The position numbers were made by a program, and so were the translations under genes. From assembly GCA_002189035.1 (NCBI GenBank), contig NEEC01000010.1, positions 868,001-932,000 of the forward strand: a stretch of DNA of 64,000 nucleotides. Reading direction: 5' to 3'. Of the stretch, positions 1-64,000 are shown piece by piece (position 1 is the stretch's first letter; every line of letters begins with the position of its first letter). Origin of the DNA: Utricularia gibba. Its lineage: Eukaryota > Streptophyta > Magnoliopsida > Lamiales > Lentibulariaceae. The notes under the pieces were generated by a model, which worked only from the letters and a program-made list of their open reading frames with translations, did not search any database and was not told where the DNA came from.

Positions 1-1432
1 GAGCTCGAGGAATAGGCCCAGTGTATCTTTTCCTTGATTCTGTACTGGTTCAATGTAACCTGAACTCCAATCCCAGGCTCTCAATTCATCAAAGACCACG
101 TCTCTGCTAATTCTTATTTTCATGCTCGACAAGTCCAATACCCTGTATCCCTTGGTTATATCACTGCATCCTAGATGGACACCTACTAGTGCTTTCCTGT
201 CTAATTTCCTTCTTCTTTGTTTTGGGATGTGAGTATAGCATACACAACCGAAGATGCGGATGTGATCAACCCGTGGAATTCTCCCATGCCACATCTCAAA
301 TGGGGTTTTCTTTTCGATCAGTGCCTTGGTGGGCAGTCGATTCAGGAGGTACACGGCGGTGTTGACTGCTTCACCCCAATAGGTCATTGGTACGGTTTTC
401 TCATACATCAGACATCTGGCCATTTCAATTATAGTTCTGTTTCTTCTTTCACTTACGCCATTCTGCTCGTAGGGTGCAGTAAACTGGTGAATAATCCCTT
501 CTCGTTCACACATTTCAGTGAACTCATACGGTATGTATTCACCACCGTTATCAGATCTAATGTACTTAATTCTTTGCCTGCTTTGGTTCTCAACTTGAGC
601 CTTGAAGGCTTTGAAACAGTTCACCACTTCTGATCTGCTAGGGATGATAAATATCCAGCAGTATCTAGTGTAATCATCTACGAAAATTAAGAAATACCTA
701 TTTCTTGTAGATGTTGAGATGTTTATGGGTCCATATACGTCACTGTGGATTAGCTCTAGCTTCTGGGTGGTGATCCAGGTGCGTTTTCCGAACGGTCGTC
801 TAGAGAGTTTACCGATTTGGTAGATTTCGCATATCCTATGGTCTTGTTCCAGTTTTGGTATTCCCTCCATCAGGTTGGATTTTGACGCATGAGCCAGTGA
901 GGAGTAGTTCACATGGCCAAACCTTTTGTACCAGAGTGAGGCATCATCTTTAGCTGCAAAACAGGTGTCAGTTAGGTTTTTATCAGTTTGAAATCTTATA
1001 GGAAAAATTCTGCTTTCCATCTTGACTTCAAGAAGAAGTCTTCCAGATGATGAATATATGCTACAAAGAGCTCCATTGAAGGTGACGTTCAGCCCTTTAG
1101 AGGTAAGCTGTCCTACACTCAGAAGGTTGTGGGAGGCTTTGGGTACGTAGTATACATCTTGTATCTTTAGTATGTGCTCGCAAGTTTCAAGTTGTACAGT
1201 CCCTATCCCATGTGCTCTTATTAGTCGTCCATCAGTGACTTCTATTGATTTCCCATTCAGTGGCTTGTAGCTTGTGAATGCGCTGAATTTGTGAGTTAAG
1301 TGGTTGCTGCATCCACTGTCTATAAGCCACGTTCCTTTGTTTGTGATGTCGTTAGTGATTGAGAGTATGTGTCTTTGTGCAGCTTGTAGATATCAATGAC
1401 TTCCTTGGCATCAGAAAAATAGCATACAGAGT
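1..1432 (-). pseudogene. Copia pol fragment: protease, GAG-pre-integrase and integrase
   Basis: The reverse strand encodes, in order, a retroviral-type protease motif W-L-I-D-S-G-C-S-N-H near 1310-1340, a pre-integrase region with W-Y-K-R-F-G-H (about 930) and C-E-I-C (about 830), the integrase core with H-S-D-V-Y-G-P (about 740), D-N-G-G-E-Y near 540-560 and the downstream E in V-S-E-R-R-N-R-T, then the region ending at the left edge. These are the Ty1-copia signatures. A frameshift lies just before the protease motif (about 1345-1360). No reverse transcriptase is present because the window ends first. Inactive as seen here, unless the frameshift is a sequence error. Confidence 0.88.
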
Positions 1433-2318
1433 TCAATGCAGTAGAGTTTGATTCTTTCTTGTCATCATTTTTCTGTGCGAATTTTTCTTCAAATCTCTTC
1501 TTGCATACCCTTTCGATGTGGCCCTTCTCCTTGCAGAAGTTGCAGATCTTATCTGGGTTATAGAAACAACTCGAAACTGGATGGTTCCTCTGCTTGCAGT
1601 GTGGGCATTCAGGGTATGCTCCTCGTTTTTCAACTCTTTTTTGAGACTTTGCCTGGAAAGCTTGCTCAGTTTCGTCATGCCTTTCATATGTCTTCTAAAC
1701 TTGCTCAAAGTTGTAGAGTGTGTCCAGCAATTTTTCGTAGTTGTATGTGGTTAGAAGACCAGTTGTGGATAGCATCCCAATGCATGCTCTGAAGTCCTTT
1801 CCCACACACTTAAGGATTTTGTCTTTAACTCTACCATCGTCAACAGGTTGTCCCAGTTTTTTTAGCCGCTTTGCCACTGCACTCATAGAGAGCGTTAAAT
1901 CACTGATGGACTGACCTGGTTTCAGGCTGAGGTTGTTGAGAATATGCCACTGCTTTGCTATTTCCTTTTGTCGCCTTTCTGTTGTCATGGCATAATTTTT
2001 CGCAGTATGTTCCAGGCTTTCTTAGGAGATCGCAGTCCAGAATGAGATCATAGGCCTCATCAGTCATGGCCAAGGTAAGTGCATGCATTGCCTTTTTCCT
2101 CTTTTTCTGTGCCTCTTTTCTGCTGCAGTTTCCATATCTGAAGAAGAAGATTTTCGTTCTTTTGATTGAGCCGTATCCGCTTGCTCTTCTTCTTCATTTT
2201 CTTCAAACAGGTCCCAGAGGTCCAGATTGTCTAAATGGACAGACATCTTGTCCGCCCAGGCATCGTAGTCACCTCTGCCATCGAATGTAGGAGGAGGCAT
2301 GAAGTATGATGAGGCCAT
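1433..2318 (-). pseudogene. Copia gag with double zinc knuckle, frameshifted
   Basis: The gag starts at the ATG at 2318 (M-A-S-S-Y-F-M-P-P-P), a usual copia gag start in which the fold begins with F-D-G-x-x-D-Y-x-x-W. The reading frame then changes near 2085 and again near 1990, and a later segment (1988-1695) carries the I-S-D-L-T helix region. Two knuckles of the form CX2CX4HX4C lie at about 1520-1605 (C-P-H-C and C-N-F-C). The knuckles normally bind the element's RNA in virus-like particles. At least two frameshifts make this copy a pseudogene. Confidence 0.85.
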
Positions 2319-2413
2319 GGAGTGTGACTTGCTAAAGATTGGTAGGATCTGATTTGTAGCCGAACTTGAATCTATGCTTGTGATTTCTCAAGGAAATCCC
2401 ACAGCTGTCACCA

Positions 2414-2835
2414 TGTAAGAAGTCTGTAGCTCACTAACTGGGAGCCTTAGTGCTCGAGAGATTAGGCAAGAATTCTGGAAGAAAACTGTATAAAAAAATA
2501 TATTTGGTTACATATTTGTCTTTCTATTTATAGACCCCTTTTTTGTGACCGTTGAGCACAGGAATGCTTTGCAGGTTACCGTTGCCGTCAATCGGGGCCA
2601 TCTTGGATTTGGTCCTTCTCTTGGGCACAGACTTGGGCTGCTTACGAAGGGCCCGCATGCAATCTTACACCATTTGAAGCTGGTATTTGGCCCAGCATCT
2701 GCTGATTCAGCCATCAGTTCTTTCCCATCCCCTTTCGTTCTTCTTCCTCGTCGCACACAGCATATTCAAACAGCACTTCAGAATCTTCAGCGGGTCTCAT
2801 AAAATTGTCCAAGATTAGCTTATCATCAGCCAACA
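2414..2835 (-). repeat. Putative 5' LTR of the copia element
   Basis: On the minus strand the segment begins TGTTGG and ends CTTACA, so it has the TG...CA ends of an LTR. A TATAAATAG core promoter lies at 2525-2533 (minus). Directly downstream of the end comes TGGTGACAGC, which resembles the initiator-Met tRNA primer site of plant copia elements but differs at several bases. Length about 420 bp suits copia. The partner LTR is outside the window, so the right boundary is inferred from the terminal dinucleotide only. Confidence 0.6.
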
Positions 2836-3693
2836 ATGATTTCCATCATGATCATTGATGAGGAGGGTATGCAATTTTACGTGTTTTTCAAATTTGAGTA
2901 TTGCTTTTGAATGATATGTTCTAGGTTCCTAGCGGCTTACAAGGGGTGCGCCTGCATCGTATAGTCGTGATCCTCGAAGTTATCGTCAGGTTACTCCGAC
3001 GATGACATCGATGTGGGCGATGGGGAGCCATCCCATGATATGCCACCTCAGATTCATCCTATGCACCGGGATCAAGAGGTGGATGAGTGGAGGAGAAAGT
3101 ATATGGAACGCGATGAAGCGCTCCTTCAAGAGGCGGGCACGTAGTGAGGGTCTCCGAGTGAGTGTAGAGGGAGCATTTCTTGTTGGTTGTCTTCGCATGC
3201 TACTCGTTTCGTGATTCCTTGTTTTTTTCGGTTGGGCTGAATCTTGCTCACATTTTTTTCTAATAAATTATGCTTTACTACCAATGGGTTGCGATGGAGG
3301 TGTCATGGTGAGAGGATATGGTGAGGGACCTTCGTACGCCCCGTTCCTTGCTGCGAACAAGCCGTCATGGATCACTGCGTGTCGAGGACAAGTAGTTTGG
3401 CGAGGGAGCATGCACCCAAACACATGTCCCTAGCCCATCTCCTTCAATGAGGTGACACCCGGGGCATGGTAGGATGTCGGTAATGAACTAGCGTCTAGGG
3501 TGCAGGTTGCGGGTCGTTACATTGTGGCGCTGCATAAGCAAATTCGCAACAGTAAATCTGTGTATTGGTTCATCCTCTTCAATACAAATCTGTGGGTTTT
3601 TGCAGGTACATGGTGAGTGAATTCGAATTCTGATATTTCGACGAAAACCCATACTTCAATTTAAGTCAAGAGTTCTTATTTTTTGTTTCGCAT
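2836..3693. other. Interval without a recognised gene
   Basis: No complete gene is seen. A short open stretch at about 2995-3145 (plus) would encode an acidic, charged segment (S-D-D-D-I-D then R-D-Q-E-V-D-E-W-R-R-K-Y) that I do not recognise; it may belong to the Harbinger relic that follows. At about 3475-3525 a segment recurs, inverted and diverged, near 12370-12410 and 61060-61110, so it is repetitive DNA. Confidence 0.4.
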
Positions 3694-4560
3694 ATGATGG
3701 AGTCGGGTGATTTTTTTCCGAAAATTGCAGTAGGTTGTGCGTTGCTTATTCAGGCTGTTGCAATGGTTTCAAAGAAGATTATTTTGGCTGCCCTTGCTGC
3801 GGCGCATTGCGTTGGTCAGCACTTATGTGTTATGCGAATTATGATTGTTATAATGTTGCATTTCTACTGTACACCAACCGATAGGAGAATTCGGTTCTCA
3901 TACCGAGAAAAGATATCGCGACAAATAGAGCATTTGACTGCTTTGTTATTTGATTCAAGGAGTGCTTGTCTTGAAAACTTACGATTAAGTGTAGATGTTT
4001 TCAACAAGTTGTGCTATGTTCTTCGAAGTAATGGTAGACTATCCACTTCAAGGTATGTCAATGTTCCAGAGTAAGTTGCATTGTTTTTGGGTATTTTAGG
4101 TCATCACAGGAAAACAAGGCAACAAAAATTTGAATTCATGCGAAGCAGCTGATCAGTGTCCAAATATTTCAATGTGGTATTGTCAACGGTGCTGTCATTG
4201 CACCAAAATTTACTTAAGACACCTATGCCAATTGATGTTTTTGATCCTAATTCTAGCTTCAGATTTTTCAAGGTATGCAAGGAGATTTTTCATTATAGTT
4301 GTGAATTTGCAATGTGTATTCTGCATGCTGTAATTTTCTGCTCTATTTTTCAGAATTGCTTGGGCGCATTAGATGGTTCATATTTCTAGGTGGAGGAATC
4401 GTAAAGGAATCGTGTCCACTAATGTGCTAGGAGTGTGTGATGAGAAGCTCAAGTTCATCTCTTTGTTGTCCGGTTGGAAGGTGTCCGCTGCTGATAGCAT
4501 GCTGCTTGATGTAGTTTGTCGACAAAGAGCATTCACTGTATGCAAAGGTAAGTGCTTACA
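3694..4560 (+). pseudogene. PIF/Harbinger-type DDE transposase, degenerate
   Basis: The conserved N-terminal plant Harbinger block is readable (R-E-K-I-S-R-Q-I-E-H-L, about 3905-3940, ending V-N-V-P-E), followed after a stop by L-G-I-L-G-H-H-R-K. Later come N-C-L-G-A-L-D-G-S-Y, which holds the first catalytic Asp (about 4355-4385), and V-L-G-V-C-D-E with W-K-V-S-A-A-D-S, which holds the second Asp (about 4425-4500). The third catalytic residue (Glu) and the C-terminus are missing. Several stops and frame changes break the gene, some of which could be introns. The same family of protein is encoded on the opposite strand at 18566-19659. Confidence 0.85.
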
Positions 4561-4595
4561 ATGTGTATAAGTCCATAGTTATGAGTGACTTTCAT

Positions 4596-5019
4596 GCATC
4601 CACAAAACCGACACAAGCCTCTTGTCTTCAAGGATTTGAGGAAAGTATGGATGGCATATCCGACTTACGACACTCAGAATACGCTACTCATAGATGACTC
4701 ATCGGAGAAGGGATTCATCAACCCAGTGAGTTATAGTTCACTAATATAGCTTTTATATTAACTTTCTTTTTCTCACTTTCATTTTATCTTATAGCGGGGA
4801 AATTTCATATTTCCCTATACTTGCGACTACATGGATTGTCACGACAAAGCACTAGAATTCGGGGCTACTTATGGATTTCGTATTTGGTTGGGCGCTGCCG
4901 ATGATGTCCCATCGTATGTGGAGCGATGCCGTGTCGGACAGCCGTGGATTGACAAATGCAATCCACACTTTGCTTACTATTCAGATGTAGTTAATGCCCT
5001 ACTCAATGGAGGAGAATGA
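4596..5019 (+). pseudogene. FCP1/NIF-type (HAD-like) phosphatase, C-terminal half
   Basis: Two exons (about 4596-4725 and 4795-5019) joined by a GT...AG intron read in one frame to a TGA. The first contains N-R-H-K-P-L-V-F-K-D-L-R-K-V-W and N-T-L-L-I-D-D-S, the Asp-Asp motif III of FCP1-homology (NLI-interacting factor) phosphatases. The second holds I-F-P-Y-T-C-D-Y, W-L-G-A-A-D-D-V-P-S-Y-V-E and R-V-G-Q-P-W-I, typical of the C-terminal part of plant proteins of this family. The N-terminal half with the nucleophile Asp is absent. It follows a Harbinger transposase on the same strand, the arrangement seen again at 16226-19659. Confidence 0.75.
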
Positions 5020-5159
5020 AGTGTCATTAATCATTTTGGTTATTATAAATCTCAAAAAACCGGACCAAAAAGACAGTTTGGTTATATGAGTATAATAATG
5101 AGGTATATTATATTTATAAAATGCGTTATTTGAATTATTATACACGTCTGTATGTTCTT

Positions 5160-5290
5160 TTGCACCATATGCTTCTTTTATACATAAGCCACGCCCATAT
5201 GCTTCTTTTACACTCCACAGGCGTGGATGATGCGTAAGCCACGCCCGTATGCTTTTTTCACACCATATGGGTGTGAAAACGATGTTGTCC
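5160..5290. repeat. Short internal repeats with a CACGCCC(G/A)TATG motif
   Basis: CATATGCTTCTTTTA occurs twice within about 40 bp and CACGCCCATATG/CACGCCCGTATG twice, with inverted versions alongside. The same CACGCCCGTATG core, in either orientation, recurs around 6060, 20210, 26270, 33115 and 63205-63265, always next to family-A repeat DNA. Confidence 0.5.
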
Positions 5291-5419
5291 TTTGGATTGA
5301 CTCGAAAATGATGACATGCCTGCACATGAATACAGTGTTGTGTTTTATATATGAAACCAACGTATACTAATGTATAGGACATAAATGGATCGAGCAGTAG
5401 AATCATATTTACTGCTCGA

Positions 5420-6245
5420 TATGAATGTGGGATTAAAAAATATTGTATTTATTAAAATACGGTATTTATACATCATGTAAAATATAAATCAAATAAAAAA
5501 ATAATCAATTCTAACATTTTTCTGGCACATGATACGCCTTTGGAAGAGTTTGCGGAGTAGGGTCCATCAACTCAGTGCCTGTGGATGCAATCTCAAGACG
5601 ATATTCACGTTGGATTTGGTATTTTAAAGCGAATTTTCTCAATTGCATCCATGCATGTGATCGAGGTTACTAACGTGAAAGGATCGACTGGAAGGCTAAT
5701 TTTGGCCCGATTGTGCTCCTGTTCGACACTACCGGTGTGTTTGGATCTCGATCCTCACGCTCCAGGTAGCTCGAATGCATTAAATAATACATCCGAAATT
5801 CTTGGAATAAATATTAGAGCGTTCGACCTTTCCTTGTTGATTTAGATCGAATGTGGTTATATATTTTTTTAACAAATACGAAAACACGCACGTAGGTTAG
5901 GCATAACCCACGGGCGCATTTACTTTAGACGGGTGATGTTAAAAGTAAAACATTATTGTTGTTTTTTATATGTGAACTTGTCCTATCACTAACGAAAATC
6001 CACACGAACGCCATTTAGGCTTAACCCATGCCTGCACGGTGAAAAAAGGTTGCGAAATCGCACACGGGCGTGGGATATGGCCGTATGAGGAGACGGCGTG
6101 AGTTGCTTTTAGGGGTTAGTCGTATTTTCGTTTACTAATATTTTAAGTCATAGTAAATGGTGATGTAATGTATTTTACCCTTAATTAAAAGAGATATAGA
6201 AATTATCTCACGAGCATGGAATATTAACTAGATATTTGAGGTAAC
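5420..6245 (+). repeat. Family-A dispersed repeat, copy A1
   Basis: This ~0.8-kb AT-rich segment matches, inverted, most of 26100-26960. Landmarks shared in the same order are the AAATATAAATCAAATAAAAA block, GCAATCTCAAGAC, the TTGCATCCATGCATG block, ATGCATTAAATAATAC, the GGCGTGGGATATGGCCGTATG block and the AAAAGAGATATAGAAATTATC block near its end. Parts recur near 12520, 32940-33260 and 60360-60690. No coding capacity is apparent; it looks like a non-autonomous transposon. Confidence 0.75.
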
Positions 6246-6559
6246 CACTACTAGTCTCATACGATACTTAGATCCCTAACATCATACACAAAGGATCCAT
6301 GAAGCAATCCATTGGACTCTCATGGCGACCCTAAGGTCTCATTACTCGATTGATGCCCCTTGATTGGACTTGAAGATCCTCCCTTGAACGATCTACCAAT
6401 CACCTATATGCCCAAAGGCCCCTTCAGTGGCGTGGCTCCCGTGAGAATCACGTTGCCTTTGGATTGGGGTGGCCATCTCCCCTCCTGTCCTTTGATTGCA
6501 TTGATCACACATCTCTAGACTTAATTATGCACTTGATCTATTCCTTGAGACGATGGAAC
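6246..6559. other. Interval with no recognised feature
   Basis: No open frame of note, repeat terminus or RNA gene was seen between the end of the family-A copy and the putative copia LTR. Confidence 0.4.
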
Positions 6560-6896
6560 TGTTGAAATAACTGAATTTTGGTGAACGCTTTGGGTTGTAC
6601 TTAGTGGTTACAACCGTACTGTACGTCTAAATCTGCGATTTAGTCCCAACTAAGACTAAAATAACACAACTACGGTACTTATACGCAAAATTATAGAACT
6701 AGGTAGTAAAACTTAATTTGTGTGGCACAATATAAATCTTTTCAATGTGCTTAATCACTCAAAAAGATGTGTTATCAACGTCAGCTAAACTCTGCTATAT
6801 TATCTGAGCTAGCGGATGTTTTTGAAACAACAGAAATTGAATTTTGTTTCCAATATCTTTTCTTCTTCGTTTCTATCACCGGCTTACGTTCGCACA
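6560..6896 (+). repeat. Putative 5' LTR of the truncated copia element
   Basis: The segment begins TGTTGAAATAAC and ends TTCGCACA, so it has TG...CA ends, and is followed at once by TGGTGCAGTGAGCG, which resembles the initiator-Met tRNA primer site common in copia elements. No second copy of this sequence is visible in the window, so the boundaries rest on the termini and the position before gag. Confidence 0.5.
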
Positions 6897-6954
6897 TGGT
6901 GCAGTGAGCGTGGAGCAAACTTCTCCGATTACTCGGTGATTTCTGTTCGTGAAG

Positions 6955-7930
6955 ATGACTAAAGCAACCGGTGAACCAATTCTGTTCGACTACAGTAATG
7001 GCGCCTTCATTGATCGTTCCGATCGGTTGGTGTTTAGCGGCTTCGATCACCGAGCATTGCTCTGGTAAATTCACCGTTAACCACACTAAACTACTTCGAG
7101 TGGCGACACAATGTGCGTCTAGTGCCCGGTTCTAAAAATAAATTAGGTTTCATTGATGGAGAGATTAGTTGTCCACCCATGACTGATCCGGCCTATAGTC
7201 TCTGGATCCGAAACGATTATATGATTATGTCTTGGCTTTTAGTTTCAACAATGCTTCCAGTTCACATGATCTATGGGTCTCTCTACAGAATCACTACGGG
7301 AGACTGAATCATAGTCAGTTTTACCAGATTCAGCATGACTTGTATCACTTGAAGCAGGGTGCTCTTTCTGTTGCAGAGTATTACACCAAACTCAGTGGCT
7401 TGTGGAAGGACTTAGAGACAGTTACGCTAGATATTGGATGTCATAATTGTTCTTTCCATGTCTCCACTGTAGTTGTTTTTGGCCCCATGAAGTTAACGAA
7501 GTTCCTACGAGGGCTAAGTGATCGATATGAGTCAATCAAGAATCAGATTCTTGTGATGGATGATCTCACGGTGGACAAGGCATACTCAATTCTACTTAAT
7601 GTAGAACAAGAAAAAGGGAAAGGCTCCATTCATCCTGAGGAGGCCTTCACTCATACTGCTATGTACTCTAAAGCTTCTGATCTTAGACATGATAATCCAA
7701 TGGCATGTCAGGTTTCTTCCAATAATTCTTTCATCGGAAACATTAAGAAGAGAGATGGAGGTTATTGCGATCATTTTAAAAAACAGGGCCACACACGTGA
7801 GACGTGCTTCATTCTCACTGGTAACTACCCATCCTGGTGGAAGAAAAGGGACTCTTCTGAGGGTCCTCGTTCTGCGGGACATGCTAAGCCCCTTTCTTGT
7901 CAAATGATGAATCTAGGCGACAACCGGTAG
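6955..7930 (+). pseudogene. Copia gag (UBN2-type), frameshifted
   Basis: From an ATG at 6955 the first residues are M-T-K-A-T-G-E, then stops intervene. Gag homology resumes in other frames: L-V-P-G-S-K-N-K-L-G-F-I-D-G-E (about 7115-7160), then an open run at 7232-7930 with D-L-W-V-S-L-Q-N-H-Y and F-L-R-G-L-S-D-R-Y, the signature of UBN2-type copia gag proteins. A zinc knuckle near 7765-7810 has His where the second Cys should be (C-D-H-F), and a final stop closes the frame at 7930. At least two frameshifts are needed to join the parts. Confidence 0.8.
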
Positions 7931-8129
7931 ATGATTTTCACTCCGCATCTGTCACCCCTGCCTCTGAGGCTGCCATTAACCCTTTACGCCAGGAACTTCA
8001 TGCCTTGCAATATGAATTACGGAAATGGAATGCCTCTGGACAGCCCTCTGTGGCCCCTAGCCATGCCCCATCACAATCTTATGCTAACATGAGCATCCCT
8101 CATTATGTAGGTACATTACCTCTTGCACT

Positions 8130-9080
8130 CTCCATGCATATTAGGGTGACTGATGGCTTTGTGTGCCAGCCTTAGGGAGTGGATCATTGACTCAGGGGCG
8201 ACCACTCACATTTCTTTTACCATGCGTAACCTTGAGTTATTACCACATATTTGTGACATTTTTGTTTCTCTACCTGATGGATCCTCATGTCATGCTGGTG
8301 GGATTGGCACGGTTACTTTACAGCATGATGTGTGCTTACATCGAGCCCTCTATATTCCTTCATTTAAATTCAACTTACTCTCTGTACCTCGATTGCTGCT
8401 GACTTGAAAGTTTCTTTCCATTTCCTTGATAATGGTGGCTTATGTAGGCCCCGGACTCCAATAAGGTGCTTGTTGTGGGGCAAGTCCGCGATGGGTTATA
8501 CATCTTGGATGGGAGATCATGCTTGCCACATTTCACAGCCACCGCTTCTAAAGCTGTCTTCGCTTGTGATGACACTTCTTTGCATTCCTTATTCTCTGTA
8601 TTGTGAACCAAAGTCTCTTTCTTTTGTGGTTCCTCTTCACTTCTTGATAACTCTTTTTTGTGGCATTGTCGCTTGGGCCACATCTCTGAATCCAAGGCAA
8701 AGCACATGCCCATATCTTGTGGCATTCATTGGAACCATTGTGATATCTGTGAATTTTCTAAGTTTCATCGGCCAATGTTTCCCCATAGTGATTCGATTGC
8801 ACCCTCTAAATTCTTCCTTATTCATTGTGATTTGTGGGGGCCTTACAAGGTTGCTACCACCTATGGCACACGGTGTTTTCTAATGGTTGTCAATGATCAT
8901 ACACGTAGTACCTGGACTTTCTTACTCGCCTCAAAATCTGAGGCTTGCGTCCACATTGCTTGCCTACTTTGTTATTTCTCTCATAAGTTTGGGGTTGATG
9001 TCAAAAAAATCCATTGTGATAAAGGGGGTGAGTTCCTTTGTTGGAATAATGGGTATTGGAGAAGGGAGGCTCTATCCTAT
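8130..9080 (+). pseudogene. Copia pol fragment: protease and integrase start
   Basis: The protease motif W-I-I-D-S-G-A-T-T-H-I lies at about 8170-8205, followed by L-P-D-G-S and L-L-S-V-P-R-L. After frame changes, 8658-9092 has the pre-integrase signature W-H-C-R-L-G-H and C-D-I-C, then the integrase core with H-C-D-L-W-G-P and the second acidic motif in I-H-C-D-K-G-G-E-F. Homology stops around 9060, before the catalytic Glu, so reverse transcriptase and the end of integrase are missing. Confidence 0.85.
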
Positions 9081-9502
9081 ATTGCTGGTTAAACACATGT
9101 TTAACTCGTTTATAAGGGAAGGCAACCCAATAACCTTGATAGATTTGAGAGTGAGCTGGGCCTCGCGCGCACGCAGGGTCTTAATTTATTAGATCGGATT
9201 GGGCTTCCGGAGGGCCCCGAAACCCAGAAATGGCTACGCGCAAGGGGGGGGGAGGGTGTGCAAATCCACCCTAAAAGCCTCTCACGTGTGTGCAGCCCAA
9301 GCCCATGTTTTGCTCCGTTTTGTCTCGAGCCCATTAGGGTTTACGATTCAACATATATTCGACTGATTTCTGAGACTGAGACGGACAGTTCTCGAAGGGC
9401 CTCTTGAATCCTAGGGGATCGTGAAATCCTTTAGGACATCGTGTTTATATGCCTGAGTTCTTCATTTGTGTTCGATTTTCAACAATCTAAAGGATATTCT
9501 GG

Positions 9503-10300
9503 ATGAATCCGATCGGTGCCTCTTCGGAAAATGCTGTGCCACCGCTGCCCGCACCTCCGGTGACCCGCACACTGTTCACCGACGCCACTCCAACACCGAC
9601 AATCTTCCCTGCTGCAGATCTGGTTGCTGTGCCACCGCTGTAGAAAAAGCATGTCCATCCAGTTCAAAATCTGCTCGCCTCTATGCCACAGGTCACCTTT
9701 GGTATCCGCGATCTGTCCCTGAGCCATCCAATTGTGGGACACCAATTTCCTGACATTGCGAAAATCGAGCCCTTTGATTGAATGAATTTTCGGCACTGGA
9801 AAGATCGAATCTTTGAGTTGATGGATATGCACGACGTTGCCTTGGCTCTTGATGTTTCCAAACAGGATGCCACTGACTCTGAGATCCTCGGTGTGGGCTG
9901 GGATTTAGTGAATCGGGTATGTCGTCACACCATTATTACCACCTTTGCTGATAGTCTCTTCGATGTGTATGTAGTCTACAAGGATGCTGCCTCCATATGG
10001 AAATCGATGACTGCCAAGTACACTGTAGAGGAGGCCATTACATCCAGATTTGCAGTCACTAATTTTCTACAGTGGCAGATGATTGATGACAAGGAGGTGG
10101 TTATTCAGATCAACGAATTCCATCGCCTCTTGGACAATATGGCTGCTCAAAACATCAAGTTGCCTCTAGAGTTTGTTATTGATGCACTGATCCACAAGCT
10201 GCCACGAGGATGGGATGACTACAAGGCAAGGATTCGTCAATCTGATCGCAAGAAAAAGGGCCATTGTTTTTTCTGTGGTAAGCTAGGGCACTAAGCAGCA
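9503..10300 (+). pseudogene. Copia gag with CCHC knuckle
   Basis: Starts at M-N-P-I-G-A-S-S-E and has a proline-rich lead, then, after stops, an open run from 9782 with F-R-H-W-K-D-R-I-F and W-K-S-M-T-A-K-Y, as in Tnt1/retrofit-like gag. It ends with C-F-F-C-G-K-L-G-H, the first part of a CX2CX4HX4C zinc knuckle whose reading is interrupted by a stop directly after the His; the last Cys follows at about 10300. Two or more in-frame stops make it a pseudogene. Confidence 0.82.
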
Positions 10301-10387
10301 CCGTGCACGCACAGGAAGATTGGCAAACCTGGTAGTGAGCCTCCCAAAGCCAATGTTAACATGGCTTAGGGGGATGATAATGATGAG

Positions 10388-11789
10388 ATGATTGTCACCA
10401 TGCTCGGTTACTTGAACCTAATTGAGGCCACTGGTGATTGGATCATGGACTCTGGAGCAAACCGTCATGTTTGCTTAAGGAAGGAGTACTTCTCCTCCTA
10501 TAGTCCTCTTGGGGGTGACAATCACGTGATCAAGTTTGCTGACAAGTCTACTACTCCAGTGCCTGGAAAGAGAGAAGTCACCCTGAAGTTCACCTCAGGG
10601 AAGACTGTACTTCTGAGAGATGTGCTGCATGCTCCTGCCATAAAGACCAATGTCATCTCAACTATCCAGAAGGATAAGTGTGGCCTAAATATCAACTTAG
10701 GCAATGGGGCTGCTGTGGTGATGAAGAACAATGTCTTTGTTGGGAAAGGATACATCGGTATTCAGGAGCTATATGTAATGAATGCTACTGTTATTTTTGA
10801 GAATAAAGTTGATTCTACTTATATGATGTGTTCTTTTGCTATCTAGCATGCTAGACTATGTCATGTGAACTAAGCCTACAATTAGCCTTGATTCCTAAAT
10901 TGCATGAGCTACTTGCTAAGTGTGAGACTTGTGTAGAGGCAAAGATGACTAAGAAATCCTACTTTTCTGTGACTAAAGAATCTGAATTGCTTGCATTGAT
11001 TCATTTAGATGTATGTGATTATAAGACGTGTGTATCTAGAGGTGGCAATAAGTTTATGGTTACTTTCATTGATGATTGCTCTAGATATACTCGTGTGTAT
11101 TTGCTGAGACATAAATCTGAAGCATTTGAGAAGTTTTTGCTATTCAAAGCTGAGGCAGAAAACCAACTTGACAAGAAAATAAAGAGAGTCAGATTTGATA
11201 GAGGGGGTGAGTATGTATTATTCAAGGACTTCTGTGAGAAGCATGGAATAATACATGAGACTACTTCTCCCTACTCCCCTGAGTCAAATGGAGTTGCTGA
11301 GAGGAAGAATAGGACATTGAAGGAAATGATGAATTCAATGCTTATTACTTCTAGCACTGCAGATGAAATGTGGGGGGAAGCGATTCTCACAGCTTGTCAT
11401 GTTTAGAACAGGATCCCACATAAGAAAACAGGCAAAACTCCATATGAGATATGGAAAGGCTATGCAACAAACCTAAGTATTTAAGGGTGTGGGGGTGCTT
11501 AGCAAAAGTGATGTTACCTGATCCTAAGAAAAGGAAGATTGGATCAAAAACATCTGATTGTCTGTTTATAGGATATGCACAAGGGAGTGCTGCATATCGA
11601 TTCCTTGTGATCAAGAGTGATGTCCTTGATCAGTATACAATAGTGGAAACAAAGACTGCTGAATTCTTTGAGCACATCTTTCCTCTAGCAGGAAAACACC
11701 AAGATGATGGTGATGAGACACCTATTACTGAACCTGTTGAAACTAGTGAACCCTTGGAGGAAGTGCCTCTGAGACGAAGCAAAAGGTAG
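10388..11789 (+). pseudogene. Copia protease-integrase region
   Basis: The protease motif D-W-I-M-D-S-G-A-N-R-H-V is at about 10436-10470. Integrase follows from 10858: C-E-T-C-V-E-A-K, then H-L-D-V-C (first Asp), D-R-G-G-E-Y (second Asp) and S-N-G-V-A-E-R-K-N-R-T (catalytic Glu), so the full D-D-E set is legible. A stop at about 11404 and a frame change at about 11450 precede the tail R-V-W-G-C-L-A-K-V with S-D-C-L-F-I-G-Y, and a further stop is at 11787. The integrase is the best preserved copia protein in the window. Confidence 0.85.
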
Positions 11790-11833
11790 AGGACAGAGTC
11801 TAGCTTCGGCGATGACTTCTATGTGTATCTCAT

Positions 11834-11960
11834 TTCTTGGCGAACAAAAAAACAGGCCACCGTTTCTCACTCTTCCACGGAAGTGAAGTACAGGAGCCTA
11901 GCGTCTGCTATGACTGAATTAATGTGGATCTCGTATATTCTGTAGGATCTACAGCAGCCA
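11834..11960 (+). pseudogene. Copia RNase H tail
   Basis: The reading I-S-W-R-T-K-K-Q-A-T-V-S-H-S-S-T-E is the standard RNase H end of plant copia polyproteins (normally S-x-S-S-A-E-A-E-Y-R). It joins the preceding integrase element in frame but without any reverse transcriptase between, so the join is a deletion or recombination junction. It ends at a stop a few residues later. Confidence 0.8.
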
Positions 11961-12519
11961 CTGACGACACCTGGTTCACCTACTATCATTCTCATACTTC
12001 TCTCAGACATCCCCCAATCCAACAGCCCCTTTCCACCCCAAAGGTATAAGGAACGAGTCAAGTTCGAGAAAAAGGTTGGTACCTTGTCCCAGGAATGCCA
12101 CATCCTCCCTTGATTGTATGTGGTGTTTCAAATACTACTCGCCCTATGAGGCTATGTAGATCTCCTTGTACACGCTACTTATCAACCTCCACTCTAGGCA
12201 TTGACCACACCAATCACCAATCCACCACCACGAGTACTCAAGTTCCACATAGTAACATTCTTTGTATGACTACTTGGGTGATCGATCTCACCTCATCCTT
12301 ATCATTACATTCACCTCCACTGCACTAATCCCAGACCAAGTCCTCATCACCTCCATTGCGCTAATCCCAGGTCGGTAATGACCTGCAACCTAGGCCATTA
12401 CCGACACCCTCCCACGATCGGGGTGTCCAATCCTCGTAGGGGATGGACTACGAAAATGTGTGTGGGTGCATGATCCTTGCCATACAACCTCTCCTGGACA
12501 CCTAGTGATCCCTAAATAC
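11961..12519. other. Interval without a recognised gene
   Basis: No coding homology was recognised. The stretch at about 12370-12410, containing the palindromic GGTAATG and CATTACC, is related to segments near 3480-3525 and 61060-61110, so at least part is dispersed repeat DNA. Confidence 0.4.
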
Positions 12520-12671
12520 ATTCGATCTAAATCAGCAAGGAAGATCGAGCTCTGTGGGATTTTTTCCACCATTTATACCATGTAATTTATGCATTCGATC
12601 CAAATGCACGGTAAATTCAAGCGCTCTAATTTCAGATGTATTATTTAATGCATTCGAGCAACCTATGTGTC
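12520..12671 (-). repeat. Family-A repeat fragment, copy A4
   Basis: GATCGAGCTCTGTGGGATTT, the ATTTATGCATTCGATCCAAA block and TCAGATGTATTATTTAATGC match, in the same order and orientation, 26500-26590 and parts of 32940-33040. It stops abruptly where repeat B begins. Confidence 0.6.
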
Positions 12672-13450
12672 AGGTAGAGGTGGGCTCGATTCCGGTTGTG
12701 GTTCTGGTTCAGTTCTAGGAAATTAATGTCCATACGGTTTTGATTCCGGTTCGATTCGAAATAATTGGAATCGTGGAACCGACGGTTCTGACCCATGTTG
12801 AACCATATTGTTCAGGGTTCCGAACTGTGAACCGTACGGTTTGGATTAAAAAATTAAAAAAAATTATAAATATTGAATAAATATATATGGTTTCAGACAT
12901 TTTTCTAAGACATCCACATGAGGGAAATGGATAACTGGAAAATCTTCTCAAACTCCCCTACACAGACATGCTCACGAGAGATGTGGGTGTTAGGGGAATG
13001 GTCTTAGACATTATTCCCAGACACACATATTGCTCATATAGGTGTCTGGAAAATGTTTCCCGCTCGAGGCAGGCAAACTCGAAATGCAAAAATTTGTTAT
13101 TTATATTTTTTTTGTGATTTGATTTTGTAAATTTTATCAATTTGATTCTTTTTACTCTTGGTTTTTAAAATAGATGAAGTTTAGGAAAAATTTATGAAAT
13201 AGATGATATTCTGATTTTAATTTGAAAAATACAAAATATTTATAAAAGATTATATAAAATCTATCTATTAAAATGTAAAATTTATATAAAAAATAACTTT
13301 ATTGGTTTTATATGATTTTTAATCTTGTTGTATTTATTTCAAAAAATTTAATTTTATCATATGTATATTCAAATGCTAATAATTTAATTATTTTAATAAT
13401 TTAAGTAACAAATTAAATTGATTTTGATTATACTTTATTGGGATATTTTA
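12672..13450 (+). repeat. Family-B dispersed repeat, copy B1
   Basis: Starts at TAGAGGTGGGCTCG, continues with GGTTC-rich DNA and GTGAACCGTACGGTTTG, then ATATGGTTTCA, repeated GGGTGTCTGG-like words and a long AT-rich tail. The same order of words occurs in direct orientation at about 29103-29790. TAGAGGTGGG resembles termini of plant hAT elements, but I could not find a matching inverted end, so the class is uncertain. Confidence 0.7.
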
Positions 13451-14369
13451 TCAAGTAATTTTTGGCAGGTTTGTATGGAAGTTCTACCCCTAGAGAAGTC
13501 AACTCAAATGCCCCTGCTTCTGCAACCTCCAAGCACAACAGCAAGGGATGTTGCTGCCCATAAATGATCAAAGATTTGAGTGAAGTGCAAGAAATGAAAA
13601 GGGGAGTGATAGACTCCTCCCTTAACAAGTAACCTGCTGCTGAACTTATTTCATGTATTTTTATTTTTATTTTTATTTTTAGCTTTAATTTTCCTTAGGA
13701 TCTTGTACGTGTATGTGTCTATTAGTCTATGCTAGGAGTAGTCAATGCTTGTTTGTTTGTATTGTTTAATGTCAGTGAACTACTTTGAATGGCCATATGA
13801 TTGAACATTGTAATTATGAGATGATTTGGATGTATGAGCTTTCTATGCCTTTTATATACTTGGGAGAATGTTTTTACCTTCTATTTTATGAGAGCATGTG
13901 CATGAATAGAGGAACTTAGGGAGTGTTATCTAGATTAGCTTAAATTGAGCTGCTGGACTTCATCATCGTCTTGGGACAGGTTGCTGAAAATATGATGAAT
14001 GATCTGGGTAGACTTAGGTTATTTGAAGTTGTGAGTGTAGGAACATGGTAAATTAAATTAGGAACCTTAGCATGAAACCACCTAAAGATTCTTAAGGCAT
14101 CTTCGTATTATTCTAAGTTAGAACCAGTACCTGTTACTTTAGCATTAAGACCTGATATTGTTTACTAATCTTGTTTACCGAACTTGTTACCTTAGCGTTA
14201 AGATCAAATTATGCATTTACTAAAACACTTAGCAAACACAAGCTCTTCGTGATTGACCCTGACATCCACTATACAAGTTTTCTAAATTTGTATCTTGTGT
14301 AGATTAGGGATTATAAATTTATTTGATACAGAAGTTTTCTTTAATTGCAACGATATGCTAAAATTTCCG
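13451..14369. other. Mostly unique-looking DNA, no gene called
   Basis: A possible 3' splice site (TTTTTGGCAG, about 13459-13468) is followed by a short open stretch on the plus strand (V-C-M-E-V-L-P-L-E-K-S) ending at a TAA near 13563; this could be a relic of a last exon but I recognise no family. A TTTTTA pentanucleotide-like run occupies about 13656-13682. The rest shows no feature. Confidence 0.35.
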
Positions 14370-14460
14370 TTTATCAGCACTCGATCCAAATAACATCGAA
14401 GGAATGAGTGTAATAAGATTTTAAAATAAAAAAATATGCACTCAATCCAACTAACACTTA
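14370..14460 (-). repeat. ~65-bp sub-repeat units, left of the Harbinger element
   Basis: Two partial units with CACTCGATCCAAATAACA and CACTCAATCCAACTAACA words, the reverse complement of the units at 20480-20700. The unit is interrupted at 14460 by the Harbinger insertion and resumes at 20118. Confidence 0.65.
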
Positions 14461-14640
14461 GGGCGTGTTTGGGTGCTGGGCTTGGCCTAAACACAGGTTT
14501 AGTTTATTTGGGTTTAGGTAACCCGGTTTTATGGGCTTAGGGGGTGTAAATCTTGTTTGGTTGATGGGTTTACATTATTTGGGTTTAAATGAACCCATGT
14601 TTTGAGTGAATTTTACGATTTACTTGTTGTAAGTGCTCGG
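14461..14640 (+). repeat. Left subterminal region of the Harbinger element with TIR
   Basis: The TIR is followed by repeated GGGTTTA/TAAACC words (for example GGGTTTAGG, GGGTTTACA, GGGTTTAAA). The right subterminal region (about 19930-20117) has the same words, in inverted sense. Such subterminal repeats are the usual transposase binding sites. Confidence 0.7.
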
Positions 14641-14691
14641 TGTAGGTGCTTTGTTCTTGCTGTTTTCTTTCCTCCAACACAGATTGCAGGT

Positions 14692-15729
14692 ATGCATAGT
14701 CCAATCGTGGTGGAAGACTCTCACAAAAAAACGAAACGCACCTGGAAGCTAGATGAGGAGAAAGACTTGTTGCACGCTTTGAAGTAGATAGTGAAAGAAG
14801 GCTGGAAAATTGAGAATGGTTTTAGGGGTGGGTATCACCGAGTGTTGGAGACAGAGTTCTTGAAACTGCACCCTACAACCGACATCCGCACACACCCGCA
14901 TATATCTAGCAAGGTGCATACCTTGAAAAAAGACTACTACCTTCTTGTAGATTTTTTATCAAGGGCGGGCACCGGTTTTAGTGAGCTGACCTAATCGTAG
15001 ATGCAAATGAGGAGGTTTAGAAGGAGATTGATCAGGTATGTATGCCATGTTCTCGCGGTGTTATATTCAGTGCTTACCGTGTTATTATGTCAGCACGCAC
15101 CTAGGCTGCGCTTGCTAAGACACAAAGCGTGGCCATATTACATGGAGTGGCAGGAAATCTTTGGAAAGGATCGGGCAACAGGAGATAGAACGATGAGCTA
15201 TGTAGTCGCGACCAGGAAGAGGAAATTCACGGAAGATGTTGGGGAGAATCTGGAAGTCTCTTCAGATTGCCCTCTGTACCCAGATAGCACTGGACAGGAT
15301 ATGAACTTCTCGTATGCTGACCCAATTGGTAATGCTACGGAGGGTGTGAATCTCACGTCTAGTAGGGACTTCGAGTCACACAACAGCACCGACTCGTCAC
15401 GGTGGACTGGACGAAGCGGCAGGGGACCCAGGGGAATTGATGATGATGTGCAGTTCCTTAAAGAAATGAAGGAGCTGAACTTGCGCACATGTGAAGAGCT
15501 ACGTCACTTGGGGTTAACAGTGGTGCAGCAAGCGCGGGAGTTGGCGGACAATCAGCATCAAGCAGGGGAGATCATTAGAGATATGCCGTTGCAATTAACT
15601 GCCATCGAACATTTTACCATAGCAGAGACGATTAGTTCCAACCCTGCGAGGTTGCGCTACTTCCTTACCTCCAGCGACTTTGAAAGAGAGCTTATTGTGC
15701 GTGGTTTAGCATCCGAATGTAGATCTTAA
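14692..15729 (+). pseudogene. Harbinger ORF1, Myb/SANT-like (trihelix) DNA-binding protein, one stop
   Basis: ATG at 14692 opens M-H-S-P-I-V-V-E-D-S, then R-T-W-K-L-D-E-E-K-D-L-L-H-A-L. A TAG at 14785-14787 interrupts the helix region; beyond it come E-G-W-K-I-E-N-G-F-R-G-G-Y and S-S-K-V-H-T-L-K-K-D-Y-Y, the usual Myb_DNA-bind_3 signature of plant Harbinger-type ORF1. Further stops near 14992-15000 precede an apparent GT...AG intron (about 15035-15098), after which H-K-A-W-P-Y-Y-M-E-W-Q-E-I-F-G-K-D-R-A follows, also typical. The C-terminal half is helical and ends at a TAA at 15729. In this superfamily the partner of the transposase binds DNA and directs nuclear import. Confidence 0.82.
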
Positions 15730-16225
15730 ATCTGTTGTGCGGTGCTTCGCCTTATGTTGGACTCATGGACTAGATGTATTTCATCTTCTAATCATCCTTT
15801 AAGCAAATATACGGTATTTCACATGAAAATATAGGCGAAGGATGACTACATGTAACTGGTATGAGCACTGCGAAGGGTTCCTCGTTGGTATGAGAACTGC
15901 AAAGGGTAGACAGTGTTCTAACTTCGTATGTGGAAGCATCACGTATGAACAAGCGCGGTGATTCGTTGTTGAGCACTCTTCCGCAAACGCGGTGCTGCAA
16001 CTACCGCCACATTCTGTGCGGTGCTATCGAGTAGTGATGGACTAGCACCACGTTGGTGTTTCATATTACGAAGCACCACGTTTAGACACAAGGTTTCAAA
16101 TCCAGTGATGGTGCAGGATGTTACAACATGCGGTGCCACCGCAATCAGTGGTCGATCAAAAACTAATAAAGTCAACATACGATAGTTCACGTAAGATCCA
16201 TGCAATTTCAAAGGTACATCATCGA

Positions 16226-17156
16226 TCACACAATACTCTTGTAATGCTTCCACAATGGGTGTTCCTCATCTATTGGACGTTGACCTACCCGACGGAGATC
16301 GACGTGCGTGGGTACATCCATTACGTCAATGAGAGCTTCCAAGAACGACCTAATATCTCCCCCTTGAACTAGGGAACAATCATTGACCGTGGTGTACTTG
16401 AAGGTGGTTGGGAATATGGCATTTTCAGGCTGTCCAATGAAAGTAAACAATCATTGGATGCAAGATGGTGGAGAATGAGCGCGACCAGAAACTCACCGGG
16501 TTGTGTAGTGACTTGTACGATGCATCATCGATGAGTAGTGTATTAAGACGGTGATATTTGCCCTTGAACTCAGTGTTGGCGCCCCATACATGATTCAAAA
16601 GCTTAAGCTTAACCGTGTTGTTCCTGTTGTCGTGCACCGGATAACCTGTGTCCACACACCTTGATCCATCCCATTGGAAGACAACCTTGCTGGCTGCTGC
16701 AGGCCCTAGTAACCACTGAACCACATCATGCAATTGTTCACTAACACATGTTGTAAGAAAAAAGAAAGGTCAGCAGGAATGTGGATCCCCTTGCCTGCAA
16801 GGTGGTCAATCTTACCGTCCCCTTGAAGACCAGATGGCGACATCAAAGTGTTCCATGCAAAACTGTATCAACTCACGTGCACTTGGTCGAATATACACTA
16901 CAACCATAATAAATAGTACTGACATATGCACCAAATATTAAATGCATATCAAATACACCGCATTACCATTTCGCTCGTAGATGACGGCATCCGGCTTCGG
17001 CGCTCCCCACCTGACTTCGTGAGGATACACAATGTACGCAAGTACGCCATTCACGTCAAATATTAACAACTTTCGTGGTGGGAGCTGTGTTATCACTCGA
17101 CACTCCACCATATGGCCAGCTTTGTTCATATCATGCAAGCCAACCACAGAGTTCAA
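16226..17156 (-). CDS. FCP1/NIF-type phosphatase carried by the Harbinger element
   Basis: Four stretches in order on the minus strand cover a whole FCP1-homology domain. About 17156-16970: K-L-L-I-F-D-V-N-G-V-L-A-Y, the motif I loop, with the first Asp kept and Asn at the second position. About 16905-16815: I-R-P-S-A-R-E-L-I-Q-F-C and D-V-A-I-W-S-S. About 16733-16495: F-Q-W-D-G-S-R-C-V-D-T-G, K-L-L-N-H-V-W and N-T-L-L-I-D-D-A-S (motif III). About 16437-16226: I-F-P-T-T-F-K-Y, F-L-E-A-L-I-D-V-M-D-V-P and H-P-L-W-K-H-Y. The family dephosphorylates Ser/Thr, e.g. on the RNA polymerase II CTD; the Asn in motif I is shared by many plant NIF-like proteins and its effect on activity is uncertain. 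Exon borders are approximate. The upstream stretch 17451-17227 is basic-acidic and may be its N-terminus. Confidence 0.75.
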
Positions 17157-18565
17157 GATTCTTTGCGTACAATCTCTTCACTTCGATATACTTTGTAGTG
17201 GCAGCACCGCACCCATCGTCGTGTGTCTAGATCGGTGTTGGCCCATCCGTGTTGCCCCTGACTTCTGGTTGTACTTCTTCATCCTCTTCATGGGTCACCT
17301 CCTCAGGATCTTCATTCGTACTCCTACGTTGTCTACGGTGTCGAGGGGTTCCAAACCACGGATGTTGTGTCCTAGGGGCATTGACAAAGGGGGGCCATAC
17401 GTCCTCCAGTGGGAATACCTCTATGCCTACAACGACAACAGCAAAAAGCATGAGTACTGTTAGAATATCCGAAGTAATTGTTTGTGATCACTTGATGGGT
17501 GTCCCACATTCTCTGAGACTATCAACGCTGTTGGTCATTCTGGAGCGGTGGGTGGGTATACCCATATAAAACTAGTCCACCAATCATCATATGCGCTTCT
17601 TACGTCTATAACCAGAACCACTCCTGGTTTTCCATGAATCGAGTAGTGCGGACTTCCCTTACGTTGCACACAAACAGAAACCGCAAAGAAGATGCATTTC
17701 CTGGGGTATATCCTCCTCTTCACAGATGTGCAGAAATGCGAGTACGTGCGCCACATAACGTGGTGTGAGGTGGGAGAGTGGGATATGGAGTGCAGCAAGT
17801 ATCTGCACCAAGAAAGGGGGCGGGGGCAGTCGCAATCCACACCGAAAGTGCTTGGTGCTTACGGCGAATCCCAATGCTCCAACTCTGGATGGGGGTTCGC
17901 CGTCGGCCGTTTCACCCGATAGTTTATCCCACATAGCGTAACCGTCGGGAATTGAGAAGCGGGCAAAGGTTCCTATCGTCGCGACCCTATTCTAGAGAGG
18001 TTGTCAACGAGATTGTCTTCACGGTGCTGTTGCGCGGTTGCTGAAAGGGTGCAGTTGGATGGGCGAAATTAATGAAGTTGTTTTGGAAAGTGTTCAATGT
18101 CAGGCGCCTTTATTGTGCGCAAAGGGGTATTAATAGCGCTGGGCGGTTGTCAACCAAATGGCGCATTGTTGTACTACCAAATGCCCTCACTACTATGCAC
18201 CAGCGTCACACTCATCTACTTTTTAAATTTTGACAGCACCGGATACGATGAAACACGTGGTGCTGCTAATAACTTTGGTGTCATACAAGCCTCTGTAGCA
18301 CCTCGTCTAAAGATCGCGGTGTTGGCTCCAATGATCCACCTTGTGGTACCATGTTACCCATGATAAGACATGACACTACGGTACAATCCCAACATTTTTT
18401 GCAGCAACCACCAAATACGATGGAAACAGGTGTTCAAGTTGGAGTATCAACTAGAGATTAACTTGTTGTGACTTTGCTGAGCAAATCCAGTACAAACGAC
18501 ACGATAGGTTCTGAATGGGAATTTAGGAAAACCACTAGCATGACAATGTGTAAAGCAGTGCTACA
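17157..18565 (-). other. Region between phosphatase and transposase in the Harbinger element
   Basis: Open stretches on the minus strand at 17934-17659 and 17451-17227 could be the phosphatase N-terminal exons: the second is R-R-Q-R-R followed by an acidic run (E-D-P-E-E-V-T-H-E-E-D-E-E-V). I recognise no domain in them. 17935-18565 shows nothing convincing; opposite-strand open frames here are taken as shadows. Confidence 0.4.
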
Positions 18566-19659
18566 CTAGGGGCGTTTGTGGGATTCCAGCCACTTGGTGT
18601 ACATCCGCTCAGCTTGCTGGTCACGCCACCTATTCCATGCCTGATTGCCTTCGGCAGATGTCGTGATGTCTTCTCTTTCACTCGTGTCCCCAGTTTTATC
18701 CTGAAAGTCCAATAGGACCTGATCCTCCAGGGGATCGACCACCATCTCCTTTCGAATGTGGTTATTGAGCAAAGCACATGCCAATACAATGCGGTTCTGT
18801 ATGTTTACCAAATAGTAGCTAGCCGTCCATAGTATACCCCACTGCATTTTCATCAAGCCCCAAGCTCGTTCGATCACATTTCTGGCTGATGCATGCCACA
18901 TGTTGAATAGCTCCTTCGCATTCTGAGGTGCTCCATTTCCGTGTCCCCACTCCTTCAAGTGGTAACGGACTCCACGGTATGGTGCCAAAAAGCCCTCCCT
19001 ATTGGCGTATTCATTGTCACATAGGTAATATGTTCCTGTGTCATCACGTATACATGATGCATAAAATCATTGGAATCACATGCGCACAGACTAAACAAGT
19101 GAAATACCTGGGCGTACACGGAAGCCGTCGGATCGTGAGAGTGCATCGTTTAGCACTCGACTATCTGCAGCAGACCCCTCCCAGTCAGCAAGCACATATA
19201 TAAATTTCATGTGTTCATCACATACACCCAAGACGTTGTTGGAGACACAGTCTCGGTTCTCCTCCCATAGACATCCTTCTGCACCCACATTTTTTTATGA
19301 TGACCTAATATTCCTAAAAACATACAAACCATCTCTGGAACCATTACATATTTTCCAACTTTTAAGTTAGAACGATTTTCTAATAGGCTACATAAAATAC
19401 CCAAGGCATCTCGGTTGATTCTTAAATTCTCAATGGATGCGCTATTCACATCACTCACCAACCTACTAATATACTCAACTTGTCTAGGAATCTGGTGTGT
19501 AAGTGAATACCTGCGTCTCAACCTATATCCCCTACGGTATTTCCTCCAATATAAGTATACTAACACATTCATCTGTAGTATTCGGTCAAAACTGCAGCTG
19601 CCGCACTCAAGATGACATGACCCTCCGTGAAAAAATCCATGTCCCCTCAAAAGTCGCAA
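18566..19659 (-). pseudogene. PIF/Harbinger transposase, internally deleted
   Basis: From 19659 the reading has the N-terminal block I-P-R-Q-V-E-Y-I-S-R-L-V and Y-V-M-V-P-E-M-V-C-M-F-L-G-I-L-G-H-H-K-K, then shifts to N-N-V-L-G-V-C-D-E, D-W-E-G-S-A-A-D-S-R-V-L (second catalytic Asp). A GT...AG intron (about 19034-19112) is followed by G-T-Y-Y-L-C-D, F-L-A-P-Y-R-G-V-R-Y-H-L and A-R-N-V-I-E-R-A-W-G-L-M-K (catalytic Glu), ending at a stop at 18566. The ~80 residues that should hold the first catalytic Asp (L-G-A-L-D-G) are missing, so the enzyme cannot be active. Confidence 0.88.
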
Positions 19660-20117
19660 AAATCAAGCAAAATAAATCCACACACATAGCACCACAGATT
19701 CTGAAATTGGAAATTCACAGATAAAAACCCACTATTTGGTGCTGCCGTGCTTGGCCTCTCGCGGTGTTACCGTGGACCAACCCACTAAGAACAGAAAGCA
19801 TACTTACCGAAAGACCCACTCTTTTTGCGCTCAAAGAACACGCGACGCCACCGGCAAATCACGAATGTAGATCTGGGTTGTTGATCTGCGTTCAAATGTA
19901 GTTCATGCGAGGGCAAAAGTGGAAGTGCCGGGCTGGGTTTAGCTAAACCGACCCCCCCCCTCCCCCGGGTTTAGCTAAATCCAGCTCCACGGGTTCCCGC
20001 CCAGTTTATGATCAATAGGTGAGTTTATTTTTACCGACCTGAAACCCACGAACCAAACGTGGGTTTATGTTTAAACCCACGCCGCAAACCACCTAAACCC
20101 AACAACCAAACGCACCA

Positions 20118-20260
20118 TTAAGGATCGATTGATGAGTAATACAAATTTAAAATACGGGCATGGGTTAACTATAACCCACACCATGCGATTTCTTAAAGAC
20201 ACCACGAAATCACATACGGGCGTATGTTATGGCTAATCCACGCTCATAGTTGACAAAGTG
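20118..20260 (-). repeat. Family-A terminal unit right of the Harbinger element
   Basis: TTAAGGATCGATTGATGAGT and AATACAAATTTAAAATAC complete the sub-repeat interrupted at 14460; CACATACGGGCGTATG follows, the family-A motif. Confidence 0.6.
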
Positions 20261-20280
20261 GTGGCTTAACAGATTCCATT

Positions 20281-20377
20281 CGGGTGAACCTCACCAGCCG
20301 GCACGATTGATCAGTGATTTTCTTCATCTCAATTTTGCATCGCCTGAGGTTTTCTTCTTGGGAATGAGGGATTCCAT
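20281..20377 (-). pseudogene. MADS-box fragment 1 (type I-like), in a family-A element
   Basis: From an ATG at 20377 the first residues are M-E-S-L-I-P-K-K-K-T; after a one-base frame change comes R-R-C-K-I-E-M-K-K-I-T-D-Q-S-C-R-L-V-R-F-T-R, which is the first third of a MADS domain (usual form G-R-x-K-I-E-M-K-K-I-x-x-x-S-x-R-Q-V-T-F). The K-K-x-x-G-R lead resembles type I M-alpha (AGL61/62-like) proteins. Homology ends at about 20281. MADS proteins bind CArG boxes as dimers; this piece lacks most of the dimer interface and cannot be functional. Confidence 0.7.
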
Positions 20378-20479
20378 TGCAGAAGGGAGGGAAAAAGAAA
20401 TAATCGACTCAGATTGTAAAACACATTAATTTAGAGTATTTGTTTCCATTAATTATTAATAATTTATATTTTTTCTCTC

Positions 20480-20700
20480 AATAGAACATTACATGTTACT
20501 TGAATCAAATGTATATTTTTTTATTTTAAGTTTTTATTATTAGTCGATGCTTACATATTATTTGAATCAAGTATATATATTTTTATTTTAAATTTGCATT
20601 GCTCATCAATCGAACATTACGTGTTCTTTGGATCAAGTGCATGTTTTGTTTTATTTTAAATTTGTCTTATCCATCATTAGATCCTTAGTTGCTATTTATA
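20480..20700 (+). repeat. ~65-bp tandem sub-repeats, about 3.3 units
   Basis: Diverged units share TTATTTGAATCAAGTGCAT-like words, a T-rich middle (TTTTATTTTAAATTTG) and an ATCATCAATCGAACATTAC-like joint. The reverse complement lies at 14370-14460 plus 20118-20150, and a direct-orientation relative at 62905-63130. Confidence 0.7.
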
Positions 20701-22174
20701 TTTGGAAAATACCTTAATTTAGAAATAATTTACAAATTATATTTGAATTATATTTAGTATTTTTAATAAACATATTAAAATTATTTGATAGTTAAATTTA
20801 ATCATCAAAATTCAATAAAATTAACATTTGACTTTAAATTATGTATATATTGATATTGTAAACCATATCTTTTATTTTTAAATTTCGAAAAACTTAATTT
20901 AAATTATTAAGTATTCTCTAGAAGTGATAAATTTAAATATATATTATAAATAATGTTAAAGAAATTTCAAATTTGTTATCTATGATCGTTGTTCAGATAT
21001 TGTAAAGCGGGATTATTGAATCAGGCAAAACATAAAAAAATATGTGATTTGCAAATTATTAATAACTTGTAAATATTTATAAAATAAATTAAAGTTGAAG
21101 TGATTCAATATATAAACTGAAACACATAAATTTATGTATGTCATTGTTTTCTATTGTAAAACAGTTTCAATAAAATTAAATTAAATCTCTAAAATTCATT
21201 AAATATGCAATATGAATATGATTAACTGAGAATGAAATATATGTGGGATATTATTGTTTGAAAAATAATCATTAAATTGATTAAAATCATAATTTATTTT
21301 TATTGAAATTGTATATTAGTATGTTTATTAAAGATATCAAAAGTAGTTTAATGTTCAAAAACAAGGTGTTTTACAAATGAAATTGTGTAAGTAAATGTAT
21401 ATAGCCAATGTGTTTCAAACTCAGGTATTTTGAAAATGAATTTATAAATGTTACCTATTCAACTAAATTTCTCTCCAATGAGGTGTATAATATGTTTATA
21501 CTAAATAAAAAATATACATTTGAACCTAATTAGGATTAACCATCGAATGCTAACCAAATTCGTAATAGACGAAAAATAAGCACTCGATCCAACACAAAAA
21601 AATGATGAGTCCAAAATAAAAACCAAGCCACCAAATGATTGAATGGCAATACCTCAATAAACCGTTAGCCGTCACTCATTCGAGTCCTTTGTTCTATTTT
21701 GATCGAGTAACTATAATTTATCAATTTTAAATTTCTGTTAAGCTTTCATTCGATCTAAAAAACGCGTAACGCTCGAACGCCTTCCTTCTGTCAATGTGAT
21801 AGGGGGTGTGTGACGATCAGCCAAGACACCCTAGTCGGGCAACCATCACCGCGCACGTGCAGGTAGCGAGACCGCGCAGCACACTCCACCTGTGTGGGCG
21901 TCATGTGCCATGAGTCGTGGGCGTGCACTTGGCACCGCCTCGCCCGTGTGCGGAGTTCCGTCTCGCCATATCGATCGCGTGCGGGGTTCTGGGTATAGAG
22001 GTTAGCGCAGCGCAAAAGACCAACTTTTATTCATTACGAGCAAATACTAATCAAGTGAGAAAGCAGAAAAAGTGCACGAAAACAAGTAAACGAGAAGAGT
22101 TCGATGTTGCGCTCTAGTCCGCCCCTTGACTCCACTTCTCGGCCACTCCACCCTCACCATCCGCCCCTACCATT
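20701..22174. other. AT-rich then GC-rich interval, no gene
   Basis: 20700-21780 is strongly AT-rich without coding signal; a partial reverse sub-repeat word (CACTCGATCCAACACAAAA) occurs at about 21580. 21790-22160 is conspicuously GC-richer with CGCGCACGTGC-like words and could be an untranslated leader or LTR piece of the gypsy fragment that follows; I cannot identify it. Confidence 0.4.
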
Positions 22175-22600
22175 CATTGACCAGATGCTGGAAGAAGCCA
22201 CTATTGTTTCTTAGATGGTTACTTTGATTTCCATCACATACCCGTGGCACATGAGGATCAATCAAAGATTATTTTCGTTTGCCCTTTTGGTAATTTTACT
22301 TACCATAAAATGCCTTTTGGATTATGCAATGCACCAGCAACATTTCAAAGATGCATGGTTAGCATTTTTTAATTGAAAATATTATTGAGATTTTTATGTA
22401 TGACTTCACGGTTTATGGAAATAATTTTGATGAATGTCTTGCTAATTTTTCATTGATTTTGAAGTGTTGTGTTGAGCCTAACCTTGTTTTGAATTATGAG
22501 AAATGTCACTTCATGGTAGTGTTAGTGTATGTGTTTTATAGACAATTAACTCATTGGCAAATTTTATCTTTTGATATTTACTTTGAATTGTGATCAAATT
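22175..22600 (+). pseudogene. Ty3-gypsy reverse transcriptase fragment (Athila/Tat-like)
   Basis: The plus strand reads C-F-L-D-G-Y-F-D-F then H-E-D-Q-S-K-I-I-F-V-C-P-F-G, M-P-F-G-L-C-N-A-P-A-T-F-Q-R-C-M, and after a stop I-F-M-Y-D-F-T-V-Y-G (the catalytic Y/F-x-D-D box, here with the first Asp replaced by Tyr) and L-N-Y-E-K-C-H-F-M-V. These match the fingers/palm of gypsy reverse transcriptases of the Athila/Tat type. Stops and a damaged active site mark it dead. RNase H and integrase were not seen after 22600. Confidence 0.85.
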
Positions 22601-23261
22601 TATATCATTGATAAAATCCTCTACTTGATCTTTGTGCTATAAAAATTATGATGAGATCATAATGTGAGATTCATCAACCATTTATGTTCAAGTTAAAAAC
22701 TCCTTGGTTAGAGTATCTGTGAAATGAGGATATCACAAATACGGATAAGCTAGCACACATTGAGTTTCCTAAACTATTTATGCAATGGTTTCTCACAAAT
22801 GATGTAATGAGATTACTAGAACCTATGTGTTGGTGTCGATTAGAGAATCGATTCTCTGGATGACTCATCTTCGAGATGCTACTATGGGAAGCTAACCAAG
22901 TGTTAGTAGCAAAATCTCGAAGTTATCTTATCTTAACAAAGTTATCTTATCTTAAGCTCGTATTTTCGCTCATTACTAATGTGAATTTAACCATGGCTTG
23001 CCTAGTATGGATGAGTAGGAATGTGATTCATTAAGATTGGAAATAGTTGATTGATCAATAAATGATTCATCACTCATGTTAGCTATGAGATATTATCTCA
23101 AGTAATTGCATCAAAGCCTAACAGTAAATCCTAGATTCAAGGTAATGACACTTAAAGAGTTTGAGTAGGTCATTGATTGTTAGTGCTTAAATGCAATTAT
23201 AAGTTCGATACATCAGAAAGACACACACCCATGTTCTGGTATCAAATGAGATATAAGTATG
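22601..23261. other. Interval without a recognised gene
   Basis: AT-rich sequence between two gypsy fragments of opposite strand. No domain, repeat terminus or RNA gene was recognised. Confidence 0.35.
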
Positions 23262-24600
23262 ATTACACGGGATCTCCCATGTCATCCTCATGTTGCATTG
23301 TCCGTATTTGCTCCAATAAATTCATCCCTACTTGAAGCATAGTTATGCTAGTGGTTGTATCCATGCAAATCTTCATCCTTGCCAATTCAATTGCGAAGTC
23401 TTCATGCACCACCACTCGGCATAGAGCATCCGCCATGACATTAGTATTGCTAGGGTTGTAATTTACCTCCAATTCAAAATCCTTAATCAGGTCTAACCAT
23501 CACCTTTACCGCAGGTTGAGCTCCTTCTGGGTAAACATGGACTTCAAGCTTTGATGATCCATAAACATCTTGCACCATGCTCCATACAAATAATGTCGCC
23601 ATACCTTCAATGCGTGCATGACCACAGCTAGCTCCTGATTGTTCATGGGATAATTCCTCTTGTGCAGCTTAAGTCATCGTGAGGCAAAGGCAATCAGATG
23701 TCCATCCTGCATTAATACCATGCCTAGACCCATACCACAAGCATCCGTATATACCGTGTAGTCCTTGCCTGACCATGGTAAGCGTAGAATAGGCAAGGTG
23801 GTGAGTTATTCCTTGAGTTGGTCGAATGAGCCTTGGCACTGCCCCGTCCATTCAAACTTGGCTTCCTTCCTTGTGAGGCTTCTTAGTAGTGTGGCGATTT
23901 TGGAATAGTCTTGTATAAACCGCTGATAGTATCCAGCCATTTCGAGGAAGCTTCGTACTTTGCCTGGATTTGCGGAACTGCCCATTGAACCACAACCTCA
24001 ACCTTATTTGGGTCGACCTCCACCCCTTTTCCGTTTGTAACGTCTCCTAGGAAGGAGATACTTTCCAAGTAGAACTCGCACTTGCTCATCTTTCCATATA
24101 GCTTTTTCTCACACATGCATTGCAATACCATCCTCAGGTGTTCATGGTGCGTCTCGATTTCAGGCGAGTATATCAGAATATCATCGATGAACTCGTAATG
24201 CCCATAGCATGTCCAAACACACGGTCTTCACAATATCCTCTTCCTTTATTTTCAGTTTGTGATACCCCGATCTTAAGTCTATCTTCGAGAATACTATTGT
24301 CTCACTTAGTTGCTCAAATAAGTCATCGATTTGGGATGGAGGGTACTTGTTCTTAACGGTGATCTTGTTGAGTACCATGCAATCTGTGCATAATCTCATT
24401 CTTCCATCCTTCTTCCGCATGAATAATACCGATGCACCCCAAAGAGAGTGACTAGGCCTGATGAATCCCTTTTCCTTCGGTACGTCTAGTTGCTTCCTAA
24501 GTTCCTTTACCTCGGTAGGGGCTAGGTGATAGGGTGCCTTGTAGATCGGTGCGGATCTGTCTACCAGTTCTATCCTAAAATCCAGCTCCCAGTTTGGCAT
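23262..24600 (-). pseudogene. Gypsy reverse transcriptase and RNase H
   Basis: Open run 24600-24181 begins near [10 protein letters not shown] and has [14 protein letters not shown] and K-I-D-L-R-S-G-Y-H (the first catalytic Asp). The part holding the second catalytic box is out of frame at about 24185-24160. From 24131 come C-E-F-Y-L-E-S-I-S-F-L-G-D-V and the connection domain; RNase H continues to V-N-Y-N-P-S-N-T-N-V-M-A-D-A-L near 23400-23470, with several stops. It ends in M-G-D-P-V at 23262. Confidence 0.85.
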
Positions 24601-24664
24601 ATTCCCTGGTAGTTAATCCGGAAATATGTCCCTATACTTGTTCAATAAACCCCTGATTCATCCA

Positions 24665-25384
24665 TCAGTCCCTGTTGGTGCGTCGACAACGTAAGGTAAC
24701 ACATACTAATCCCATTTGAGGCGTCATCCCTGTCTCGGCACATGCCCGTGCTTGCCTCATAATTCCATTGTGTCCACCCTTGTCTCGCCACTCGATAGAT
24801 CTCGTGCAGCATCCAATACACACGGAGTGTGCACTTAGCCAGTCCATCCCGAGTATGACATCAAACTCCACCATGTCCAGTAGTCTCAAATCTGCCTTGG
24901 TGGTTGATTCTCCTATACTCAATACAACCCCTGCACACAGTCCTGTTACGGCAAGCACACCCCCACCTGGAGTTCGTTCCCGGTACTTGGTGTCTCGTAA
25001 CTCCCGTAGCCCCACCCGTTTCCGTGCATGCTCTTGAGATGAATGAGTGTGTGGCACCTGTAATGGTGTTTGCGTCTTGCTCCTAGAGAGATTGAATACT
25101 TGTGGCTGGCCCGTGCCCGTGATGCAAGGCATGGCCGGGGCACCCTATCTTTCTGCTCCACCCATCTTCTTCAGACACTCTGGTGCAAGGTGTCCTTTCT
25201 CTCCATAGTGGAAGCATCCGCCCGTTAATAGGCAGCACTTTCTCGAATGCACTCTTCCACATGTTGCGCACAATGCACGCTTCGCGACATTTGGTTCGAT
25301 CGCACCTGGGTTTGCCTTGCGAGTTCCATCCATGTTCCTCTTTCCTAGCACCAAATCCCTCCTCTGTAATTCCATTTCCACCAT
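24665..25384 (-). pseudogene. Gypsy gag C-terminus and protease
   Basis: The run 25384-25145 has C-A-T-C-G-R-V-H-S-R-K-C and C-F-H-Y-G-E-K-G-H-L-A-P-E-C, a knuckle pair in which the second Cys of the last knuckle is Tyr. The protease region in a different frame includes G-V-V-L-S-I and, 3' of it, F-D-V-I-L-G-M-D-W-L-S, the standard gypsy protease end. At least two frameshifts separate the parts. Confidence 0.82.
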
Positions 25385-25674
25385 AATTGTCGTTACGACC
25401 AGTCCGCCAGTCGATGTTGTTAGGGTTTCGGGGTTTGATGTATTTCAGTTTACTTATATTATAATTCTCAGTAAAATGTGATATAATTGATTTTACTGGT
25501 AATTAAAAGAGATATAAAAATTATCTCACGAATATAAAACTTTGTAAGTAAACTAGATATTTCTCATGGAATGGAGAGAAAAAATATAACTTATTAATGA
25601 TTAATGGAAAAAATACTGTAAATTAATGTGTTTTACACTATGTGTTGATTAATTCCTCTTCTCTCCCTTTTGCA

Positions 25675-25850
25675 ATGGAAAATCAAGATGAAGAACATCG
25701 CCAATCGAGCGAGCCGGAAGGTGACGTTCACGAAGGACCACCAGTGACTTTTCAAGAAAGCCGTGGAATGCAGCCTTCTCTGCAACACCAAGACAACCAT
25801 GAACCATCTATGCCAAGTCGCCTATCAGGAAGGTCTTCAAATTGAAGACC
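25675..25850 (+). pseudogene. MADS-box fragment 2 (left palindrome arm)
   Basis: One base out of the ATG frame (ATG at 25675) the reading is K-I-K-M-K-N-I-A-N-R-A-S-R-K-V-T-F-T-K, then D-H-Q, a stop, L-F-K-K-A-V-E-C-S-L-L-C-N-T. This is the DNA-binding helix and following strand of a MADS domain (usual form N-R-A-S-R-Q-V-T-F-T-K-R-R-x-G-L-F-K-K-A). The two Arg after T-K are changed, and a stop interrupts the domain. The ATG-started open frame 25675-25845 is a shadow in another frame. Confidence 0.8.
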
Positions 25851-26037
25851 TTCCCGCTAGAGGACTTGGCGTAGATGGTGATCCCGGTGCCGTAGAGAAT
25901 GCTACATTTTCGTGGCTTTCTTGAAAAGTCCCAGGTGATGCTTCGTGAACGTCACCTGCTGCGATCGATAGGCGATTTTACTCATCTCTATTTTGCATCG
26001 CCCAAGTAGTATTCTTTTTTTGAAGGTGGGAATCCAT
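25842..26037 (-). pseudogene. MADS-box fragment 3 (right palindrome arm), best preserved
   Basis: After an out-of-frame ATG at 26037 the minus strand reads G-R-C-K-I-E-M-S-K-I-A-Y-R-S-Q-Q-V-T-F-T-K (from 26003), then H-H-L-G-L-F-K-K-A-T, a frame change, E-C-S-I-L-Y-G-T-G-I-T-I-Y-A-K-S-S-S-G-K-V-F down to about 25845. That is nearly a full ~60-residue MADS box, including the S-S-x-G-K-x-F strand end. K-R-R is H-H here, so DNA binding would be lost. Resembles type I M-alpha (AGL62-like) proteins most. Confidence 0.82.
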
Positions 26038-26206
26038 TGCAAAAGGGAGGGAAAAGGAACTAATCAACTCATATCATTAATAAGTTATATTTTCTCCCTT
26101 AATTCCATTACAATGTTTTAAGTTCGTGAGATAATTTCTGTATCTCCTTTAATTACCAATAAAATACGTTATATCACCATTTATTATGAATTATAATACT
26201 AGTAAC

Positions 26207-26965
26207 CCGACTTACGTAAAACCATTAACACCAACTCAATCCGTCTCCTCATATGTGCATATCCCACGCTCGTATGTGATTTCACAACCTGTTTTCACTG
26301 CACGGGCATGGGTTATGCATAAACAACGTTCGTGTGGCTTTTTGTAAGTGATACGACAATGTTCACATAAAAAACAACAATAATGTTTTATTTTTAACAT
26401 CACTGGTGTGAAGTTAATACACACGTTGGTTACACCTAACTCACCTTGGTAGTTTCATATTAGTTAAAAATAATTTAAACCCTTCGAGCTAAATCAGCAC
26501 GTAAGATCGAGCGCTGTGGGATTTTTTTTCCCGCAATTAATAACACGTAATTTATTCATTCGATTCAAATGCACCGTAAATATCGATCGCTACAGTCATA
26601 TTGTTCTTCCATTTACCGTTATCCAATCGATCCATACCCCCCGGTATTGTCGAAGGGTAACTACGGTTCCTCCAATCGATCCTTTTAGTTTAGTAACCTC
26701 GACCACACGCATGGATGCAATTGAGAAAATTCGCTTTGAAATACCAAATCCCACGGGAATACAGTCTTGAGATTGCGTCCAGTGGCAGGCACTGAGTTAA
26801 ATCTTAGATATGATATGACTATTTTTTATTTGATTTATATTTTACTTGATGTAAAATGAATACAATACTTCTTTGAATAAAAATTTTTATTTTTCAAATA
26901 CAATTGGTATGAAAAATATTAATAATGTTGAGTAGATCGGTGATATACCGTTTTCCCACATCGAA
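26207..26965 (-). repeat. Family-A dispersed repeat, copy A3 (outer part)
   Basis: Inverted counterpart of 5420-6245: shared blocks in reversed order include CATATCCCACGCTCGTATG near 26260, AACAACAATAATGTTTTATT near 26380, GCGCTGTGGGATTTTTT at about 26510, the CACGCATGGATGCAATTGAG block at 26705 and the TTTACTTGATGTAAAATGAA block at 26843. It ends with GGTGATATACCGTTTTCCCA near 26940, the subterminal word of the A-type ends at 62840 and 63440. Confidence 0.75.
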
Positions 26966-27129
26966 AGCGACGTGTGGCTAATCCTATAAGGGGTAACCGT
27001 GGATTGTAGGGTTTACTTTAATTTATTTTAATTGTTTTATAAATTAATTTACTTCATTTCTAATACCCATAACTATTTTAATTACCATTAAAATACATCA
27101 AATAAAATAAATTTATCTATTTAAATAAC

Positions 27130-28330
27130 TTATGGTGATTCTGCAAGTTCACAGAAACCGTCGAAGTAATAAAATAATATCGTATTCATAAGGAATTGTT
27201 ATTGAAATTTTCTTTTCAAAATAAAGAGTTAAAAAGATTGGAAACAAAAGAAAGATTTGGTTTTTGAAGACAATAAGAAAAGTGGACTTGGATCTAAGAT
27301 CCACCTTACTTGAAACTCACCTTTGCGTGTGTGCAAACCTTGAAGACTAACCTGTTTGCGCAAGCTTTAAGGGTATTATGCTAAAGTAGTGCTACTCGGT
27401 GACCGTTTTAGCACCGTCCCTTGTTTTGTGAAATTATGGAATCAACCACGCCACAAGAGCCATTTCACCTCTTGTGATAACCCATGTTTTCCCTACACCC
27501 AAATCTAACCTCACATCTCACACCTCGCAGACAGATTAGACAGAATGTGCCTTACCAACGATGTCCGATTGAGCCCTTCTCCTTAGGTGCTTGAGGCTAA
27601 CTTTTGATTCTCCCACACTCCCTTAGGGTTATATGGTACTAAAGATCACGTTGGTAAAGAAAACGTTACGAAAAAAAGAATCAAACTTCAAATTAAATGC
27701 TGAAAAACATAGTAAGACAGTCACACGCGCAGAACTTGCACAAGCAATGCTTCACTGCAGATCCTCAGCTGCAAGCGCTCACACGCGCATGCTTGACTTT
27801 AAACAACAAAAGTTGATGAAAAACGAAAGGAAAGGAATCCAAAACATGCTAGACTCGACTCTAAACCCTAGATTGACTCTCTGGTCGTCCACCACTTGAC
27901 TCTCCTTTAGGTCTTTGCGTTTGGATTTTTATATAATGGTGGGGGTTTGTCGGGCTTTCTTGATGGGCTCATATCAAATCTTCTATCCGAATCTTTTAAG
28001 ATTTGATACAAATCTTCTAGGATAAGACCAACTTTTCTAAGATAAGATGCGAATCTTATCTTATCCGAGAATCTTTGACCGAGTCTTTATCCGGATAAAC
28101 CAAATCTTAGCCTTCATCAAAGTAGCTCGAAAATCCTCCAAATTATGCCAAAATTATCTTGAAAAATCACAAAACGTACTTTCCTTCCAAAAAGATCAAA
28201 GTGGTATGAAAGATATAAAATTCTTCTAACAACATAAGGAAAGTGGGATAAAAAGAATGCAAAATCTATCTAAGTGTATTCTAAAAAGCACAAATATAAG
28301 TGACACAAAATCACTTATCTATAACACATT
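27130..28330. repeat. LTR-like or untranslated retroelement DNA, class uncertain
   Basis: A 1.2-kb stretch without coding homology, with repeated AATCTT(C/A)T-ATCC words at 27980-28080. The part at about 28150-28325 (CACAAAACGTACTTTCCTTC, AAAAAGATCAAA, GACACAAAATCA) matches, inverted and diverged, 29800-29945. This pattern suits the ends of two members of one LTR family in opposite orientation. Confidence 0.4.
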
Positions 28331-28734
28331 ACCCCTGGGTTATTTTAATCACCCACGTTAACCATGTCCAAATGCAGTACATTCAAAGTGTATAGTGTTT
28401 ACCTTTTCTTATTTTTCTTAATTTGTTATTGTATTTTATATTGACAAGATTTTTTTTTCCATTTATTCGTTTTTCAAATAAGTGGAAGTGTGACATATGA
28501 AATGAATTGTATAGATTTTTTTTTATCACATTCATATCTCATATTAATTTTATTGGTGATTTTTTTTAAAGATTAGGAACCAAATATAAAATTGGGGGTG
28601 GGCACTGGGCACAGAGCAGGGAAAGCAGTGCACGCTGCGACTGCGACGCAGTGCAATTTAATTATCATGGATATTAATGGAGACTGAGAGCACCCATTCC
28701 TCGTCCTCCCGCATTCATCGTGGTGCGGGTAAGT
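28331..28734. other. Interval without a recognised gene
   Basis: AT-rich, with one GC-rich island around 28600-28660 beginning GGGGGTGGGCACTGGGCAC. No coding signal or clear repeat partner was found. Confidence 0.35.
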
Positions 28735-29035
28735 AACATGGTTATGAGTGCATCTTTCCCTCGTCCAATGGGGGTTACACGTAAGTCGGCCCAGTAATGT
28801 TATAATTCACGAGTTGGACCCCTGCCGAGCTATTTATAAAATCTTGACTCGCCGTATACGGGTTGACGGATTATGACTCTCAACTCGTCCCAAATAAGCA
28901 TAATAAAAATTTATAACTATGTATGTGTATGCAGTGCCCGGTAATTAGACAAACCATCTTAAAGAATTTTATATCCATTTTGTTAAACACAATGAATTTA
29001 AAATACGTTTGGGATATTCAGACTTAAGAATTTAA
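28735..29035 (+). repeat. Repeat C, copy 1
   Basis: ACATGGTTATG-GTGCATCTTTCCC, TGCCGAGCTATTTAT, ATTATGA(C)TCTCAACTC and GGTAATTAGACAAACCATC recur in the same order and orientation at 61140-61485. Non-coding; class unknown. Confidence 0.65.
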
Positions 29036-29102
29036 TTTCCAACATGAACGGTGAGAAGCAAATACACCAGTTGGTTATGCCTAAGCCACGTGTGTAGATT
29101 CG

Positions 29103-29790
29103 TGTAGAGGTGGGTTTGGTTCGAACCGAAACCGTCGGCTCCGGTTCGAAACGAAACCGTGGGTTCCGGTTCAATTCCATGAAATCAATGTCCGTACGGT
29201 TTCGATTCGGTAAGACATAATTGGAACTGTGGAATTGATGGTTCCGAATCGTGAACCGTACGGTTTGAATTAAAAAATTTAAAAAATTAAATGAATATAC
29301 ATGGTTTCATACATTTTTCACGAGGAGAGTGGGTGTCTAGAAAATCTTATTAAACACCTCTTTCCAGACACACTCATCAGAAATATGGGTGCCTGAAAAA
29401 TGGTTTCAAGCGCCCTCACAAAGACTTACATGAGCAGATGTGGGTTGGTCGAGGAATGGATTCTTCCTAGACACCCACGAGCCAATGCGGGTGTCTGAAA
29501 AAATATTTCCATTATCTATAAAAATAAATAATATTTTGATTTTAATTTGAAAAATGCACAATATTTACAAAAGTCACAAATTAAATTTTATATGATTTTT
29601 AATGTTATTGTATTTGTTTCAAAAAATTTAATTTTATCAAATGTATATTAAAATGTTAATAATTTAATTATTTTAATCATTTATTTTATTCATTTTTACA
29701 AATTATATTTATTTTAATTATATTTTATTAGAGTATTTGATTAAATAATTTAAATTAAGGTATTTTATAAATTAATATAGTATATTATGA
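29103..29790 (+). repeat. Family-B dispersed repeat, copy B2
   Basis: Starts TAGAGGTGGGTTTGG; shares with 12672-13450 the order GGTTCC-rich block, GTCCGTACGGTTTCGATTC, GTGAACCGTACGGTTTGAAT, ATGGTTTCA, GGGTGTCT words and the AT-rich tail ending near TATTTTATTAGAGTATTTGA. Both copies are in direct orientation about 16.4 kb apart. Confidence 0.7.
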
Positions 29791-30470
29791 TACATGATTT
29801 TGTGTCGTTTCAAAACATGTTCTTTCACTATTCTTGAGTGTTGTTTTTACTTATATTAGACCCCACTTTTTCATTATTCTCAATTGATTTTGCATCTTTT
29901 ACACTAATTTGATCTTTTTGGAGAGAAAGTGTATTTTGTGAATTTTTAGGATACTTTTAGATCAATTTGAGGAGAAATCAAGACTCACCAAATTATGGAC
30001 TTAATGGGCCACGAATCTCAATCCAAGACTCAGTCAAACGATGAACATTTGGTTCAAGATAGAGATATGAAGAAGATCTTTGAAGATTTATCCAATGGTT
30101 GAGAACGTGGGGTATTTATAGGAGATTTATCCAAGGGAATTCGTGGATAAGTTCATGGCTTCAATTCCAAATTAATTGCTGTTGTAGGAAAAGTAATGCA
30201 GTGCCCTCGGTAAGTATGATCGGGTGACTCATACTCTCCAATAGTCTTCTCTAAAATGTTTACAAGCTACTGATTTTTTGGTGGGTTGTCAGCCACCATC
30301 GCTATGCCTCTCAACTTAGCCTTTTCCTGATGTTGTTTGCACTTCTTTCTTAGTAATTTTGCTGTCCTCTTGATCCTCAAATCTAGGGGTTCAAGTGAAC
30401 CTACAGCAGAACATAAATGCATTAACAACATAGAAATTAACAAACACCATTCCCGGCAATGATGCCATTT
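29791..30470 (-). other. Untranslated leader of a gypsy element plus LTR-like DNA
   Basis: 30450-30470 read on the minus strand is AAATGGCATCATTGCCGGG, close to the primer-binding and leader motif TGGCGCCGTTGCCGGG common directly after the 5' LTR of plant Athila/Tat gypsy elements. It is followed by about 280 bp with no coding homology. 29800-29945 resembles 28150-28325 inverted. The gag and pol expected further left are missing. Confidence 0.55.
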
Positions 30471-31579
30471 TGATGAACGTTGGAATGTGTTTGCTAAATG
30501 TCACGGTCTAACACATTCAACTCATCAAAAGAAATTTATAAACCTAGCTATTCTACTACACAAATCATAGGAATTAATGTAGTGTGGTAAGTAAGAGTCG
30601 AATCCACAGGGAATGGTTGCAATTTCCTGAAGCCCTTTACATTTACTGAAAATAGGGGGTTTCTACGCATAAGACATAAAATAACAACAGTTGAGATGAA
30701 TAAGTTGTAGGGATGAAGAAGCACAAAAATTAACATGAATGTGCAGAAAACATAAAGTGAAAGTGACTTGGCTGAGTTTTACATTAGGATCTCACTCTTG
30801 TGTCATTCAAGAGAGCCATAGGCTTAAGCTCAATTTTAACACACTTAAAAACAGGGCAGAGGGTGCAGTAAACATGTTGAAACTTAAAACCAAACATGAA
30901 GAGCTTAAACATAAACAAGTTCATAAGCTAAGATAGAGTTCAACAAGAGATTTTTCGTTCACAACAAAGCATCAGAAACATAACAGAAAGCATAAACGCA
31001 GAAAGTAACGATGGCAAGTTCAACAACAAAAATGAAGTGCAGAAAATGAAAATAAAAGTATCAGGCTGCTTTTCTGGGTGTAGATTCGGTCTAAAAAACG
31101 CAGATATGAGGCTGATTGGAGCTGTTCGCCGGAGAAACATAGTTCTCCTTTCTCACGCTCCTCACTATTCTCTCTCTTCTTCCTCTTTCCTTTTCCCGTT
31201 CAAAGTAAGAGTATTTCCATCTTTTTCATGTGCTTTTAGAAGGAACATCTTTGCTCCACATCTTATCTTTTCAAAAAAAAGCTGCTTTCGGTGAAAAGTG
31301 GATTTTCTCAACTTTTCTACTCCTTTTGACTTGTCAACATGAAAAATGTGATGTCGATAATAACTCTTACCTTGTTAAGACTTAAACACAGACTAAAGGA
31401 AAAAATGAAAGTTTAAGGCTCAATTGTTGTCAATTGGGCTCGCTTTTACCATAAACACATTTCAACAAACTAAATACACAAAAGGATACAATTTAGCACA
31501 TTAAACAATATTTAACTCTACAAAACACACCTAAAAATACATATAAAAACACAATAAAAATAGTGTTATCAAATTAACA
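30471..31579 (-). repeat. Ty3-gypsy LTR (1.1 kb), copy 1
   Basis: On the minus strand the segment begins TGTTAATTTGATAACAC and ends CCAACGTTCATCA, so it has TG...CA ends and is followed directly by a gypsy-type primer site. A second copy in the same orientation is at 61676-62758. The polypyrimidine CTCTCTCTTCTTCCTCTTTC at about 31165-31190 is present in both. No coding sequence is expected in an LTR; the open frames here are small and not conserved in type. Confidence 0.75.
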
Positions 31580-31838
31580 CGTAAGGTTCTCACAAAAATT
31601 AATATCATCGACATCACTTTTTTGCGAAACTAAAAATTTAGTAATTAACCAAGTCGAACAACGAGGAAGGTACCGATTGAGCACTATCTTGTTGTGTGTA
31701 GCTCAAGGTGTACACATGTTGGTTAAGCCTAACCTACATGAGCAGTTTTGAATTTTATTTTTTAAAAAATTAATCCATTCCATTTGTATCAACAAGGAAG
31801 ATTGGGCATTGTAGGATTTTTTTCAACGAGTAAAACCA
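31580..31838 (-). repeat. Family-A fragment, left part of copy A5
   Basis: Near 31780-31838 the words CAACAAGGAAGATTGGGCATT and GTAGGATTTTTTTCAACGAG match the GATCGAGCGCTGTGGGATTTTTT region of other A copies. The copy resumes at about 32936 after the hAT insertion. 31580-31770 shows no recognised feature. Confidence 0.5.
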
Positions 31839-32935
31839 GTGTGATTGATTTAATTCATTCTTATCTCCAGCCGACATATAAAGGATTTTCTAGGAAAAAA
31901 ATTGCTTTGATCGAGTTTAATATTTTTAAGCAAAAGTTGATTTCTGACTTTGATTCTTTGTCATGTAAGTTTGCTAACATGTGATATTTGGACCGGAGTC
32001 AATAATGAGAGCTTCATTGTTGTCACTTGTTCTTGGATTGATAATGAGTGGTATTTACAGAAAAAGATTTTAGCTTTCAAGCAATGAGAGCTTCCACATT
32101 CAGGTTCATCCATCTATAAGGTAAATTTGAATATTTGACGTGAATTTAAATTTTCTTCTCGAAATTTTTTAATTTCCTCAGATAATGCTTTAGTTAACAA
32201 TAATGCTATCTCTCTTTTGAAAGTAAGTTGTTTACCAATTTTGGATGGAATTTTTTTTCCATAATAGATGTATATGTCATATTTTCAATTTATGCATGCA
32301 AGACTGTTTGAATATTATGGATTATATTATTAAAACTTTTCGTGATATTGTTTTGCATCTTAGGCGCTCAGGTATTAGGAGAAATGAAATGAAACATTTA
32401 TGTTTGGAGCATAATTTACCTTTTAAATGTTTTTAACTTGATTGTAAGACTAGGTAGAATTCAACCTATGATATGTTGGCAATGTTGATTAGTTACAAGA
32501 TTCCTTTGATTCAATTTCAGAAGAAGAATATGAAGAAGGCGAATAGTATGAGGTAATAGGAGTTTGTGGTTATGTTTTGATTTTTATTTTCAAAGATTTG
32601 TATTATGGTAATTCTCTATCAAAAAGTGAGGGTAAATTAATAAAATGAGAGGCATAGTCCTCTTTTATATATTTTATAAAAATATTAATTTTATAATTAT
32701 TGCAATTTGAAACTAAAAATATGAACTAAAAAAATACATTTTTTTTAAAATATTGGATCGTCCATCGTGAACCTATTGATTGATATTCGGGCCATGGGTT
32801 GAGCCGGGTTTAATTAAAACCCATCCGACCCACATATAGGTCCAAACTAAATTTTGACCCGGAGGTTAGACCCGTTGGGCTGACAAACCCGCGGCGCCTG
32901 GCCCACAACCCGTTGGGCCCACCCCGTGCCCACCG
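31839..32935 (+). mobile_element. hAT-family DNA transposon remnant
   Basis: The plus strand has broken homology to plant hAT (Ac/Tam3-type) transposases: W-I-D-N-E-W-Y-L-Q-K-K-I-L-A-F (about 32035-32080) with L-P-H-S-G-S-S-I-Y following a stop, then C-I-C-H-I-F-N-L-C-M-Q-D (about 32260-32300), R-D-I-V-L-H-L-R-R-S-G-I-R-R, and a diverged T-R-x-N-S-T-Y-D-M-L motif (about 32445-32475). The right end reads, inverted, TAGCGGTGGGCACGGGGTGG, a typical hAT terminus with many GGGCC words. No matching left end was seen, so the left side is truncated or diverged. Confidence 0.75.
31870..32560 (+). pseudogene. hAT transposase, degenerate
   Basis: Only the middle of the protein (RNase H-like core surroundings up to the R-W-N-S-T-Y region) is legible, with at least three stops and several frame changes. 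The C-terminal hATC dimerisation domain was not recognised. It is the only hAT coding remnant in the window. Confidence 0.7.
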
Positions 32936-33272
32936 CTACGGCACGTAATTTGTCCATTCGATCAAACTGCAGCGTAATTATGGAACGCTTTAGTCTGCAT
33001 TCCGCGAATTTCAGATGTATTATTTAATACATTCAAGCTACGTGGTGCGTGAGGATCGAGCGCTATACTCATGTTATCCTTATTTATGCGATTTCCCTTC
33101 AACACACCTTCCCCATACGGGCGTGGGATATGGCCCTATGAGGAGAGGGGGGGGGGGGGGGTTGCTGTTAAGGTTAGACGTATTTCAGTTTACGAATATT
33201 ATAATTCATAATAAATAGTGATATAGTGCATTTTACAGGTAATAAAAAGAGATGTAGAAATTCAGTTTACGA
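32936..33272. repeat. Family-A fragment, right part of copy A5, with a 15-G run
   Basis: Contains CACGTAATTTGTCCATTCGA, TCAGATGTATTATTTAATAC, GGGCGTGGGATATGGCCCTA, a G15 run at 33147-33161 and GTATTTCAGTTTACGAATAT, all family-A words. The orientation of words changes near 33030, so this is a rearranged copy. It ends beside the 3' end of the VPS13 transcript. Confidence 0.6.
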
Positions 33273-33289
33273 ATATTATGTTGTTTTGA

Positions 33290-33845
33290 AAAAAAAAAAC
33301 CCATTTAAAAAAGAAGTATAAATAGTACATAATTACAAGTAACCAACATGTCCCATGAAACATTTCCACATCATCATTACATCTTGTTCAAATACGCAGA
33401 AGCATTATATTAATTCTGGTAACAGCTGTTCTCCCAGGTTCCAGATTACTCATACTTGAAAACATGGTCGTTCCTTGGAGCAGAGACAAATTGAGCTATA
33501 CAGAAACTGGATTCGGGGTTCTATTTTTCTGAATGCATTTCATTTGACCAATCGCATCAAATCTTTAGAGTGAACAGAAGGACTAATCTCCGCATCCGGC
33601 CTACGGGGAAGTTCCTCTTCGGGGGATCTGCTCGCACGGTTGACGAGTCTTGTGTAATGCCGACAAGAAGTGTGTTGGTGTATGTATATACTGATGATCA
33701 AACAGGCAGATTTTACGCATTTTCGCCATGCTAAAATGGGGAGAGTGGGTGAAAGGGCTCACCAGTATTTCTTGTGGTTGGGCTGCTTGGCAGGTGAGCA
33801 AGCGCGCTTACGAGTCCCTTGAGCCTTCAGCTACCAGTGCCTGCA
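33290..33845 (-). other. Probable 3' UTR of the VPS13 gene
   Basis: Unique-looking sequence downstream of the VPS13 stop codon at 33846-33848. No canonical AATAAA was found on the minus strand; TTAATATAATG near 33405-33415 is a possible weak signal. The end is bounded by repeat DNA at about 33270. Confidence 0.45.
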
Positions 33846-36800
33846 TCAATCAATGTGAAGGGCTCCTAGAGTCGAGCTAAAGGATACAGATGAAGGAAGC
33901 TGAGGGGAGACGCCAAATCCTCCTCTTGAATTTGGAGCATCGATGATGGGAGAGTATGGTTTTGTCACTTTCCTCCGCAGCAAGGCCTGGGCACCCAGAA
34001 TGTTAAAAATCATATTAGCTGGAACAGCTCCATAGGTAAAAATTTTCTTCATTCTTCTAACGTGAAAAGCAGAAAGATGAACCAAGTTCTGTTCCTAAGA
34101 CGAATGAGAACCATACCGTGGGCAGTCCGGATCTATATGTTGATCTTGCTAGCTCAATTGCATTATACACATCAAATGCTTGACTAGTATCTCGGGAACA
34201 CTTTATGGTGCGGGTTTGATCCTTTGCATCCACGGTTTTAATGTGGAAGTAGAGGAGAACCTGAGAAGGTGGCGCATGTGATGGATCTTTCTTCCCATGG
34301 ACAAGTTCCATCGTCGCCAGGTCGTCCCACATCATCTCCCAAAGTACTGAACATGGATCCCTGGCGGGGTTGAACTTTTTCTGTGCTATAAGGTTCGATG
34401 GTTGCTGAAACAGGTAAGAGAGTTGCGTCATGTGACAATTCATGCAGATTGCTAGGGTAGATATTCCTTGAAAACAGGATAAATTTGATCTCATTCACTT
34501 ACTTGCAACAGTATAACCCTTTGATTGGTGATTATAATGATTCGCCCTTTAGGAAGCATGAAATGGTCCTCGTAGGCATCCGTCGAGGCAAACTTACCAC
34601 GTACCTTAAACAGATCAACTTGACCAAAAAAAGAGCTTGATTCGGCTGTCTGCATTATGAACTGCATCACAATAAATAAAATTGTACCGTTTGAGTGCTA
34701 AATCAATATGAAAAAGAAGCCATTAAGGTCGATGTAGCCAAAAAATGATAGTGGTGCAACGAAGGAATGATTTTGAAGTAGAAAAATTCCTCTTTAAGAA
34801 CCATGACACAAATTATGTCATTAAAAAATGAAAGAACTTCAATTAACAGAGAAACTTTCTTCGAAACATTTCATCTTTGATGTTCCAATTTAAAACGTTT
34901 CACATAAAATGACTATGCCACATTTTGCTGAGGACACTAATTGTGGACGCTTATTACTTATACTGCATGTATTGCATAGGAAAACGAGACGTTTACCTGT
35001 CCTTGTGCCTTCCACTCATCATACGGCCTAAGCAAATGGTCACCACTGATTGCACGAGGTAGTCTTCGGCGAACAAGTTGATCTTCAGAAGCAATCGCTG
35101 AGGTTATTTTCATTCTCATCGCATTTGCACCCTCTGTAGTTTTTGATAGAAGATCAAGAACACCACTAACAGGTTGTGCAGCAGCACCTATCAAACCCTT
35201 TCCAACTCCCTGAACAAAGCCTTCAACACCTGATGCTTTTGCTCCTTCAAGTGGTTTTGTAAGAATGCCAGTAACTCCTCGGAAGAGGCCTTTAGCCAGG
35301 GCCCCTCCACCTTCTCGAATAACATCACCAAAATCCTCTACACCTTTGTTATCCTGAAATGTTGATGTTAAGTGGAAAATGAAACATTGTCAAGACATGT
35401 TAAAGTGAGAGAAATTGACAATACGGATAGAATGATGCTGTGAAGCGTATACAAAAATAGAAGAGAATACATTTACAGGAAGCTAGATAACATCCAACAA
35501 TTTTTCTCTCAGCTGAAAACCAAAGACACAACCATGGAAAATGCCAAAGACAGGAGCTTTCATATCGATGTTATCTTACTAAAAAGAAAATATTCAGCAT
35601 TTTCATATCCCGAATTCAAGAACATAGGAAGAGGACTCCCAAAAACTGCTTGGAAATATGTTTGGTCTTGAGATTGTTTTCCCTAAAAGGTGAAGACAGT
35701 TGCAACCATAAGCCCCAGCCAATAATGAATGTTCATGCTTCTTTGTTAACTTTGGCCACATTTTTTTTGGGAAGTAGGACCAACAGAATAAAATGAGAAT
35801 CAAAAAATGTGAATGTTAAAAGGGATGAGAAGCCATGATGCTAGGAGCTGTTTTATAAATACATGATAGTTATAGGAGTTCCTGTCCCCCAATAGGAAGA
35901 CATGACATAATCAAGTTATGCAGGTCAAGTCAGCTAATTCAACCACAAACGATATGAATGAGTAAACAAATGCCTAAATGAACGTGTCACGACCTTGCAG
36001 TTCAATTTATGGCATCACGAACCATTAGTACTTGGCACGTTGCCTAAGTTTAAATAAAAATGAAACTAAAATTCTAGTAAACTTTGGAAAACATTATAAT
36101 CCAGTTACATCAGACTGGCCACAAGAATGGCAGAACTTCTCACCTGCCTTTGCCGACCTTGTATGAATTTCTTGTCCATTGATAAAGCCGCAACACCTTT
36201 GCTCATGTGCCCAAGTGCACTACTTGCATTCCCCAAAATGTCAACCCCAGAGAGCAGCTGCAATGGCTGGCTGAGAATATCTTTTTTTATATTTGAGATA
36301 GCATTGCTGATGAGCACACTTTGCCTCATACAAACATTTTCTTGGAATCTCTGATTTATCCGAATCTGATTATGTAGGGCAAAGTCCATAATTAGCAACA
36401 TCTTAACAACATCAAGATATAATAATTAATCATATTGCAGAGAGAAGAATCAGGTGATATGTTTACCGGCATATTTTCAGTATTTCCAAGGGCAGTCATT
36501 AAGCTTGCCCAGAATCCAAGGACACCCACTGGTCGTTGAGTAGGAGACATTGCCATGGTTAATTTGAAGCGGACCTCTGATATACTAAGAACACTGCAAA
36601 ACAGAAGTGTTTTCTCAAGAAGATTACTGTGTATTAGATCACTTAGGGACATTGCATACTGCATACCCAATTTGAATGACTGGATCAACCGAAACAGATG
36701 TTGTCTGACTGCCAAAGTGTCTTGTGATATTTGCCTGCTGGATAAGCTCATGAATGCGCCAAATGATTGGTTCGTGAATATTTACAAAAAATGCAATGTT

Positions 36801-37802
36801 TTCTGGCCCCTGAAAAGACAATTTTCACGTACAACCCAGGGAAAGGTAAGAAAAAAAATACAGTTTTCATTATTCTCACTTGCAAACTCATGTAACGATA
36901 TATGCATAAATCCGAAGATCCAGTAGACTGCTGTGTGATGAAGAGCTTCAAAATAGAATCAGTGTCCTCCCCAATTCTCTGAGGTCGAACGAGGACAGGC
37001 ATTGGAGTTAAAGGCAACTGATTGTCAACCTGAATTCCTCCCATTCTAATGTTCAGTCTACAAAAGAAGATCCAGAATTATATACCAAAAAATCTTTTAA
37101 AATTAGAAAAAAAAAAAAGAACCTTCAAATGATGAATAGTAGATTCAATAACCTAGAGAGAACAAATCTTTTCCCTGGTTTAGAGCTTAGGAGATGTGAT
37201 GAAAATCAATCCAATTAGCAAAAGAGCTTAAATCAGTCAATGAGTTCTATGTTAAGAAAATTTACCGATTGATTCCTGAGCCCACTCCAGTTGAATATGA
37301 CAGCAAAAAGTTCTGCAATGACAGATATAATATCTCCTGTGGTGTGTGATCGACAATGGATAACCCAAGCTCTGCAACTTCAAGGGTGAGATGAAATTCA
37401 GCATCTGGGGCAACTGATGGGTCTTGAAGCTGAGACTTATTATCAGACGTTTGTTGTACAGATGAAAGGCTTCGGGATAGCAGGGTGGGTAATTCATTTT
37501 CTGGCATCCAGTCACTAATTTTAACAACGTTTACTTTCTCATCCCGAATAATAGTAACTCTGAGACCACGCTTGGGTCCACTGGAGACTAGGAGGGGCAA
37601 ATGGTCTTTCACCTCATCAATGTCATATTTCTGTGATGTCATAGAATCATTTTCTTCTAGCAGCAGTTCCAACTTTCGTTCTCCACCAAGATCTTCAAAT
37701 GAAAAGGAAGCAGCAGAATTTGGAAGTAGAGGTCTCCATGATGCCTTGGAACTGCCAGCTTGCCGAAATTGCAATGGTAGAAAAAAGGAACGATTTTCAA
37801 TC
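33846..37802 (-). other. VPS13: VPS13 exons 55-63 (C-terminal part)
   Basis: Exons: 37266-37802, 36880-37057, 36667-36809, 36467-36593, 36144-36365, 34997-35353, 34503-34661, 34117-34404, 33846-33986. Landmarks are N-I-H-E-P-I-I-W-R-I-H-E, G-V-L-G-F-W-A-S-L-M-T-A-L-G, A-S-S-A-L-G-H-M-S-K-G (exon 59) and A-A-A-Q-P-V-S-G-V-L-D-L (exon 60), the amphipathic helices that contact membranes. Exons 61-62 form the PH-like end (L-P-K-G-R-I-I-I-I-T, R-V-I-L-L-Q). The protein ends G-A-L-H-I-D. Intron 59 (790 bp) is the largest. Confidence 0.92.
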
Positions 37803-40800
37803 CTGCCAAGTTTTCAAATGGTTGACTACCACGATGAGAAATTAAAGTTCATGGAATCTATACCACAGTTGCATATAACTAACATGTCTGTTACTGTTAA
37901 TAACTATACACACTTCTTGCAAAGAAAGCTTCTGAGATAGCTACACATCCTTAAAAAAAAAATTAGTTAGCATGTTACCTGTAAGGGCTTGAGAAAGCAC
38001 ATGGGCGGAATATGACTTCATATCTCGAGGCCTTTGTACCACCTCTTACCTCAATAATGAGACTCATTCCTTGATTTCCGACCTCAGATCTCATGAATGT
38101 AGACATTGTACCTTCAGAATCAATTGTAAAAGGTGTGCTCCACAAGTAACCATCCACCCTCAACTACAACAATAGCATATGAGTCAGGTGTTTTAATTTT
38201 GTGTAATTGAGCATGTATGATAAATAATAATGATCACAAAACCTTGAGCAGTTCAGCTTTTCCAGATTGCCATCCAAGATACAAGGAAGGGCCAGTAGGA
38301 TAAAGCCAATTTAAGGACTGCGTACCACATTGTTGTATGCATATCCCAAAGCCAATTCTGTTAATTAACACCGAGTGTGGCTGAACATGTATAACCTGAA
38401 TATAAAATGGAAAGTTCTCTTGAATATGAAACTGAGTTATATTCGAAAATATACTGGAATTTATTCCCGAGCAAAGCAATACACAAGGAAAAGAAATACA
38501 CCTTAGTCCTGTCTGAAGTCATGAGGAGTACAGCTGAGAGCTTGTAGTAACTTCCATCACGACAGTATGCCTTTAATTCAACTCTTTGCTGAGAGTGACA
38601 TTAAATTCATAGATTCAGAGACCTAAATATAAGCTGAACCTATTCAAAGGAAATCTGATTCGTGTGTATCACCTTTTTCTCCAACTCAAGAAGTGATACA
38701 CCAAGACCAAAATTCACAGAGTTTCGAAGGGCAACAGAAATTCCAACCCGTGGAGACAAATATGTGTCATTTCGTGGAGAGAATAACATGACACCACCAC
38801 GACCGATGTAGTCTTGAGGAGAAACCATGCAAGGTGTTGGACTAGTATCTTCAATTTCTTCCAGCACTTGAATATTTTTCCTTACACTACTCTGTCTCCT
38901 CACTAAGGAAGTTGAGGAATGCTTTAACCTTGTGGACTTCACTGCTTTGGGGTTTAGAGGAGAATCACCATCCACACTCTCGAGTGGTTCAATTTCCACT
39001 ACTCTGTATGCCAGGGATAGAAAAGTATCATTAACAATCCAGTACGGGACAAAAAACCTAATTGTTTTAGGTGCTGCTTCTGATCCTCCCATGTCACGCT
39101 CAATGCTCACCCGTAACCTCCTGCATGCAAGTGACAAAGAAGAAAAAGGTCCAAATTGGATCAACTGCGCCCAAAACTGAATCATCCACACTAGCAAAAA
39201 AACCAAAACTGATGGCGAGTTTTAACAAGCCTTGAAGGCAGTGTGATGTTTAATATTCCCTAGCAGTGAATAATGCAATATTAATCATGAAAAGTAGGCA
39301 TCAAACTAAATGAACATGAAATGGTTCATATATCACGAGGTGTCGCACATAATTACATGAACAGCATGACAAATTACATGAGGCTATGGTTAATCAACAA
39401 TAGAGTGTAGTCATATTCAAGAGAACTTGGTAAACCTTTTTGTTCGCTCTTGAAACATCCAGAATGAAGAAACATGGTTGCCAGATGCAATATCCAAAAT
39501 AAGAACAGGATCCTGACATACCAAAAAAGAAAAATGGCACCGTTCAATGGTTTTTTTTTTTTTTTTTTTTTTTTTTATCAGCAAAACAATTTCATTAGTA
39601 AAAAATTAGGGATAAGCCAGCGTATAAACATGATTAAGACGACAACTAAATGAACAAAAAGAGATAACCTTTTCCATAACCCAACCACCTTGAACAGAAA
39701 TCATTAGAAATATCGGATTGCGTATATCAGCAGAATAAATGTGAATCGTCCCTCGTGCTGAAACCAAATCCTGCCCCCTTTCTATGTTTTTACCTTCTCT
39801 TAACCTTTCCCAGATTTTGAATTCTAAAGAACAAGGAAGTCTATTCTCCAACCTCAGAGGAGAACTTGCCGATATCTTCCAATCAAAGACAGGAAGACTA
39901 AGATCAGTATAAAGCATGGATGCATCAGTGCCAATAGAGAGCCAAAATAATTTTCCATTTGATCCAGCGCAACACCAAAGGATGTCCCTCTTCTCAAGCT
40001 GATCCAATCTTAAAGGATTAATTGATGCCTTAATTCCATGTCTTGAGGAACTCTGATGAGAAGGCAAGCCTTCAGCAGTAGATAAAGAACCGTTATTTAC
40101 AGAAATTGGTTGGCCCCAAGAATATGACGTTTGAGAATTATCAATGAGTGGACGGAACTGAAGACATTTAACAGAATTTCTGGACAGACTACTCAAGGGA
40201 AGAGAATATGTGCATCCAGGGCATAACATCGTGTCAATGTTCTTTCTTATTGTGGAACCTTCATCAACTGCTTGCCTTGTACGGATCCACCGCCTTCGCC
40301 GTACCATATCATGTGCTGACTTTATTCCTGATCTCAGAGAATTTGGTGGCCACTTTAAACTTTGAAAATCAACCGCATAAGCCCATCCATCAGCATCAAC
40401 AAACTGAGATTTTTCAATAGCCCATGATGATGATTCAACCCACACCCATCCCATGGGAAGAGGAGGCTCAAAAAATTCCTTCAAGGAATCAATACAAGCA
40501 AATGTTACTGTAAGCAAAAAGTAAAATAGACGAAAGTCTAGGAGATGCTCACTTCAAAAGAATAACTGAAATCTCTATTGCTCCAATGACCTACATCACA
40601 TTCATTGCTTCCCCAGCCTGATACTGGATGATATTTTTGGTTTTCAAAAATCTCTTCAACATCAATGTTATGGCATGTCCTGGCTGAACTATCATGACCC
40701 GTGACCATGGAGATGTTGCATGTCGATATATTCAATTTGGCATCAGAATCATTTGAAACCATGGCAAGCGTCCTGAAAACTGCATGCTTGATGCCGTTTT

Positions 40801-43800
40801 TCATAGAAACCTCCATTGCCACAAAATCCTCTTGTACTTTCCGAGCAATAACTGATAGGGGAAGCAATGAGCGGAAACCATCCCATGGACCTTCGGGCCT
40901 TAGTGCAATCCAGAAACCCATCTCTCCACCTAAATGACTTCCATCAGTCTCACTAGGGCAGGCCGTTGTCACGCTCTTCCCCACATAACAAGTTGAGACA
41001 AAAAGGCAACACTGTGAATGTACTTCATCAAGCTCTTGGCCCTTGAAAGATTCAAACCAAAAAAAATAAAATATAATTATACCATACTCAGCTAAGAGAA
41101 ATAACAATGAATTTCTCTAAGTACCTTTCTTTTTAGTGGATAAGATATAAGGCCTTCACTATCGGATGCTTCATGAAGTGATTTCACAGAAGTAACCTTT
41201 CTTAGCATGCTAGTACTATTCACCACAGAGAAAGAACAAGACCCCACAACCTCACCTAATATTCATCAGCAATACAGTGTTAGTACAAATAGAAAGACCA
41301 GACAAAAAAAGCACAAAAAAAAATGCAGTTTTAGTTAAACTTTCGACCTGGTACCAACACTTGAATAATCCAGTTCGAAAATTATGGGATAAGAAACAAA
41401 ATAAATTATTTACGTGGATTAGAATACCATGAAAAAAACAGTAAACATCAAACTACCCATCATTTGTCAGATGAAAATGAAAAGGAAATGCGGAATTTAT
41501 GATAAGTGCCCACATCAAAGAGTGAAGCCATGGGAAAAAGAGTGGAAGATTATTAGTGAAAATCGAGATCTGGAATATTGACAATCTATGCACTACACAC
41601 AATACCTTTACCAGCCTTAGCAGAAAGATTTGTAATTTCCACCTCCAGTTTAGCACTTGCCTGCAACAATAAAAAATTTCTCTTTGTACATAAGCACATA
41701 CTGAAAGATCTGTTGGAAAGATAACAAGCAATCAACTTCATGATGTATAACACAAATAACTTATTACATATTTGAGTTTTACTACAGCTAAAACCATGTG
41801 CACAATTTGAAGCAGCAAATGCACTTTGAAATTGAAAGAGCATTTATGTATACCCATCATAGCAACTGGAAATCAAAGCCACTTAATTAAGATAAAAATT
41901 TTATTCTTCTATTTTTTAAAAAATTGGCTGTAAATCCATCCAAATGTAAGATGAACCAGGATTCCACTGTATTCCAATTTTCAGCACCCTTAAAATGGCT
42001 TGTTTTATCATACATTAGTGTGTCTGAAGGCCAAACAGCTTTCAAAATTTATACCTTTTGAGGAACTTCAAAAATGAACAATTCATTCCATTCAGCCGTG
42101 CCTTCATGCAAGCCATTCACTTCGGTAGTTGACATTTTGACACATTTTGTTCTTGCACTTTGAGGAAAAGGCTTTGGCAAATTTGCGTCTTGATTCTCAA
42201 CCAGTAAACGCAAAGCACAGAAAATGTTTTGACTATTTCCATCATCAACCAGAGGTAAAGCCTGAAAGGTCAAAAAATATAGAATCCAAATAAAGTTCAC
42301 AACTCTAAATTAAATGCTTTAAGTGACCTACCTTTGCTTTTACTACTTGGACACTGATATAGCATCTAGGTTCCCTTGATTCATCAGAAACATTTAACCT
42401 GTTAGAATACTTAGAGGGTGGCATACATAGAGTTGCATGATTATCATGATGTAGTAATTCAAAGTCTTTGAAGTCCTGCTGACTTTTCCTCAGATATAAA
42501 TCACACCCAAGTTCATTTTGCACTATCACGGTCTGGAAATCATCTTCATCCAAAGCACGATAGCATGACTTTGGTTCAGATATGTTTGGAACAGCAGAAT
42601 CCTGAATGCATATAAACAATAAAAAACAGTACAAAAAGCATAAACTATAATCAGCACTAGGATGTAAGTTTTCTTGCAACCTCATACAGCATAATGGCTT
42701 TCTCTTCAAATTCCCTCTGTTTTCTCCAGGAATCCAATGTTAGACCTAAAGTATCAAAATTGGCAGCACTAAGATTCACATTAAGAATACTTGTCACAGC
42801 AATTCTCATCCTTTTATCAATTCTTGCTGATTGGCTTGAACTGTTATCATACATTTCAATCCTACGATATGAAACAATAATCGTTTAGAGTAGTAAGATT
42901 ATCAATAGCATAGCACGAAATCACCAAAATGTGGTGAATATAACTCAAATCCGAATGTAGAAAACTCAATAAGAGAAAGATAAAATGGGCCTATAATTCT
43001 TACTTCAAAATCCCATCAAATGGCTCGATAAGTGGCTCCCATGCTTCTAACTGAATATTAAAAATTGATGAGGCAAAAGAGGAAATCAGCACAGCATTCA
43101 TTGCCTCAAGTCTTCCATGTGTTGCTAGTTTGATGTTTGTAATTGTGGCATCAAAAAGTGGAGTAATCTAAAAAGAGCATACGAGACATAGAAGATCAAC
43201 ATATTGGCATTTAAAGAAAAAATCTAGATTAAGGACAATATTAATATGCGAAGAGTAACCATGCCACACAAGCTGTCCAATATAGTCAAAGATAGGCATC
43301 TGATTTTCATCTCTGCTGTTATATTGTCCTTTGTTTTTGGCTTCGCTGAGTACCCTATAGAAAATGCTAATTTGTTTGATGGCTTCTTCAGATCTGATCG
43401 AGCAAGAAATGTGCTGGCCTGCAGAAATAATGGAAACTGGGATCAAGGGAAAAATGGATCTTCTGTTTAGTGGTAAAGGTGACATAAATTAATAAAATCC
43501 ATGAGGTCATGTGTCAAAAGCAATGATGCTGCTGATCGAAATCTAGTTTTTTTATGGAGCTTACTTGGTTTCCAACTTTCCAAATACTCAACGTCTGAGC
43601 AGCTTTTGAATTAGGTACTCTTGAGATAGGTATGTCAACGATATCAGCTTGGTTGACAAAATCCATTCTTGGACAGCACAACAATTCTAGAGATGGTGCT
43701 TCATCCTGTTGAGTCACCACACATCCTAGAGAAGCATAACCAGGAGGGGCAATAGGGTACCAGAAGAAAGCTTCCTTCTGGCCCCTCTTCCCAATTTGAG

Positions 43801-46800
43801 CAACTTTTGTAAATTGAACAGGTTTTGCAGAAATCTCAGAGTTATCAGACTTGAAAATGATGCCTGATGTAGGAGGTTCCAGGCTGAGAAGTGAAGTTGA
43901 CAGAATGGACTTTAAGTACTACAGGATTGAGAAGATGATACTGACATGAAGGCATGGTACACAAAAGTGTCCAAAGGGATATATAAAAACCTTACCCTTC
44001 AGTGATGCAGTCACCCAGTATGGCATATCCTACATGAGGTATAGGTCTCCAAATAGAAAATGCTCTCTGGAAGTCACTCCCGGTGTCCCACCATATCTTC
44101 TCAAAGTTTGGTGTTGACATATAGCATGCACTTAATTTAGAAATAGATCTTAAAACATCCCAGCCAGTAGATACCGGACCCTGGCTGCGAGTCAGATGCA
44201 ATTGATTTTCCTGCTCATTTTTATAATCCAGAAGGGATCCAGTGAATACTGATGTACGCAGGCTATTGTACCATAGAAGAAGATGATTCAGGTCAAAGCA
44301 AGAGGATTTGGAAGGACAGCCAGCAGATGCATGAGCATAAAATGACCCAACAGAGTTGTCTAGCCTCCATATGCTGAATCCGTTTTCAAATGAATCATTA
44401 GGAGAAGAATTACATAGACACTCCAAACACATGGTTGAGGTAACAAGATCATAACGAAGGCAATGAACAATATGATTTGGAGGAGGCTGGCTTCCAACAT
44501 TAGCAACACATCCTAGAGCAATATATCCTGGGGTGCAATTGGTTGCCAAATGGAACACTGGGCGCTAATATCAAGAGGTACTTCTTGGGTTATTCGCCCT
44601 TGAACCCCCAAAATGAAGCAATTAGCTTGAACCCAAGAGGTTTCAGTGCACGGCCATAAGCATTGCTTACTGCAAGCACTGACTGAGATGGTGGGTTCGG
44701 CCTGAGAAGCAAACAAGCAATCTAATTAGCAGACTCAGAAACATATCTCAGTAGAATACAAGAAAAGATAGTGACATAGAAAAGCAAAAACCTTGTTAGA
44801 TTGTGTCTATGGTTCGGAATGCAGAAATTAGCACATGATTGTTACAAAAAAAAAAAAAAAAAAATTAAACACATTAAAATTTTTCTGATGTTTCATCCAA
44901 AATACTAACAAAAAGGAAATGCAGCAGTACACTGTACCGTGATGTTACACAATCACCCAAAACAACATAGTTTGAAGGAGCCCTAGGCCTCCAAAACGTT
45001 AGATTGCTGAGATGACCATTATCTGTGAAAAACAAGCTACCTTGATATTAATCACTTGTCAAGATATTCTCAATATTACTCATTGTGGAGAATGAGATGT
45101 TGAGTAGGGATAGTAGAAAGGGTAGCATCGTTGAAACAAATTGAATGGGAAAGGTGATACCTTTAGGAGACACCCATATTTGATCAAAGTTTGTACATGC
45201 TGAAATGACATCAGCAGATTGAAACTGCAGTGCTGTGGATGCCTGACTATGCAGATTAAGCAGAAGGGAGATAACACCTAGAGAAAGATGAAAATATAAA
45301 TCGCCAGACATAACTGATATGCTTGTTTTATCTTTAACAGAAGTATATCCCCCAGAAATATCGACTGGATCAAGAACAACAAGCCCAGAACCAGCTTCCA
45401 TGGTTAGATCCTTTACACAGCCCCTTATCCATTTATCCTCTTCCTTTGATGCATACCTATTTAGTAACATACAAAATAATAAAAACTAAAGTTTAATAAA
45501 ATCTACCGTGATGATAAATAATTTTTGAATCAGCAAATAAATTGAAAGATCAGCGAGCTGCAATATTGAGTCTTATATCATATTTTTACACCGAGGCTGA
45601 ACCAAATGGGGAGCACAGCACACATTCAACGTAACATAAAAGGTCTCTATCAGTACCAAGTCACGAAATATTTCAATAGGGAGCATAGTGTTCACCAGTC
45701 AACATAGCAGGTACAACTTACATGAAGCTTAAGTCAGCCTTTGCACGAAGAATCTTTTCACCATGGGTAGAATCATCAAGGAATGATTTGCCACTGTCAT
45801 AGAAGGTGAAATCTGGGGAAACAACCTGAATCGAAGGGAAAAAATATGAATGATTATGACATCAAGAGTTGGCAACTCTATAGGAGAGAAATCGCAACAA
45901 TGTTAAAAATCTACCTGCACTTCAAACTTAAGACTTTGAATTCTAGTTGATTCACAGCGACCAGTGCCTGATGAATTTTCATCTGAAGGATCCAAATCTT
46001 CATGATTTCTATCGAGGACGTGATCATCCTCAAAGGATATTTCAACACCATCTTCTGGAGAGACTGAATATGAGCTTTCATTGCTCAAGTAAGTATATTT
46101 TTTCAGCAGCAAGCCATTCTAAGAATAAGCCGATATCAGAAAAAATTATGAAAATTAATTTTTACATAACCAGATACTGGGAAAAAATTAGGAAAATGCT
46201 GCCAACATGGGTAGAACAAAAAGAAGGTTGAACTATGCTAGACATAAATAATTATGTACCTCAATTTTTACATTTTTGAAGCATAACTTCTTCCCTCGCC
46301 CGATGATGATAATGGGATGGGAAAATGGAAACTGAAACTCCTCACAAATGAGATGAATGGTTTTACCACAACCATCATATAAATATTCATCAATCCCAAA
46401 AGCATCTGCAACAAGCTGCTTAGTTGGAGATAAATGCACTACTTCTTCAATCTGTTTATATATGGGCACTGAAAGAACTATACTACTCTTAGAAATTGGA
46501 TCATTATGTGGATCCATCATTTCCTCCCTGCCAGTGATGGCACCCAAGGCAGGCACAAAAAATTCACCCACAGCAAGAAGAAACTCCAGAACAAAAAGAA
46601 TACGAGGCTGCTGCACCCGGATTACAAATGATTGTGATGAGGTGCGCCACCTTCCATCCATCAATAACATCGTTGAACTAGAACGGTCCAAGGAAGGCCC
46701 AGGAGAAATCTGCCTTGGGGCATCTGTACAGGACCCAAGCATCAACCTCATCTCTGTTTTTGTATTGGGGCGAATGTCTAAAATAGAGAATTTAGGAATA

Positions 46801-49800
46801 GTGACATATAACTCAGCTTCTGATAATGATGTCATTCGATATGAGACCCAAAGGCCTTCAATCTGCACAATATAAACTAATTGAAAAAGGACATCCCTTT
46901 TTTGAAAAGCAGAATATTTCAACAAGAACACTCACCAAAACATGCGCCAGTGGTGATTCTTTATCTGCCCCATAACATAGCTCTAGCAACGCATGGTCAA
47001 CTTCAACTGCCATTATTGTAACAGTGCGAGAGAAAAGGATCTGGCCATTCATGTTCATCTTAACGGCCAGCATTTTAATAGTGTCTTTGGCGGATGACTG
47101 GCTATTTCGGAAACTAGGAGGAATATTTGGTGGTTCACACAAGTTTGTATAGAAACAACTAAGAATAACATTATACTCTCTATCAGACATTACTGCATGC
47201 ACTGAAGCCACCTGCTCCACAAGAGAATGAACTTCAGCTATTGATGGTGAAATCAGGAGTTTTAATTTACTCGAAAGGAAAGACAGGAAAGAGACGCATT
47301 TGAGGAATAGAAACTGAGAAATTACTTTAATTTCCAAGAAGAGTGTAGGGACTTTGCGAAAGACATCTCTCAAACTGCGCCTAACATGCAATTTAACTTC
47401 TCTTCCTTCACGTATCATAGGTTTGCCAACACATCCATTTATTCCAACAGTCACATTAATCCCAAGAATCTGAATGGAAAAAAGAAACAGCATAAGGTCA
47501 TTAACAAATTTCAATAAATGAATGCCTGTAACAACCTCAGCATCAAGAATCTCAAGATGGACAGCAGAAGCATCCTTCTCTGGATTTCCATGCCATCTAA
47601 ATGTATTTCTGACTCGTAGATGACCAAGATCAAGTTGCATGAAACTGCAGAAATGTAAGATGGGAAAACATCCATAAGGGGCTACATGAGCAAATAAGTG
47701 TGTCCATGCAAAAAAGTGAAAAGGCATCAAATTTACCCTGAGCAAATTTTTAAGGTTTGTAGCATGCATAGACAGAAAAAGGCATCAAAACACATTTCAG
47801 TGAATTAAAACAACAGATTAGCCAACCGCATAAAAGGTGATAGTCTATTCACGAAGATTGCTAAACCTTAATTATAAGATAAACAAGATGGAATATATTC
47901 CAAGCTGTAAGAATGAAATTAACATCCAAGAATGTATAAAAGTGAGGGCGGTACCTAAGAAAAATATAGAAGTGGTAAAAAGAAAGTTCAAAGCAGTTGA
48001 ATCCATTGTTAAACGCACATTTTGGGAATCCAATCAAAAAAAATTGAAAATCAATTGATAAAAATAAGAATTTGAGAACAGCAATCCAATAATGCCAAAA
48101 ACACATTCCCCAACACAAGAAACTTGAAACAAACACCCAGAACCAAGATTAATTTGAAAGGCAACTATTTCAACTCTTCTTAGAAGAAAAAGATGAAATT
48201 GACTAATAATTTCATCGAAGCTCAGCTATCACATACAAACATCATATTATCATATCACAGTGCAAAATTCAGCATAAAAATGGAGGGAGCTAGAAAAAAC
48301 TAACTCTTTGCTATGCGAGTTCTGGGGAACTATTATTATTGGAGTATCCAGGGAAAGGTCAAGTTTAATAGCCGATGCTCCATCAACCTCGTTTTTCTGA
48401 ATAAGCCATTCTATTCCTCCTACTTTGTCAACAAGTTTAATTGCTTCTTCAGTATGTGGAGTAGCTAACTCCATAAAGTATGCAACTATCTGCAAATTCA
48501 TATTTGGTGAATGAAGTTTGGGAGTACCAACTATATCAATTTGCTGTGAAGTAGAAGAAGATTGAGGAACACTTTGCCAAGTACCTTACCACACAACTCA
48601 AAAGCAAATGAGAGTACAAAGAAAAATTGAAGTTAAAACAATCACAAGTCTATTTCTTTTTCCGTATAAATCGTTTCAAAATAAAATGTTCACCACATGA
48701 TCATTATTAATATGAATTAGTTAGCAGACTTTCTTAAATAAAATCTATAACTATCTGAAATGGCCTTGTTACTATGACTGTTAAATCAAGCTTATAAGTT
48801 TGGCATACTAGAAATATAAAAAAGTAAGAATCCAAGAAGAAAATTCTTGCCAATGGTGCAAATGAAATCACCTCCTGAACGAATCTGTAGAGGAACACAA
48901 TGCGAACTGCAGAAAGATGGCCACTCAAGCTATAGTCATATCCTTCGTAATCTTCATCCTGATTGCTATAGGAATTGAATTTGAACTGCAAATCGCAGAC
49001 AAATAAAAGAAATACAAATCAGTAGAAGTTGAGAGGAAAATCCCCAGTAAAATTTCAAGAGGACCTGAATCAGTGACTCTGCCACTTGGTCACGCAAATC
49101 ACAAAGCCAACCCCAGCAATGCCCACATCCAAGGCCTAGATCGCACAATCTCAAGTTGCCCAAAGTTCCCTCAATGGAGTTTGAACTTGGGTGTACCTAA
49201 TTATGCATAACAATAAGTGGTCCAGTAGTAGAGTCCAGAACGTACAAAAAACAAAATCAATAATAGAAACCACCTTGATATCCAACTGAAAACTTTCTTG
49301 AATGAACATAGCAAGTTGAGAACCATCCTCTTTGTTTAGAAACACAGTGACGCTGTCAACTTTCATATACATACGAAAAACAACCCTACTTTTGCCATAA
49401 CCCAGTAATCCTTTCACAGATGAATCATGTAATTGTTGCTCAATCCTTTCTTTAGGTTCAGCATCAAGATTTTCTTTGTCTGAACTATCACCTAAGTTAT
49501 GTGCAGAGCTCATATCAACACCAAAATTGATCAAAGCAACAACAGTAGGCCGGTTGAAATAAAATTCCAACTTTGACATCTGGATACTCATCTGTAAATT
49601 AAGAATTGAGACACAATAACATGCAAGATCATTTTTTGAAATAAGCAGTATGCAGGATCAATTTAAAACAAATGGATATTCAATTTTCTAATTTGATAAC
49701 AAATAGTTACCTGTGTATCAAGACCGTCATAGTTAGGGGAGCCAGGATCCCTTCTCAAGAATAAAAAAGAAACAAAATCAGACCCATCAGATCCCATTGT

Positions 49801-52800
49801 CTCGTAAAAAATATCATGTAAACCACATTCAGAGGGATCCTGTGAAGACACAAAATCTGACAAAGCATCTTTAAAGTCATCATCCTCTTCCATTGGCAAC
49901 AAAATGGGCTCAATTCCTAGAAATTCCGAATTCAAAGGTGAATCATGTGCATGTGCGTCAACTACTGAGCATGCTAAAAACTTGTCTCCAGACAAATCCT
50001 CAAGCTGATCCATAATTTTCAAGGAATTCAACTTCATCTTTACGATTAAGTCGCTAGCACAACTTGAAACATGAACCTGAAGAAAATTATCAGCGCGCCT
50101 GATGAGATACAATAATATCACAGTGTGCAAAAGATGGAAATAATGTCCACAATTCTTAATTTACTTTTGGTGTATGTACTTACTAGGTCACGATTTGATG
50201 ATAGCAATTAAAAATCATAAGAGAAAAACATATACAAACCTTTCCACCATTAGCAAGAATTTCAAGGATCAGCTTCTCCTGCATGTCATCATTTTTGTCA
50301 TCTCCAAACTGAAAAAGGCAGATTTACACATCAAAATGCTACACTCACTCCTAACAAGAAAAAAGACACAATCACAAGTAATGGTCTTGTGATAAAAGCA
50401 CATGGATGTTTTTAAATAACATAACCGAAACAAAATTGCTGACCTTTCCGTATAATGAAATTTTGGTTTCTATCACACTTCCAGTGATAACAAGATCACC
50501 CGCCTTCAAGATACTGTCATGAGTTACAGTGAGTTCTACATGGTCATCCATTACTTCATCAAGTATATTAACTGAAGGTGGGGCCTATCAATGAATAAAG
50601 TGAATGTTGATTGCCTAGGCACATCCAAGATAAAAGAACCGACCACAGGATCTAACTTCTTACAGAAGCTCTGTAGGTACACTGGACAAGTCCCCTTATC
50701 CAAGCTTGTTTTTCCTCCTCCTTTTGGAACTCAATTATCAAAGTACTAAAAGACTCCAGAGTCTGGGATGAAAAAGAGAGAATTTAAGAGTCAAATTCAA
50801 TCACGAACCAGATTTTGTCCTAATGCACCCCGCAAAGACAAGCATACTAACATTTTGCGTCATTCAACCTAGACTTCACATGAAACAGAAGGGCATTGTT
50901 GTTTTAAATACAGAAAAATTTAATATGAACATACTCAACCACAGTGCTAAAAGGAACGACTAGTTGCAGAATTAGTAAAATATCACTACCTTTTTTATAT
51001 CCATGCCCCTAGGGCAGATAGCAATACAAGTGGGAGAACCACCAAGACTTGCTGGGGGAACATCAAATACTTGTTTCCCTGCCATGCTGCAATTCCAGAT
51101 GTAGAAAGATTGCTTAAAAAAAATCTACACCTTACTTGGGGGGGGGGGGGCGGAGTGGCGGGGATATTGAAAGACCTTGAGCACCGTTGATAGCTATGTG
51201 AATTTTCAGATTCCAATACATAAAAATAAAATCCAGACAAGACAACATGGCAAGGATGCCACGCAGCAACTGAATATCCAATTCCCTGTAATAAAAAAAA
51301 CTATAATAATGAGAAAAGAGCAACAAATCATTACAATTATATGGTGTTAACAGCCAACCTGTTGTGTGTTTGAGTAAGTTTCTAACCTTCCAGACTAAAA
51401 TTCTTGCATCACTTGACAGATCTGGATGATGCCATGGGAGGGTGTGTTTTCGGAGATTCTCTTCTGCTAGCTGCTCATCATCAGCCATTACACCCCAAGT
51501 AGGGCCATCAACTTAATAAGTCTCTGATACCTCCAAGGCGAGAAATGCACACCAAGGCTGAGAATTTTAACAGATATTCTTGTGGATGGATGATTTGGAT
51601 GAGGCACCTTTATCTTCATGACATACATGTAGTACTAGTAAATGTCTCGTTGACAAAAAAAGAACATTTGATAATCTGTACCTACCTGATCAACGATTAC
51701 ACCCATTCCACACCTATCTATAAGAAAAGGGGAGTTTTCAAAATCTCCGGAAGGTACAGAGACTGCTGTTGCAAAACTCGAACTGCTTGTTAAACCCTTA
51801 GAATGGTCATCTGTAAAAAAAGCCGCCATATCTCTTCCAGATATGTGAAAACGAGAATACATACTTTGGCTTTCACCATCTGGCTGAAAATCTTCCTGTT
51901 ATCCACAATAAATTAATTTCATAGAAATCAAAATTTTAGTGAAAAACATGAAAAAACAGGTATAAATTACTTTTGTTTGCAAGGTGAAGTGACCAAAGTC
52001 CAATAAAAGATGGTTCACATCTTCAGTGGAGCTAGAGCCTATAGGAACTCTGACTTTGGGGGCATCTATATCAATGTCAAGAGCAAATCTGTAGGCGTAA
52101 AAAAAGAATTATTTTGAGATAATGCAAATGCAGATAAGAAATGACCAATCATCTGTGATTAAAAACTGAAACTTAGGATAAGATTCCAAGAGATTCTGTA
52201 AAATGGTAATGCAATTCATTTGTCATGTCATGTGTCAAAAAGGGATAAAAAAGTCAACGAGTATAAAGCCACAGAGATACTAAACACCAACTGAGCCATT
52301 GTAAAGATGATGAATAAATGAAACTGAGATGGATCAAAAGGAAGAAAACACTGATGTGAGAAATAATGAACGTTAACTAAAACAAAAACAAGTCATGCCG
52401 TATCAAAAAGCTGTTTCATTCACATGTATCAGGTACATGAATATGACCTGCTATGCTCTTCTAGCACCATCTGCAGTTGTTCCTGAGCTTTACGTGTCAC
52501 TTTTCCAATTCTATTCTGTAAATCATGTTATTTCTTGAACGCTTAACTCGGGCTCTAGAAGAAAAATCCTACATAAATATCATGTGACATGAGTGTCACC
52601 TGGAGAGCTGTGGCAGTTTCTAGGGCAATTGTAGGGCTAATAGCGTTGCTCCTCTTCATGAAAAGTGAAAAGCGCTTATAACTTTCAATAAGCACCTAGA
52701 AGATTGACACAAAAAGTTAAAACGACATTATAATACTATAAAAAATGAATTCAGTAAAAAAAAAAAATCACAGGATGAAAACTTTGCAAATTAGGCCTAT

Positions 52801-55800
52801 GACCAATTCGTTGTTTGAACATGAAAGCATAGGTCATGTGACTATGAAACACAGGCACAAACTACCCAGTTGAATCTGGGCATACGAAAAATGCAGGAAC
52901 ACTAACAGTTAATAAGGAGTGAGTAGGATAAGCAATAACTTCACAAGATTTGACTACACAATTGCATAGTAAAGGTAAATGAAAAAATAAAAATCCTTAG
53001 AAATTACATGGCATCAACACCACAAAAAGACAATAGCACTCAAATGGAATTGAAAATATTAAAGTCTCTAGCAAAGTTACTGTGACATAGCAGGGAGCAA
53101 TTGTTGCTGAAAGCGTCCAGTACACGTTTTCACCCACTGGAGTATGCAGAAAGCTAGCTTGCAAAGCATTCATTTTCAGCTTACTTGAGACACTCTGTGG
53201 AAAAAAAAAAAAAAAGAATCAACTGCAGTTAAGACTTAAATCCAAGTGCATAAGTTTCACAATACACAATAAAAAGACAATGAAAAATACATTTTCACTT
53301 TCTTAGAATTAAAATCAAACTTCCTGTCCGCATGAATTTGATCACACACAAAAAATGATAAAACCCCGAACACACACCTCGGCAAGTGATCCTTCTGGTG
53401 AAGTGAAACCATAATATTGCAACTTAACATCATAGCAGGTGCTTCGAGACATGAACTTCATCAATATACAAAGATTTCTGAAACTACCACAGACAATCTC
53501 GATGTTTTGGATACTGACAATCCTTGCAGCTGCTTTGCTGATTGATATAGTCACCATATAATGTATCATTTTATGCATGTCCTTTGTATTGCCAATCAAA
53601 TCTTCCTCTGGTTGGTAGCTTAGCAGTTTATTGACAGCTTCCCACTCTTCTTTAGTAAACTTCCCTTCCACTGTCTCAGATGCATATGATGAATCCATTG
53701 GGAGGTCATCCTCAGAATTGTTACGCCTGCTTAGAGAAAATACAATAGGCAAGATGCTAAAATCAGTCTTGGAAAATCTTGAAATAACCTCTTTCCAAAA
53801 AGAAAAAAGAACAAATGTGTTCAAGATGACTAGAAAAAATCGGCTAGTAAACCTCATTTACCATCTTAAAGGAAACCAGCTTCTCTTCCTAAGCAATTTC
53901 TCCTCAGAAGCTTCCCTAGATTTCACTGATTCAGCCTTTGCACGAGCAAGAAACCTATATGTTGACAAGGAAAAAAAACTCATGATGATGAGCATCATCA
54001 ACCAAAACAGAAACCAAAATGAAGTATAAGAAACTCAGCATCCCAACACATGGAACTTGCAAGTATTTATTAGATTATATGGACTTAATATAATTGAGAA
54101 GACAGATAATGTGTTCACTAAGCTTTCTCTGCATACTAACAATTACTGATGGTTAACATCAATTAAAAAATAAATATGTGCCCAATGCAGATTGAACACA
54201 AAATCTCATCGATACCTCCATAGCAGAATAATTTTGGGGTCAAGGTCCTTCTCAATGTTTCTCAAAATTGACTTATCGATGCATGATTGCTGCAAGGAAT
54301 CAGCATAAATCTGTACATAGCGCCTCCGAAGATTACACATATGCAGGACCTTTTCCCAAGAATATCGGTAGCTGTAAGCAGTAAAGAATAAATAACATTA
54401 CACAACCACAACATAAAATTGCACTAATCTTGCATACAAGTTTTAGACAATTTCAATAGCTACACTGAAATGCATTCAACTGCAACCCCCAAAAATGTTT
54501 CACGTATTCACTTCTACTTAATTAATATTAATCATAGTTACACAACGAATTTCATAGTTTACACAGCAAAACTACCACAATCTTTTTTGCTGCAATGTGG
54601 CATGAGCTGCATAATGCCACCATAATGAGGCATTCTCCAATACTGGTACAACAGGCCTCAAGTGTGAGACTTCAACATTTGTTTTGTATCTAGATATTGC
54701 TTCCATGAGTTTAATCCAATCATGATATTGAACCTAATGAAGAAAGCATAGTGAATGTTTGAGGGAAAATTCAGCATAAGGAACTGCTACTGATTCAGTA
54801 CAAAAAATTTAAAAGCTCAGCTTTTGTTCAACAACGGAGAGAAAGATGTCCCGAAAAATTCTGGAGTACATCACTAGGTAGAAGACAATTACCAAGAACA
54901 TTGATACAACAAAATAAAATTGATACCTCTGTGATGGTTAATGAAATATCATCAATTAGCAAAGAAGCCTTCTCGAAAGGAATATCTGGATCATTTCTTT
55001 CCAGGTTCCCAAGACGGTGGTACCTTAGAGCTCCATTGATTGGAAAAACAATGTAGTTTCTACCCCGAGCCCACGAGGAAACTGAACTGCCGGACTTAGA
55101 AGATTCATTGATGCCATCTTCAAATATCTTTAAGAAAAAAAGGGGAAAACGAGGTGTGATAATTTAAAAACAATAAAAGACAGTGCCATCTGATCAGCAT
55201 GCGACAAGTTATCAATATGGGAGAGATATGCTATATGACAGAATGGAGAAGAGGTTTCAGATGTACTTCAATCCACTCTCTTGGATTCAGATCCTCCCAT
55301 CTCTTCTCCACCTTCCAGGGTTCACGATGGGAATCATGGTACATAGCTAGTCTTTCAAGTTGCAGTGACTATACATAGACAAGGAAGAACAGACACTTTC
55401 ACCGATAATAACCAAGGCAAGATTTGAACATGCTTAAATAAATGCATTCTCCAGGGCAATCATTACAATCCAACAGGTTTAAACAAGGATATAATTACAA
55501 TCACTACACACGGAGTACAAAGATGCTGGTGAATTGAGAAAAAAAGTCTTAGAATTAAAAATGTAAAAGAACATTATTCCGACCTTACGCAACTTATCCA
55601 AAGCACCACTTGTGTCAAAAGTTTCATTCCCATGCTCATCCATTGTCACTGCTGCCAGCTTTGAAAGAGTAATACCACAAGAAAATGGATACCCTGGATT
55701 GCTGTCATAAAGAAAATTCAACATGAAATGGACACCTAAACAACCAAATGGACCCTTCCGTAACTGTAGTTATGCAAGACAATTTTTTTCAAATTCCCCC

Positions 55801-56750
55801 CTTAGCGTAATTACACAATTGGAAGAGTTAGTTTGCACGAAAAATGACCTCACAGAATCTTCATATCGAATGTGAACATTGCTAATAGAGATCTTCAGAT
55901 TCCCGATTACAGTGGCAATAAGTGATCCCAACCATGAATTTCCAGCAGGTGGCTGCAGAGGAATCAAAGTGTAAAAAATGTAGAAACTCTGAATCTCAAA
56001 AGCAACCCTTTATCAAGTATATCAAAGTATAGTGAAACAGGGGGCTTTATCAAAGTATATTTTCTATCACAGAGAAAGAGGCTTTTTCTGATAGTGGACT
56101 CTAATAATGAAAATCTGCAAGAACTAGAAAAATCCAAGTCACATAGAGAGCTAAAATCACTGAAGAGATAATAAGTGAACCCATGTAAATAGCCTAATCA
56201 AGTTGGACACATGAACGCAATCCATGCAAGAAAATTCCCTACATGTCCCTCCCTTGATCTTGATATTGCTTCAAGAGTCGCGAGCTCTGCTTCCTTGGAT
56301 AAAAAAAGAAATTAAAATGAGAAGATTACAGGGAGAGACACAAAGTATAAACCTGGATAGAGCCATGGAGAGTCTGATGGGCCAATAATCTATGTATTTC
56401 ACAAAGAGAATGACGAAGGAAAAACGTACATGGAAAAAGTCACATGTAACTTACTTCAATTTGCTGAAGTTTGGCTTCAAAAATTTTTTCCTTGTCTTCT
56501 TCCTTAAGAGAAAAACACAGTAGTGTCAAGGGATACAAAGGCAATTTCACTGATGAAAGATTCATTTCTAGTTACTGACGTGCAGTAGTAAACAAAATCA
56601 ACCTTAAAAGACCTCCCACAAGGTGCAACATTCGCAAGAATAAACACTTGATCAATCAGAACAATAACAGGCTCCTTCCCAAGACCTTTCCATGGTACCT
56701 TATCATGAAGAAAAGAGAGAGAGTAAAAAAGTTATCTTACCAATCACGTA

Positions 56751-56790
<40 letters not shown>

Positions 56791-57958
56791 TAAACTTTTC
56801 TTTCTCACTGGACAAACGACAGAGGGTAAACAGAGAACTTAGAAGGACCAGCATATCTTTCCAGATAACTATACTCTTGGGGATACAGAGAGCACAAACC
56901 AACCAAAAAAATGTATTTACCTTCAATGTAATTGTACCAACAAAGCCAGCTTTGACTTTAACTGGAAGCTTCAATGCATTTAATGCTTCTGCCTTTATTT
57001 TCAAATCTTTTAGAACTACATCCCCTGCATGAGTATGAGAGATCATAAATTTCAGATTACAAACGTATGCATAAATTTGAAAGAATCTGCTCGACATCAG
57101 GCAAAAATTGGTGTAATATGCAAAAAACAAGCGAAGGATAAAATATTTTTTGAAGCATAGACGGGTCATGCATAGATTGTATTTATGGAATCTTGATGGG
57201 CATGCACAAAACATTTTATCATGAAGGTCTATAGGGCTACATTGAACACATAGCATGCAACCATGCGTAGAAATCCACAAGAATAATCAACATCACCTTT
57301 CCACACACTTATCCGTAAGGCCTCTGATGACAACCCGTGGACATACTCCCCCAAATACTTCCGAAGAAGATGCAAAACCTAAGGAAATTTTCAAATAATA
57401 TTAGCGCAGAGAATGGATCAATAATCGCATAAACTAACTGCAAGCACTTCCAGATTTATGTTTCATCGAAATACACTGACGACGATAGACTGACAGCCAC
57501 TTAGACCCAGAAAAACATGTATCAGAGACTATCTCATTGTTGCAGGTACGCTACCCTGATTGTTGATCACAAACGATTCACCACATAATTCGCAGACCCC
57601 TAACAACAAGAACCAAATAATACAAAGCACGAACCCTTGGGTTATTTTGCATGCAATCTCTGGCGTATCATTCAAGAACACGCACCTAAACCAAACACAT
57701 ATCCGATATACACTAATAAATCACATGACGAATGCAAGTTGCTACAACCATGAAAAACCAGTGCCATAACGTCATACTCTGAATCCCAATATTAGAGTCC
57801 ACCCATTACCCCGATTTCTCCATGGAAAAATTGAGCAACAAAAATTCACCCACATATTCTTCTGATATCCAGCCACGAAACAGAAAGATTAAACCACCCG
57901 AAGAAATCAAAAACGAAAAACAATGAAACGAAAATCCACGTACATGTGCTTCGAACAT
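33846..57958 (-). CDS. VPS13: VPS13-family bridge-like lipid transfer protein (VPS13M1-like, PH and C2 domains)
   Basis: Sixty-three coding exons run from the ATG at 57958 to the TGA at 33846; all borders have GT/AG and the exon phases agree. The product would be about 4185 residues, usual for this plant subfamily. It starts M-F-E-A-H-V-L-H-L-L-R-K-Y-L-G-E, the chorein N-terminus. Then come a PH domain (about 826-939), VPS62/DUF946-like W-P-x-x-P-x-G-Y repeats (about 1960-2330), a C2-like domain (about 2575-2705), the SHR-BD/VAB region (about 3150-3470), the ATG2-C/DH-like helices (about 3755-3990) and a C-terminal PH-like part. VPS13 proteins form a hydrophobic groove that moves lipids between membranes at contact sites; among Arabidopsis members the PH-containing At4g17140 is the nearest I know. 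Three single-base frameshifts in homopolymers (51493-51496, 44605-44609, 44530-44533) break the literal reading frame. Confidence 0.95.
37979..42261 (-). other. VPS13: VPS13 exons 45-54 (C2-like and SHR-BD/VAB regions)
   Basis: Exons: 42055-42261, 41606-41660, 41125-41255, 40553-41041, 39669-40478, 39436-39512, 38673-39120, 38502-38588, 38243-38395, 37979-38163. Exons 44-46 give the C2-like fold (L-P-L-V-D-D-G-N-S, W-N-E-L-F-I-F-E-V-P). Exon 49 (810 bp, the largest) has F-F-E-P-P-L-P-M-G-W and M-V-R-R-R-R-W-I-R-T-R, and exon 51 has P-K-T-I-R-F-F-V-P-Y-W-I, marks of the SHR-BD/VAB adaptor-binding region. Confidence 0.9.
39551..39576. repeat. Poly(T) tract, 26 T, in VPS13 intron 49
   Basis: A run of 26 T on the plus strand (A on the gene strand), in the intron between exons 49 and 50. 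I see no retroposed sequence beside it. Confidence 0.9.
42332..46118 (-). other. VPS13: VPS13 exons 35-44 (VPS62/DUF946-like repeats)
   Basis: Exons: 45915-46118, 45722-45825, 45161-45456, 44938-45022, 43996-44701, 43565-43883, 43260-43418, 43004-43167, 42681-42861, 42332-42601. Four copies of a W-x-P-x-x-P-x-G-Y-x-x-L-G pattern occur: F-W-R-P-R-A-P-S-N-Y-V-V-L-G (exon 38), I-W-Q-P-I-A-P and I-W-R-P-I-P-H-V-G-Y-A-I-L-G (exon 39), W-Y-P-I-A-P-P-G-Y-A-S-L-G (exon 40). Exon 39 contains two of the three frameshifts. Confidence 0.9.
44846..44864. repeat. Poly(A) tract, 19 A, in VPS13 intron 38
   Basis: Pure homopolymer in the intron between exons 38 and 39; a T-run on the gene strand. Confidence 0.9.
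46260..50076 (-). other. VPS13: VPS13 exons 26-34 (central repeat-groove region)
   Basis: Exons: 49711-50076, 49274-49591, 49065-49196, 48872-48985, 48305-48489, 47536-47644, 47326-47469, 46936-47211, 46260-46862. Landmarks are D-F-V-S-F-L-F-L-R-R, G-L-L-G-Y-G-K-S-R-V-V-F, Y-E-G-Y-D-Y-S-L-S-G-H-L-S-A-V-R-I, E-W-L-I-Q-K-N-E-V-D-G-A and V-G-E-F-F-V-P-A-L. The segment forms the middle of the lipid groove in VPS13 proteins. The intron between exons 30 and 31 (660 bp) is among the longest of the gene. Confidence 0.9.
50240..53726 (-). other. VPS13: VPS13 exons 14-25 (includes PH domain)
   Basis: Exons: 53378-53726, 53081-53194, 52600-52695, 52448-52515, 51971-52088, 51686-51895, 51387-51613, 51176-51285, 50990-51086, 50664-50762, 50444-50584, 50240-50308. 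Exon 18 encodes F-A-L-D-I-D-I-D-A-P-K-V. Exons 20-23 carry the PH domain, from D-A-R-I-L-V-W-K through L-S-G-F-Y-F-Y-V-L-E-S to K-Q-A-W-I-R-G-L-V, with the invariant Trp near its end. Exon 20 is 227 bp although both neighbouring phases are 0, so it is one base short. Confidence 0.9.
51138..51150. repeat. Poly(G) tract, 13 G, in VPS13 intron 21
   Basis: G13 on the plus strand just below exon 21 (51176). On the gene strand it is a C-run in the intron, about 25 bp after the donor. Confidence 0.9.
53862..57958 (-). other. VPS13: VPS13 exons 1-13 (chorein N-terminal part)
   Basis: Exons, in order: 57944-57958, 57297-57378, 56921-57024, 56603-56698, 56455-56502, 56243-56293, 55849-55952, 55584-55701, 55267-55368, 54927-55127, 54576-54733, 54216-54371, 53862-53954. 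Exon 1 codes only five residues (M-F-E-A-H). Exons 2-4 hold the chorein core (I-S-V-W-K-G-D-V-V-L-K and V-P-W-K-G-L-G-K-E-P-V). Exon 7 has S-N-V-H-I-R-Y-E-D and exon 8 T-M-D-E-H-G-N-E-T-F, both strongly conserved in the family. Confidence 0.92.
56752..56786. repeat. (GA)n microsatellite in VPS13 intron 3
   Basis: About 16 GA units on the plus strand, (TC)n on the gene strand, in the intron between exons 3 and 4. Confidence 0.95.
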
Positions 57959-58170
57959 TGTGGAATATCGCAACGCACGATCTTTTCACTCCTCCGGGTT
58001 CACAACATAGTTTCTGCAGAAAACAATGATCGGACTCGCAAAAGCATCATCGATGAACACACCGAAAACCTCCATCGACACAGAGATCCGTTAGTTTGAC
58101 CAAGTTGGTCGGAAGAATTAGCAAGTTCAAAAATAAAAGAAATATAAAATAACACAGGTGGAAACATGTG
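57959..58170 (-). promoter_or_regulatory. VPS13: VPS13 leader and proximal upstream region
   Basis: Upstream of the start codon at 57958 the sequence is unique-looking and moderately GC-rich. Neither a TATA box nor a transcription start could be assigned with confidence. A 5' UTR intron is possible: on the gene strand TTTTCTGCAG at about 58014-58023 would be a good acceptor. Confidence 0.35.
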
Positions 58171-58979
58171 CTAGCGAGAGCGTGGCGAGGCAGCCGGAGA
58201 GGTGAGTGTGGTCCCCACAACGGCTCCTTACCTAGAATAGAAAGGACAGTTCAGGCTCGGCTTTTAACGGCCGGATATGTCATTGCGCCAACAAGGCGCT
58301 TACTGGGTTTCGATATACAGTCCAATTTGTTTGGGCCTCAAAATAAGATGGGCCTAGGCTTTCATAACGAAAATATTTGTTAGACTCCAAAAAAAAAAGA
58401 AAATAATAATAATAATTCATCAGGTTAAAAAGGGAATTATGATTCATACAGTTTCCCTCTGTCCAAATTTTTCATGCAATCCACAAGAAGGCTGAAACCG
58501 TACGAATATGTTAAATAAAAATGTTAGAAAATAAATATGGTACACATGTAAGCATTTTATTATTGTGGCGGAATTTTGTATATTTGGAAATAAATTTAAG
58601 AAAAAAATACCTAATTTTAATTTGAAAAAAAAAACATCAATCACAAGATTACCAATTGGGCTACGTTTTGTTTCAATACAAACGTTTGACAAAAAACATA
58701 CAATTCTATATTAACATTTGCATAATGTGATTTTTGGTACATATATTGTTTAATTTTATAGATTTTACATATGAACATTTTTAAAATTTTTATTTTGAAA
58801 CTAATGTTTTGAAAAATAGTATATCTTCAATACCAATGTTTTTTGAAAATTTTTTTTGGTACATACGTTTGTAATTTATCTTTTAAATAAAAACACACCT
58901 TCTAACACCTACATTATGAGAACAAACGTTTATTAATGGGCTTCTATTTCAATACTGTTAAGGGTTAAAATCGATGTGT
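58171..58979. other. Upstream intergenic DNA, AT-rich, no gene
   Basis: 58171-58380 is GC-richer with no conserved frame; 58380-58970 is AT-rich with alternate TTTTGAAA-type words. No repeat partner elsewhere in the window was recognised. Confidence 0.35.
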
Positions 58980-59831
58980 CAGATTAGGCCGATTTTCGTG
59001 TTGCAAATGGTGTCGTTTTCTTTTTTTGTCTTCTGTCTGACTGGATTGGATGGAGTGGGAGTAGGCGGGGATTTTTTACGTGGAAACCACCATGAGACAG
59101 AAAAACCACGGAGTTATCGGAGCCCGCCAGAGAAGGTTTTTACTAGATGGAGATGGCTATCGGAGCTATAGGAAGATATGGGTCAGGAGCCCTCCTGTTA
59201 TGGCCCCTTTTATTTATAGGGGAAGCCAGCCTAGCCGATTCTCTGCCCCTACGGGTGTCGGTTACTTTTGTGCCTGCTACGCGACCTTGCTTTCCAGATA
59301 TCGTACATCTGTTCTGCCGTAATTCGGCCGCTTTTTAGACTGCGCCATACGACAGCCGCTGCAGGTTTCTGATACACATCGGTCTGTCGGCAGGCACTAT
59401 CTCCTCAGAATTTCCTTTGGCAGTTTTTTCAGGGGCCGATTATCTTCTCCCGATTTACACCCCCATCAAGTACATATATTTAGTTGGTTCATTCCCAAAT
59501 TAAAAAATGCAATATAATTAGGGTTACAGTTATTGCTAGCCACCATGATGAAATCCTCTGATTTTTATTAGCCATTATGATCCACCACAAGCCACCTTGA
59601 TTATTGACCCGTCGCCCTCTTGACCCATCACGATCGTCCTCGTGTAGTAGCCCATTGCCCTCTTGACTCTGAGTCGGTGTTCTTAGATTTTGGGTTTTAT
59701 TGCTAGTAATTTTAGATTCATCTTCTTATATCATTCTTCTTTGAATCGTAAGTTTATTAGACATATATAGAATCGTATCGATTTAATTTTATTGTAGCTT
59801 TTCAATTGATTTGGTGCCACAGGTTCTAACC
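58980..59831. other. Possible LTR-like stretch, unassigned
   Basis: At about 59198-59225 the plus strand has CCTTTTATTTATAGGGGAAG, a TATA-like core of the kind seen in LTRs, in a GC-richer block (59040-59460) without conserved coding. No second copy lies in the window, so I do not call an LTR. 59460-59830 shows nothing recognisable. Confidence 0.3.
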
Positions 59832-60062
59832 ATGAGTGATTCAGATACCACGGAATCATACGTTTATTCAGAGGAGTAGTTTCAATATGAATCTAGTGGG
59901 TTGCAACCTCCGTGCTCGTTCGATGTTGAACCGATATCTAAAATTGAGTAGAAAGAAGAATGCATACTTCAAGCACATGAGTCTGTCACTCAAGACATTG
60001 AGTTATATGATCATGAGGATAAAGAAATTGTATATTATAACTTGAAAAAAGGATGGAAAAGA
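59832..60062 (+). pseudogene. Unrecognised broken ORF (M-S-D-S-D-T-T-E-S...)
   Basis: From the ATG at 59832 the frame reads M-S-D-S-D-T-T-E-S-Y-V-Y-S-E-E, a stop, F-Q-Y-E-S-S-G, a second stop, then E-C-I-L-Q-A-H-E-S-V and Y-Y-N-L-K-K-G-W-K-R. The acidic Ser-rich opening is like that of some plant retroelement proteins, but I cannot name a family. If real, it is the decayed N-terminus of a transposon protein. Confidence 0.3.
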
Positions 60063-60239
60063 TTAAATCTTAGGTAAATCCTAAACTATTTTTTTATATT
60101 AATAATAGGTAGGGGTTAATCTCTAATTATTTCTTTGAATATCAATAATTCTTTGCATCTATTTCTAGATGTAATTGATATATATTATTTTTATAATTCT
60201 TATGACTTTTACTTATAGTGCATGTGAGTTGGTTCCTAA

Positions 60240-60779
60240 TACGCTCTCGATCCAAATAACACGTGATTTAAAATGACGTCCCTCACAATGTGACAAGAGG
60301 TACTTTGGGGAAATGGTATATCATCCATCTACTCAACATTATTAATAACGTCAAACTATATATGTGCATTAAATAACACACCGAAGCTCATGGAATAGGG
60401 TTCGATATTAACGGCAAATTTGGATCGAATGAACAAATTGTGTGGTATTTATGGTGGAAAAAGTCCCACACTGCTCATCTGTGCTTATTGATTTACGTCG
60501 AATGTATTGAAATGTTTTTTAACAAATACGAAACTGCACACGTAGGTTAGGCATAACCAACAGGGGTTAGACATAAGTCGGCCTAGTAATATTATAAGTC
60601 ATAATAAATGGTGATGTAATGTATTTTACATGTAATTAAAAGAGATATGGCAATCATCTCACGAACATAGAACATTAACTAGATATTGGGAATGGAATTA
60701 AGAGAAAAAAAATATAACTTATAAACGATAGGTGTGTTTACCATATGATTGGATTAGTTCCTTTTCTCTCCTTGTTGTA
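60240..60779 (+). repeat. Family-A element, left end and inner part (copy A6)
   Basis: Begins in sub-repeat DNA (CTCTCGATCCAAATAACACG), then CCTCACAATGTGACAAGAGG and ATGGTATATCATCCATCTAC, the family's terminal words, then ATTAAATAACACACCGAAG, GGTTAGGCATAACC, the AAAAGAGATATGGCAATCAT block and TAATGGATTCCCG leading into a MADS fragment. Same order as A1 plus the left palindrome arm, so the elements share one structure. Confidence 0.7.
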
Positions 60780-60945
60780 ATGGATTCCCGTGTTCCGAAA
60801 GAGAAACTATCGGGTGATGCGAAATCGAGATGAGAAGATCGTCGATCGATCACGCTAGCAGGTGACGTTGATGAAGCATCACCCAAGACTTTTCAAGAAA
60901 GCCATAGAATGTAGCATTCTCTACACCAAGTCCCTTCAAATTCTC
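60780..60945 (+). pseudogene. MADS-box fragment 4 (in family-A copy A6)
   Basis: ATG at 60780 reads M-D-S-R-V-P-K-E-K-L-S-G-D-A-K. In shifted frames E-I-E-M, then K-I-V-D-R-S-R, a stop, Q-V-T-L-M-K-H-H-P-R-L-F-K-K-A-I-E-C-S-I-L-Y are legible. H-H after M-K and C-S-I-L-Y are shared with fragment 3, so both come from one already altered ancestor. The domain is broken and short. Confidence 0.75.
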
Positions 60946-61139
60946 TTCAAATTCACGCTAGCAGGTCTTCAAATTCTCTTCCGCCACTCCAGCCGGTGTG
61001 CCGATCTGTTTTCGATAGAGTGAACCCTTCATCCAATGAAAATCGGGCCACTTGTTGTAACAACCCGCAACCTGCACCCTAGACGCTAAGGCCATTACCG
61101 ACACCTGAACACTCAACAAGGTTGTCCCAATCATCGTGG
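60946..61139. repeat. Short GCTAGCAGGTCTTCAAATTC duplication and repeat-E segment
   Basis: CTTCAAATTCTCTTC occurs twice (about 60934-60980) around CACGCTAGCAG. It is the place of the palindrome centre in 25449-26206, but here no second arm follows. 61055-61110 matches, inverted, a segment near 3480-3525 and partly 12370-12410. Confidence 0.5.
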
Positions 61140-61485
61140 TGTAGGCTAGGAACATGGTTATGGGTGCATCTTTCCCTTGTTTTAGCGACTTGGGAGGGCA
61201 ATGTAGGAGTTAGGAATGAACATGGGCACGGGTCGGATCCCTGCCGAGCTATTTATGAAATCTTGACTTGTCGGATAAAGGTTAACGGATTATGACCCTC
61301 AACTCATCCCAGATACGGGTGAACTCCTGTATCCGTGTTGACTCAACCAGAATAAACATAATAAAAATTTATACCCATGTACGCAATGCCTGGTAATTAG
61401 ACAAATCATCTTAAAGAATTTTATACTCATTTTGTTAGACACAATGAATTTGAGATAACTTTGGGGTATTCAGACTTAGGAATTT
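61140..61485 (+). repeat. Repeat C, copy 2
   Basis: Direct-orientation partner of 28735-29035: ACATGGTTATGGGTGCATCT, TGCCGAGCTATTTATGAAAT, TAATTAGACAAATCATC and GGGGTATTCAGACTTAGG in the same order, with one extra internal stretch (about 61320-61350). Confidence 0.65.
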
Positions 61486-61675
61486 AATAAAAAATAATGC
61501 AATAAAAGAATCTAATCCCTCCTTTAAAAGATCGAAGCATAGAATGCATCATTTTTTTATTAAAAAAAGCACTCTATCCTTAAAAGGCATAAGGATGCAT
61601 TATTTTTTTTATTAAAATACTATTGCACTCACCCTCCACTTGGGTATGCCACCCACCACATGGGCACGGGGTACG
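61486..61675. other. Short AT-rich linker with duplicated ATGCATNATTTTTTT words
   Basis: GAATGCATCATTTTTTTATT (61535-61560) and GGATGCATTATTTTTTTTAT (61591-61612) are a short tandem duplication. No other feature. Confidence 0.4.
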
Positions 61676-62758
61676 TGATGAATGTTGGAATGTGTTTGCT
61701 AAAAGTCGCGGTCTAGCACATTCAACTCATCAAAAAAAATTTATAAACCTAGCTATTCTATTATACAAATCACTGGAATTAATCTAGTCTGATAAGCAAG
61801 GTTAGAATCCACAGAGAATGATTGCAATTTCTTGAAATCTTTTACATTTACTAAAAATATAGAGGGGTTTTTTGGGGGTTTAGCTCTCATGTGTGTAAGA
61901 CATAAAATAACAACAATTGAAATGAAAAAGTTGCAAGGATGAAGAAGCACCGGAATTAACATGAATGTGCAGAAAACATAAAGTGAAAGTGACTTGGCTG
62001 GGTTTTACACAATGGTCTAACTCTTGTGTCACTCAAGAGAGCTCATAGGCTTAAACTCAGTTTTAACATGTTAAAAACAGGGCAGAGGGTCGTGGGAGTA
62101 GTAAACATGTTAAACTTAACCAAACATGAAGAGCTTAAATATAAAGAAGTTCATTAGAGATTTTTCGTTCACACCAAAGCATCAGAAATGTAACAAAAAG
62201 TATGGAAAGAAAAAAGTAACAGTAGCAAGTTCAACAACATAAATGAAGTGCAGAAAACGAAAATAAAAGTATCAGGCTGCTTTTGTGGACTGTAGATATG
62301 CTGAATCTGAAGTTCTGGGTGTAGATTTGGTCTAAAAAACGTAGATCTGAGGCTGGTCGAAGCTGTTCACCAGAGAAATACAACCTTGCTCACGCTCCTC
62401 ACTGTTCTCTCTCATCTCTCTCATCTCTCTCTTCTTCCTCTTTCCTTTTCTTGCTCAAAGGAAAGGTATCTCCATCTTTTACATGGGCTTTTAGAAGGAA
62501 GATCTATTCTCTAGATCTTATCTTTTCAAAAGGTGGCTTTTTCTCAACTTTTCTACTCCTTTTGACTTGTCAACATGAAAAATGCGTTGCCAGTACTAAC
62601 TCTTACCCTGTTAAGACTTTAACATAGACTAGAGGAAAAAATGAGAGTTTTCAACTCAATTGTTGCGAATGGAGCATGTTTTCACAATAAACACATTTCA
62701 ACAAACTACACAAGAGGAGACAATTTAGCACACTAAAGAATATTTAACCCTACAAAAT
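61676..62758 (-). repeat. Ty3-gypsy LTR, copy 2 (truncated)
   Basis: Same orientation as 30471-31579; shares its end (TGATGAATGTTGGAATG, at 61676) and the CTCTCTTCTTCCTCTTTCC run (near 62425-62450). The start is cut at about 62758, where family-A DNA follows, so the last ~60 bp including the TG end are missing. No internal gypsy region adjoins: a truncated solo LTR. Confidence 0.72.
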
Positions 62759-63130
62759 ATGGTTTGAAATACAATTGGTATTAAAAATATTACTTTTGAA
62801 ACATATATAGTTAACGTTATTGATAATGTGGGGTAAATGGGTGATGTACCGTTTTCCCAAAAATTAGTTCGTAAAATACCCCCTGTCGCATTGTGAGATG
62901 TACATCGTTCTAAATCACATGTTATTTGGATCGAGAGCCTATTTTGTTTTATTTTATTTTGTATTATTTGGATTCTTAGTTGTTATTTGAAGCGAAAGCA
63001 TATTTTATTTTATTTAAAATTTGTATTACCCGTCCATCCTTGCGCGTTATTTGGCTCGAGTGCGTGTTTTTTTTATTTTAAATTTGTATGACTCGTCAAT
63101 CGATGCTTAATTGTTATATGGATCCTATGC
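62759..63130 (-). repeat. Family-A right end with ~63-bp sub-repeats
   Basis: ATACAATTGGTATTAAAAAT, ACATATATAGTTAACGTTAT, GGGTGATGTACCGTTTTCCC and ACCCCCTGTCGCATTGTGAG are the inverted form of the left-end words at 60285-60350. They are followed by sub-repeat DNA from about 62925 to 63130, of about 3.5 units (TTATTTGGATCGAG, TTATTTTAAATTTGTAT words). Together with 60240-60945 this can be one element split by repeat C and the LTR. Confidence 0.65.
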
Positions 63131-63400
63131 ATATTAGCTATGAACACTATTCCCGCATCGGAGGAATTTGGGAATCCCCTACGGACGTTGGTTCCGGTTA
63201 ACCCACGCCCGTATGGAATCTACTAATGGTCAGACAGGGGCGTCGGTTAGCCCAACTCACGCCCGTATGTGATTTATTAGTGCCTCTTAGAAATCGCATA
63301 CCGGCACAGCCTGTGGCTAACGCACGCCTATATGTTTTCTTTTGCACCCCACGAGCCTAGCTTGTGCATGTACTATATGAGTTAAATAACGACGGTTTTT
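63131..63400. repeat. CACGCCCGTATG-rich repeat DNA
   Basis: GGTTAACCCACGCCCGTATG (about 63196-63215), CAACTCACGCCCGTATG (about 63254-63270) and a diverged third copy (ACGCACGCCTATATG) lie within 130 bp. It is the same motif as at 5160-5290. No gene. Confidence 0.55.
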
Positions 63401-63405
63401 ATTCT

Positions 63406-64000
63406 CACAATGCGATAGGAGGCACTTTACTAACTAATTTTTGGGAAAACGTTATATCACCCATCTACTCAACATTATTTATAAAGTCAACCATATATGT
63501 TTCAAAACTAATATTTTGTATACCAATTGTATTTCAAAAATAATTTTTTATTCAAAGAGAGTATTGTATTTATTTAACGTCAAGTATTATATAACTCAAA
63601 TAAAAAAATCATTTCTAAAACTTTTCTGGGCACAGGATCGCCTTTGGAAGGGTTTGAGGAAGCGGTAAATTGTGATCGATCCTCACGCACATGTTAAATA
63701 GAATGCATTAAATAATTTAAGTATTATATAACTCAAAGAGCGTAGCTAGTTTATGCGTGCATTATTTAATGCATTCGATTCAACAGGTGCATGAGGAGCG
63801 AGCGCAATTTACCTGCTCCCCAAACTCTTCCTGTGCCCAGAAAAGTGTTGAAATTGATTTTTTATTTATTTATATAATACTTGATGTTAAATAAATACAA
63901 TACTTTCTTTGAATAAAAATTTATTTTTGAAGTACCATTGGTATTAAAAATATTAGTTTTGAAACATATATAGTTGACGTTAAAGTGCCTCCTGTCGCAT
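63406..64000. mobile_element. Element with long terminal inverted repeats, at the right edge
   Basis: The left arm (63406-63660) begins CACAATGCGATAGGAGGCAC; the right arm (63817-64000) ends GTGCCTCCTGTCGCAT and is cut by the window edge. Matching words run along both arms: TATATGTTTCAAAACTAATA, ATTGTATTTATTTAAC and TTTTCTGGGCACAGG with their inverse. The right arm lacks about 45 bp that the left has (TGGGAAAACGTTATATCACC and following). The core between the arms is only about 155 bp, so this is a non-coding foldback-like or MITE-like copy of family A. Confidence 0.75.

Follow-up and report, generated by a model that had tools for sequence, protein, structure and literature searches.

The FCP1/NIF-like gene found in a PIF/Harbinger element of the window (the whole stretch of 64,000 nucleotides that was analysed) is very probably the C-terminal half of a transposon-borne composite gene, in which a TRP28 domain (Pfam Transposase_28, PF04195), a linker and an FCP1/NIF-like domain are joined and kept as a stable passenger. 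In several PIF/Harbinger clades this composite gene, referred to here as TRP28-NIF, was observed as a third gene that comes after the transposase and faces a convergent Myb ORF1; a hAT-like family likewise has it downstream of the transposase. Its NIF part has diverged with the transposase at the level of clades, under purifying selection. Textbook plant PIF/Harbinger elements, both PIF-like and Pong-like, carry two genes, a transposase and a Myb-like ORF1.

The window element and its composite gene

The element at positions 14461-20117 was delimited by the TIRs GGGCGTGTTTGG and TGGTGCGTTTGG, with the 3-bp TSD TTA, typical of PIF/Harbinger, on both sides (14458-14460 and 20118-20120). The PIF transposase (18569-19662, minus strand) was equally typical, matching Pfam DDE_Tnp_4 at 2e-17 (63.7 bits, cut-off 24.8). 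The Myb/SANT-like ORF1 (14680-15729, plus strand) is convergent with the other two genes and its match to Pfam Myb_DNA-bind_3 (E 0.038) was below the curated cut-off; a relative of this convergent ORF1 is also present at locus L122. The element had initially been described as complete. Nevertheless, an internal deletion has removed the region of the first catalytic Asp from the transposase, the TRP28 exon has a frameshift near 17690 relative to locus L024, where the frame is open, and ORF1 has a stop at about 14785. The window copy is hence a decayed, non-autonomous member of the TRP28-NIF elements.

The third gene sits between the transposase and ORF1, on the minus strand. Its N-terminal part is the TRP28 domain (17683-17859), recognised by Pfam at 5e-9 with 36.7 bits against a gathering score of 26.2, and matched at 3.6e-7 in the genome search. 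The linker exon or exons (17227-17487, minus strand) contain a PPFVNAPRTQ... motif, similar in clades B and E, and an acidic stretch. Four NIF exons follow on the same strand: exon 1 (16953-17075) with motif I RKLLIFDVNGVL, in which the Asp nucleophile is kept and the second Asp is replaced by Asn; exon 2 (16815-16901) with YIRPSARELIQFCMEHFDVAIWSSR and the Ser of motif II; exon 3 (16491-16754) with the Lys of motif III and the LLIDD of motif IV; and exon 4 (16241-16441) with the C-terminal region. The FCP1/NIF domain (PF03031) reached E 4.7e-11 and 43.1 bits against a gathering score of 21.8. The nearly whole NIF domain that the initial annotation had placed downstream of the transposase on its strand was thus confirmed, in four exons, while the TRP28 half with which the gene begins had been overlooked.

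The order was the same at loci L024, L056, L060, L061, L067 and L070: TRP28 first, then a linker whose motif resembles PPFVNAPRTQHLWCG, and finally NIF. At 60 of the 149 TRP28 matches in the genome, a NIF cluster followed within 2.5 kb on the same strand, with a median gap of 0.97 kb; random shifts gave a mean of 0.8 and a maximum of 4 such arrangements. In the open-access literature nothing was found on TRP28 fused to NIF, on NIF in PIF/Harbinger or hAT elements, or on a phosphatase in PIF/Harbinger elements; the novelty of the gene, judged from this literature and one genome, is provisional.

TRP28 itself is known from another class of elements. Nearly every Retand Gypsy element with recent activity has TRP28 genes in antisense orientation; the domain, predicted to bind DNA, was stated to be of unknown role, lacked similarity to other TEs and was reported without a phosphatase (PMC11963269). 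The same Pfam domain, PF04195, thus forms the extra gene in Retand (PMC11963269) and here, but here the carriers are DNA transposons, the gene is in sense with the transposase, and TRP28 is fused to an FCP1/NIF-like domain.

Association with PIF/Harbinger and hAT-like transposases

The contigs of one genome (100 Mb) were searched with protein queries; the Pfam NIF profile missed the window copy in this search, since the matching proceeds exon by exon. At least 141 clusters of related NIF sequences were obtained in the 100 Mb. A PIF transposase was present upstream, on the same strand and within 6.5 kb, in 49 of the 141 clusters (median distance 2.0 kb), the window relic at 3694-5019 being counted among the 49, whereas 500 random shifts produced a mean of 2.1 and a maximum of 7. 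The closest PIF transposase was arranged differently in only four NIF clusters. On the other hand, no same-strand transposase was found upstream of 78 of the 141 clusters among the matches listed, which counts against a stable third gene; the 141 clusters include many fragmentary NIF copies and some host genes.

The association was also followed from the transposase side, where the counts are lower bounds because the best 150 candidates were scored per search. Among transposases of 75% identity or higher, TRP28-NIF was located downstream of at least 17 of 21; for those at 65-74% the count was at least 8 of 11, and for those at 50-64% at least 14 of 43. A clade B element (C1:5811727-5819656) has its genes enclosed by the TIRs GGCCTCGTTTGTTAGGTGGGTTTAA and GGCCTCATTTGTTAGGTGGGTTTAA and by the TSD TAA. 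Like plant PIF/Harbinger elements in general, those studied here combine a DDE_Tnp_4 transposase, a putative Myb/SANT-like ORF1, TIRs and a 3-bp TTA or TAA TSD; unlike them, clades A, B and C have TRP28-NIF as a third gene. Clade F represents the plain two-gene form, with a convergent Myb ORF1 beside the transposase at C2:2097453 and TRP28-NIF absent from this locus (L122), so PIF transposition does not require the gene. Clade F branches separately from A, B and C in the transposase tree, save for one copy (C328), which belongs to B; the one-clade test gave p 0.058 with the C328 copy counted in F. Given this position of F, a single gain of TRP28-NIF with F outside is possible but not proved. 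Short contigs repeated stretches of larger ones with equal scores (matches on C199/C414 and C41/C451); they are probably redundant assembly pieces, slightly inflating the copy counts.

Clade E revealed a different carrier. Its NIF lies downstream, on the same strand, of a transposase (L111 and L112) whose reading frames were recognised by eye as hAT-like, hAT transposases being marked by a BED-like zinc finger and a C-terminal dimerisation region. When the L111/L112 protein was used as the query for the family, a hAT-like transposase was found upstream of NIF in 14 clusters, compared with a random mean of 1.5 and a maximum of 6. Inverted termini CTAGAGGTGGGTTCG were read from two copies jointly, with subterminal DNA rich in GGTTCGGTTCG. 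These data do not support the notion that the gene is specific to PIF elements.

Two hAT-like copies are 91-96% identical across the transposase, TRP28-NIF and a second TRP28 gene. This second, separate gene, with a coiled-coil-like C-terminus and without NIF, lies downstream of TRP28-NIF in the hAT-like family and was seen at L070, L111, L112, L116, L119 and L120 (C2:1787100-1801500 and C414:467000-478900).

The 60 TRP28-NIF sites comprised 28 after a PIF transposase, 10 after a hAT-like one and 22 copies for which no transposase was found upstream. A further TRP28-NIF lineage, with LDSNSLL as motif I, was observed at L068, L069 and L113 (C255:499961 and C413:3399795); no transposase was found within about 4 kb upstream in this lineage, as looked for at C255. 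Upstream of L068 and of C98:2697617 no recognisable PIF or hAT transposase was detected.

Co-divergence, selection and origin of the NIF part

For the comparison of the two genes, transposase exon 3 and the NIF exons were taken as separate sequences. In the NIF tree the TE-borne clades A, B, C and E are united in a single clade (98/97). A wider group that also includes the L and R types is separated from four host NIF genes (100/99). The transposase clades A, B and C mirror the NIF clades (Mantel r 0.90, 0/2000 permutations). Within clade A the pairwise distances of transposase and NIF were uncorrelated, with little signal in decayed copies, and this fits near-star amplification followed by decay. 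Pooled dN/dS was 0.47 in clade A and 0.48 in clade B for NIF, and 0.34 and 0.49, respectively, for the transposase. Between PIF clades, 0.83-0.99 of the synonymous sites differ as against 0.30-0.35 of the nonsynonymous ones; the A-E value in the between-clade comparison was 0.21. Among themselves the three hAT-like copies gave dN/dS 0.86 (three pairs), so the recent copies of this family look relaxed.

The initial annotation had presented the gene as a stable third component of PIF/Harbinger elements, and this claim stood, with 49 copies where about two are expected by chance, matching clades and purifying selection. It had named three outcomes that would speak against it. Two were not encountered, as the TE copies group away from the four sampled host genes instead of each approaching a different one, and purifying selection on NIF was detected. 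The remaining one, that most related elements lack the gene, does not apply to the close clades but is partly true farther out.

The introns of the NIF part bear on its source. Two of them have positions common to clades A, B and E and to the host genes L062 and L014: intron 1, of phase 1, which precedes the RP of exon 2, and intron 3, of phase 0, which comes after the NP that follows LLIDD. The position of intron 2 (phase 2, just after WSSR) is common to A, B and the host. Because these positions are those of host NIF genes, they indicate that the putative source of the NIF part was captured host genomic DNA and not a retrocopy. Host genes with the DVNGLL motif were found at L062, L014, L058 and L020; they resemble the transposon copies in the DxN of motif I, the Lys and the DD, and L062 and L014 also in intron positions, but no TRP28 domain was seen in those examined. 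We infer that an ancestral element would have taken up genomic DNA of a host NIF gene, that the captured NIF would have been joined to TRP28, and that TRP28-NIF would later have passed between PIF and hAT elements.

Several other explanations of the association were weighed against these data. If a Pack-TE process had picked up fragments of host NIF genes as neutral passengers, introns at host positions would be expected of the captured genomic DNA, and decay, as seen in the window copy and many others, would also agree. However, strand and order are constant in the 49 PIF copies, the NIF copies belong to a single clade and not to many, they match the transposases at clade level, and their dN/dS is close to that of the transposase; order, clade match and dN/dS largely refute chance capture, which we consider very unlikely. 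That most NIF copies are domesticated host genes, selected at the level of the host and lying near transposons by chance, appears more improbable still. L062, L014, L058 and L020 do look like host genes, but the TE copies group in a clade apart and are numerous, with stops and frameshifts, and those of clade B lie within the same TIRs and TSD as the transposase.

It is also quite unlikely that TRP28-NIF is a separate mobile element or module, repeatedly inserted downstream of PIF and hAT-like transposases. Its presence in two superfamilies, the 22 copies with no transposase found upstream and the occurrence of TRP28 alone in Retand LTR elements (PMC11963269) would favour such a module. Nevertheless, order and strand are fixed, the NIF and transposase clades match, and the clade B genes are enclosed within TIR/TSD ends, so that one early transfer into hAT is a better fit than repeated insertion. 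The preferred reading remains that of a composite gene carried as a stable passenger.

Catalytic residues and possible role

The second Asp of motif I is the general acid in this enzyme class. The first, nucleophilic Asp was kept in 18 of 18 clade A copies, 10 of 10 readable clade B copies and 3 of 3 clade E copies. The second was replaced by Asn in 17/18, 10/10 readable and 3/3 copies of the same clades and in all four DVNGLL host relatives, whereas a canonical host SCP-type gene has D at this position. Accordingly, motif I of the window copy, DVNG, departs from the DxDx(T/V) of active FCP1/SCP phosphatases. Most copies also retain the Ser of motif II, the Lys of motif III and the motif IV DD. 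Two clade C copies, L091 and L107 (C98:2912213 and C451:5264158), have Tyr in place of the nucleophilic Asp (FYVNG).

UBLCP1 is an active DxD phosphatase. The closest solved structure was UBLCP1 (3shq; profile E 5.3e-8), with a match that spans motifs II-IV and begins after motif I; its active DxD class contrasts with the DxN found here.

Since Asn occupies the position of the general acid, a slow enzyme or a phospho-binding pseudo-enzyme is more likely than a typical phosphatase, as judged from the residues. Phosphatase activity of the NIF domain is doubtful on the same grounds, and so is the label of phosphatase used initially. An active phosphatase, timing transposition by dephosphorylating the Myb partner, the transposase itself or Pol II, would be compatible with the nucleophile kept in clades A, B and E, with the Lys and DD mostly retained and with UBLCP1 as the best solved match. 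Such a role is nonetheless unlikely in view of the Asn in nearly all readable copies and the four host relatives, the D of the canonical SCP-type gene and the loss of the nucleophile in the two clade C copies.

A role as an accessory factor is a speculative possibility that we regard as somewhat unlikely as formulated here. The product would be a nuclear protein with a TRP28 tether and an FCP1-like phospho-binding pocket. TRP28, a predicted DNA binder, would tether the protein to element DNA or chromatin, and the pocket, which keeps the Asp nucleophile, Lys and DD but has Asn at the general-acid position, would bind the phosphorylated tail of Pol II or another phosphoprotein, or process it slowly. 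Expression of the element would thereby be favoured or silencing evaded, without the action of a fast phosphatase. Because the gene is present in two superfamilies whose transposases are unrelated, a partner that is tied to a single transposase is less likely.

VANC, an accessory gene of the VANDAL MULEs, provides anti-silencing for a DNA transposon. TRP28-NIF, too, is carried by DNA transposons and maintained by selection without encoding a transposase; the proteins are unrelated, and an anti-silencing role of TRP28-NIF is a conjecture. More broadly, and tentatively, TRP28-NIF may be a portable regulatory module that confers a common advantage, silencing escape or control of Pol II, on different transposon classes. 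Such a module would unite a TE-specific DNA-binding-like domain with a host-derived pseudo-phosphatase in PIF and hAT-like elements; Retand has TRP28 by itself. A host-derived regulatory protein now seems to be standard cargo of unrelated mobile elements, as one selected accessory gene, from a host CTD-phosphatase-like domain, serving two transposon superfamilies. The TRP28 of Retand retrotransposons gains a new context, and it becomes testable whether accessory genes of this kind affect host transcription or silencing.

The relic at 3694-5019

A second instance of the arrangement had been proposed in the window at 3694-5019, where a transposase fragment and a phosphatase fragment with a proper intron do follow each other on the plus strand. 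The former is a clade B PIF transposase fragment (3600-4599, plus strand), and it is an exact inverted duplicate of C304:965688-966687, with 100% identity on the opposite strand. Some ten other clade B transposons align to 3600-4599 at 85-91%, in most cases with the match stopping at 4599. The piece from 4600 on is an R-type NIF fragment (4600-5019, plus strand) that includes the conserved phase-0 intron; its matches, at 72-76%, lie at other loci. The inverted duplicate, the sharp end at 4599 and the different loci matched from 4600 mark the order in the relic as a duplication or rearrangement junction, by which the two fragments were joined. The exact duplicate and the junction at 4599/4600 rule out the relic as an independent instance, and the counts made across the genome take its place as evidence.

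The exact or near-exact inverted duplication comprises C304:866475-872599 and C304:965688-971816, about 93 kb apart, and part of window positions 1-4599; the TRP28 matches at C304:866475 (plus strand) and 971637 (minus strand) mirror each other with equal scores. This duplication, with one breakpoint at 4599/4600, reflects a recent rearrangement or else an artefact of the assembly. Elsewhere, at L114 (C98:2693200-2696150), Gypsy polyprotein-like and coiled-coil frames of Retand-type resemblance were observed adjoining an R-type NIF fragment.
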